Below the pieces are notes generated by a model. It made no database searches. It was not told the origin of the DNA and was given only the letters and a program-made list of their open reading frames with translations. A stretch of 54,611 bases of DNA from Candidatus Nanopelagicales bacterium (lineage in GTDB: Bacteria > Actinomycetota > Actinomycetes > S36-B12), in assembly GCA_009694585.1 (NCBI GenBank), contig SHUQ01000004.1:1-54611 (forward strand), written 5' to 3'. The position numbers and the translations under genes are program-made. Positions 1-54,611 of the stretch are shown here, one piece after another. The stretch's first letter is position 1. The number at the start of each line of letters is the position of its first letter.

Positions 1-56
1 ATTTGCGGCTGAAGTCACCACCGCATTATGGCCTGTTAACCCCTTGACGGCACAAT

Positions 57-404
57 ATGGGAATGACCGACCAACCTGACCTCATTGCACAAGTCCGGTT
101 TAATGATCAAGGTCTGGCGCCTGCGATCGTCCAACAGTGGGATTCCGGCGAGGTATTGATGATGGCCTGGATGAATCAAGAGGCCCTGAAACTAACCATA
201 GAAACTAGGCAGGCCACCTACTTTTCACGAAGTAGATCTAAATTGTGGGTCAAAGGCGAATCATCAGGTAATTTCCAAGAAGTTCGGGGGATCAAGTTGG
301 ATTGTGATGGCGACACGATCTTGCTTGCGGTAAATCAGCGAGGAGTTGCCTGCCACACCGGCTTGCGATCGTGCTTTGACGCTGTTGGTGATATCAAAGC
401 ATGA
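57..404 (+). CDS. hisI: Phosphoribosyl-AMP cyclohydrolase
   Basis: Protein contains [42 protein letters not shown] and the C-terminal Cys region typical of HisI. The start could be the ATG at 57 or at 63. Confidence 0.95.
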
Positions 405-1981
405 GCATTGCCACTGTCCCGGAGTTTCCAGAGTTTCGAGTATTAGCCAAGGATCGTCGAGTCATTCCAGTTACTCGACGGTTATTGGCCGATGATCACA
501 CGGCGGTAGGCCTATTTCGAGCCCTCTGCGGGGATCGTGCGGGCACTTTCTTGTTGGAGTCCGCCGAACCCGGGCGGCTTTGGTCGCGATACTCATTCAT
601 CGGGGTGCGGTGCGCGGCGATGCTTACCGAGCGCGACGGATCAGCGGCCTGGCTCGGGCGAGCCCCGAGGGGGGTTCTGACTTCTGGTAACCCGGTTGAT
701 GTCCTGCGCGAAACTATTGAACTGTTGCGCACCGAGCCAATTCCGGGATTACCACCTTTAACCGGTGGCCTCGTCGGCTACTTCAGTTATGACACTGTTC
801 GACGGTGGGAGCAGGTCCCTGACGACAATCCAGATGAGTTGCAGATCCCCGAGTTGGCATTCCTGTTGGCAACCGATCTGGCAGTTGTAGATCACACCGA
901 TGGCTCCGTGCTCTTAATTGCTAATGCGATCAACTATGACAATTCAGATGATCGTGTTGATGACGCTTGGGAAGATGCGGTTAGTCGCCTAGATTCAATG
1001 CAGATGGCCGTCGGGGCTGCGAGTGCTCCTGGTGTTTGGACCTATGATCCCGATGCGTTGTCCGCTGTAGAGGTGAACGTCTCCGTCGCGGACTTCATGC
1101 GCTCGGTTGAGCTCGCGCAGGAGTACATCCGAGCGGGTGATGCATTCCAGGTGGTGCTGTCGCAGCGGTTCGTGACACCGTGTACAGCAAGTGGCCTAGA
1201 TGTTTATCGTATTTTGCGCACCAGTAACCCAAGCCCCTACATGTACTTGTTACGTCTGCCGCACGATGATCACTCCCAGCCAGATCACCAGGCGGGGCAA
1301 TTGTCCGAACGCACCGCATTTGAAATTGTCGGTTCATCTCCTGAAGCACTAGTTACCGTGACTGATGGTCACTGCGTGGTTCACCCCATAGCTGGCACCA
1401 GAGCCCGCGGTGCGACGCCTGAAGCTGACGCTGCATTAGGTGAAGAGCTTCTTGCTGATGAGAAAGAGCGCGCCGAGCATTTGATGCTGGTTGATCTCGC
1501 ACGCAATGACATTGGGCGAGTTTGTGAGCCAGGCAGTGTCGCGGTCGTTGATTTCATGCAGGTGGAGCGCTATTCGCATGTTATGCATCTGGTATCGACG
1601 GTTACCGGGGAGCTGCGCCCTGATTGCAGTGCCTATGACGCCTTGGCGGCCACTTTTCCGGCCGGCACCTTGTCCGGTGCCCCCAAGCCGCGCGCAATGG
1701 CCATCATCGACGAACTTGAGCAGTCGCGTAGAGGGCTGTACGGCGGCTGCGTCGGTTATTTTGACTTCGCGGGCAATGTCGATACCGCAATTGCTATTCG
1801 AACCGCACTGATAAAGGACCAGGTAGCCGTGGTGCAGGCTGGCGCTGGGATCGTCGCTGACTCAGTGCCCGAGTTGGAGGCTGCGGAGTGCCGCAACAAA
1901 GCGGCTGCTGTTTTGCGCGCGGTTGCTCTAGCACAAACTCTGACCGATGCGTCGGTCTTGACTGGAGACAGGCGCCAGTGA
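401..1981 (+). CDS. trpE: Anthranilate synthase component I
   Basis: Chorismate-binding motifs ([66 protein letters not shown]). Start overlaps the hisI stop (ATGA). Confidence 0.96.
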
Positions 1982-2583
1982 ACTTCAATCGGTTGGGATC
2001 TTTTAGGTTGACTTTGCTCGGGTTGGTGCTCTCTGGGCTGACTGTGATCACCGCATTTGCCCTGCCGTGGGTAACTACCACCGCCCCACTTGTCGAGGGC
2101 CTCAGCGAGTCACTAACCAACGTCACTTTCACCGGGCGTGAGCTATTGCCATTAGCCGCGGCAATGGGTTGGGTTGGGTTGGCGGCACTTGCCGGGATTA
2201 TCGCGGCCCGGGGATGGGGGCGGGTGATCGTGGGGTTCGTGGTGGTGGCTGCCGGCTTGGTCACCGCGGTGGGTGCTACTGGATTTGGCACTAACCCACG
2301 GTCGTTGCTGTCGGCGACCTTAACAGGCCGAATTGGTAGCAGGGATCTAGGTGGTGTGGATCTTGGGCAGTGGTCGAGGACCCCTTGGTGGGCCCTTGGT
2401 CTGGTTGGCGGGCTTGGGTTGGTGGTGTCCGGTGGCCTGATCGTGGCGCGCGGTCGCACTTGGCCGGGGTTGAGCCGGCGCTATGAGCGTTCTGCCACCG
2501 CCAAGTCGGCTGCTACCTCTGGGCCGATATCGGCTCTGTCCGCTTGGGATGCCCTAGATCGTGGCGAGGACCCGACTACCTGA
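1978..2583 (+). CDS. Trp-operon-associated membrane protein (Trp_oprn_chp-like)
   Basis: Multi-TM protein directly downstream of trpE. GTG at 1978 is in frame with the supplied ORF and overlaps the trpE stop (GTGA), so the supplied start at 1888 is probably too early. Confidence 0.75.
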   Translation: MNFNRLGSFRLTLLGLVLSGLTVITAFALPWVTTTAPLVEGLSESLTNVTFTGRELLPLAAAMGWVGLAALAGIIAARGWGRVIVGFVVVAAGLVTAVGATGFGTNPRSLLSATLTGRIGSRDLGGVDLGQWSRTPWWALGLVGGLGLVVSGGLIVARGRTWPGLSRRYERSATAKSAATSGPISALSAWDALDRGEDPTT

Positions 2584-2635
2584 CACCTGCTACCTCATTT
2601 GGCAATTGGCCAGGTGCTACTGCTTAGATGTGCCC

Positions 2636-2875
2636 ATGAGTCATGTCAGTGTCAACGACCCACCAGGTAAGCAAATCAAGCAAGGCCACCATGGGTCCAC
2701 CCCCGCCGCCTGGACCACGGTCGTCATCATCACGATCGCATTCTTCGTTGGCACGTTGGCGGTGATACTCGGCAACTGGCCGATGTTCTGGGTCGGCGCT
2801 GCGTTAGTCGTTGTCGCGGCGATAATCGGGAAGATCATGCAAAAAGCTGGGCTTGGCACTATCCCAAGACGCTGA
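2636..2875 (+). CDS. Small membrane protein with HGxxPAAWT motif (actinobacterial trp-locus protein)
   Basis: HHGSTPAAWTTVVIITIAFFVGTLAVILGNWPMFWVGAALVVVAAIIGKIMQKAGLG: HGxxPAAW motif plus two TM helices. ATG at 2636 is in frame with the ORF that starts at 2561. Confidence 0.8.
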   Translation: MSHVSVNDPPGKQIKQGHHGSTPAAWTTVVIITIAFFVGTLAVILGNWPMFWVGAALVVVAAIIGKIMQKAGLGTIPRR

Positions 2876-2958
2876 TTTACCAAATCTTGACGAATCCCTG
2901 ACGCCGAGGACCCTCCGTAAGGGGTCAGTCGGAACATTTCCGTGGCAGTCTTAGGCGC

Positions 2959-3651
2959 ATGAGTCCCGATTCAGTCAAAGGTTTAATCCTTGTAGTTGAA
3001 GATGAGCGGGCAATCTCGGATTTATTACGCCTTTATTTATCCCGCGAGGGCTTCGGCGTTCAGGTTGAATCCGATGGAGTGGCCGGGCTCAGCGCCGCTC
3101 GCACCTTGCATCCGGTTGCGATCATTCTCGACGTTGGCCTACCGTCAATGGATGGCACAGAGATTTGTCGCAAACTACGAGCCGAAGGCAACTGGACTCC
3201 TGTGCTTTTCTGCACCGCGCGCGATGATGAGGTCGATCGAGTTGTCGGCCTAGAGCTCGGAGCCGATGACTACATCACTAAACCATTTAGCCCACGTGAG
3301 GTGGTCGCGCGGGTAAAGGCGGTGGTTCGCCGAGCGGTGCAAGCTGCAAGCAGTACCGGAGCCCTTGTCCTCGGTGAAGTCTCGGTTGATCCGGTGACAA
3401 GGCGCGTCACTGTTGCCGGTGAGCAAGTGCAACTAACTGCCACAGAATTTGATCTGCTGGAACATCTCATGGCAAATCAGGGCCGGGTTTTGAGCCGCGA
3501 GCAATTGCTCTCTGAAGTCTGGGGTTATGCGGCCATCGTTGGCACCAGAACCGTTGACGTACATGTTGCGCAAGTGCGGGCGAAACTTGGAGATCACAGT
3601 CCGATTCGCACCGTGCGTGGTGTTGGGTACTCCGCGGAGCTTGAGCCGTGA
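2959..3651 (+). CDS. OmpR-family DNA-binding response regulator
   Basis: Receiver domain (VVEDE, DVGLPSMDG, KPF) plus winged-helix C-terminus (LTATEFDLLEHLMANQGRVLSREQLLSEVWGY). Confidence 0.95.
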   Translation: MSPDSVKGLILVVEDERAISDLLRLYLSREGFGVQVESDGVAGLSAARTLHPVAIILDVGLPSMDGTEICRKLRAEGNWTPVLFCTARDDEVDRVVGLELGADDYITKPFSPREVVARVKAVVRRAVQAASSTGALVLGEVSVDPVTRRVTVAGEQVQLTATEFDLLEHLMANQGRVLSREQLLSEVWGYAAIVGTRTVDVHVAQVRAKLGDHSPIRTVRGVGYSAELEP

Positions 3652-5030
3652 CCTCGAAGCGGGCACGGATGAGCATCGTGACCCGCACCGTCCTTCTCAC
3701 CAGCACGGTTGCGGTAATAGTCGTGGTCGTAGCGGTAGCCGTGTCATTTTTATTGATTAACGCGACAACTTTGCAGCAATCACGTGAACGACTCAGCCGG
3801 TTGACCGATATAACGGTGGCGGCTCTGGATCGTGGTGGGTTGGAGTTGGGTACGGGAATGGGGCAAAGTCCCCTGCTGCCCAAGGAATTAGAGCGCACCT
3901 TGGTTGCGGAGCAAATTTCTGGTTACATCTTGAGCTCGCAGAGTGCGCCGCCACCGGGGCTGTCGGCAGCTGAAATGCAAAGTTTGATGGGTGGGGCGGT
4001 GATTTCCACGGAAGGTATGACCGCCGCCGGCCCGGTGCTCATCGAAGCCCGAAAGATGACCGGTGATTTTGCTTTGGTCCTTCAGTTACCCGTGAAGGTG
4101 GTAGGTGGCTCGGCTCAAGCACTTCTATTTCGTTTTGGTATCGCATTGTTGTTAGGCCTCCTGATTTCCATACCGATTGGCTATTGGGCGTCTCGGCGGT
4201 TAACCAGGCCGCTAAGAGCTGCACGGCAAGCAGCCAATCAGATGGCAGCCGGCTCCCGTGAGGTGTTGCTGATCGAGGAAGGCCCAAGTGAAATTGCCGA
4301 AATCTCTGAAGCGCTAAACCACCTGAGCGGCGCACTCGCATTCTCCGAAGGTAGGCAACGGGAGTTTTTGCTTTCAGTTTCACATGAATTGCGTACGCCA
4401 CTTACCGCGGTCCGGGGATATGGCGAAGCGCTCGCCGACGGGATCATTCCCGCGGACGAAGTAGTTCGCACCGGCGCCATTTTGACTTCTGAAGCCACGC
4501 GGTTGGAGCGTCTCGTTGCCGATCTGCTTGATCTCGCTCGATTGGGTGCGGTCAACTTTCAGATGACCCCAATCGAAGTCGATCTTGGTGAATTGGTGCG
4601 CGAGGCCGGCGAGGTCTGGGTTGATCGCTGTGCCCGCGAGCAGGTAGGTTTTAGTTGCGAAACACCGCCGAACCCGTTGATTGCGTTTGTTGATCCGGTT
4701 AGGTTGCGGCAGATCATCGATAATCTCGCGGAGAATGCACTTCGTGTTTCACCCGAGGGCTCTTTTATTGTGCTGAGTGTGGTCGCCGATGGGCCATCGG
4801 CACTGCTCGAAGTCAGCGACTGCGGACCAGGATTGACCCCAGAAGATATTGACGTGGCATTTGAACCCGGGGTGCTCCACGAACGATATCGGGGGGTGCG
4901 CCCGGTCGGAACCGGGCTGGGCCTGGCTCTAGTGGGGCGGATGGCTGTGGGCCTAGGTGGCCAGGCGTCGGCCGGCCAAACCCTCGAAGGCGGTGCGCGT
5001 TTTATGGTGCGCTTACCCCTCGTAGGCTGA
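3648..5030 (+). CDS. Sensor histidine kinase with HAMP domain
   Basis: N-terminal TM, second TM/HAMP, H-box SHELRTPLTAVRGYGEAL, N-box and G-box (VGTGLGLALV). Start overlaps the response regulator stop. Confidence 0.94.
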   Translation: MTSKRARMSIVTRTVLLTSTVAVIVVVVAVAVSFLLINATTLQQSRERLSRLTDITVAALDRGGLELGTGMGQSPLLPKELERTLVAEQISGYILSSQSAPPPGLSAAEMQSLMGGAVISTEGMTAAGPVLIEARKMTGDFALVLQLPVKVVGGSAQALLFRFGIALLLGLLISIPIGYWASRRLTRPLRAARQAANQMAAGSREVLLIEEGPSEIAEISEALNHLSGALAFSEGRQREFLLSVSHELRTPLTAVRGYGEALADGIIPADEVVRTGAILTSEATRLERLVADLLDLARLGAVNFQMTPIEVDLGELVREAGEVWVDRCAREQVGFSCETPPNPLIAFVDPVRLRQIIDNLAENALRVSPEGSFIVLSVVADGPSALLEVSDCGPGLTPEDIDVAFEPGVLHERYRGVRPVGTGLGLALVGRMAVGLGGQASAGQTLEGGARFMVRLPLVG

Positions 5031-5034
5031 GCCG
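5023..5034 (+). promoter_or_regulatory. Putative leaderless -10 element (TAGGCT-N6-GTG) for the DUF2752 gene
   Basis: TAGGCT 5023-5028 overlaps the histidine kinase stop; 6-nt gap to GTG 5035. Confidence 0.4.
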
Positions 5035-5514
5035 GTGGAACAATCGACTGTTGCAGCCCCTTCGTCGCATGACATTGTCGAGGCAGCACGGATTGATGGG
5101 CGTTCACTCGCACGCAGGCTGGTGGCGCCACTTGGTACCGGGGCCTTGGTGGGCGTCGGGCTCGGCTACCTATGGGCGGTTGATCCCAATGAGCCCGGTC
5201 ACTACCCGCTCTGCCCGACTCGTGCGGTTCTTGGCATTGATTGCCCCGGATGCGGTCTGCTGCGTGGTACCCATGATTTACTCCACGGTGATGTTGCGGG
5301 CGCGATTGATAACAATGCACTACTAGTGGTGCTAGTGCCGGTGGCGATTTTGCTTTGGGTGTTTTGGTTATTTCGCAGTTGGAGTGGGTACCGCGGCCCC
5401 GTTACCCGCGAGCAGTTTCAACGCCGAAACCGAATTACGTATTTTAGTCTGGCAATTGTGCTGACCTTTGGAGTCATCCGGAACTTTGTCCCATATCTAT
5501 CTTCGGGGGCCTGA
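5035..5514 (+). CDS. DUF2752 family membrane protein
   Basis: [38 protein letters not shown] motif characteristic of DUF2752. Confidence 0.85.
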
Positions 5515-5537
5515 CCGGGGTCAACTTTGGCGGCGGT

Positions 5538-5549
5538 TACCCTTGTGGG
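5538..5549 (+). promoter_or_regulatory. Putative leaderless -10 element (TACCCT-N6-GTG) for trpC
   Basis: TACCCT 5538-5543, 6-nt gap, GTG 5550. Confidence 0.4.
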
Positions 5550-6359
5550 GTGACCGTGCTGGATGACATCCTTGTGGGCGTGCGCGATGACCTCGCGCAG
5601 CGGATCGACGCAGTGCCATTGGATGAATTGAAAGATCGCGCGCAACGGGCGCGTCCAGCAATTGACCTATTTAAAGTCCTAAAAGGAGAAGATGTCTCCG
5701 TTATTGCGGAAGTCAAACGTGCCAGCCCCAGCAGCGGCGCGATCGCTGACATTGGCGACCCAGCGCTGCTGGCCTGCGCGTACGAAGACGGTGGCGCGCA
5801 CTGCATCAGTGTGCTTACTGAAGAACGGAGATTCGGCGGCAGTTTGGCCGACCTCGCCGCTGTGCGAGCGGCAGTTGATATCCCGGTCCTCCGCAAGGAT
5901 TTCATAATCTCCAGTTACCAACTGTGGGAAGCAAAGGTTTATGGCGCCGACATGGCATTGCTTATCGTGGCAGCCCTGGATCAGCCAGCTTTGATTAGTT
6001 TGGTTGAGCGGGCAAAGAGTTTGGGCCTAAGCGCGTTGGTTGAGGTGCACGATGAACTTGAGGTGCAGCGGGCCTTGGATGCTGGCGCAGTCATCGTCGG
6101 TGTCAATGCCCGGGACTTGAAGACCTTGGAAATCGACCGCACGGTATTTGCCCGGCTCGCCCCGATGATTCCCGAATCATGTGTGCGGATCGCCGAATCC
6201 GGGGTGCGCGGCCCGCACGATCTGATCTCCTATGCTGAGGCCGGTGCCGATGCGGTGCTTGTCGGAGAGAGCCTCGTCACGGACAAGGATCCGCGGGCTG
6301 CCGTGCACGACCTCGTCACGGCTGGGGCACACCCGGCGCTTCGGCATAGTCGGGGTTGA
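5550..6359 (+). CDS. trpC: Indole-3-glycerol phosphate synthase
   Basis: [51 protein letters not shown] motifs. Confidence 0.97.
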
Positions 6360-6366
6360 GGCGTCG

Positions 6367-7596
6367 ATGCCGACCTCTGAATCCGCGGTCACCTCGGGGC
6401 ACTTCGGGCCGTACGGCGGTCGCTTCGTTCCGGAGGCCCTAACCGCAGCCCTTGACGAGTTGGATGCCGTATTTCGTTCGGCAATAATCGACCCAGATTT
6501 CATTGCCCAACTAACGCAATTGGAGCTCTCGTATACCGGTAGGCCAAGCCCGCTGACTCGGGCGGATCGGTTTGCCGTGCATTGCGGGGGAGCGCGCGTC
6601 TATTTGAAACGCGAGGACCTAAATCACACGGGATCGCACAAGATCAACAATGCGCTCGGGCAGGCGTTACTTACCCAGCGAATGGGTAAGACTCGGATGA
6701 TTGCCGAGACGGGTGCAGGCCAACATGGCGTGGCCACCGCAACGGCGGCGGCGCTGCTCGGGCTTGAATGCACTGTCTTCATGGGCGAGGAAGATACCCG
6801 CCGTCAGGCATTGAATGTGGTCCGGATGCAACTACTGGGGGCTGAAGTTATTTCAGTTACTGCAGGTAGCCGCACCTTAAAAGATGCGATTAATGAAGCC
6901 ATGCGAGATTGGGTGGCAACTGTCGAGCGCACTCACTATGTGCTCGGTACGGTCACCGGTCCAGCGCCATTTCCAGAAGTTGTTCGCTATTTTCAGGCTG
7001 TTATCGGGCGTGAGGCCCGCGAACAAATTCAACTGGCCGAAGGCAGACTGCCCGATGCCGTTGTCGCCTGTGTAGGTGGTGGGTCAAATGCGATGGGGCT
7101 ATTTAGCGGATTCATGGACGATCCCTCGGTGCAATTGCGCGGTTACGAGGCTGGTGGCGACGGAGTAGAGACCGGTCGCCATGCGGCCAGGTTCGCGGCT
7201 GGTTCGCCGGGTGTATTGCACGGTACGCGCACCTATGTCATGCAAGACGAATGGGGGCAAACAATCCCCTCGCATTCGATCAGCGCTGGCCTGGATTATC
7301 CGGGGGTTGGTCCGGAGCACTCATGGCTGCATGACTCCGGTCGGGCGAAGTATGAACCGGTAAATGATGACGAGGCGATGGACGCATTCGCGCTACTTAG
7401 TCGCACCGAAGGCATCATCCCGGCGATCGAGACCGCGCATGCTTTGGCCGGTGCGATACGAGTGGGGCGCGAGTTGGGGTCAGATGCGGTGATCATTTTG
7501 AACTTGTCCGGCCGCGGCGATAAGGATGTCGCGACAGCGGCTCGGTGGTTTGGGATCGGCGCACCAGAAGGTATTGAGATGGTTGAAGGCCGATGA
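6367..7596 (+). CDS. trpB: Tryptophan synthase beta chain
   Basis: [51 protein letters not shown] motifs. ATG at 6367 is in frame with the supplied ORF that starts at 6232. Confidence 0.97.
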
Positions 7597-8390
7597 GCCG
7601 CCGATTATCTGAAGTCTTTTTGCAGGCAAAATCCGCAAATCGCGCGGCGTTGATCGGCTATCTACCGGCGGGTTTTCCGACTGTTGACGCATCGGTCGAA
7701 CTAATGAACGCGATGATCGATGCCGGGGTCGATGCAATTGAGGTGGGGCTGCCATATTCGGATCCGTTGATGGACGGTGCTGAAATCCAGTTCGCGGTTG
7801 ACCTGGCCTTGACTACGGGCACGACTACCGATGTGGTTTTGGACGTTGTTGGCCGCCTTGATGGCACGCGAGCAGCAGTGTTGGTGATGTCCTACTGGAA
7901 CCCAATCGAGCGTTTCGGGGTTGAGCGGTTTGCCAAACACTTGGCCGCGGCAGGTGGCAACGGTGTCATTACCCCGGACTTGACCCCCGAAGAGGCGGGT
8001 TCTTGGTTGACCGCTACCAGAGCTCACGGGATTGACACAATTTTTTTGGTTGCGCCATCGTCAACCGATGATCGAATCTCGACCGTAGTTAAGAACACCT
8101 CGGGTTTCGTATATGCAGCCTCAACGATGGGGGTAACCGGAGCTCGGAGCCAGGTTGGTGCTGGCGCGCAGGCGCTGGTGGCCCGCACCCAGATGGCCAC
8201 CGACTTACCGATTGCTGTCGGCCTCGGGGTTTCGACCGGTGCTCAGGCCCATGAAGTGGCGGCCTATGCCGATGGCGTGATCGTGGGATCGGCTTTTATC
8301 CGCTGTATCCGGGCGACTCCTGATCTACCGGCCGCCATCTGCGCCGTGCGTGCTCTTGCCGATGAACTGGCCGAGGGGGTTCACCGGTGA
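7593..8390 (+). CDS. trpA: Tryptophan synthase alpha chain
   Basis: [46 protein letters not shown] motifs. ATGA overlap with trpB. Confidence 0.97.
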
Positions 8391-8465
8391 GTTGGCTAGG
8401 TCGCGTACCGTGGGCACCTAATAGCTTGTAATGAATCAATTTCAATACTTAAAGGAGCACAACTG

Positions 8466-9263
8466 ATGGGCGAGGGCGGCAAGAATCGGCGCGAGGCGGC
8501 AGCGGCAGCGCGGGCGGCTTCGCAGTCCGGGGAGAAACGCCGCGAGCGCACAATTCGCATTGTGGGTGGAGTCACGGTTATTTTGGTGGTGGTCGGAATC
8601 ATCGGTATAGCAATTTTTGCCAAGAGCACTGACACTACTGGCACCCCAGCTACCGTCCCTGCTGATCCAGCCGCGGCAATTCCTGCCGGGGTGTTCCCTG
8701 CTGGCGATGCCAATGAATATGGCGTGCCGTACAACGCTTCGGCAACTGGCGTCCCGGTGCTTACTATTTGGGAAGACTTTCAATGTCCGTCATGTGCAAA
8801 CCTCGAAGAGACGAACGGTGCTGGCATTGTCAAGCTTGCCGATGAAGGCAAGGTGCAACTGGTCTGGCGACCAACAACCTTCCTAGACTTCCGTGTTGGC
8901 AATGACTCCTCAGCGCGTGCGGTTGCCGCCTGGGGCTGCGCGGTCGATGCTGGGAAAACTAGGGAGTATCACGATGTGGTGTACAAGAACCATCCCGAAA
9001 CTGAGGGTGATGGTTACACCGATGAAAAACTACTGACTTTCGCAGCTGACTCAGGTATTTCCGGTCCGGCACTTGACACATTTACCCAATGTGTGGCCGA
9101 TCGCACCTATGTCGGCTGGGCCGCCAATAGCTATGACGCGTTCCTAAAGGCGAAGGTGCCCGGAACCCCGGCTGGATATCTCAACGGCAGCCCGCTCGCT
9201 GACGGCGTCCTGTCTGATCCAGTAGCGCTGGAAGCGGCTGTTGCTGCCGAGGCGGCGAAATAG
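8466..9263 (+). CDS. Membrane-anchored DsbA-like thioredoxin-fold protein
   Basis: N-terminal TM, WEDFQCPSCANLEE (CPSC redox motif), VPGTPAGYLNG near the C-terminus. SD-like AAAGGAG upstream. Confidence 0.85.
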   Translation: MGEGGKNRREAAAAARAASQSGEKRRERTIRIVGGVTVILVVVGIIGIAIFAKSTDTTGTPATVPADPAAAIPAGVFPAGDANEYGVPYNASATGVPVLTIWEDFQCPSCANLEETNGAGIVKLADEGKVQLVWRPTTFLDFRVGNDSSARAVAAWGCAVDAGKTREYHDVVYKNHPETEGDGYTDEKLLTFAADSGISGPALDTFTQCVADRTYVGWAANSYDAFLKAKVPGTPAGYLNGSPLADGVLSDPVALEAAVAAEAAK

Positions 9264-9272
9264 GTATCGGGT

Positions 9273-9288
9273 CCCTCGTTCACGAGGG
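9273..9288 (+). repeat. Perfect 7-bp inverted repeat just upstream of the lgt TTG start
   Basis: CCCTCGT-TC-ACGAGGG, ending 7 nt before the TTG at 9296. Confidence 0.55.
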
Positions 9289-9295
9289 CCTAAGC

Positions 9296-10153
9296 TTGGG
9301 GCCGACTTTTATCCCAAGCCCATCAGTTGGTGTTTGGAACCTCGGCCCGATCCCGATCCGGGCGTATGCCCTATTTATTGTTGTCGGCATTGTCGTTGCA
9401 GTTTGGTTCGGCAACAAGCGGTATCTGGCTCGCGGGGGCAAGCCCGGGGTGATCACCGATATCGCAATCTGGGCGGTGCCATTTGGCATTGTGGGCGGGC
9501 GTCTTTATCACGTGATCTCCGATGCTCAGTTGTACTTCGGCCCAGACGGTCGAGGCTTAGCCGCTGCCTTTCGAATCTGGGACGGCGGGCTTGGGATTTG
9601 GGGCGCGGTAACTCTCGGCGCCCTAGGAGCCCTGATCGGCGCCCGGCGTGCCGGGGTGCTATTGCCACCGATTGCAGATGCTATTGCTCCGGGCATCGCA
9701 TTAGCGCAAGTGATCGGGCGCCTTGGCAACTGGTTTAACCAGGAGCTCTTCGGGGCCCCGACAACAGTCCCGTGGGCACTTGAAATTGATTTTACGCACC
9801 GCCCGGTCGGCTACGAAACCTTCGCGACTTTTCATCCGACTTTTCTTTATGAGGCGCTGTGGATGCTGGGCGTCGTGGTCGTTCTACTCTGGGCCGATAA
9901 GTGGTTTCACATGGGTCACGGCCGAGTCTTCGCGCTCTATGTGGCTTTGTACTGTACCGGACGCCTGTGGATCGAATCCCTGCGAATCGATACGGCCAAC
10001 ACGATTTTGGGCCTTCGCCTAAATATCTGGACCGCAATGCTCGTTGGCGTCGGTGCGCTTGCTTATCTGGTCATTTCGGCACGGCTTCGTCCCGGCCGCG
10101 AGGACCTCGTGAAGGCGGAGTCAGGCCAAGATTTGACATCGGGTATAGTTTGA
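9296..10153 (+). CDS. lgt: Prolipoprotein diacylglyceryl transferase
   Basis: [59 protein letters not shown] motifs. TTG start. Confidence 0.95.
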
Positions 10154-10232
10154 GCCGATAGGCCAACGTCGTCCTGTCGAATCCACCCACTGGGCATTTT
10201 GCCGAGGGTGGCGCGACGACGAAAGGGCATCG
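10143..10232 (+). promoter_or_regulatory. Structured 5' leader of gltB
   Basis: TATAGT -10-like element at about 10144-10149; CGTCGTC (10167-10173) pairs with GACGACG (10215-10221), enclosing CCACCC (10183-10188)/GGGTGG (10206-10211); AAAGGG RBS directly after the outer stem. Confidence 0.55.
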
Positions 10233-13200
10233 ATGTCTGTTCGGACCGGCTTACCTCCTGCGCAAGGGTTGTATCAACCAAATCGCGAACATGATGCCTG
10301 CGGTGTCGCTTTCGTTGCGACTTTGACCGGGGTCGGTTCCCATGAAGTTGTAGCTAAAGCCTTGACGGCCCTGCGCAACCTCGAGCATCGAGGTGCCTCG
10401 GGTAGTGAACCCGATAGCGGCGATGGGGCCGGAATTTTACTGCAGGTGCCCGATGCCTTCCTGCGGGCAAACGTGTCATTCGAGTTGCCAGCCGTGGGAC
10501 AATATGCGGTGGGTATCGCGTTCTTGCCTGAGGTTGACTCGGAGGTGTCCGCGAGTAAGAGCACGGTAGAGCGCATTGCGCGCGATGAAGGGCTGGTAGT
10601 TCTAGGTTGGCGCAAGGTGCCAACCGATCCAACTTTGGTCGGAATGACGGCGCAAAGCGTGATGCCGACCTTCGAACAATTGTTCTTGAGCTCGTCTCAA
10701 GGTAAGGCCGGCTTGGACCTCGATCGGCAAGTTTATGCGGTCCGCAAGCGGGCAGAACGCGATGCTGATATCTACTTCCCGTCACTTTCGTCGCGGACGA
10801 TCGTTTACAAAGGCATGTTGACTGCGGGGCAGCTACAGCCTTTCTACCCGGACCTATCCGATGCGTTGGTGACATCCGCCCTGGCTCTCGTGCACTCGCG
10901 TTTTTCAACAAATACATTTCCGTCATGGCCGTTGGCTCATCCGTATCGTTTCATCTCGCACAATGGGGAGATTAATACAGTTCAGGGTAATCGAAACTGG
11001 ATGCAGGCCCGTGAGTCCATGCTGACTTCCGCAATCATCCCAGGTGACATGACTCGGCTGTTTCCAATTTGTACCGGTGGTGGCAGTGATTCGGCATCAT
11101 TTGATGAAGTACTTGAATTGATTCATTTGGGAGGTCGGTCGCTCCCGCATGCAGTGTTGATGATGATCCCGGAGGCTTGGGAGAACCATCCAGACATCGA
11201 TCCAGCTCGCCGGGCTTTCTATGAATTCCATTCGACCCTGATGGAACCATGGGATGGTCCCGCGAATGTTTGTTTCACCGACGGCACGATTATCGGCGCG
11301 GTGCTGGATCGAAACGGCCTGCGCCCTGGCAGATTTTGGGTTACCGCGGACGGGTTGGTAGTGCTGGCTTCAGAATCTGGGGTGTTGGACTTAGACCCCG
11401 CCACAATAGTGCAAAAGGGCCGGCTGCAGCCGGGTCGGATGTTTCTCGTAGACACCGCCGCCGGACGCATTATCGATGATCATGAAGTCAAAGCAGAGTT
11501 GGCGGCGGCTGAGCCTTATGCAGATTGGCTGAATGAGGGCCTAGTGCATCTTGAAGAGTTGCCAGAGCGTGAGCACATCGTGCACACCCGCGACTCGGTC
11601 GCTCGGCGGCAGCAAACATTTGGCTACTCCGAAGAAGAACTAAGAGTCATCCTTGAGCCCATGGCCCGCATGGGCGCCGAGCCACTTGGGTCGATGGGTA
11701 CTGATACCCCAATTGCGGTGCTTTCTAATCGTCCAAGATTACTTTTCGACTATTTCCAGCAGTTATTTGCTCAAGTTACAAACCCGCCGCTTGATGCCAT
11801 CCGAGAGGAGATCGTAACTTCACTTTCAAGTCATATTGGTCCGGAAGGCAACTTGCTGGAAGCAACGGCAGGGCACTGCAAGCAGGTCGTTCTTCCATTC
11901 CCAGTGATTGATAACGATGAACTCTCCAAGGTCTTGCACATCAATGCCGATGGCACCATGCCGCGTTTTGCTGGGGTGCGCATCTCCGGGCTATATCCGG
12001 TCGCCGGCGGGGGAGAGGAACTCGGCCGATGTTTAAGTGAGATTTTCAATGAGGTTGATGCGGTCATTCGACAGGGGAAGCGCTTCATCGTGCTCTCCGA
12101 CCGCGACAGCGATGCGGTCAAAGCTCCCATTCCGTCGCTCTTGCTATGCGCAGCCGTTCACCATCACTTAGTGCGCACTAAGGCGCGCACCATGGTGACC
12201 ATGCTCGTTGAGGCCGGGGACGTGCGTGAAGTTCATCATGTCGCTCTACTTATCGGCTATGGCGCCGCTGCCGTAAACCCATATCTTGCACTTGAGTCGA
12301 TTGAAGATTTGGCCAGGCGCGGTGCGATTGAAGGGATCAGCCCGGAGCGCGCAATGCGCAACTTGGTTAAGTCGCTCGGCAAGGGTGTTCTGAAAGTTAT
12401 GAGCAAGATGGGCGTCTCAACCGTTGCTTCGTATCGCGGTGCGCAGATTTTCGAAGCCATTGGTTTGGCACAGTCGGTGGTGGACGCCTACTTCACCGGA
12501 ACTTCTTCTCGACTTGGTGGAGTGGGCCTCGACGTACTAGCGGCGGAGGTATCGGCGCGTCACGCGGTTGCTTATCCGCCATCTGGTATTTCACCAGCGC
12601 ACCGCACTTTGAATATTGGCGGTGAATACCAGTGGCGCCGCGAAGGTGAGCCGCACTTATTTGACCCGGATACGGTTTTTCGACTTCAGCATGCAACGCG
12701 CAATAAAAGATTCGATATTTTCCAGCAATATACAGCCGGTGTTAATCAGCAATCAGAGCGTCTAATGACCTTGCGTGGGCTATTTACGATGCGTGTCGGT
12801 CTTAGACCGGCGGTGCCACTTGATGAAGTGGAGTCGGGCGCAGCAATCATCAAGAGGTTTTCAACGGGGGCGATGTCGTACGGATCCATCTCATCGGAAG
12901 CACATGAGACATTAGCCATTGCCATGAATCGGATGGGCGCAAAGTCCAATACGGGTGAAGGCGGTGAAGACCCCGAGCGATATGTGGTGATGCCAAATGG
13001 TGATTCGAGGCGTTCTGCCATCAAGCAGGTTGCATCTGGTCGATTTGGAGTGACGAGTGAATACCTGGTGAATAGCGAAGATATCCAAATTAAAATGGCC
13101 CAGGGCGCCAAGCCCGGTGAGGGCGGTCAGTTGCCCGGCCACAAGGTTTATCCGTGGATCGCCAAAACTCGTCATTCAACCCCAGGCGTGGGTTTGATTT

Positions 13201-14765
13201 CGCCACCGCCGCACCATGACATCTATTCGATTGAAGATCTCGCGCAGTTGATCCATGACTTAAAGAATGCGAATCCGCTTGCTCGTATTCATGTCAAACT
13301 GGTATCGGAGGTGGGAGTCGGCACAGTCGCCGCGGGCGTGGCCAAAGCCCACGCTGACGTCGTGCTCATTTCTGGTCATGATGGCGGTACCGGAGCTTCA
13401 CCTCTTACTTCGCTAAAGCATGCGGGTGCGCCATGGGAGTTGGGTCTGGCTGAGGTGCAACAGACACTGATATTGAATGGACTCAGAGACCGCATTGTTG
13501 TGCAAACTGACGGCCAGTTGAAGACCGGGCGCGATGTTGTTATCGCAGCATTGCTTGGCGCGGAGGAATTCGGCTTTGCAACCGCCCCGCTGGTCGTTAT
13601 GGGCTGCGTAATGATGCGGGTTTGTCATCTCGATACTTGTCCGGTGGGCGTTGCTACCCAGAACCCGGTACTTCGTGAGCGCTTCACGGGTGAGCCGGAG
13701 TTCGTCGAGACATTTTTTGAGTACATAGCTGAAGAAGTTCGCGGGTATTTAGCAGAACTTGGTTTTCGTACTCTTGAAGAAGCCGTGGGCCATGCAGAGT
13801 TCTTGGATGTTGAGGGGGCCGTCAGGCATTGGAAGACCGCCGGTCTAGATCTAACACTAATTATGCACGTTCCTGCCGGTGCGCAAGATGCACCTCGACA
13901 CCAGCAGATTTCGCAAGATCACGGGTTAGACCGGGCTTTGGATGTCGAGTTGATAACCCTTTGTGCCCCAGCGTTGGAGCGGGCAGAGCCGGTGCAGGCG
14001 CGATTGGCAATCCGCAACGTAAATCGGACCGTGGGCACAATGTTGGGGTCAGAGGTGACACGGCGACATGGTGGGGGTGGTTTACCCGATGGCACCATTG
14101 ACCTGACCTTTGTCGGGTCTGCCGGGCAGTCCTTTGGTGCCTTTCTTCCGCGTGGGATAACCCTTCGCCTCGTGGGCGATGCGAATGACTATGTTGGGAA
14201 GGGGCTCTCGGGAGGGCAGATCGTGGTGCATCCGGCGCCCGAGGCTACCTTCGTTGCCGAAGCCAACATTATTGCCGGCAACGTCATTGGCTACGGGGCT
14301 ACCAGCGGTGCCATTTATCTGCGCGGTCGAGTCGGTGAGCGTTTTTGTGTTCGCAACTCCGGCGCAACCGCGGTGGTTGAAGGTGTTGGGGACCATGCAT
14401 GTGAATACATGACTGGGGGCCGCGTGGTGGTTTTGGGTGGCACCGGCCGCAACCTCGGTGCTGGTATGTCCGGTGGCGTTGCTTATGTACTGGATCTGCT
14501 CCCGGGGATGGTTAACCCAGAGATGGTGGATTTAGATCCGCTTTCGACCGCAGATCTTGATGAGTTGCAATTAATTGTTCGTGATCATTTTGAAGCGACA
14601 CAGTCTGAGGTAGCGCGATTACTTCTTGATGAGTGGCCAGTAAGCGGTGGTCGCTTCACCAAGATCATGCCGAAGGACTTCAAGCGCGTGCTAGCGCTGA
14701 GCGCGCAAGCACTGGCCGACGGGCTGGACCCAGCAACTTTGGTAATGGTAGGAAATCGTGGCTGA
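10233..14765 (+). CDS. gltB: Glutamate synthase large subunit
   Basis: 1510 aa. N-terminal glutaminase (EHDACGVAF), FMN/synthase domain ([36 protein letters not shown]), GXGXG C-terminal domain. Confidence 0.97.
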
Positions 14766-16212
14766 TCCAAAGGGTTTCTTAAACACTGACCGTGAACTTC
14801 CGGTGCGGCGTCCGGTAGATATTCGTTTGCAAGATTGGCGTGAAGTGTATCTGGAGTTCGGCACTGACCGGCTAGAGAAACAAGCTGGCCGTTGCATGGA
14901 TTGCGGTATCCCGTTCTGCCATAACGGTTGTCCCCTTGGCAATTTGATCCCGGAGTGGAATGACCTAGTCTGGCGGGGGGATTGGCAGGCCGCAAGTGAG
15001 CGGTTGCATGCGACCAATAACTTCCCAGAATTCACCGGACGCTTGTGTCCGGCTCCGTGCGAAACCGCATGTGTTCTTGGCATTAATGCCGATGCGGTGA
15101 CGATCAAACAGGTAGAAGTCTCGATTATCGACAAAGCCTGGGAGCAGGGGTGGGTGACCCCGCAGCCACCCGAGCGACTTTCCGGTAAGACGATTGCGGT
15201 AATCGGATCAGGCCCTGCCGGTTTGGCGGCAGCGCAGCAATTAGCCAGAGCAGGTCACACGGTTGCGGTCTATGAGCGGGCAGATCGGATAGGCGGCCTG
15301 CTGCGTTACGGCATCCCAGAATTCAAGATGGAGAAAACCCATCTTGATAACAGGTTGGCCCAACTCGTTGCCGAAGGGGTCAAGTTCCGCGCCGGAGTAG
15401 ATGTCGGAACTGATATTTCCGGTGCGGATTTGCGGCGGCGGTACGACGCGGTGGTCCTGGCGATAGGTGCCACGAAGTGGCGTGACCTGCCTATTGCCGG
15501 ACGCGAACTGCGCGGGGTTTATCAAGCAATGGAAGTACTGCCGTTGGCCAATCGGGTTCAGGAAGGTGATCTGGCACTTTCCCCCATTGATTTGAGTGGC
15601 AAGCAGGTTGTAATCATTGGCGGAGGCGACACGGGAGCCGATTGCCTTGGGACCGTCCACCGCCAAGGCGCGGCATCGGTAACGCAGTTGGAAATCTTGC
15701 CGCTACCGCCGACTATCCGTCCGGGTACCCAGCCTTGGCCTACGTATCCGATGACTTACCGAACCACCAGTGCCCACGAGGAAGGTGGCGAGCGAATATT
15801 TGCGGTAGCCACCGAAGCCTTTATCGATGACGGCACCGGCCAGCTGGCGGCACTGCAAATTGTTGATGTGGAAGCTCGCGATGGGGGTTTCCATCCGATT
15901 GCTGGCTCGGCACGTGAATTGCCCGCAGATGTGGTTCTTCTGGCGATGGGCTTCACCGGCCCCGAGCCCGGCTTGGTGATAGGCCAGTTGGGCTTAGAAC
16001 TAGATGAACGCGGCACCGTAAAGCGGTATGCCGATTACCGGACTGACGTGGATGGGGTTTATGTATGCGGTGATGCCGGACGGGGCCAGTCACTCATCGT
16101 TTGGGCCATCGCCGAAGGCCGGGCGACTGCGGCGGCGGTGGATAAGTACCTAACCGGTACCACGAACCTGCCGGCACCGATTGCGGCTACGGCGCGGCCA
16201 CTTGTGGTATGA
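14758..16212 (+). CDS. gltD: Glutamate synthase small subunit
   Basis: [24 protein letters not shown] Fe-S region and two nucleotide-binding motifs ([32 protein letters not shown]). Overlaps gltB by 8 nt. Confidence 0.97.
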
Positions 16213-16234
16213 CAGCGCTTACAAGCCATTGGGC

Positions 16235-16247
16235 TAGGATCTAAGGC
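16235..16247 (+). promoter_or_regulatory. Putative leaderless -10 element (TAGGAT-N7-ATG) for pyk
   Basis: TAGGAT 16235-16240, 7-nt gap, ATG 16248. Confidence 0.4.
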
Positions 16248-17672
16248 ATGCGCCGGGCGAAGATCGTTGTCACTTTAGGGCCGGCTAGTTCTTCCTTGGA
16301 GAGTATTCGCGCCCTTATCGCCGCCGGCATGGATGTGGCGCGCCTCAACCTTTCACACGGTGCCCATGAAGAGCACATTGCGGCGTATGCGGCGGTGCGC
16401 CAAGCGGCCGATGAGGCTGGTCGGGGAGTTGGGATCTTGGTCGACCTGCAAGGTCCAAAGATTCGACTTGGCCGCTTCGAGTCGGGGCCGGTGCTGCTAG
16501 AAGTCGGGGCCGAATTCATCGTCACTACCGAAGATGTCCCTGGTGATGTGACAATGGTATCCACGACGTACGCAGGGTTGCCGGGCGATGTGCACCCCGG
16601 CGATCAGGTTTTGGTTGATGACGGCCGGATTTCGCTAGAAGTAGTTGCTGTTGATGGTCCGCGCGTGGTCACGCGGGTAATTGAAGGTGGCCGAGTATCG
16701 GATAACAAGGGTTTTAATCTGCCCGGGGTGGCCGTCAGCGTGCCAGCTATGTCCGAGAAAGATGTTGATGATTTGCGGTGGGCGCTGCGTATCGGCGCCG
16801 ACCTGATCGCTTTGTCCTTTGTCCGATCGGCTGCCGACATAACAGACGTTCATCGCATTATGGATGAAGAAGGTGTGCGACTTCCGGTGCTTGCGAAAGT
16901 CGAGAAACCGCAAGCGGTTGACAACCTCGAGGAGATTGTTGAGGCATTTGACGGCGTGATGGTGGCCCGCGGTGACCTCGGCGTGGAATTGCCGCTCGAA
17001 GCGGTGCCTTTGGTGCAAAAACGCGCGATTCAGTTGTGCCGTGAAGTGTCCAAGCCGGTAATTGTCGCTACCCAGATGCTCGATTCGATGATCACCGCCA
17101 CCAGACCCACTCGCGCTGAGGTCAGTGATGTGGCAAATGCGGTGCTCGATGGCGCTGACGCCTTGATGCTGTCGGGGGAGACCAGCGTAGGTGAGCACCC
17201 CAACTTGGTAATCGAGACTATGGCCAGAATCATCGAGCACGTTGAAGGGGAAGCACTGACCTCGCTGCCACCCTTAGATGATGAGCGTGAAGGTTCAACC
17301 GCTCGGGCGCTCACCCGTGCCGCGGTGGGTGTTGCCGATGATATTGAAGCAACCCATCTAATTGCCTTTACCGAGACCGGGTTATCAGCGCGCCTTATTG
17401 CTCGGTGGCGCAACCAAACCCCACTACTTGCATTCACCCCGAACGCTCGGGTGCGCAGCCAGCTTTCTTTGGTTTGGGGGGTCGAGACATTCTTGGTAGC
17501 CGGGGTCATACATACCGACGACATGGTGGCGCAGGTAGACCGAGCACTTCTCGATATCGGGCGCGCGACAGCAGGTGATCGAGTCGTCATTGTCGCGGGG
17601 GTGCCACCTGGTATACCGGGAACCACGAACGGCATGCGGGTGCACAAAATTGGCTCCGGTCCGCGCGGCTGA
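16248..17672 (+). CDS. pyk: Pyruvate kinase
   Basis: KIVVTLGPASSSLE, DLQGPKIRLG, MVARGDLGVELP, ATQMLDSMI motifs. Confidence 0.97.
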   Translation: MRRAKIVVTLGPASSSLESIRALIAAGMDVARLNLSHGAHEEHIAAYAAVRQAADEAGRGVGILVDLQGPKIRLGRFESGPVLLEVGAEFIVTTEDVPGDVTMVSTTYAGLPGDVHPGDQVLVDDGRISLEVVAVDGPRVVTRVIEGGRVSDNKGFNLPGVAVSVPAMSEKDVDDLRWALRIGADLIALSFVRSAADITDVHRIMDEEGVRLPVLAKVEKPQAVDNLEEIVEAFDGVMVARGDLGVELPLEAVPLVQKRAIQLCREVSKPVIVATQMLDSMITATRPTRAEVSDVANAVLDGADALMLSGETSVGEHPNLVIETMARIIEHVEGEALTSLPPLDDEREGSTARALTRAAVGVADDIEATHLIAFTETGLSARLIARWRNQTPLLAFTPNARVRSQLSLVWGVETFLVAGVIHTDDMVAQVDRALLDIGRATAGDRVVIVAGVPPGIPGTTNGMRVHKIGSGPRG

Positions 17673-17673
17673 G

Positions 17674-17700
17674 TTGTTTCAAAAACACCTGTGCTATGAT
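17674..17700 (+). promoter_or_regulatory. Putative pyr operon promoter with extended -10 (TGC-TATGAT)
   Basis: TATGAT at 17695-17700 preceded by TGc. A TTGTTT -35-like element lies at 17674-17679 with short (15 nt) spacing. Confidence 0.5.
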
Positions 17701-17715
17701 AAACTCGTTAGACGT

Positions 17716-17746
17716 CCTTTAAGTCCGTCCAGTGAGACGGGGAAGG
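17716..17746 (+). promoter_or_regulatory. PyrR-binding-loop-like RNA hairpin in the pyr operon leader
   Basis: CCTTT (17716-17720) pairs with GAAGG (17742-17746); upper stem CCGTC (17725-17729)/GACGG (17736-17740) closes a CAGTGA loop. The fold overlaps the purine-rich RBS (GGAAGGGGG) of pyrR. Confidence 0.7.
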
Positions 17747-17758
17747 GGGTCCATTTTC

Positions 17759-18334
17759 ATGGATTCGGCTTTCACAGATTCAGCGTTCAGTGGTCCTGCA
17801 CGGTCGGTGGTGCTAGATGCGGGTGATATTGGTCGGGCGATTAGGCGCATTGCACATGAGATTGTGGAGCGCAATAAGGGCGCGGCCGACCTAATTTTGC
17901 TGGGAATTCCAACCCGGGGTGTGTTCCTAGCCAGTCGCATTGCTGCCTCTATTGAGCAAATTGACGGCGAGGTCGTAGCTGTTGGTGCCCTTGATGTCAC
18001 CTTGTACCGAGATGACCTGCGACTGCGTCCGACTCGGGCGCTGGAACCGAGCGCCATCCCAGATAGCGGCGTAGATGACAAAGTCGTAGTCCTAATTGAT
18101 GATGTGCTCTTTTCTGGGCGCACAATTCGGGCAGCTCTTGACGCACTGAATGACATCGGGCGCCCACGCGCTGTGCAACTTGCTGCCCTAGTCGATAGGG
18201 GGCACAGAGAGTTGCCCATTCGTGCCGACTTCGTGGGCAAGAACCTGCCTACCGCATTAGCGGAGCAGGTGCGGGTGCGCCTAATTGAGTTCGACGATAG
18301 AGATGAAGTCTCCATCGAGGGTGGCTCGAACTAG
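17759..18334 (+). CDS. pyrR: Bifunctional PyrR: pyr operon regulator / uracil phosphoribosyltransferase
   Basis: PRPP-binding motif [33 protein letters not shown]. The supplied start (GTG 17732) lies inside the RNA hairpin loop; ATG 17759 with RBS GGAAGGGGG is preferred. Confidence 0.93.
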
Positions 18335-19285
18335 ATGCGACACTTACTTTCTGCCGGTGACTTGGACGTAGATTCTGCCTGCCTGATCCTCGATACCGCG
18401 GCGCAGTTGGCGTCTGTGACCGATCGTTCGGTAAAGAAACTACCAACTTTACGCGGCCGTACCGTGGTTAATTTATTCTTTGAGGATTCCACTCGAACGA
18501 GAATTTCATTCGAGATTGCAGCCAAGCGACTCTCGGCCGATGTCATAAACTTTGTCGCCAAGAGTTCTAGTGTTTCGAAAGGCGAAAGTCTTAAAGACAC
18601 TGCGCTCACCTTGGAGGCTATGGGTGCTGACGCCGTCGTAATTCGACATAGTTCGTCAGGGGCGCCGCATCGCTTGGCGACGGCGGGTTGGATCCAAGGC
18701 AGCGTAGTTAATGCGGGTGACGGCACACACGAGCATCCAACGCAGGCACTGCTTGATGCATTCACACTTCGGCACCACTTACGTGATGGCACCGGGGATC
18801 TAGCCGGGCTGCGAGTGGCAATAGTTGGGGATATCTTGCACAGTCGGGTAGCAAGGTCCAATGTGCTGCTACTCCGCACTCTTGGCGCTCATGCAACGGT
18901 GGTAGCGCCTCCAACTTTACTTCCATACGGTGTAAACGAATGGCCCTGCTCGGTTAGTTACGACCTTGACGAGGTGCTGCCGAATGTTGACGCGGTCATG
19001 ATGCTCAGGGTGCAGACAGAGCGCATGCAAGCGGCGTACTTCCCGTCAGTCAATGAGTACAGCCGTAGATATGGGTTAGATATTCGCAGGATGGGTTTGT
19101 TGCCACCGCATGCGATCATCTTGCACCCGGGCCCAATGAATCGGGGTATGGAGATTTCGGCAGATGTTGCTGACAGCACGCGCGCGGTGATGGCCGAGCA
19201 AGTTGCCAACGGGGTGAGCATTCGCATGGCTGTTCTTTATCTACTTCTTGGTGGCATGAGTGAAGATGACAGGAAGGGCCTTTGA
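18335..19285 (+). CDS. pyrB: Aspartate carbamoyltransferase catalytic subunit
   Basis: [44 protein letters not shown] motifs. Confidence 0.97.
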
Positions 19286-20577
19286 TGACGAGCGAGAGCA
19301 CGGTAATTCGCGGAGTGTGCCCGTATGGTGAAGAACCTGTTGATTTTGTCATCGCTGGGGGGGTGATTGCGGAGATCGTCAAGGCGGGTACCGGTGCTGG
19401 CCGAGTTATCGATGGGTCCGATCTAATCGCGCTACCTGGTTTTGTGGACGTGCACACGCATTTGCGTGAACCCGGGCACGAGGATGCTGAGACCGTTGAG
19501 ACCGGATCACGGGCTGCGGCCCTTGGCGGGTTCACCGCTGTCTTCGCCATGGCAAATACTTCGCCGGTTGCTGATACCGCGGGGGTCGTCGAGCAGGTGT
19601 GGCATCTAGGTCAAGAAACCGGATTGGTCGATGTCATCCCGGTGGGAGCGGTCACCGTTGGTCTAGGTGGTGAGCACTTGGCTGAACTTGGCGCCATGGC
19701 AACTTCGGTGGCGCAGGTTCGGATGTTTAGCGATGACGGTAAGTGCGTTCATGATGCCGCGATCATGCGCAGGGCCCTTGAATATGTAAAGGCATTCGAC
19801 GGTGTCATTGCCCAACATGCCCAAGAACCAAGATTGACAGTTGACGCCCAAATGAACGAAGGCGCGCTGTCGGGGCAACTTGGCCTCACGGGCTGGCCCA
19901 GTGTTGCTGAAGAATCTATTGTCGCGCGGGATGTGCTACTCGCAGAGCATGTTAATTCGCGGCTACATGTTTGCCATGTGTCAACGGCCGGTTCGGTAGA
20001 TGTCATCAGGTGGGCCAAAAGTCGCGGTATCAAGGTCACCGCCGAAGTTACGCCCCATCATTTACTTCTTACCGAGGATCTTGTTGCTAGTTATGACCCG
20101 GTCTACAAAGTAAATCCACCACTTAGAACCAGAGCAGATATAGCGGCGTTACGAGCCGCATTGGCAGATGGCACGATCGATGCCATTGCCACCGATCATG
20201 CGCCGCACCCTCATGAAGATAAGGATTGCGAGTGGGCGGCCGCGGCATTCGGCATGCTCGGGTTACAGACTTCATTTAGTATCGCGGTGTTAACCATGAT
20301 TGATTCCGGGCTACTTGACTGGCGCGCCCTCGCCGACCGGATGTCGGTGCGCCCGGCCCGGATCGGCCATGCGGTCGGGCACGGGCACGACTTAGTTGTT
20401 GGCGTTCCGGCGAATATCTGCGTGGTTGATCCGGCTGCATCTTGGGTGGTGGAACCTTTGACATTCGTTTCGAAAAGTCGAAACAGTCCGTATTCAGGGA
20501 TGACATTGCCGGGCAAAGTCGTCCATGTATTTAAGGCGGGTAAAGCGACTGTTGTCGATGGCGGGCTCGCGTGGTGA
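19285..20577 (+). CDS. pyrC: Dihydroorotase
   Basis: [52 protein letters not shown] motifs. ATG overlaps the pyrB stop. Confidence 0.96.
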
Positions 20578-21719
20578 ATAGTGGCTCGGTCAAGCCAAAG
20601 TCTCGTGAATCAGCGGTTTTGGTACTCGAGGACGGTCGGGTGGCTCGGGGCCGGAGTTATGGGGCGCTAGGTGCCACCTTCGGTGAGGCGGTATTTAACA
20701 CCGGGATGACCGGTTACCAGGAAACCTTGACTGATCCGTCTTACCACCGCCAGGTGGTGATTATGACCGCCCCACATATTGGCAATACCGGAGTCAATGA
20801 CGAGGACGCCGAGTCTGCACGTATTTGGGTGTCTGGATACGTCGTGCGAGACCCCGCACGGGTTTCTTCGAATTGGCGGGCCAAGCGCGAACTAGAAGAT
20901 GACCTACTCGATCAAGGTATCGTGGGGATTTGCGATGTCGACACCCGGGCGCTGACCAGGCACCTACGCGAACGTGGTGCGATGCGTGTCGGCATTTTTG
21001 CTGGTGAGCATGCCGGCCTATCAATTGATGCGCTATTGGCTCAAGTTCGGTCGAGCCCGGCGATGAAAGGTGCGGATCTGACAGGTGAGGTGAGCACAGC
21101 TAGCCCTTATCTGGTGCCGGCCATCGGCACCTGTCAATTTAAGGTTGTTGCGGTTGACCTCGGGATCAAGACCATGACACCGCATCGGCTCGCGCAGCGC
21201 GGTATCGAGGTGCAAGTGGTTCCGTCGACTGTCACGGCATCGGAGATCTTGGCCAAGAATCCCGACGGAGTGTTCTTCTCTAACGGCCCCGGTGATCCGG
21301 CGACCGCTGACGGCGCCGTGGCGGTGATGTCGGAGTTGCTCTTTGCCCGGGTACCCATTTTCGGAATTTGTTTCGGTAATCAGATTCTGGGTAGAGCCCT
21401 TGGATTGGGGACATACAAATTGCGCTATGGCCACCGCGGCATCAATTCGCCGGTTCAGGATCTGCGTACAGGGCGGGTTAGTGTCACCGCGCACAATCAT
21501 GGTTTCGCTGTCGATGCCCCGCGCAGGGGAGCATTTCAGACGCCATTTGGTTTGGCGGAGGTAAGTCACGTTTGCCTAAATGACGATGTTGTCGAAGGTT
21601 TGCGCCTCCTTGAGGTGCCAGCGTTCAGTGTTCAGTATCACCCGGAGGCGGCGGCTGGCCCGCATGATGGAGCGGGCCTATTCGATGAGTTTGTTGATTT
21701 GATGAAAGCTGGCCGTTAA
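20571..21719 (+). CDS. carA: Carbamoyl-phosphate synthase small subunit
   Basis: [43 protein letters not shown] motifs. Confidence 0.96.
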
Positions 21720-24700
21720 TGCCAAGGCGTGCGGATATTAAGTCAATTTTGGTAATTGGGTCAGGGCCAATTGTCATCGGACAAGGCTGTGAGTTCGATT
21801 ATTCGGGTACCCAAGCTTGTCGGGTGCTCAAAGACGAGGGCTTGCGCGTAGTTTTGGTAAACTCAAACCCGGCTACGATCATGACCGATCCTGAATTCTC
21901 TGACGCTACCTATATCGAACCGATCACCCCTGAGTTCGTTGAACGTATCATCGCCAGAGAGCGCCCCGACGCGCTGCTTCCTACTTTGGGCGGCCAAACG
22001 GCATTAAATATTGCAATTGCATTGCACAAAAACGGCGTGCTTGATCGCTACGGGGTTGAAATGATCGGGGCTGACGTCAATGCCATTGAGCGCGGCGAGA
22101 ACCGAGAGTTATTTCGCGGCATTGTCGCGGCAATCGGTGCCGAGAGTGCGCTTTCGGTGATTTGTCACTCAATGTTGGATTGCCAATCAGCAGCTGAGCA
22201 ACTTGGGTTTCCGGTGGTTATCCGTCCCTCCTTCACCATGGGTGGTGCCGGGTCCGGCATCGCGTACGACGAAACCGATCTGTTGCGCATCGCCGGAGCC
22301 GGTCTGCAGGCAAGTCCAACTACCGAGGTACTTCTCGAAGAGTCGATTATCGGCTGGAAAGAGTATGAGCTTGAGCTAATGCGCGACCGCAATGACAATG
22401 TTGTCGTCATTTGCTCCATTGAAAATTTAGATCCAATGGGTGTCCACACCGGCGATTCCATAACCGTGGCGCCAGCTCTTACCTTGACCGATCGTGAGTA
22501 TCAGCACATGCGTGACGTTGGCATTGAGATCATTCGAGCTGTGGGAGTTGACACCGGCGGGTGCAATATTCAATTTGCGGTCAACCCTGAAGATGGTCGC
22601 ATGATCGTAATTGAGATGAATCCACGAGTTTCGCGCTCCTCGGCCCTTGCATCTAAGGCTACGGGTTTTCCGATCGCCAAGATCGCGGCACGATTGGCAA
22701 TTGGCTACACCCTCGACGAGATCCCGAACGACATCACGAAAGAGACACCGGCGTCATTCGAACCCAGTCTTGATTATGTAGTTGTCAAAGTTCCACGCTT
22801 CGCATTCGAAAAGTTCCCTAATGCCGATCCAGTGCTGACCACCACCATGAAGAGTGTTGGTGAGGCTATGGCCATCGGGCGCAACTTTGGTGAGGCGTTG
22901 CAAAAGGCATTGCGCTCCTTGGAGAAGCCAGAGGCAATATTTAGCTGGCCCGGTGACTCTGCGGAAATAGATGTGCCAGATCTCCTTGCGAGGATGCACC
23001 GTCCCCATGACGGCCGCCTCTCCTTGGTTCAGCAGGCATTGTGGGCCGGGGCGACTATTGAGCAGGTCCACGAGTCCACTCGCATAGACCCATGGTTTTT
23101 GGACCAAATATGTCAATTGAACGAAACCGCGGATGAAATTCGCTCGGCGCCTGCACTTGATGAGCCACTTCTACGCCGGGTTAAGCGCGTTGGTTTCTCA
23201 GATCGACAAATCGGCCAACTACGAGGCATAAGCGAGGATGAAGCCCGCGAGATCCGCCATGGCCTTGGCGTTCGCCCGGTTTTCAAGACGGTTGATACTT
23301 GCGCGGCCGAGTTCGCGGCTCAGACTCCTTACCACTATTCGACCTATGATGAAGAAAATGAAGCCGCCGCGAGTGACCGTACGAAGGTAATCATTTTGGG
23401 GTCAGGCCCAAATCGCATTGGTCAGGGTATCGAGTTTGATTACTCATGCGTGCACGCGGCATTAACCCTTCGTGACGCTGGCTATGAAACCATCATGATC
23501 AATTGCAATCCCGAAACTGTTTCTACTGACTATGACACTTCAGACCGTTTGTACTTCGAGCCTTTGACGTTTGAAGATGTCATCGAGATTGTGTACGCGG
23601 AGCAGCGGTCAGGCACCCTACTTGGCGTGATAGTGCAATTGGGTGGGCAAACCCCACTTGGGTTGGCGCAGCGACTTAAGAATGCCGGCGTACCAATCAT
23701 CGGCACGAGCCCGGAGTCGATTCACCTAGCTGAGGATCGGGGAGCATTCGGCCGGGTGCTCGCGCAAGCGGGTTTGCCGGCGCCTAAGCACGGTACCGCG
23801 ATGTCGTTCCCGGAGGCTCAGGCGATTGCCGCTGATGTTGGTTACCCGGTGCTAGTGCGACCAAGTTATGTACTCGGTGGCCGCGGAATGGAAATCGTCT
23901 ATGACGACAACATGCTCGCTGATTTTTTGGGTAGGGCTACCCAGATTAACCCTGAGCACCCGGTTTTAGTTGATCGATTCTTGGACGACGCTATTGAAAT
24001 TGATGTAGATGCCATCTTCGACGGCGAAGAATTGTTCTTGGCTGGTGTTATGGAGCACATCGAGGAAGCTGGGATTCATTCTGGTGATTCGGCATGTGCG
24101 TTGCCACCCATCACGCTCGGGGCCTCAGATATTGAACGTATTCGGGAGTCAACACTGCGCATCGCACAAGGGGTTGGAGTTCTCGGGCTGCTAAATGTGC
24201 AGTACGCCCTGGTTTCTGATGTGCTTTATGTGCTCGAGGCTAACCCTCGAGCTTCGCGGACCGTGCCATTTGTTTCGAAAGCAACGGCAGTGCCCATTGC
24301 GAAAGCGGCAGCACGGGTGATGGTTGGCCAAAAGATTTCTCAGTTGCGTCTTGAAGGTTTATTGCCCACTAGGGGCGATGGTGGCACGATGCCACCTGGT
24401 GCGGCCTGTTCTGTCAAGGAAGCTGTGCTTCCGTTTGGCCGCTTCCATGGCGTCGACACTTTGCTCGGCCCCGAAATGCGCTCGACCGGCGAGGTGATGG
24501 GTATTGATGATAGCTTCGGGCTGGCATTTGCTAAATCGCAAGAGGCGGCGTTCGCCGGTGGTTTACCAACCTCTGGCACTGCATTTGTGTCTCTGGCCAA
24601 TCGCGATAAGCGTGCTGCAATATTCCCGATCATGCGGTTAGCGGATCTAGGGTTTCAGATTGCGGCGACGGCTGGTACCGCCGATATTTTGGGTCGTCAT

Positions 24701-25039
24701 GGGATCTCCGCGAGGGTGTTGCGTAAGCATCATGAAGGCAGGGGTCCGGCGGGTGAACCAACAACGATCGATCTGATCATGGCTGGCGAGATCGCCTTAA
24801 TCGTAAATACGCCTTATGGGGTAGGGCCCAGGGTGGATGGTTATGAAATCCGCACTGCTGCTGTCATCAAGTCGGTACCTTGTATTACCACGGTGCAGGG
24901 GTTGGCTGCCGCCGTACAAGGAATAGCTTTACTGCGCAACGCTGAGGCCACAGTCCGCTCCCTGCAAGAGCATGCCCGCGATCTGCTCAAGCTGCGCCAG
25001 AGTGCTAGCGGTAGCGTCAGTCCTGCGGAGCTAGATTGA
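21719..25039 (+). CDS. carB: Carbamoyl-phosphate synthase large subunit
   Basis: 1106 aa with duplicated ATP-grasp halves ([23 protein letters not shown] and [21 protein letters not shown]) and MGS-like C-terminus. Confidence 0.97.
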
Positions 25040-25089
25040 ACCGGGGCAGCGAAGGTGAAGGACAAGATGGCAAAGGGTGTGTGAGATAG

Positions 25090-25944
25090 ATGCCGGTTCA
25101 GGTAAGGGGTGAGGTACTTGATGTGCGACGCGCCGGTGTGTATTACGTGCTTTCCGTCACCGCACCGGGTATCCCAGAGCAGTACCGACCAGGTCACTTC
25201 GTCACTATTGGGATCGGCGGCGAAGAGTCCGGTTTGATCTTGCGTCGCGCATTTGCGATTCACCAAGTGCAATCTCGCGGTGTTTATGGTGGCACTTTAG
25301 ATGTGGTAGTTGGCGTGCAGGGTAAGGGCACTCGTTGGCTAAGTGAACGTCGTCGCCATGACATCCTTGACATTGTTGGCCCCCTCGGCAAGCCATTTAT
25401 CTTGCCTAAGGAGGGGGTCCCATGCGTGCTGGTCGGTGGTGGCTATGGGGCGGCTCCGCTATTTATGCTGGCCGAGCAACTTCGGGAACGGGGATGTCGA
25501 GTCGATGTCGTACTCGGTGCATCAACCGAAGAAAAACTTTATGGAGTCCTAGATATCAAGCGGGTGTCGTCGATGCTCACCATCACCACCGAGGATGGCT
25601 CGTCCGGTACGAAGGGTCGGGTCACCGACGCCCTGCCGGGCATCATCGAACGCAATGATTCTGCGGTGGTTTATGCCTGCGGTCCAATGGGAATGCTCGC
25701 GGCGGTTGCTGACATCGCCTCGGAGTATCGCGCTTATAGCCAGTGTTCGGTTGAAGAATCCATGGCTTGCGGTATTGGTATCTGCATGACATGCGTGCTG
25801 CCTGTAGTTGGTGACGATGGGGTAACTCGCATGGTTCGGTCCTGCATTGATGGCCCAATATTTCGTGGCGATCTGGTGCGCTGGGATGAAATCGGCACGA
25901 TTCCTGCCGATGCTCTAGGTGCCCCAGCATTGGATGCGTCATGA
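25090..25944 (+). CDS. pyrK: Dihydroorotate dehydrogenase B electron-transfer subunit (PyrK-like)
   Basis: Ferredoxin-reductase-like fold; C-terminal 2Fe-2S cluster motif VEESMACGIGICMTCVLPV...C; adjacent to pyrD. Confidence 0.88.
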   Translation: MPVQVRGEVLDVRRAGVYYVLSVTAPGIPEQYRPGHFVTIGIGGEESGLILRRAFAIHQVQSRGVYGGTLDVVVGVQGKGTRWLSERRRHDILDIVGPLGKPFILPKEGVPCVLVGGGYGAAPLFMLAEQLRERGCRVDVVLGASTEEKLYGVLDIKRVSSMLTITTEDGSSGTKGRVTDALPGIIERNDSAVVYACGPMGMLAAVADIASEYRAYSQCSVEESMACGIGICMTCVLPVVGDDGVTRMVRSCIDGPIFRGDLVRWDEIGTIPADALGAPALDAS

Positions 25945-26963
25945 CCAGGGCCATGTTTGGGCGCGCCATGCGAGCGGTAGATGCTACGGCCCCCACCACT
26001 GACATGTCGGCCGAACTTGCATCGCTGGCTATGCCCAGCCCGGTATTGACGGCGTCGGGATGCGCGGCTTCTGGGCGTGAACTGGACCAATTCTTTGACA
26101 TCACCAAGATCGGCGCGATTGTCACAAAGAGCGTGATGTTGCGAGCGCGTTCTGGGCGTCCGACTCCGCGCATGTGCGAGACCCCAAGTGGCATGCTCAA
26201 CTCAATCGGGCTTCAAGGCCCAGGTATCGAGCAGTTCATTGAAGAGGACTTAGCGTGGTTGAGAGCGCGTGGTGCCCGCACCGTGGTTTCGATAGCGGGG
26301 GAGTCCGTCGACGAGTACGGCAAACTGGCACAGAAATTGCGTATTGTTGAGGGTGTAGATGCCATCGAGGTAAATATTTCATGCCCAAACGTTGTTAACC
26401 GAAATCAGGTTTTTGCCTGCGATCCGGAAATGGCCGCAAACGTTATTCAAACGGTGCGGCGACAAAGCGACTCGAAGACACCGATTTTCGCCAAACTTTC
26501 CCCTGATGTCACTGACATCACCGAAATAGCCCGAGCGGTCGTGCGAGCTGGGGTTGATGGGTTAACGGTAATTAACACCTCGCTAGGGATGGTCATTGAT
26601 GTTGAGACGATGCGTCCGGCACTTGCTGGGGTTACCGGTGGCCTAAGTGGTCCCGCAATTCGTCCCATCGCACTTCGCTGCGTGTGGCAAATCCGTCAGG
26701 CGCTTCCCGATATCCCCATTCTCGGAGTGGGTGGGATCCGCACCGGCGTTGACGCATTGCAGTTTATCCTGGCCGGAGCCAATGCGGTTTCGGTCGGCAC
26801 AATGACATTTAATGATCCTTCAGCGCCGATGCGAGTGCACAATGAGTTGGCAATTGCACTCCAGGACCGGGGATTCGAGAGTGTTAGCCAAGCCATCTCC
26901 TATGGACATCGCGCCGCAGATATATTTGAACCCGAGGACGAAGGCGAAGCCGAACCCGAATGA
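25941..26963 (+). CDS. pyrD: Dihydroorotate dehydrogenase, class 1B catalytic subunit
   Basis: EVNISCPNV (class 1 active-site Cys), AKLSPDVTDI, NTSLGMVID, GGLSGPAIRPIAL, GVGGI; paired with PyrK. Confidence 0.92.
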   Translation: MTRAMFGRAMRAVDATAPTTDMSAELASLAMPSPVLTASGCAASGRELDQFFDITKIGAIVTKSVMLRARSGRPTPRMCETPSGMLNSIGLQGPGIEQFIEEDLAWLRARGARTVVSIAGESVDEYGKLAQKLRIVEGVDAIEVNISCPNVVNRNQVFACDPEMAANVIQTVRRQSDSKTPIFAKLSPDVTDITEIARAVVRAGVDGLTVINTSLGMVIDVETMRPALAGVTGGLSGPAIRPIALRCVWQIRQALPDIPILGVGGIRTGVDALQFILAGANAVSVGTMTFNDPSAPMRVHNELAIALQDRGFESVSQAISYGHRAADIFEPEDEGEAEPE

Positions 26964-27676
26964 TCAGCAAACGCGGTCCAATCGCAGTAGCACTGGATGC
27001 ACCGGACTTAAGGACACTGAAGCAGTGGGCAGAAGCAGTTGCTCCGGCGGTGTCAACCTTGAAAGTCGGCCTGGAGGTCTTCTGCCGCGACGGTGAACTT
27101 GCGGTAATTGGCGCACGTGAAGCAGCAATAGCTGGTGGTATCAACGAAATCGAAATCTTCCTGGATCTCAAACTCCATGACATTCCAGCTACCGTGGCGG
27201 GCGCAGCGCGGGCCGTGGCCCATCTGGAACCGGCGATTTTGACGGTACATGCAGCAGGTGGCGCCGCCATGGTTGAAGCTGCTGCACTGGCGTTGCCGAA
27301 GACCAGAATTGCTGCGGTGACCATATTGACATCTCTTGATGAGCAGGCCTTGGCCGCCATTGGGATGGCTGGACCGTCAATCGATGCCGCGGTGCGCCTC
27401 GCAGTCCTTGCAACAAATGCTGGTGCGCGGGCCGTGGTGTGTTCAGCGCGTGAGGTGGGCGCGATTCGTGCTGCCGTAGCACCGGATATCACTTTGATCA
27501 CTCCGGGGGTGCGACCAGCAGGTAGCTCGGTGGATGACCAAAAGCGGGTAGCAACTCCGGAGCAGGCAATTGCAGACGGTGCGGATCTATTGGTAATCGG
27601 CCGGCCAATTACCGGAGCCGCTGACATCGCACAGGCGGCGCGTGACATTGCTTTCAGCATCGCGGGTGCCAACTAG
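26960..27676 (+). CDS. pyrF: Orotidine 5'-phosphate decarboxylase
   Basis: VALDAPDL, FLDLKLHDIPATV (DxKxxD-type core), TPGVRPAG, VIGRPIT motifs. Confidence 0.95.
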   Translation: MISKRGPIAVALDAPDLRTLKQWAEAVAPAVSTLKVGLEVFCRDGELAVIGAREAAIAGGINEIEIFLDLKLHDIPATVAGAARAVAHLEPAILTVHAAGGAAMVEAAALALPKTRIAAVTILTSLDEQALAAIGMAGPSIDAAVRLAVLATNAGARAVVCSAREVGAIRAAVAPDITLITPGVRPAGSSVDDQKRVATPEQAIADGADLLVIGRPITGAADIAQAARDIAFSIAGAN

Positions 27677-28245
27677 TGGCGCCGAGACTCGCGCCACTAG
27701 TGGTTGTCTCCGGCCCATCTGGAGTTGGCAAGAGCACTGTGGTTGAAGCAGTACTTGCTCTGGCTCCTGAGGTTTGGCTGTCAGTTTCAGTAACCACAAG
27801 GCTGCCGCGCGTTGGTGAGGTAAACGGCAAGGAGTATTTCTTCGTCGATGATGTGCAGTTCACGCAGTTGGTTGAGCACGACGAACTACTTGAGTGGGCG
27901 CAATTTGCGGGCCACCGGTACGGCACGCCTCGTGGCCCCGTTCTTGAACATAGGGCTGGTGGTATTCCGGTGATATTGGCAATTGAGGTGGCCGGGGCCC
28001 GGCAGGTGCGAAGCCGCGTTCCAGAAGCCCAGTTGGTGTTTTTGGCCCCACCCTCGTGGCCCGAATTGGAGGCCAGACTCATTGGCCGGGGTACCGAATC
28101 TGCTGAGGCGGTGGCCCAGCGCCTGGCTGCCGCTGAGCATGAATTGGCGGCAGCTCCAGAGTTCGATCGGGTCATTGTGAATACCGACGTCGGGCAGTGC
28201 GCGGCCGCATTGGTAGCATGCCTGCATGAGCAACCCCAGACCTGA
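27676..28245 (+). CDS. gmk: Guanylate kinase
   Basis: [15 protein letters not shown]-loop, [23 protein letters not shown] start overlaps the pyrF stop by 1 nt. Confidence 0.95.
28214..28225 (+). promoter_or_regulatory. Putative leaderless -10 element (TAGCAT-N6-ATG) for rpoZ inside the gmk 3' end
   Basis: TAGCAT at 28214-28219, exactly 6 nt before the rpoZ ATG (28226). Confidence 0.45.
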
Positions 28246-28498
28246 GGGCATTACCCATCCCTCAATAGATGCCCTTTTGGAAAAGACCGACTCGAAGTTC
28301 TCGTTGGTTATCTACGCATCCAAGCGGGCGCGGCAAATAAATGCTTACTACTCACAACTGGGCGAAGGCCTGCTGGAGTATGTTGGCCCCCTCGTTGAGA
28401 CCCATGTGCAGGAGAAGTCCTTATCGATAGCGCTGCGCGAAATCGATGCCGGGCTTTTGCAAGCAGAGGCGATCGAGGTAGTCGAGGCTACGGCCTGA
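28226..28498 (+). CDS. rpoZ: RNA polymerase omega subunit
   Basis: [40 protein letters not shown]; position between gmk and coaBC. Overlaps gmk by 20 nt. Confidence 0.93.
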
Positions 28499-28503
28499 CT
28501 TCG

Positions 28504-29763
28504 ATGTCGCCGCAACTAGGCGCCAAGGCCGGTTCGCCCCAAGTGGGTGACCGGCCTCGTGTCGTACTGGGGGTAGCCGGCGGTATCGCCGCTTACAAAG
28601 GTGTCGAAGTACTAAGGGGTTTGACTGAGTCGGGCCATTCCGTCACCGTGGTGCCGACTGCGGCAGCACTTAAATTTGTTGGGGAGCCCACCTGGGCGGC
28701 GTTATCGGCCCACCCGATAGCCACTTCGGTTTGGGCAAACGCACATGAGGTCTCGCACGTAAAATTGGGGCAGCAGGCCGATTGTGTGGTAGTAGCACCA
28801 GCCACGGCAGACCTGATAGCTCGGGCGACCCACGGCATCGCCAATGACCTGTTGACCAATGTGCTCCTAACCGCCCGGTGTCCAATTGTCTTGGCGCCGG
28901 CAATGCATACTGAAATGTGGCAGCACCCGGCCACCCAATGCAATGTTGCCGCCCTTAGAGCTCGAGGGGTGATCGTGCTGGAGCCTGCCGCCGGGCGGCT
29001 TACCGGTGCCGATTTTGGACCTGGACGCTTACCAGATCCCGCCGCCATCGTGGCTGCGGTTCAAGATGTATTGCGCCGACCTCCGACAGGTGACTTAGCG
29101 GGCCGCCGGGTAGTGGTTAGCGCCGGTGGCACTCGTGAATCTTGGGATCCGGTGCGTTTCATCGGAAATATCAGCAGCGGTCGGCAAGGGGTCGAATTGG
29201 CGCGCACCGCGGTTTCCCGTGGTGCGCTGGTGACTTTGGTGGCCGCGCACCTAGATGTCCCGATACCAGCGGGTGTCACGGTGGTGCCGGTGAGTTCGGC
29301 CGAAGACCTCCTGCAGGCGATGGCGGCGGCGGCACGTGATGCCGATGCGGTCGTAATGGCTGCTGCGGTAGCCGATTTTCGGCCCGAGGCGGTCGCTTCG
29401 GGCAAAATCAAGAAACCCGATGAGCCGGTCAATGTGAGCCTAAAGCTGTCGCAGACTGTTGACGTTTTGGCCGAACTAGTGCGCCGTCGCGAGGGCGAGT
29501 TACCAGTGATTGTGGGATTTGCCGCCGAGACTGCGGCTGATGCGACCGAGTTAGCTGAGTTAGGACGCCGCAAATTGGCCCGCAAAGGCTGTGAGCTATT
29601 AGTCGTCAATGAGGTTGGGCGTCAAGTGGTATTTGGGGCAGAAGAAAATGAAGTGACGATCTTGGGCCACGAGGGCACCCAGGTGCACGTAGCTCGGTCC
29701 TCGAAGGCGGCGATTTCTGATGCGGTCTGGGACGCCGTGGTGCATGAATGGAAACGCGCCTAA
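28504..29763 (+). CDS. coaBC: Bifunctional phosphopantothenoylcysteine decarboxylase / phosphopantothenate-cysteine ligase
   Basis: VVLGVAGGIAAYKGVEVLRGL, APAMHTEMW, VSAGGTRESWDPVRFIGNISSGRQG, ADFRPEA motifs. Confidence 0.95.
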   Translation: MSPQLGAKAGSPQVGDRPRVVLGVAGGIAAYKGVEVLRGLTESGHSVTVVPTAAALKFVGEPTWAALSAHPIATSVWANAHEVSHVKLGQQADCVVVAPATADLIARATHGIANDLLTNVLLTARCPIVLAPAMHTEMWQHPATQCNVAALRARGVIVLEPAAGRLTGADFGPGRLPDPAAIVAAVQDVLRRPPTGDLAGRRVVVSAGGTRESWDPVRFIGNISSGRQGVELARTAVSRGALVTLVAAHLDVPIPAGVTVVPVSSAEDLLQAMAAAARDADAVVMAAAVADFRPEAVASGKIKKPDEPVNVSLKLSQTVDVLAELVRRREGELPVIVGFAAETAADATELAELGRRKLARKGCELLVVNEVGRQVVFGAEENEVTILGHEGTQVHVARSSKAAISDAVWDAVVHEWKRA

Positions 29764-29778
29764 CCATTACACTCAATG

Positions 29779-29795
29779 GAGCATCTGCGATGCTC
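29779..29795 (+). repeat. Perfect 7-bp inverted repeat between coaBC and metK
   Basis: GAGCATC-TGC-GATGCTC; followed by AATATTTGTGTT, so possibly a weak terminator or leader hairpin. Confidence 0.55.
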
Positions 29796-29832
29796 AATAT
29801 TTGTGTTGACAACATCTGTAAGGGGATATCAC

Positions 29833-31083
29833 GTGTCTAAGCGCTTGTTCACGTCTGAGTCAGTTACCGAGGGTCACCCGGATAAAATGGCGGACCAAAT
29901 CAGCGATGCGATTCTTGATGATTTGCTCCGGCAAGACCCACGCAGTCGCGTCGCGGTAGAAACCATGTTGACAACCGGGCAGGTGCACGTGGCCGGCGAG
30001 GTCACGACCGAGGGCTTCGCCGACGTCATTCGTTTGGTACGCGACACCGTGCTTGGTATCGGATACGACTCTTCCACCAAGGGTTTCGATGGTGAGTCCT
30101 GTGGTATCTCGGTGTCTATCGGTAAACAATCACCAGATATTGCCCAAGGTGTTGATGATGCCATCGAAGAGCGTGAGGGCGGCAGCGGCGACCCACTAGA
30201 TCGCCAAGGTGCCGGTGATCAAGGCTTGATGTTCGGCTATGCCTGCACTGACACCCTAGAATTAATGCCACTGCCAATTTCACTGGCCCACCGCTTAGCT
30301 GAGCAATTGACCGAGGTGCGCAAGGACGGCCGGTTGCCATACCTGCGCCCCGACGGCAAGACCCAGGTAACAATCGAGTACGACGAGGACGATCGCCCGA
30401 CTCGAATTGACACCATCGTGGTGTCTAGCCAACATGCACGCGATATCAACCTAGACACGATGCTCACCCCTGATATCCGCAAGCATGTTGTTGATCCAAT
30501 TCTTGAAACTGTGGATCTAGATTCACGTGATTACCGACTCCTCGTGAACCCGACCGGTCGCTTTGAGGTGGGTGGCCCGATGGGTGATGCCGGCCTGACC
30601 GGGCGCAAAATCATCGTTGATACCTACGGCGGCATGGCCCGTCATGGTGGTGGCGCATTCTCCGGTAAGGATCCGTCAAAAGTGGACCGATCGGCGGCAT
30701 ATGCAGTGCGCTGGGTGGCAAAGAACGTGGTTGCGGCCGGCTTAGCTACTCGCTGTGAAGTGCAGGTGGCTTACGCCATTGGCAAAGCCCACCCGGTCGG
30801 TGTTTTCGTCGAGACTTTCGGTACCGGCGTCATCGGTGACGAAGCCATCCAAGAAGCCGTACTCCGGGTCTTTGATCTACGCCCGGCGGCGATCATCCGC
30901 GATCTGGATCTACTCCGACCAATATTTAGAGTGACCAGCGCCTATGGTCACTTCGGTCGCCAGCAGGGCACCAATGAACTGCTTGACGCAGATCAGCCGG
31001 CGCAGCGTTCGCAGGTAGGACCAACATTTACCTGGGAAAACACCGATCGCGCCGAGAACTTGCGGACGGTTGCCGGAGTGTGA
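29833..31083 (+). CDS. metK: S-adenosylmethionine synthetase
   Basis: [60 protein letters not shown] motifs. GTG start 29833 with AAGGGG upstream. Confidence 0.97.
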
Positions 31084-33152
31084 AGTCCGCGTTCGAATCG
31101 GAGACAAACCAGCTGGCTTTGCTGCCAGCAGGCGGCAAAGCTGCCGCGCGACGGCCCCGCAAGGGGCCGTCTTTGTCTGCGGTTATCGCCGAAGAGTTGC
31201 CGATCGCTCAAGTTCGAATCGACTCGCCACTGCCCCAACTTGATCGGATTTTCGACTACACCGTTTCCCAGCAGCTAAGTGATTTGGTGCAGCCGGGGGT
31301 TCGGGTGAGAGTCCGCTTTGCCGGGCGTTTGGTTAATGGGTTCGTGGTGGGCCGGGTGGGGGCCAGCGATGCTGGCAAGACACTGCGACCTATTGAACGG
31401 GTAGTTTCTGGTGAGCGCGTCCTCACCCCTGAGATTGCTGACTTAGTTGCTGCCGTTGCTGAGCACTATGCCGGCACTTTCTCTGATGTGGTCCGTAGTG
31501 CAGTGCCACCTAGGCATGCCCGGGCCGAAGCTTTGCAGTACCCAATGCCAGATGTCGATGTTCAAGTTCAAGAGTTGGATGCGCAGCGCTGGAGCCGGTA
31601 CACAAATGGAGCCGCGTTATTTCGACGCCTTCGAGGTGGTAAGTCCGCAAATACCAGGGGAGTTTGGAGTGCCGCCCCCGCTCAGCCTTGGTACCAAGAC
31701 ATCGCATCCTTGGCTCGGGCGATTCTTGAGCAGCCACTTGGCAGCGTCATTGTGGTGCTACCTGATGCGCACGATGTTGATTTGCTCTCGCGTGAACTTG
31801 TCGAGCTACGGGATATCACGGCGGTGCTAACAGCGGACCAAGGCCCAGAGCGTCGCTACCGAGAGTTCCTTCGGGGCTTACGTGGCTCAGTTCGATTGGT
31901 GATCGGCACGCGGGCAGTGGTCTTTGCACCGGTCATGGACTTAAGGCTCATCGTGGTTTGGGATGACCAAGACGACTCGCTTTGGGAGCCGCATGCGCCA
32001 TATTGGAATGCTCGTGATGTAGCCGCCATGCGTTCATCCGCCGGAGGCTGTGCGCTACTGGTGGGTTCACCCGCAAGAAGTGTTGAGACCCAACTTTGGT
32101 GTGAGCAGGGGTGGTCACAATCCTTAGCGCCGACCCGAGATGCCATTGCCTCAAGCGCCCCGGTGGTTCGAGCACTTGAAATTGATGACCTAGCCCGTGA
32201 TGTGGCGGCAGCATCTGCCCGGTTGCCGCATATGGCGTGGTCAGTTGCTAAGGAGGGTTTGAAGTCCGGTCCGGTGCTAGTGCAGGTGTCGCGGCGCGGG
32301 TATCTGCCGACGCTGTGCTGTCAAAACTGCCGCACGCCGGCGAGATGCTCATGTGGAGGCTCCCTTGGGCTGGCAACGGGGCAAAGTCTCCCGACCTGTA
32401 CCTGGTGTGGAGTACCGGCCACGAGTTGGAGTTGCCGGGTCTGCGGCGAACACAATTTACGTGCGGTAGCCATTGGCGTCGAACGTACCGCTGAAGAGTT
32501 CGGTAGGGCATTTCCAACGACGTCGGTGGTTTGGTCGCAGGCTTCAGCAATGCGTCGCAAGGTGGGCTCTGCTGCAGCATTGGTGATTGCTACTCCAGGT
32601 GCCGAACCAATCGCTGAAGGCGGTTATGCGGCGGTAATAATCTTGGATGCTCGGCTGCAATTGCAGCGTCCCCAACTTCAGGTAACGCAAGAGGCGGCAC
32701 GGAGATGGTTTGGGGCGGCGCTCCTCGCGCGTCCTCGAGCACCGCTGGTAATCACAGCGGATAACTCTGAGCCGGTGGTACAAGCTTTGGTGCGGTGGGA
32801 TGCGCCATGGTTTGCTCAGCGCGAGCTTGCCGATCGAGTGGCTGCAGGTTTACTGCCCAGCACCCGAATGGCGGTGCTGACTGGAGCAATTACTGATATT
32901 AGTGAGGTGCTGTCATTGTTGACAGTTGAGCACCAAGTCCTAGGTCCGACTGACGGTAGTTGCATAGTTGTTGTGCGGCGTGACTTAGGGGCGCAACTAA
33001 GTGCGCAACTGCGGGTCATTTCAACGACGCGTGCGGTCAAAGGTTCGGGCAAATCGGTTAACGTGGTGCTCGATCCCCGTGAGCCGATTACCAAGGCGAC
33101 CGCACCAATGCCGGGGATACCGAATGGCGCGACGCAGAATCCGGGGACATAG
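31080..33152 (+). CDS. priA: Primosomal protein N' (PriA), actinobacterial form with degenerate ATPase motifs
   Basis: [45 protein letters not shown] (PriA N-terminus) and [18 protein letters not shown]...[17 protein letters not shown] zinc ribbons. No GxTGSGKT Walker A is visible. Confidence 0.85.
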
Positions 33153-33161
33153 AATCCACTC
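33150..33161 (+). promoter_or_regulatory. Putative leaderless -10 element (TAGAAT-N6-ATG) for def
   Basis: TAGAAT at 33150-33155, 6-nt gap, ATG at 33162; no SD in the gap. Confidence 0.5.
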
Positions 33162-33707
33162 ATGGCGGTTCAACCCATTCGACTGTTCGGCGACCCCGTG
33201 CTGCGCACTCCGGCTGTCGCTGTAGAGACTTATGACAAAGAGCTACGAAAACTTGTTACTGACCTAACCGACACGATGCAAGATGCCCCAGGCGCGGGCT
33301 TGTCAGCTCCGCAGATCGGTGTCTTGCTTAGGGTGTTTACCTATTGGGTTGACGATGAACTTGGCCACTTGATAAATCCAGAATTGGTTTTGTCTGATGA
33401 ATTGCAAGACGGTGAAGAGGGCTGCCTTTCACTCCCGGATCTCGCATTTGACACTAAGCGGGCACTTAGTGTTGTGGCCCGAGGCATGAATATGCACGGT
33501 GAACCGATACTAATTGAAGGCAGTGATCTCTTGGCGCGCTGCGTACAGCATGAAACCGATCATCTCGATGGCATCATGTTTATTGATCGTTTGGACCCGC
33601 AAGCGCGCCGCGAAGCCATGCGATTGGTTCGCGAGTGCGAATGGTTCGGCAACCCAGCTCCTACCGTGCAGATGAGCCCCCATTCCCTTTCGGCCCGGTG
33701 GCTGTAG
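33162..33707 (+). CDS. def: Peptide deformylase
   Basis: GAGLSAPQIGV, EEGCLSLPDL, QHETDHLDG motifs. Confidence 0.96.
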   Translation: MAVQPIRLFGDPVLRTPAVAVETYDKELRKLVTDLTDTMQDAPGAGLSAPQIGVLLRVFTYWVDDELGHLINPELVLSDELQDGEEGCLSLPDLAFDTKRALSVVARGMNMHGEPILIEGSDLLARCVQHETDHLDGIMFIDRLDPQARREAMRLVRECEWFGNPAPTVQMSPHSLSARWL

Positions 33708-33710
33708 CCA

Positions 33711-34640
33711 GTGCGTTGTGTTTTTGCGGGTACGCCCGCCGTTGCCGCGGTTGCACTTCAAGTGATTTTGGACTCGCCACATGAGGTGGTGGCGGTAATT
33801 ACGCGTCCGGATTCGCGCGCGGGGCGGGGTCAAAATCTGACATCGAGTGAGGTAGCAGCACTGGCTCATGAGGTCGGTATTCCGGTGCTAAGTCCGACTG
33901 ATCTTCGTGATGCAGATTTTGAAATGAGATTACGAGCACTCGAGCCGGACTGCTGTCCGGTAGTTGCCTATGGTGCCTTGGTGCCCGCCGAATTACTCGC
34001 AGTACCAAAACATGGCTGGGTTAATCTGCACTTTTCCCTGCTGCCGGCGTGGCGTGGAGCGGCACCCGTGCAATGGGCACTGCTCACCGGTGATGTCATG
34101 ACGGGCGCGACGACCTTTAGGCTTGAAACTGGGCTTGATACCGGGCCGGTATATGGCACCGTGACCGAAGAGATTTTGCCGAGTGATACCGCAGGTGCGG
34201 TACTGGGACGACTCGCGGGAGTAGGCGGGCAATTACTCGTATCGACCTTGGATGGCCTTGCTTCCCGATCAATCGAAGCCGTGCCCCAACGCAATTTCGA
34301 TATCAGTTACGCCCCGAAGCTAACCGCCGAGGACGCGCGAATTAGGTGGACTGACCCCTGGATCGGCGTGGATCGACACATTCGCGCGACCACGCCCAAC
34401 CCGGGGCCTTGGACCTTGGCCGGCGGCGAGCGGATCAAAATCGGGCCACTTAGTGTGAATCAAAATGTGTCTGACAGTGATCTGCCACCTGGGCAACTAG
34501 CCGTGGTCAACGGCGCGGTGTTGGTCGGCACCGCTACGAGTTCAGCCCAGTTGAATTTAGTGCAGCCGGCCGGCAAGAAATTGATGCATGCTGGTGATTG
34601 GGTTCGCGGGCTCCGGGCACAGTTGCCGAGATTTGAATGA
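33711..34640 (+). CDS. fmt: Methionyl-tRNA formyltransferase
   Basis: CVFAGTPAVAAVAL, NLHFSLLPAWRGAAPVQWALLTGD, TGLDTGPVY motifs. GTG start. Confidence 0.95.
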   Translation: MRCVFAGTPAVAAVALQVILDSPHEVVAVITRPDSRAGRGQNLTSSEVAALAHEVGIPVLSPTDLRDADFEMRLRALEPDCCPVVAYGALVPAELLAVPKHGWVNLHFSLLPAWRGAAPVQWALLTGDVMTGATTFRLETGLDTGPVYGTVTEEILPSDTAGAVLGRLAGVGGQLLVSTLDGLASRSIEAVPQRNFDISYAPKLTAEDARIRWTDPWIGVDRHIRATTPNPGPWTLAGGERIKIGPLSVNQNVSDSDLPPGQLAVVNGAVLVGTATSSAQLNLVQPAGKKLMHAGDWVRGLRAQLPRFE

Positions 34641-35986
34641 GCCTTGACCCGGCTCGCAAGGCCGCATTTGAAGTTCTTAGGTCAGTTCGTGAGGATGATT
34701 CGTATGCGAATTTGACCATGCCGGGTGTGCTGGCGCGCATGTCACTTACCGGACGCGATGCTGGCTTTGCCACCGAACTTGCGTACGGAACTTTGCGCTG
34801 GCAAGGGTTCTACGATGCTATTTTGATAACCTGTGCGTCTCGGGCCTGGGCCGACGTCGACCCTGGCATGCAGGCGGTCCTTCGATTGGGAGCTCATCAG
34901 TTATTGTGTATGCGCGTGCCTTCGCATGCTGCCGTTGACTCCTCATGTGAACTTGCACGTGCACTTGGTTCCGCCGGCGGTGCATCTGCTCGAGCCGGTT
35001 TTGCAAATGCCATCCTCCGCAAAGTGGCAGCCCATGACCTTGACTACTGGGTCGAGCTGGTTGGGGCAATCGGCGGACTAGAAGGGCTCGCCACGCGCTG
35101 GTCGCACCCAGCTTGGATCGTGCGCGCATTTCAAGATGCCCTCGGTGAACGACGTAGTGAACTGCCGGCACTGCTAGCTGCTGACAATGAACCCGCACAC
35201 CCGGTTTTGGTTGCGCGTCCGGGCCGGATGGACCCGGAGGTACTCAGAGGACGTTCGGAGGTATCGCCGGGCCGGTACTCACCTTTAGCTGCAGTTTTGC
35301 ATAGTGGAGCACCAGATGCTCTTGACATTGTTAGGAGTGGCGCGGTCGGGGTGCAAGACGAAGGCAGTCAATTGGTGGCACTTGCGCTGACTCGCGCGGA
35401 GGTTTCACATCCTGAAACTGATTGGTTAGACATGTGTGCTGGGCCCGGTGGTAAAGCCGCGGTATTAGCGGGTATTGCTGCAGAACGTGGGGTCAATTTG
35501 ACGGCTGTTGAGTTGCACCCGCATCGCGCTCATCTCATTGAACGTTCACTCGGGGGAGTCCCGGTTGAAATAATCGTTGGTGACGCGACAGACGCTCCGT
35601 GGGGTGACCAACTTTTTGATCGGATTCTGATTGACGCACCGTGCACGGGCTTAGGTGCACTGCGGCGGCGCCCGGAGGCTAGGTGGCGTAAATCTCCGGC
35701 CGACCTGTCGACCCTTGGGCCGCTGCAACGAAACTTACTCAAGTCGGCGATAGCAGCGACTCGGCCGGGGGGAGTGATCATTTATGCAACCTGCTCCCCA
35801 CACCTCGCCGAGACCGAATTCGTGGTCGCCGATGTGGTAGCGGGGCTGAGCAACGTGGCCATTGAGGATGCGCGAGATCTTCTGCCTGAGGTAACTGATG
35901 TCGGAAGCAGCCCCTTCGTACAGCTTTGGCCGCACCGCCACGGCACCGACGCGATGTTCTTCGCATTACTGCGCAAAACCGGCTAG
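34637..35986 (+). CDS. rsmB: 16S rRNA m5C967 methyltransferase / NusB-domain Sun protein
   Basis: N-terminal NusB-like domain, then DMCAGPGGKAAVLAGI, DAPCTGLGALRRRPEARWRKSPADL, YATCSPHLAETEFVV. Confidence 0.93.
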   Translation: MSLDPARKAAFEVLRSVREDDSYANLTMPGVLARMSLTGRDAGFATELAYGTLRWQGFYDAILITCASRAWADVDPGMQAVLRLGAHQLLCMRVPSHAAVDSSCELARALGSAGGASARAGFANAILRKVAAHDLDYWVELVGAIGGLEGLATRWSHPAWIVRAFQDALGERRSELPALLAADNEPAHPVLVARPGRMDPEVLRGRSEVSPGRYSPLAAVLHSGAPDALDIVRSGAVGVQDEGSQLVALALTRAEVSHPETDWLDMCAGPGGKAAVLAGIAAERGVNLTAVELHPHRAHLIERSLGGVPVEIIVGDATDAPWGDQLFDRILIDAPCTGLGALRRRPEARWRKSPADLSTLGPLQRNLLKSAIAATRPGGVIIYATCSPHLAETEFVVADVVAGLSNVAIEDARDLLPEVTDVGSSPFVQLWPHRHGTDAMFFALLRKTG

Positions 35987-36013
35987 CGAAGTGCTGGCAT
36001 TTGTAGCGCCGAT

Positions 36014-36025
36014 TAGTCTTTGCCC
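36014..36025 (+). promoter_or_regulatory. Putative leaderless -10 element (TAGTCT-N6-ATG) for rpe
   Basis: TAGTCT at 36014-36019, 6-nt gap, ATG at 36026. Confidence 0.45.
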
Positions 36026-36694
36026 ATGGGAATCTTGATCTCACCTAGTGTGCTCAATAGTGATCTGTCATGTTTGGCTGAGGAGGTTGCCCGGGTCGCC
36101 GATTATTCCGACTGGATCCACCTCGATGTGATGGATAATCATTTTGTCCCGAACCTTACATTCGGGGTCTCAGTTGTTGAGTCTTTGCTGAAAAATATAG
36201 CTATCCCCGCCGACTGCCACCTCATGATTGCCGACCCAGATCGTTGGGCGCCCGCTTATGCCGAGGCCGGGGCGAGCAGCGTGACATTTCATATTGAAGC
36301 GGCAGCAAACCCTGTGCAATTGTGCCGAGACTTGCGGGCAGCAGGTGCCCGGGCCGGCGTTGGCTTGAAGCCCGGTACCGACATTTCCGCGGTAGCAGAA
36401 CTCATGCCGGAATTAGACATGATTTTGATTATGACTGTCGAACCAGGATTTGGTGGTCAATCGTTCATGACTGACATGTTGCCGAAAATCGAGCAAGCGC
36501 GCGCACTGGTAGTCGGGGCCGGCACCGATATTTGGGTGCAGGTTGATGGCGGCATAGATATTTCGACGATTGAGCGGTGCGCGAGTGCGGGTGCGAATGT
36601 TTTCGTAGCGGGTTCATCGGTGTACCGGGCCGAGGATCCTGGTGCCATGGTCGATTGCCTGCGCGCCCTAGCCCAAGACGCGACCCGATTGTGA
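36026..36694 (+). CDS. rpe: Ribulose-phosphate 3-epimerase
   Basis: [53 protein letters not shown] motifs. Confidence 0.96.
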
Positions 36695-37704
36695 GCGTTT
36701 GGGAGAATGCCATGCGCGAAGCCATCGCGCTGGCGGTATCTGCTGGCCCAACTTGCAGCCCAAATCCGCGAGTGGGCTGTGTTCTGGTTAGTCCCGATGG
36801 CGAAATCATTGGCCGTGGCTACCACCAAGGTGCTGGCTTGCCACACGCCGAAGTGAATGCCATTGCAGCTGCTGGCGATTTAGCCCGCGGTGCCACAGCG
36901 GTCGTAACCCTTGAGCCGTGCAAACATAAGGGGCGCACCGGGCCGTGCACGCAGGCGCTGATCGATGCCGGGATTAGGCAGGTGGTTTTTGCGCAGGCCG
37001 ATCCATCGGCTGTCGCTGGTGGCGGGTCGCAGCTATTGACTAGTGCTGGTGTAAGTGTGGTCGGCGGGGTACTTGCCGATGAAGCGACACTGATCAATCG
37101 GGCTTGGACTCATGTGCAGGTGACCGGACGCCCCTTTGTAACAATCAAGACGGCAATGAGCCTTGATGGCCGGGTAGCAGACGCAGGCGGTGGGCCAACC
37201 GCTATCACCGGTGCGAAGACACGAACTTGGGTGAGTCAGTTTAGGTCTGGTGTAGATGCGGTGCTCGTTGGCACGAACACGGTGGTGGTAGACAACCCAG
37301 CGCTTACAGCACGTGATGGGATAGGGGCGCTGCTGTCCAATCAGCCGCTGCGAGTGGTGGTTGGCGAGCGGGACTTGCCTACGAATCTTCGTGTGTTCGC
37401 CGACGCTGGTTCAGGTAGGGCAATTCAAATTCGTGAGCATGATCCGGCCCGAATCCTTGGGGAACTGCATGACCGTCAGATTCAGCAGGTATTGATTGAA
37501 GGTGGCCCCACGATCATTTCTGCTTTCCTCCAAGCCGGTTTGGTCGACGAAATCCTCTGGTTTGTGGCACCGCAATTTCTTGGAGCTGGGCCGGTAGCCG
37601 TTCAGCCGCTACCTGGCCCGCGAGCGGTCATTGTTACCGCGGTCGAGGTCATCGGCAATGATGTACTCATTCGCGGGGTACTGAGCCCGGCACCGACCAC
37701 CTAA
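36691..37704 (+). CDS. ribD: Bifunctional riboflavin biosynthesis deaminase/reductase
   Basis: [35 protein letters not shown] (deaminase Zn site), [13 protein letters not shown] (reductase). GTG 36691 overlaps the rpe stop; ATG 36712 is an alternative. Confidence 0.93.
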
Positions 37705-37713
37705 GATGAGTCA
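37702..37713 (+). promoter_or_regulatory. Putative leaderless -10 element (TAAGAT-N6-ATG) for ribE
   Basis: TAAGAT at 37702-37707 overlaps the ribD stop; 6-nt gap to ATG 37714. Confidence 0.5.
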
Positions 37714-38310
37714 ATGTTCACGGGTATTGTCGAAGAACTTGGGCGCATTGCGCATATCGAGTCTTTTCCTGATGCCGCCAAGTTGAAAATCCAAGGCGCG
37801 GTGGTGGTAAGTGATGTCAAGGCCGGTGACTCTATTGCGGTCAATGGGGTTTGCCTGACAGTTGTCGACCTCGGGACGGACTATTTCACGGCCGACGTTA
37901 TGGCTGAGACCCTGAACCGCAGTTCCCTAGGCAAAGTGGCCATCGGATCCAAGGTCAACCTTGAACGAGCGGCTCGATTGGACTCTCGCATTGGCGGTCA
38001 TTTGGTGCAAGGCCACGTAGATGGAGTCGGTTCAGTGATCGCCATCGATCCGGCACAACATTGGACCCTAATTCGTTTCACATTGCCTACACCATTGGCC
38101 AACTATCTAGTTGAGAAAGGCTCAATTACTGTTGATGGGGTGTCGCTGACTGTTGTTGAGGTTGGCCCAGATTACTTCTCGGTGTCCCTCATCCCAACTA
38201 CTTTGGAGCACACTACGCTGGGTGCGCTGTCGGTAGGAGACATTGTGAATCTAGAAGTTGACGTCATTGCTAAGTATGTGGAGCGCCTCATGAAGGGTGA
38301 AACTAAGTGA
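37714..38310 (+). CDS. ribE: Riboflavin synthase alpha chain
   Basis: [10 protein letters not shown] and the duplicated lumazine-binding fold ([13 protein letters not shown] / [12 protein letters not shown]). Confidence 0.96.
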
Positions 38311-39620
38311 TCCCGGCAGATGAGGTGTTTGCCAATGACGCCATCGAGGTAGCCCAGCCGTTAGCTGCTGAGACATTTGTTGATACCAGCCCCTCGGCCG
38401 GCCTTGATTCAATTGACTCGGCCATTGCAGCTATCAAAGCTGGTCGGCCCATAGTTGTCGTGGATGACGAAGATCGCGAGAACGAAGGCGACTTGATATT
38501 CGCAGCTTCCGCAGCGACCCCAGAAAATGTCGCCTTCATGATCAGGCACACTTCCGGGTACATCTGTGTTGGTATGAGTGGTGAAGTACTCGATCGCTTG
38601 GGGCTGCCGCCCATGACGGCGGTAAATGAAGATCGCAAGGGCACCGCTTATGCAGTTTCTGTAGATGCTCGCGACGTTGTAAGCACTGGTATTTCTGCCA
38701 TAGATAGATCACGGACAATTCGGGTTTTGGCAGATTCTGCTACCGATGCCTCCGACCTAACGCGACCCGGCCACGTCATGCCACTTCGAGCCGTCGAGGG
38801 CGGAGTATTGCGCCGCGCAGGTCACACCGAGGCCGCGGTCGATCTTGCTAAATTGGCGGGCCTTGCCCCAGCAGGAGCCCTGTGTGAGTTAGTAAATGAC
38901 GACGGCACGATGATGCGCGCACCGGATTGCCGAAGATTCGCCGATGAGCATGGGCTCGTGATGGTCTCCATCGCTGACCTGATCAAGTTCAAGCGCAGAA
39001 CCGAAAAACAAATCAGGCGTGTAGCGACAACAAAGTTGCCAACGGAGTTTGGTGATTTCATCGCGGTTGGTTATAGCAGCGATGTTGATGGGTCGGAGCA
39101 TGTCGCACTAATCGTGGGTGACATTTCTGACGGCGAGAATGTCCTAGTGCGCGTGCACTCTGAGTGCTTGACGGGTGACGTATTTGGATCCTTGCGCTGC
39201 GATTGCGGACCACAATTACACGGTGCCATGCGCAAGATCTACGAAGAGGGTCGTGGTGTGGTGCTGTATGTGAAGGGCCACGAAGGTCGGGGGATCGGAC
39301 TGCTACATAAATTGCGGGCATACGGCTTACAAGACTCCGGTCGAGACACCGTTGATGCGAACTTGGATCTGGGGTTACCAATTGATGCACGGGACTACGG
39401 CACCGGTGCGCAAATCCTTGCGGATTTGGGGGTCAAGTCGATGCGGCTTTTGACCAATAACCCAGCGAAACGTGCAGGACTCGAGGGTTATGGCCTATCT
39501 ATAATTGAACGCGTGCCGATGGAAATTGATGCCAATGACCACAATTTGACTTATTTGCATACGAAAGCCGAGCGGATGGGTCATACGTTGAAATTCGAGG
39601 CACAGGAGAACACTCCATGA
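38307..39620 (+). CDS. ribBA: Bifunctional DHBP synthase / GTP cyclohydrolase II
   Basis: [28 protein letters not shown] (RibB) and [38 protein letters not shown] (RibA). Confidence 0.96.
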
Positions 39621-40090
39621 GCGGTGCCGGAGCCTCAATCCTCCAGCCAAATGGTTCTGGCATTCGGGTCGCGATAGTCGCTGCGTCATGGCACGAGCAA
39701 GTTATGGCCGGCCTAATCGCTGGGGCTACCGGTGCCTGCACCGCGGCCGGGGCAGCTGCGTCACTCATTCGCGTTGCTGGGTCATTCGAATTGCCGGTGG
39801 TAGCTAAAGCCTGCGCTCTCTCGGAGCGATTCGATGCGGTTGTTGCGTTAGGTGTGGTGATCCGCGGAGGCACCCCACACTTTGACTTTGTCTGTGATGC
39901 GGCAACATCTGGGCTGAAGCAAGTTGCACTTGATCACCTAATTCCGGTCGGTTTTGGTCTGCTCACCTGCGATAACGAGGCTCAGGCAATTGATCGCGCC
40001 GGGTTGCCCGGTTCAAAAGAAGACAAAGGCGCTGAAGCCACCTGGGCGGCTATCAATACGGCTATTACCCTGCGCGATCTGTCCGATTAG
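39617..40090 (+). CDS. ribH: 6,7-dimethyl-8-ribityllumazine synthase
   Basis: [50 protein letters not shown] motifs. Confidence 0.96.
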
Positions 40091-40099
40091 CCGGCGCCG

Positions 40100-40111
40100 T
40101 AGGCTGGGCCC
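40100..40111 (+). promoter_or_regulatory. Putative leaderless -10 element (TAGGCT-N6-GTG) for hisE
   Basis: TAGGCT at 40100-40105, 6-nt gap GGGCCC, GTG at 40112. Confidence 0.45.
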
Positions 40112-40375
40112 GTGAAAACCTTCGATGATCTCTACGCTGAGCTAGCGCGCAAAATTGCCCACCAAGATGTGGACTCCGGCACTGTTAAGTTGCTGGATCA
40201 AGGGGTGCATGCAATCGGCAAGAAAGTGGTCGAAGAAGCTGCTGAGGCTTGGATGGCGGCCGAATATGAGGGCCATGAGCGCACGGCAGAAGAAATTGCA
40301 CAGTTGCTATACCACGTGCAGGTCTTAATGCTGGCGAGCAAAGTGAGCCTTGACGATGTCTATCGGCGGCTGTGA
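40112..40375 (+). CDS. hisE: Phosphoribosyl-ATP pyrophosphatase
   Basis: [18 protein letters not shown]...[15 protein letters not shown]; directly upstream of hisG. Confidence 0.95.
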
Positions 40376-41226
40376 TGACAATACTTAAAATCGCGGTTCC
40401 GAACAAGGGGCAACTTGCCGAGCCAGCTCGCGAGATGCTCACCGAAGCCGGCTACTTGCGCAACGGCGGGCTGCGTGATCTATTTATCAGTGACCCGGAT
40501 AACGATGTTGAGTTCTATTTCTTGCGCCCGAGAGATATTGCAATATATGTCGGCGAGGGCACCTTGGATCTGGGTATAACCGGTCGTGACATGTTGCTAG
40601 ATTCGGGATCGGTTGCGATGGAATTACTGCCGTTGGGATTTGCGCCTTCGAGTTTTCGATTTGCGGCTCCGATTGGTACTGCCAAGACTCCTGCCGACTT
40701 AGCGGGGCTGCGCATCGCAACCTCTTACTCGGGATTGCTAAATGCGTGGCTCACTGAACAAGGTATTTCTGCGCGTGTGGTTCGCCTTGATGGCGCGGTG
40801 GAGAATGCTGTGGCACTTGGCGTTGCTGACGCTGTCGCCGATGTTGTTGCCACCGGTACCACCATCAAGCGAGCCGGCCTTGAGTTGGTGGGTGAGCCGT
40901 TGCTCATCTCCGAAGCCTTGCTGATTCAGCGACGCGATGCGCAGGTGAACCCGGCGGTCGAAACATTTGTTCGACGCCTAAACGGAGTGATGGTTGCTCG
41001 TTCATATGTACTCGTTGATTACGACATTCGTTTGGAGTCACTCGAGCAAGCATGTGCCGTCACACCGGGCATTGAGTCTCCAACCGTTTCCGCACTTCAC
41101 GATGCAAACTGGCGTGCAGTTCGTGCGATGGTGCCAAGCGCTGATGTGCACCGGGTAATGGATGAGCTCTATGACTTGGGCGCGCGCGGGATTTTGGTAA
41201 CCGATATTCACGCTTGCCGCCTTTAG
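40372..41226 (+). CDS. hisG: ATP phosphoribosyltransferase (long form)
   Basis: [49 protein letters not shown] motifs; C-terminal regulatory domain. Confidence 0.96.
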
Positions 41227-41651
41227 TCAAAAAGAGCCAACTCGGCAAGAGCGCGGCCGGTCACCGCGTAGCGGCGCGGACCAGCAACGTCAATAACCAG
41301 TGCGTCCGCGCCGTCTTCAAGAGCTGACTGCGCGGCTTGGGTGCCTAGTACAGGCACCGGACGTGCGGATTGATCCCACATTGCGAGTGAATCTATCCCG
41401 GTGAAGGCGAGCAACCCTTTTTGGCCGGCCGCATTTATCATTGATACGGCCGCCATATGGCTGCTCTTATCGGATCCGCCCGTACCAATATCGTCAGCAA
41501 CTGCAACGACCGCGACTAAGAGTCGTGCAGCCTTTAAGTGTTCGATAAGTGATTTGGTGGGGGAGGCCAACTCAGCGCGCAGCGCAAGATTCGGCGCACC
41601 GTCATCATCTGGAAATGCCGGTAGCGCGAACTTCTTGCCCCCCGATGTCAT
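41223..41651 (-). CDS. SseB-like family protein
   Basis: PVLGTQAAQSALEDGADALVIDVAGPRRYAVTGRALAELAL and LLAFTGIDSLAMWDQSARPVPV resemble SseB N-terminal domain proteins. Only minus-strand gene called. Confidence 0.65.
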   Translation of the reverse strand: MTSGGKKFALPAFPDDDGAPNLALRAELASPTKSLIEHLKAARLLVAVVAVADDIGTGGSDKSSHMAAVSMINAAGQKGLLAFTGIDSLAMWDQSARPVPVLGTQAAQSALEDGADALVIDVAGPRRYAVTGRALAELALFD

Positions 41652-41657
41652 GGCGTG

Positions 41658-41663
41658 AGGGTA
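41658..41663 (-). promoter_or_regulatory. Putative leaderless -10 element (TACCCT-N6-ATG) for the minus-strand SseB-like gene
   Basis: Reverse complement reads TACCCT-CACGCC-ATG. Confidence 0.4.
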
Positions 41664-41682
41664 CGGGGGGAATATTCATCTA

Positions 41683-42879
41683 GTGAGTTCACCCCATGAA
41701 CCGGTGGCCCGGGTGATTCCAGCCTGGGCGTCAATGCTCGGTCTGGTGCTGGTGGCGGCAAATCTACGAGCCGCGGTGTCCAGCGTACCCGAGGTTATTG
41801 TCGACATCCGGGCGGAGTTGGGCTGGAATGACGTAGCGCTGGGGGCGCTTACCACCATCCCGGTGTTGTGCATGGGGGTATTCGCGCTGGCAGTACCGGC
41901 AATTTCGAACCTCTTCGGCCGCGGACGCACGGTGGCGATTGCTCTGAGTATTTTGGTTTTTTCCATGCTCATGCGGTTATGGGGCCCGGTACCGGGGGTC
42001 TTGTATCTCTCGGCCTTCCTGGCGGGTTTGGGTATCGCGCTGGCCGCGGGGCTGGTTCCGGGCATCGTCCGCGAACAAGTACCCGGTGCGGTTGGTCGGG
42101 CGACTGGCATTTGGAGTGCAGTTCTCATGTTGGGGGCCGGGGTCGGCGGTGCGCTCACGGTGCCAATTGCCATCTGGACCGGTTCTTGGACGTTGGCCTT
42201 AGCTTTTTGGGCAATCCCAGCCACAATCGCACTGGTTAGTTGGATCATCATCGAAAGGCCTAGCGGCGGTCATGAACGGGCACCAAGTGCCACGGTGCGG
42301 CTACGCGCATTGCCGTGGCGAGACCTAACTGCCTGGGCTTTGACCATGTTTTTAGCCCTGAATTCGGTAATTTTCTACAGTACCTTGGCCTGGCTGGCGG
42401 CCTCATACGATGATCGAGGCTGGGATCAGACGGCCGGTGGAGGGTTGTTCGGCCTTCTCACCGTGGCAATGATCACCGCCGCCTTGATCTTGCCACCTCT
42501 AGCGGACCGCTTTAGATTTCGCCGCACCCTTTATGTCCTTGTGGCGCTGATCAGCACGGTGGCGTTATTGCTAATTGGGTTTGTCCCAGATTTTCTGCCT
42601 GCATTGGTGCTAATCGTGGGCGGAATCGGCCTCGGGGGCACTTTTGCCCTCGGCTTAGTGCTGCTCAGTGAATACTCTGAAGATGCAGCCGGGGCGGCCC
42701 GGCTCACCGCGATGGCCTTTTTCGTCAGTTACTGCCTCGCAGCCCTTGGGCCGCTACTAACCGGGGTGATTTTGCAGGTTTGGGATTCTTGGCCACTGGT
42801 CTTTGGGTTTTTGGCCACGGTGAGCCTCGGACAGGTGCTGACGATCCTTCCCCTGAAGCGCGGTTTAGTTATTCGCTAG
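41683..42879 (+). CDS. MFS transporter (CynX/NimT-like)
   Basis: About 12 hydrophobic segments; LGLVLVAANLRAAVSSVPEVIVDIRAELGWNDVALGALTTIPVLCMGVFA typical of CynX/NimT-type MFS proteins. GTG start. Confidence 0.8.
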   Translation: MSSPHEPVARVIPAWASMLGLVLVAANLRAAVSSVPEVIVDIRAELGWNDVALGALTTIPVLCMGVFALAVPAISNLFGRGRTVAIALSILVFSMLMRLWGPVPGVLYLSAFLAGLGIALAAGLVPGIVREQVPGAVGRATGIWSAVLMLGAGVGGALTVPIAIWTGSWTLALAFWAIPATIALVSWIIIERPSGGHERAPSATVRLRALPWRDLTAWALTMFLALNSVIFYSTLAWLAASYDDRGWDQTAGGGLFGLLTVAMITAALILPPLADRFRFRRTLYVLVALISTVALLLIGFVPDFLPALVLIVGGIGLGGTFALGLVLLSEYSEDAAGAARLTAMAFFVSYCLAALGPLLTGVILQVWDSWPLVFGFLATVSLGQVLTILPLKRGLVIR

Positions 42880-42917
42880 GGGGCTGGTAGGGTTTTCCCG
42901 GTTGGTCTGGCCTTGGC

Positions 42918-43103
42918 TAGATCATGCAAGCGGAGCCTCGGCTCCCACCCGGTCACCGCCCATTTTTAAAGGTGCCCCGGGTCATGTGCTCAGCGCAGCG
43001 CTGTAGTTTGGCGCCCGCTGGGTCGTGCCGAGACCTCCGTGCGCCGCGCCGGAGGTCATTGTGGTTTCCGGGGTAGATCATTCCGCCACAGTAAGGAGGC
43101 ACC
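42918..43103 (+). promoter_or_regulatory. Structured 5' leader of the infC-rpmI-rplT operon
   Basis: Hairpins: GGAGC/GCTCC (42932-42945); ACCCGG-t-CACC pairing with GGTG-cc-CCGGGT (42947-42982); CAGCG/CGCTG (42991-43003); GACCTCCG/CGGAGGTC (43032-43057); then AAGGAG SD. Confidence 0.65.
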
Positions 43104-43736
43104 ATCAGCGTCGAGCCCCGGATCAATGACCGAATCCGCGTGCCTGAAGTTCGACTTGTCGGACCAAATGGTGAGCAGGTAGGCATCGTTCGCATCGAAG
43201 ATGCGCTGCGATTGGCAGCTGAAGCAGATCTCGACCTAGTCGAGGTGGCGCCAATGTCAAAGCCGCCGGTTTGCAAACTCATGGACTTCGGAAAATTCAA
43301 ATACGAAGCAGCCTTGAAGGAGCGCGAGTCTAGGCGCAACCAAATTCACACCGTCATCAAAGAAATGAAGCTCAGGCCGAAGATTGACCCGCACGATTAC
43401 GAGACTAAAAAGGGTCACGTCGAGCGGTTCCTTAAGGCGGGCGACAAAGTAAAGATCACGATCATGTTCCGCGGTCGTGAGCAAAGTCGCCCTGAAGTTG
43501 GCCTTCGGTTGCTAGCCAAACTTGCAGATGATGTTGAGGATTTAGGTTTTGTTGAGGCGACACCAAAGCAAGATGGACGCAACATGATCATGGTGCTTGC
43601 GCCTGCACGCCGAAAGCCAGATTCTGTGCGACGTGAACCACGTGCAGAATTTGCACTTGAAGGTGTAGCCCAAGCCGAAGCAGTAACTCAAGTGGTGGCT
43701 GAGATTGAAGTAGAACTGGATGTAGCCGAGGCCTAG
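43104..43736 (+). CDS. infC: Translation initiation factor IF-3, probable ATC start codon
   Basis: [32 protein letters not shown]...; in frame from ATC 43104 ([16 protein letters not shown]) with AAGGAG at 43093-43098. The supplied ORF begins at GTG 43140 and lacks the conserved N-terminal residues. Confidence 0.9.
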
Positions 43737-43791
43737 TTGCACCGGTGCTAGCAGTAAGACCAATGTACTTCCCGAGACAAGCGAGGATCAT

Positions 43792-43986
43792 ATGCCGAAG
43801 CAAAAGACACACAGCGGTGCGAAGAAACGATTCAAGATCACTGGCTCAGGAAAGATAACCCACGAGCAGGCGAATCGTCGTCACCTGATGGAAAGTAAGT
43901 CGGCCAAGCGCACTCGTCGCCTTGAGTCCGACCAGGTGGTCGCTCCAGCAGACCGCAAGAGGGTCAAGAAGCTTCTAGGCCGCTAA
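43792..43986 (+). CDS. rpmI: 50S ribosomal protein L35
   Basis: [22 protein letters not shown]...[13 protein letters not shown]. Confidence 0.97.
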
Positions 43987-44028
43987 CCGCTTTCGTCCAA
44001 CTATCCACCTCGTTTTCAGGAGACTGAC

Positions 44029-44391
44029 ATGGCACGTGTTAAACGCGCAGTAAATGCGCACAAGAAGCGTCGCGAGATCCTCGAGCGCGCCAGTGGTTAC
44101 CGTGGGCAGCGCTCACGCTTGTACCGCAAGGCCAAGGAGCAGGTAACTCACTCTCTCGTCTATGCGTACGCGGATCGACGCACGCGCAAAGGTGACTTCC
44201 GCCGCCTTTGGATCCAGCGCATCAACGCCGGCGCCCGCGCCAATGGCATGACCTACAACCGCATGATCCAAGGCCTAAAGGCTGCCGGGGTTGAAGTTGA
44301 CCGCCGCATGCTCGCAGAGCTTGCGGTCAACGATGCACCGGCATTTGCCACGCTCGTCGAGGTTGCTCGCGCTGCAGTGCCTACGTCCTAA
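44029..44391 (+). CDS. rplT: 50S ribosomal protein L20
   Basis: [39 protein letters not shown]...[10 protein letters not shown]. Confidence 0.98.
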
Positions 44392-44397
44392 AAATTC

Positions 44398-45219
44398 GTG
44401 GCACAGGTGGATCTAACTTCTCGGCGGTCGGCAGCGGTCGTCGCGGTCAAACGACTGCACACCAAGGCTGGCCGCAAGGATTCTCAAACTTTCCTCATTG
44501 AGGGTCCACAGGCGTTGCGCGAGGCATTTTCACACCGAGCCGATATCCGCCAGGTGTATGTCACTTCTGATGCCGTGGCACGCTGGGCTGAGATTATGCA
44601 GGCGGCGCGGGCTGCAGAGGTCGAAATCACCATCGTGTCTGACAGCGTGCTTGAGGCGATGGCCGAAACCAAGTCTCCCCAGGGCTGGCTAGCGACATGC
44701 AGGATGGAGATTTCGACACTTGAGGAAATCTTTTCCGCACGGCCCCAGGTATTGGTGGCACTTGATCAGGTATCTGATCCAGGCAATGTAGGCACGATTA
44801 TCCGTACTGCTGATGCAGCAGGTGCTAACGCGGTGCTGCTAACTGGGGAGTCGGTTGACCCTTTCAACGGGAAGTGTGTGCGGGCCAGCGCGGGTTCAAT
44901 ATTTCACCTGCCCGTAGTGCCAGAGTTGAGCGTTGAGCAACTGGTAGCAGTAGCCCGGCAGCAGGGCACGGGAATAGCGGTAACAAGTGCCACGGGCGAA
45001 TGTGACCTATTCGAATGGCTGGATTCGGCTCCTGTGATGAATCCCACGATGTGGGTATTTGGCTCAGAAGCCCACGGAGTGAGCGCGGAATTGTACGAGG
45101 CGGCCGATGTGCGGGTTCGAATCCCAATCCATGGTGCGGCCGAATCTCTAAATATTGCGTCGGCCGTAGCCGTATGTTTGTACGCGGACGTGGACCGTCG
45201 GCGTGCGAGACTTACGTAA
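44398..45219 (+). CDS. TrmH/SpoU-family RNA 2'-O-methyltransferase
   Basis: LVALDQVSDPGNVGTIIRTADAAGANAVLLT, FGSEAHGVS, RIPIHGAAESLNIASAVAVCLY (SPOUT motifs). Confidence 0.92.
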   Translation: MAQVDLTSRRSAAVVAVKRLHTKAGRKDSQTFLIEGPQALREAFSHRADIRQVYVTSDAVARWAEIMQAARAAEVEITIVSDSVLEAMAETKSPQGWLATCRMEISTLEEIFSARPQVLVALDQVSDPGNVGTIIRTADAAGANAVLLTGESVDPFNGKCVRASAGSIFHLPVVPELSVEQLVAVARQQGTGIAVTSATGECDLFEWLDSAPVMNPTMWVFGSEAHGVSAELYEAADVRVRIPIHGAAESLNIASAVAVCLYADVDRRRARLT

Positions 45220-45243
45220 TCCGTGCGAGTGAGAAGGGGCCCA

Positions 45244-46047
45244 ATGACATACGTGAAATTGCCGATTTTTGAGCAGACCGGATATGTCGTGCTGGATTCA
45301 TATGATCAGTTACGTGATTCCCGCGAATGGGAGAACTTGGTATTCGTCGACTGGAAGTCATCAGGTGACACCCGTTTCGCCCCGCTGGCTAGCGCTTATG
45401 GGCAGATGGAGTGCGATGGTTTCTGGAATCACACTCCTGCAAAAACCGACAAAGATGGAGTATGGGTGCCGGAGAATGTGGCGCTCGCCCCTCGACTTAC
45501 TGAACGGGCCCAAGAGCCGGGTGCCAATATCGGCCGGTGCCGAGTTATTGAGCTGCAGCCAAATACGTACGAGGATGCGATTTACAACTTGCACCGTGAT
45601 GACAATAATCGGCTGAATCCCGAAGGTACCGGTTGGATCGTGCGTGCCTTTTGCAATCTGACCGACAACCGCGACTCAGTGATGATTTTGCGGGAAGACA
45701 AGGACGACCCAGCGACCGAAACTCGAATCCCGCTGCCCGCCGGTGCCCAAGTTGTTATCGATACGCAGCGGTTGTATCACGCGGTTTGGCACCCCGGTGA
45801 TGAACCAAGGTATTGCTTGATCACCTCATACGAATCCGGTCCCGAACTTGATGCCTGGATCTCCGCTCGCCACCCGGTAGCTCTGGTGCCATCAGCACCC
45901 GTGGATCCTGACTTTGCCCATCAGGCGTACGCAGCGGCTGATGCCAAGCGGGCGGCACGCGAAGCGGCACTGGCGGCACAAAGTGCCGACCCAACATTTG
46001 GTAACGGCACCTTGCCCCCCACCATGGAGGTGTTGTCCGAAGCATGA
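45244..46047 (+). CDS. Uncharacterised protein, putative Fe(II)/2-oxoglutarate-dependent oxygenase
   Basis: LHRDDNN (HxD) ... [23 protein letters not shown] (distal H followed by R), consistent with a cupin/2OG-oxygenase facial triad. ATG 45244 with GAAGGGG SD preferred over GTG 45223. Confidence 0.6.
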
Positions 46048-46961
46048 CCGATTTAGCGATTCCGTACGCAGCAGTGCTCCACGAGCTTGAAGCCGAAGCA
46101 ATTCATATTTACCGCGAGACCGCAGCAGCATTTCGCAACCCCGTGTTGCTTTACAGCATCGGCAAGGACTCTTCGGTGCTTTTGCATTTAGCCCTGAAGG
46201 CCTTCGCGCCAGCGCCGCTCCCATTCCCAGTCATGCACATCGATACCACCTGGAAGTTCCGCGAGATGATCGAGTTTCGTGATCTTCGCGCACAACAACT
46301 CGGGCTTGATCTACGGATCGCCCAGAACACAGCCGCGATGAACGAAGGGGTTACGCCATTTACGCATGGCACTCATGAGTACACGCGATTGATGAAGACT
46401 GTGGCACTTCGTGAGGGCATTGATAAGTATGGCTTTGACGCTGCAATAGGCGGCGCGCGTCGTGATGAAGAACGTAGTCGCGCTAAGGAGCGGATTTTCA
46501 GCCTTCGTGAACCAGGGCACCGCTGGGATCCGCGTAAGCAGCGACCAGAGTTCTGGCGAACCGCGAATACCACTTTGTCTGAGGGTCAAAGCATGCGAGT
46601 ATTCCCGCTTTCCAACTGGACCGAACTTGATGTTTGGCGATATATAGAACGTGAAGATATTCCGATTCCATCGCTGTACCTCGCCAAACCACGACCAGTT
46701 GTGGAGCGCGAAGGCGTCTTGATCATGGTCGATGACGAGAGGTTCCCGCTGCGCCCAGGAGAGCAAGCACAAATGAGATCCGTGCGTTTTCGAACCCTTG
46801 GCTGCTATCCACTAAGTGGTGCGGTGGAGTCCACGGCTGACACCATTGCCGACCTAATCGCCGAGATGGAGTCGTCCAATGTCTCTGAGCGTGCAGGTAG
46901 GTTGATCGACGGTGATGGCGGCAGTTCGATGGAGTCCAAGAAAGCTGAGGGTTACTTCTGA
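46044..46961 (+). CDS. cysD: Sulfate adenylyltransferase small subunit
   Basis: [22 protein letters not shown]-loop, [61 protein letters not shown]. Confidence 0.95.
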
Positions 46962-48808
46962 TGTCTACCTCGCTAACGCCGGTGTTGCATCTTGTTACCT
47001 GTGGCTCCGTGGATGACGGTAAGTCGACCCTCATTGGTCGATTACTCGCCGAAACTGGCAGTGTGCCAAGTGATCAACTTGAGTACGCTCGCCAAACCCG
47101 CCGCGGCGGCTCGACTATTCCGGTTGGCGAGATTGATTTCTCGCTATTGACCGATGGCCTAGAAGCCGAGCGCGAACAGGGCATAACCATCGACGTTGCA
47201 TACCGGCACATGAATTTGCCGAATGGACGGCGGGTGCTTATCGCGGACGCCCCAGGCCACGAGCAGTACACCCGCAATATGGCAGTAGCCGCTTCGAACG
47301 GAGATGTCGCGGTGTTACTAGTTGACGCAGCGCGTGGGGTGCGCAAGCAAACACATCGGCATTTGACCGTCTGTGCCTTGATGGGCGTTAAAACGGTGGT
47401 GATTGCCGTAAACAAGATGGACCTAATTGACTATGACTGCGACACATTTGAAATATTGGTTGCGGAAATTACAGCCACTGCGTCTCGCCTCGGGGTACCC
47501 CAGGTCGTCGCAATCCCAATGAGCGCTTTCGCTGGCGAAAACGTTACGGCGGCGGCAACCACCATGCCTTGGTACCAAGGCCCCCACCTATTGGAGTTTT
47601 TGTCGGCGTGGGTGCCCATCGCTGACACCACAGCCTCACCATTTCGATTCCCGGTTCAGTTTGTAGTTCGCGCCGAAGGCAACTTTCGCGGCTACGCCGG
47701 AACGGTAGTGGCCGGTGAAATCGCACCCGGTGATGAGATCACCGTCGCCGATTCAGGCCGCACGGCGATTATCGATCGCATTGTTACTTATGAAAAAGAC
47801 TTGTCGAAGGCCGTGGCCGGACAAGCGGTTACCTTGACTCTCGATCATGAGGTTGATGTAACTCGCGGTGACCTTCTAGCCGCGAGCGGGGCAGGTTTGG
47901 TGCAGCCCGCCGACCGCTTTGGCGCGGACCTTGTCTGGCTTAGTGAAGAGCCACTGGCCCACGGCCGCTCCTACCTGCTGGTTTCGGGTTCAAGGTCAGT
48001 GCCAGCCACAGTAACCAGCGTTCGGTTCCAACTAGATGTTGAATCTGGTTTTGAGCATGCAGCCAGACTGCTCAATATGAACGATATCGGGCGTGTTGAG
48101 ATTGCGACCGATAAGCCGATCCCGATGGATCCATATGCGCTATGCCGAGATACCGGCGGTTTTTTGCTGGTTGACCGGGTGACCGCCGACACCGTCGCTG
48201 CGGGTTTGGTGCGGCATGTGATGCGACGAGCTTTCAATGTGGTACCGCATACCTATGACGTTGATCGCGAGGCGCGAGTTCGATTGATGGGTCATTCGGG
48301 CAAGGTGATCTGGCTAACCGGACTGCCCGGTTCAGGTAAGTCCACGATTGCTGATGCAGCGGTGGTGCGGCTGCACGCGATGGGCGTTCACACCTATGTG
48401 CTTGACGGTGACAACGTGCGCACCGGGTTGAATAAGGATCTTGGGTTCACTCCAGAGGACCGAGCCGAGAATGTGCGTCGGGTTGCTGAAGTTGGCAAAT
48501 TGATGAGCGATGCGGGTTTAGTTGTACTGGTGGCTCTTGTGTCGCCTTATCGCGGGGATCGGGCGGCAGCGCGCGAGCTGTTTTCCGCAGGGGATTTCCT
48601 TGAAGTTTATGTTGACACTCCCGTTGAGGTATGTGCTGAACGCGATCCCAAGGGCCTTTATGCCAAGGCGGCTGCTGGAAACCTACCCAATATGACCGGT
48701 CGCGGTCAGGCCTACCAGGTACCGGAGCATCCTGACCTGATTTTGCACGGAACTGGAGATCTTGACGCCACGGTGGAGCAATTGGCCAAGGCGATCCTCG
48801 GCGAGTGA
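46961..48808 (+). CDS. cysNC: Bifunctional sulfate adenylyltransferase large subunit / adenylylsulfate kinase
   Basis: CysN GTPase motifs (TCGSVDDGKSTLIGRLL, DAPGHEQYTRNM, NKMDLID) fused to an APS kinase domain (WLTGLPGSGKSTIAD, LDGDNVRTGLNKDLGFTPEDRAENVRRVAEVGKLM). Confidence 0.94.
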   Translation: MSTSLTPVLHLVTCGSVDDGKSTLIGRLLAETGSVPSDQLEYARQTRRGGSTIPVGEIDFSLLTDGLEAEREQGITIDVAYRHMNLPNGRRVLIADAPGHEQYTRNMAVAASNGDVAVLLVDAARGVRKQTHRHLTVCALMGVKTVVIAVNKMDLIDYDCDTFEILVAEITATASRLGVPQVVAIPMSAFAGENVTAAATTMPWYQGPHLLEFLSAWVPIADTTASPFRFPVQFVVRAEGNFRGYAGTVVAGEIAPGDEITVADSGRTAIIDRIVTYEKDLSKAVAGQAVTLTLDHEVDVTRGDLLAASGAGLVQPADRFGADLVWLSEEPLAHGRSYLLVSGSRSVPATVTSVRFQLDVESGFEHAARLLNMNDIGRVEIATDKPIPMDPYALCRDTGGFLLVDRVTADTVAAGLVRHVMRRAFNVVPHTYDVDREARVRLMGHSGKVIWLTGLPGSGKSTIADAAVVRLHAMGVHTYVLDGDNVRTGLNKDLGFTPEDRAENVRRVAEVGKLMSDAGLVVLVALVSPYRGDRAAARELFSAGDFLEVYVDTPVEVCAERDPKGLYAKAAAGNLPNMTGRGQAYQVPEHPDLILHGTGDLDATVEQLAKAILGE

Positions 48809-48823
48809 GATACTGCCGACCTG

Positions 48824-49933
48824 ATGTCTGGACCTAATACCTCCTTTGACCCTAAGCAGGTCGCTGTGCTGAGCGCCGAGGCCATCACCGCCATGGTCGC
48901 CACGGCCCGCGCGGCGGTGGTGGCTGCCGCTGATCTGGCCCAGTTAAAAGAGGTCCGGTTGGCGCACCTTGGTGATCGCTCCCCACTCGCCCTGGCTAAC
49001 CGCGATATTGGCGCCTTGCCGCCAGCGGCAAAAGCCGAGGTTGGCAAGCGGGTTGGTGAGGCTAGGGCGGCGGTCAAAGCGGCCCTTGATTCGCGCCAGA
49101 TCGAACTCGAACAAGCTCGTGATGAATTCGTACTCGCTGAGGAGTGCGTTGACGTCACCTTACCGGCGGCGCGTTCGCCGCTGGGTGCTCGGCATCCGCT
49201 CACTACCGTGATGGAGAGAATTTGCGATATCTTTGTCGCAATGGGTTACGACATCGCCGAAGGCCCAGAGGTAGAGGCCGAATGGGTAAACTTTGATGCG
49301 CTAAATGTGCCACCAGACCACCCGGCGCGCACTATGCAAGACACCTTCTACGTAACTTCATCAGAAAGTGGGGTGGTCTTACGAACCCAAACCTCCCCAA
49401 TTCAAATTCGCGCGATGCTAGATCGGCAACTACCTATCTATGTTGTTGCCCCCGGCCGGGTGTATCGCACCGATGAACTTGACGCCACCCATACTCCAGT
49501 TTTTCATCAGGTTGAAGGTCTTGCGGTTGACGAAGGGTTGACCATGGGGGACCTAAAGGGCACCCTTGACCACTTCGCCCAAGAAATGTTCGGGCCAGGC
49601 ATTGTGACCCGCCTCCGTCCTTCGTATTTTCCCTTCACCGAGCCAAGCGCGGAACTTGATGTTCAGTGTTTTGTGTGTCTTGGTGTCTCGGTTGATAATC
49701 CAGATGTGCCATGCCGCACCTGCGGTAGCGAGGGCTGGATCGAATGGGGCGGCTGCGGCATGGTCAATCCACGAGTTTTGCAGGCGGTCGGCATTGACTC
49801 GTCTAAGTACCGTGGTTTCGCATTCGGAATGGGAATTGAACGCACTCTAATGTTCCGAAACGGCGTAACAGATATGCGCGACATGGTCGAGGGCGATGTG
49901 CGGTTCTCTTTGGCTTTCGGCTTGGAGTCTTGA
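48824..49933 (+). CDS. pheS: Phenylalanyl-tRNA synthetase alpha subunit
   Basis: [79 protein letters not shown]. Confidence 0.97.
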
Positions 49934-52413
49934 TGCGCGCACCAGTGTCGTGGCTTCGCGAGTTGGTCGAAATTCCGGCTGATCAAACAGGGCGTGACAT
50001 TGCTGCTCGATTGATTCGAGCTGGCCTTGAAGTTGAAACTGTAGAAACAATAGGTGGGGGCGTTACCGGCGCGCTCTTTGTGGGCAGGGTTGTCGAAATC
50101 GAAGAACTGAGCGAATTCAAGAAGTCCATCAGGTGGTGTCAGGTTGATGTCGGAGCGGCAGGTGGCGGGATTCGCGGCATTATTTGCGGCGCGCGCAATT
50201 TTGTGGTCGATGACATTGTTGTTGTAGCTCTTCCCGGCACGGTGTTGCCGGGTGGATTTAAGATTGTGTCGCGTGAGACCTATGGCCATATCTCAGATGG
50301 CATGATCTGCTCCGAACGTGAACTGGCTCTAAGTGAAGAGCATGACGGCATCATGGTGCTCCCAGCGGGTACCCCAGGGGCCGATGCTGGGCCGATTATC
50401 GGAGTGGGCGAAGAAGTCCTTGACATTTCAGTCACTCCTGACCGCGGATACGCCTTGTCACTACGTGGCATTGCCCGTGAACTAGCAATTTCCTACGGGG
50501 CGCCTTTTCAAGATCCAGGTTTAACTGTTGCTGATCTTCGGGCACCTGCAACTAATGCATCGCCCGCGCAATGTGGTAGCGAGGACTTCGAGGCCTGCGC
50601 ACTTTTCACATTGCGAACCATTGTCGGGTTCGACCCGAAAGCGGCTTCACCACAGTGGATGAAGCAGCGCCTAACGGCCGGTGGCATGCGGCCAGTCTCA
50701 CTCGCGGTCGATGTCACTAACTACGTCATGCTCGAATTGGGCCAACCGCTGCACGCATTTGATCTCGATAAGTTGAATGGTCCGGTTCGTGCGGGTTGGG
50801 CGGAATCGGGGTCAACCCTAGAAACCCTCGACCATGTCACCCGGAATCTGACGCCGGATGACTTAGTGATTCTGGATGACGATGGCATCATTGGTTTAGC
50901 TGGCACCATGGGTGGGCTCGACGGTGAAATTGATGCTGACACGACCAATATTGCCATTGAAGCGGCGCACTTTGCGCCAAGTGTCGTTGCCCGGATGGGA
51001 AGACGGCACCAGCTTTCATCGGAGGCGTCAAGGCGCTTTGAACGTGGTGTTGATCGAACCTTGGCACCATATGCCTCAGCGCGTGCTGCTGCTTTACTTA
51101 TTGAATACGGTGGCGGTCAATATGTCGGCATGACCGCGGTTGAGGCGCCTCATGAGCCCAGTGTGATCAAGATGCCGGTGAGTGAGCCCGGGGCGGTTGC
51201 TGGGCTGCGCATCGATGCCCACGTGGTTGTTGAGCTACTTGTAGCCGTCGGTTGCGAGGTGCTTTCAAGTGATGACCAGTTGGAAGTCGTCGCGCCGCCC
51301 TGGCGGTCTGACTTAACCGATCCAGCCGATCTCGTCGAGGAAGTTGTTCGGTTAGTTGGATATGACTTGTTGCCGTCGACGCTTCCAGTTTCAGTCGCTG
51401 GCCATGGTTTATCAAAGTCACAGCGGCTAAAACGCCGAATTGGCATGACTTTGGCGGCACGCGGTTCGGTTGAAGTCCTCACCTATCCTTTTGTCAGCGC
51501 CGATGAGTTAGCTGATTTACAACTTCCGCTAACTGATATTCGACGATCAAAGGTGCGATTGGCAAACCCACTGTCTGATCAACAGCCTTACTTGCGCGCT
51601 TCGTTATTGCCCGGGTTACTTTCCGCGGCGCGCCGCAATTTAGGTCGAGGGATGAGCGGGGTACACGTATTTGAATTGGGTTCAGTATTTCAAGGTGAAA
51701 ACACCGGGTTGGCCCCGAGACCAAGTGTTCTAATTCGACCACGTGATGATGAGTGGGCGGCCTTAAATGAGCTACTGCCGAGCCAACCGGCGCACTTAGG
51801 TGTGGTGCTTGCGGGAGAGCGCGAGGAGGCAGGCTGGTGGGGGCCGGCCCAGCCATATGGCTGGCAAGACGCAATCCAGACGGCACTGCTCATTGCTGAC
51901 GTAATTGGAGCCGTGATCAGGATTGAGCAAGGCATCGACCCGGTATTTCACCCGGGCCGATGCGCCGAGATTAAGTGCGCGGGTGTCTCGATCGGGGCCG
52001 CTGGTGAGTTGCATCCGCGGGTTATCCAAGCTTGGGCGCTGCCGGCGCGCTCAAGTGCCCTCGAACTTGATCTAGACCAGCTCATCGCATCAGCCCCCGA
52101 CGTCAGGGCCGCCCCGGCGGTGAGCGCGCACCCGGTCGCCAAGGAAGATCTGGCGGTGGTGGTCGCTGACTCCGTAACGGTCGCCGCGGTGACCCAAGCC
52201 TTGCGGGCAGGTGCCGGTGAACTACTCGAGTCGATTCGGCTTTTTGATCTCTACCGCGGCCCACAAGTGCCCGCAGGGCACTGTTCGATGGCATTTGCGC
52301 TGCGGTTTCGGGCCCCCGACCGCACTTTGTCCGCTGATGAAACGGCGGCAGCCCGACAGGGGGCGATTAATCGGGCTGCGGCCGATTGCGGCGCGGCTAT
52401 CAGGGGCGCTTAG
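49933..52413 (+). CDS. pheT: Phenylalanyl-tRNA synthetase beta subunit
   Basis: APVSWLRELVEIP, tRNA-binding domain, DVTNYVMLELGQPLHAFDLDKL, SSEASRRFERGVDRTL, FDX-ACB C-terminus. Confidence 0.97.
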   Translation: MRAPVSWLRELVEIPADQTGRDIAARLIRAGLEVETVETIGGGVTGALFVGRVVEIEELSEFKKSIRWCQVDVGAAGGGIRGIICGARNFVVDDIVVVALPGTVLPGGFKIVSRETYGHISDGMICSERELALSEEHDGIMVLPAGTPGADAGPIIGVGEEVLDISVTPDRGYALSLRGIARELAISYGAPFQDPGLTVADLRAPATNASPAQCGSEDFEACALFTLRTIVGFDPKAASPQWMKQRLTAGGMRPVSLAVDVTNYVMLELGQPLHAFDLDKLNGPVRAGWAESGSTLETLDHVTRNLTPDDLVILDDDGIIGLAGTMGGLDGEIDADTTNIAIEAAHFAPSVVARMGRRHQLSSEASRRFERGVDRTLAPYASARAAALLIEYGGGQYVGMTAVEAPHEPSVIKMPVSEPGAVAGLRIDAHVVVELLVAVGCEVLSSDDQLEVVAPPWRSDLTDPADLVEEVVRLVGYDLLPSTLPVSVAGHGLSKSQRLKRRIGMTLAARGSVEVLTYPFVSADELADLQLPLTDIRRSKVRLANPLSDQQPYLRASLLPGLLSAARRNLGRGMSGVHVFELGSVFQGENTGLAPRPSVLIRPRDDEWAALNELLPSQPAHLGVVLAGEREEAGWWGPAQPYGWQDAIQTALLIADVIGAVIRIEQGIDPVFHPGRCAEIKCAGVSIGAAGELHPRVIQAWALPARSSALELDLDQLIASAPDVRAAPAVSAHPVAKEDLAVVVADSVTVAAVTQALRAGAGELLESIRLFDLYRGPQVPAGHCSMAFALRFRAPDRTLSADETAAARQGAINRAAADCGAAIRGA

Positions 52414-52447
52414 TTGAATTTTATGCGCGTATGCGTATAATCAACCT
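52414..52447 (+). promoter_or_regulatory. argC promoter (TTGAAT-N16-TATAAT) predicted to give a leaderless mRNA
   Basis: -35 TTGAAT 52414-52419, -10 TATAAT 52436-52441, 6-nt gap to ATG 52448. Overlaps the repeat TATGCG-CG-TATGCG. Confidence 0.7.
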
Positions 52448-53473
52448 ATGATCACCGCTGCTGTTGCCGGGGCCTCGGGGTATGCCGGCGGCGAACTACT
52501 TCGCCTCTTGGCCGGGCACCCAGATTTCGTGGTCGGCCCGGTCGCGGCCGGGGGTAAGGCCGGGCAGCGCCTGAGCCAGGTGCATCCGCAATTGATCTCC
52601 TTAGGCGATCGAGTATTTGATCCAACGACGCCCGCCGTGCTTGGCACAGCCGAAGTGGTTTTCTTGGCCTTGCCCCATGGCGAATCGGCGGCATTAGTAG
52701 CGCAGTTGCCTGGCACCTGCAAAGTGGTCGACCTCGGGGCAGATTTCCGACTTCGGGACGGCGCCCAGTGGGAGCAGTTCTATGGCCTGCCCCATGCGGG
52801 AGCTTGGGTTTATGGCCTGCCCGAGCTGCCCGGAGTTCGCGAGCAAATTATGGGTGCCTCGCGGGTGGCCAATCCTGGCTGCTTCCCAACCGCTGTTGCC
52901 TTAGCGCTGTCTCCGCTTTTAGTTGATGGCTTAATAGAATGCGATGACATAGTTGTTACCGCAACATCTGGCACCTCTGGTGCCGGGCGTAAAGCGGCCG
53001 AACATCTCATGGCCAGTGAAGTCATGGGGTCGATGTCGGCGTACAAAGTGGGCGGAGGGCATCAGCACACTCCGGAGATGGAGCAATCCCTCTCGGATTC
53101 AGCAGGTAGGAGTGTTCGACTCTCATTTACTCCGATGCTGGCGCCGATGCCTCGGGGCATCCTTGCTTCTTGTAGCGCAACAGCGGTTGCAGGTGCCGCC
53201 GCCGGGGTCCGCGAGTCATTGGTTTCGGCCTATGAAAATGAGCCCTTCGTGCATGTCTTACCACCAGGGCAGTGGCCGCAAACCGCTTCGGTATTCGGCA
53301 CCAATGCGGTGCACTTGCAGGTGGCATTTGATGAGCATTCGAATCGGGTAATCGTGATTAGTGCCATCGACAACTTGGGCAAGGGCGCGGCCGGTCAAGC
53401 CTTGCAAAACGCCAACATCATGCTTGGGCTTCCGGAAACTTTGGGCTTAACGAGTGATGGGGTAGCGCCATGA
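52448..53473 (+). CDS. argC: N-acetyl-gamma-glutamyl-phosphate reductase
   Basis: AAVAGASGYAGGELLRLLAGHP, ANPGCFPTAVALAL, TSGTSGAGRKA, DNLGKGAAGQALQN. Confidence 0.97.
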   Translation: MITAAVAGASGYAGGELLRLLAGHPDFVVGPVAAGGKAGQRLSQVHPQLISLGDRVFDPTTPAVLGTAEVVFLALPHGESAALVAQLPGTCKVVDLGADFRLRDGAQWEQFYGLPHAGAWVYGLPELPGVREQIMGASRVANPGCFPTAVALALSPLLVDGLIECDDIVVTATSGTSGAGRKAAEHLMASEVMGSMSAYKVGGGHQHTPEMEQSLSDSAGRSVRLSFTPMLAPMPRGILASCSATAVAGAAAGVRESLVSAYENEPFVHVLPPGQWPQTASVFGTNAVHLQVAFDEHSNRVIVISAIDNLGKGAAGQALQNANIMLGLPETLGLTSDGVAP

Positions 53474-53483
53474 GGTGGGTCTT

Positions 53484-54611
53484 ATGAGCGTCACTACCGC
53501 AAAAGGCTTTCGGGCCTCCGGAGTGCGGGCGGGTATTAAGGAGTCTGGGGCACCAGATGTGGCGCTGGTGGCAAACGATGGACCACTATGCGTCGCAGCA
53601 GGGGTATTTACCGCCAACAGATTCAAGGCGGCACCGGTGCTTTGGTCACAGCAGGCGGTGGCCGACGGCGAACTGCGTGCGGTGGTATTGAACTCCGGTG
53701 GGGCAAATGCTTGTACCGGGTCGCCTGGATTTGTTGATACCCATCAAACAGCCGAACGAGTTGCGCAGTTACTGGAAATTAGCGCCGGTGATGTCGCCGT
53801 GTGCTCAACGGGACTGATCGGTGAACGATTGCCGATGGCCAAGATCCTTACGGGTGTCGACAAGGCGGTTGCTGAACTAGACATTGACGGGGGAGGTGAC
53901 GCCGCGACCGCCATCATGACCACCGACAGTGTTCCCAAACTGGCTGAAATTCACCTCGGTGGTTACGCAATCGGTGGCATGGCCAAGGGTGCCGGCATGA
54001 TTGCACCAGCTTTGGCGACGATGCTCGTGGTTGTTACCACTGATGCAGTGATTACCGCAGAGCAGGCCGATTCTGCATTGCGGTCAGCAACCGGAGTTAC
54101 TTTTGACCGCATAGATTCTGATGGCTGCATGTCAACCAATGACACGGTGCTGCTCTTGTCTAGTGGAGCAAGTGGGGTAACTCCGAATATTGAAGAGTTC
54201 ACCGCTGCACTTACCGGCGTGTGTTGGGATTTGGCCGGCCAAATTATCGCCGACGCCGAGGGCGCATCAAAAAATATCGCCATTGTGGTGGATGAGGCCT
54301 TAACTGCTGACGATGCGGTTGAGGTGGCCCGGGCAATCGCCCGGAGCAATCTATTGAAGTGCGCAATCCACGGTGCGGACCCGAATTGGGGCCGAGTCCT
54401 GTCTGCGATTGGCACCACGAATGCGGTATTTAATCCAGATCTAGTTGATGTTGCCATCAATGGCATTTGGATCTGCAAGGGCGGTGCGATCGGAGTCGAT
54501 CGGGATTTGGTTAATTTGAGTGGCCGGGCAGTTGAGATACGGGTTGCACTGCGCGCCGGCGCCGAATCTGCCACGGTGCTCACCAACGACTTGACTGCCG
54601 AATACGTCCAC
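53484..54611 (+). CDS. argJ: Bifunctional glutamate N-acetyltransferase / amino-acid acetyltransferase (truncated by window end)
   Basis: My translation from ATG 53484: MSVTTAKGFRASGVRAGIKESGAPDVALVANDG...TANRFKAAPVLWSQQAV...SGGANACTG...; open to the last base (...NDLTAEYVH). Absent from the ORF track because no stop is in the window. Confidence 0.95.
   Translation, partial: MSVTTAKGFRASGVRAGIKESGAPDVALVANDGPLCVAAGVFTANRFKAAPVLWSQQAVADGELRAVVLNSGGANACTGSPGFVDTHQTAERVAQLLEISAGDVAVCSTGLIGERLPMAKILTGVDKAVAELDIDGGGDAATAIMTTDSVPKLAEIHLGGYAIGGMAKGAGMIAPALATMLVVVTTDAVITAEQADSALRSATGVTFDRIDSDGCMSTNDTVLLLSSGASGVTPNIEEFTAALTGVCWDLAGQIIADAEGASKNIAIVVDEALTADDAVEVARAIARSNLLKCAIHGADPNWGRVLSAIGTTNAVFNPDLVDVAINGIWICKGGAIGVDRDLVNLSGRAVEIRVALRAGAESATVLTNDLTAEYVH

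Follow-up and report, generated by a model that had tools for sequence, protein, structure and literature searches.

The sulfate-activating complex of Mycobacterium tuberculosis, composed of CysD and CysNC, makes APS and PAPS (PMC4373884, PMC3141025). Like the gene pair described here, it combines a two-gene ATP sulfurylase with a fused APS kinase. The M. tuberculosis complex stands at a branch point with a reductive arm, whereas most of the family examined here (f1) lacks that arm, and the present pair differs further in that it follows an oxygenase gene within a putative pheST operon. The closest described counterparts of this oxygenase, referred to below as OXY, are the Asp/Asn beta-hydroxylase family (PF05118) and L-proline cis-4-hydroxylase (PDB 4p7w), which share with it a double-stranded beta-helix and an HxD...HX10R motif. 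Unlike these proteins, OXY has an additional C-terminal linker with an invariant Ser-Glu-Ala (SEA) end. TauD and AtsK (PF02668), dioxygenases of sulfonates and sulfate esters, belong to the same superfamily and follow the same cofactor logic, but the OXY of the window has no match to PF02668. The window, the whole 54,611-nt stretch that was analyzed, is contig C39 of the Nanopelagicales genome G000 (1.69 Mb, 84% complete), the family and genus of which are labeled f1 and g1, respectively.

Organization of the locus

All genes of the region lie on the forward strand. The infC ... rplT block (positions 43140 to 44391), identified from its open reading frames (ORFs) and found in identical order in relatives, is upstream of OXY, and it is followed by a gene for a SpoU-family RNA 2'-O-methyltransferase (44398 to 45219; PF00588, 129 bits). 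OXY (45244 to 46047; 267 amino acids) begins 24 nt past the methyltransferase stop with an ATG codon preceded by a Shine-Dalgarno-like AGAAGG. Next are cysD (46044 to 46961), encoding a 305-amino-acid ATP sulfurylase small subunit, and cysNC (46961 to 48808), encoding a 615-amino-acid ATP sulfurylase GTPase subunit fused to a PAPS-forming APS kinase. pheS, a conserved neighbor (48824 to 49933), starts 15 nt downstream of cysNC. The ORF coordinates confirmed two features reported in the first-pass annotation: OXY overlaps cysD by 4 nt (ATGA) and cysD overlaps cysNC by 1 nt (TGATG), and the three genes sit as a cassette between the rplT/SpoU methyltransferase block and pheST. Promoter- and terminator-like sites across the region were at chance level, and the arrangement is consistent with a single operon. 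A viral origin was considered and rejected, there being no match to phage or viral contigs. A literature search found no paper on the OXY-cysD gene pair.

OXY is a predicted 2-oxoglutarate oxygenase

In profile searches, OXY scored 16.4 bits against PF05118, below the curated cut-off of 22.6, and the same profile weakly matched 27 of 41 OXY family members (best E value, 7.9e-5). No match was found in NCBIfam or PHROGs, and single-sequence and profile searches against the sequences of solved structures returned nothing useful. An AlphaFold2 model built from 41 homologues had a mean pLDDT of 82.7. When compared with the PDB using Foldseek, the 50 best matches to this model were all 2-oxoglutarate (2OG) oxygenases with a double-stranded beta-helix. 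The best was 4p7w (E value, 6.7e-7), and proline 3-hydroxylase and human Asp beta-hydroxylase were also among the matches. Identity to the solved structures was 12 to 18%, and the TM-scores on the query, 0.34 to 0.49, were modest, so that the fold class can be taken as secure but not the subfamily assignment.

The sequence motifs agree with the fold. Residues H117, D119, D120, N121, N122, R123, H179, and R189 never varied among 129 homologues drawn from Nanopelagicales and from other classes of actinobacteria, and 43 positions of the core were at least 98% identical. H117-R118-D119 (45592 to 45600) forms the HxD that opens an HxDDNNR motif; H117 and D119, together with the distal histidine H179 (45778 to 45780), are predicted to bind iron, and R189 (45808 to 45810), the arginine of HX10R, is predicted to bind 2OG. 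The 2OG-oxygenase double-stranded beta-helix with HxD...H...R that had been proposed from the sequence was thus borne out, and by modeled fold and motif, OXY is a predicted 2OG/Fe(II) oxygenase. By sequence, it appears nearest to the Asp/Asn beta-hydroxylase family, yet it falls under the cut-off of that family. The accompanying comparison with TauD/AtsK failed at the family level: PF02668 was touched by 1 of 41 members, at an E value of 0.14.

Distribution of OXY and history of the locus

Of 59 genomes, comprising that of the window and relatives from its order, 50 contained OXY, as did 19 of 396 genomes sampled over the phylum and 546 stretches of the genome collection. In a tree of 99 members, subfamily A, which includes the OXY of the window, was separate from a paralogous subfamily B. 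A and B together formed one clade, distinct from the homologues of other classes, and a few Microbacteriaceae-type proteins joined A. Six loci (L025, L026, L043, L044, L104, and L113) carry OXY-B and OXY-A in tandem between the SpoU methyltransferase gene and pheS; outside such tandem loci, B is scattered over the genome. Some public MAG records titled Bifidobacterium breve (L057, L061, L073, L087, and L103) or Acidobacteria (L110) hold Nanopelagicales-type loci, and their names look wrong.

In f1, the order infC-rplT-SpoU-OXY-cysD-cysNC-pheS-pheT was found in every spanning locus, save for an insert in a few. The segment from SpoU to pheS recurs in dozens of independent assemblies, and therefore the order is not a product of chance or assembly. 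A conserved OXY-cysD linkage, one of the checks proposed in the first-pass annotation, holds wherever an f1 locus could be read through the two genes. Families f2, f3, f5, and f7 lack cysD at the site, where their order is SpoU-OXY-pheS or SpoU-OXY(B)-OXY(A)-pheS. The overlap between OXY and cysD is itself restricted to the genus of the window and a few other genera, and elsewhere in f1 the gap is about 18 to 127 nt. In f4 and f6, pheS directly follows SpoU in the loci that reach it. The presence of this direct SpoU-pheS junction in related families supports the earlier suggestion that the cassette is an insertion. The simplest history suggested by these gene orders is one of two successive insertions, OXY and then cysD-cysNC, although the other families may instead have undergone loss. 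For genome G003, joint loss of OXY and cysD was considered and rejected; pheS is gone from it too, which makes a gap in the assembly the likely cause. In one distant genus of actinobacteria with small genomes (f60; L220 and L224, two genomes), an iron alcohol dehydrogenase gene lies between OXY and a divergent cysH and cysD-cysN set.

The C-terminal tail of OXY

The most unusual feature of OXY is its invariant C-terminal tail. Ser-Glu-Ala-stop (46036 to 46047 in the window, the final bases overlapping the cysD start) ends 108 of 112 distinct proteins of the A/B clade. Members of this clade, mostly 248 to 290 amino acids long, consist of the core, then a linker of variable length, and then SEA. 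The exceptions number four: a B protein whose last residues are DEA, and three proteins that either come from Microbacteriaceae or group with them. L, M, or Y occupies position -4, position -5 is mostly V, and conservation collapses further in. The tail is disordered in the AlphaFold2 model (pLDDT below 50), and 17 homologues in other classes stop soon after the core, with no SEA. Because the SEA serine uses six codons and the stop uses all three, selection acts at the protein level. Two other explanations were considered and rejected. First, SEA is not a by-product of the cysD overlap, as it is present, with varied synonymous codons, in unlinked paralogues. Second, no shared tag was evident: in a search of G000 that covered TCN serine codons with TAA or TGA stops, the pattern TCN-GAR-GCN plus stop occurred three times, and only the OXY copy ends a listed ORF of at least 60 amino acids.

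Sulfate activation, sulfate reduction, and sulfotransferases

CysD of the window is an NCBIfam equivalog match (NF009214, 478 bits against a cut-off of 413; TIGR02039, 468 bits), and CysNC matches the bifunctional CysN/APS-kinase model NF004035 (774 bits against 715), with PF01583 at residues 447 to 595. The CysD, CysN, and APS kinase domains are full length. These model matches agree with the first-pass reading of the pair as an APS-then-PAPS set.

The reductive branch was sought in 59 genomes using PF01507, which detects CysD and CysH, and NIR_SIR profiles. In most f1 genomes, the single PF01507 protein was CysD. NIR_SIR had no match in 28 of 35 f1 genomes, among them all 10 of g1, three of which are 95 to 96% complete; among the 34 usable f1 genomes, that is, those whose assembly holds the locus, it was absent from 27. 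In the other seven, where sulfite reductase is present, CysD-CysNC may also serve assimilation. CysD itself was found in nine of the 10 g1 genomes, the tenth being G003. Another g1 genome, G006, has a second PF01507 protein and no sulfite reductase. A distinct arrangement was seen in G056, in which a CysD-CysH-sulfite reductase set lies on contig C31, separate from a CysNC-type CysD on C64. In G000 itself, at 84% completeness, neither CysH nor sulfite reductase was found and no sulfate transporter was identified. A high-scoring "sulfate permease" on its contig C37 was below the cut-off; it follows a ModA-like binding protein, as read from the sequence, and is therefore probably for molybdate.

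Sulfotransferases, by comparison, were common in searches with PF13469 and PF00685, which represent broad families. At least one was found in each of the 27 usable f1 genomes lacking sulfite reductase, with G020 counted on a match right at the cut-off. Only G034 among these f1 genomes had none, and it has sulfite reductase. When 58 genomes were compared, with kinship ignored, CysNC-type CysD was associated with sulfotransferases (40 of 49 versus 1 of 9; Fisher P = 9.6e-5); outside f1, the trend was not significant (P = 0.18). G000 has two, at C19:193-882 and C14:29776-30579, well above the Pfam cut-offs. Its PF00685 protein contains SYPKSGNTW and its PF13469 protein GTGRSGST, which are PAPS-binding loop motifs. 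Of the genes that the first-pass annotation had proposed to look for across the genome, cysH and sir were not found, sulfotransferases are present, and no sulfate transporter was identified. A 405-amino-acid gene product encoded beside cysD in L234 looked sulfotransferase-like by eye but had no Pfam match.

The C14 sulfotransferase is a plausible PAPS user. It carries a C-terminal PqqD domain and is encoded in a cluster (L229:1704-14982; about 21.7 to 35 kb of C14) that adjoins rpsL and includes genes for two PatA/PatG-type proteases, a SagB-type dehydrogenase, a divergent YcaO/SagD-type cyclodehydratase, and an MFS transporter. The same peptide-maturation cluster was found next to rpsL in four other g1 members read at length and, in part, in two more. 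Its product could possibly be a sulfated ribosomal peptide.

DISCUSSION

Considering the observed fold and invariant motifs of OXY, the gene order, and the patterns of presence and absence, the reading we favor, at a probability of roughly two in three, is that two units share one operon. CysD-CysNC would turn sulfate into APS and then PAPS. With the reductive branch (CysH and sulfite reductase) mostly missing in the lineage, the PAPS would most likely be consumed by sulfotransferases, among them the PqqD-fused enzyme of the peptide-maturation cluster. OXY most likely works without any tie to PAPS, hydroxylating the side chain of an amino acid, peptide, or protein. It would have been the first to settle between the SpoU methyltransferase gene and pheS, often together with its tandem paralogue B; cysD-cysNC would have been placed downstream later, in the f1 ancestor, and the genes would then have closed up to overlap in the genus of the window. 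Against the independence of OXY, the adjacency kept throughout f1 and the overlap in several genera would also be expected of a functional pair.

That OXY works in the PAPS pathway, either hydroxylating a substrate ahead of its sulfation or acting on a sulfonate or sulfate ester to free the sulfate that CysD uses, is what the first-pass annotation had proposed, and it appears unlikely. The overlapping genes, the unbroken adjacency in readable f1 loci, the f60 genus in which OXY lies ~2.1 kb from cysH and cysD-cysN, and a weak association between OXY and sulfotransferases over all 58 genomes (P = 0.014) speak for it. However, several findings point the other way. First, the overall association with sulfotransferases comes from one lineage, f1, because outside it OXY was associated neither with CysNC-type CysD nor with sulfotransferases (Fisher P = 1.0 each). 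Second, each unit occurs without the other. Six genomes have OXY without CysNC-type CysD (G035, G036, G039, G044, G045, and G053), three of them (G035, G039, and G044) without any PF01507 protein, and six others have CysD-CysNC without OXY (G037, G042, G043, G046, G050, and G058). Third, four other families have OXY at the identical site without cysD, whereas f4 has CysD-CysNC and sulfotransferases yet almost no OXY. Finally, OXY is not a TauD/AtsK relative. The proposed pathway role is thus unsupported, and the coupling of OXY to PAPS genes most likely reflects the history of the neighborhood, although OXY may have a role in sulfation confined to f1.

A link to translation, with OXY hydroxylating a ribosomal protein, translation factor, or tRNA, coexpressed with rplT, SpoU, and pheST, and cysD-cysNC as bystanders, is a doubtful alternative. 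It would account for the position of OXY within the rplT-SpoU-pheST block in f1, f2, f3, f5, and f7, for the prolyl and Asp beta-hydroxylases among the closest folds, and for the very conserved core. Yet OXY is missing from most f4 and f6 genomes, and in other taxa it adjoins genes for an ABC-F-like ATPase, fatty-acid synthesis, a Stealth protein, or a GmrSD endonuclease. In Herbiconiux (L133:4185-5813), it and a Stealth-family (capsule phosphotransferase-type) gene are divergently oriented. Just as doubtful is a more specific idea, that OXY and B form an undescribed actinobacterial family in which the SEA tail, borne on a variable and disordered linker, is a docking or self-inserting control motif and that, in f1, the neighboring CysD-CysNC supplies PAPS for sulfation of an acceptor that OXY has first hydroxylated. 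Ordinary assimilation, with cysH and sir merely lost to incomplete assemblies, could draw on the status of these genomes as MAGs and on the seven f1 genomes with sulfite reductase, but it is very improbable given the absence of that enzyme throughout g1 and in most of f1, the ready detection of CysH and sulfite reductase by identical searches in f3, f4, and some f7 genomes, and the published complete acI genomes of this order, which lack assimilatory sulfate reduction (PMC5301498).

As the first-pass annotation had surmised, then, the PAPS machinery is probably not for ordinary assimilation, given the lack of sulfite reductase in g1 and of CysH in G000 and the presence of sulfotransferases. 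Nanopelagicales, which are among the commonest bacteria of lakes, have been characterized as lacking assimilatory sulfate reduction. From the retention of PAPS synthesis alongside sulfotransferases in one of their families, sulfated products are predicted for organisms believed to require reduced sulfur alone. OXY, for its part, represents a widespread, strongly conserved, and apparently uncharacterized oxygenase family with an odd, invariant tail.
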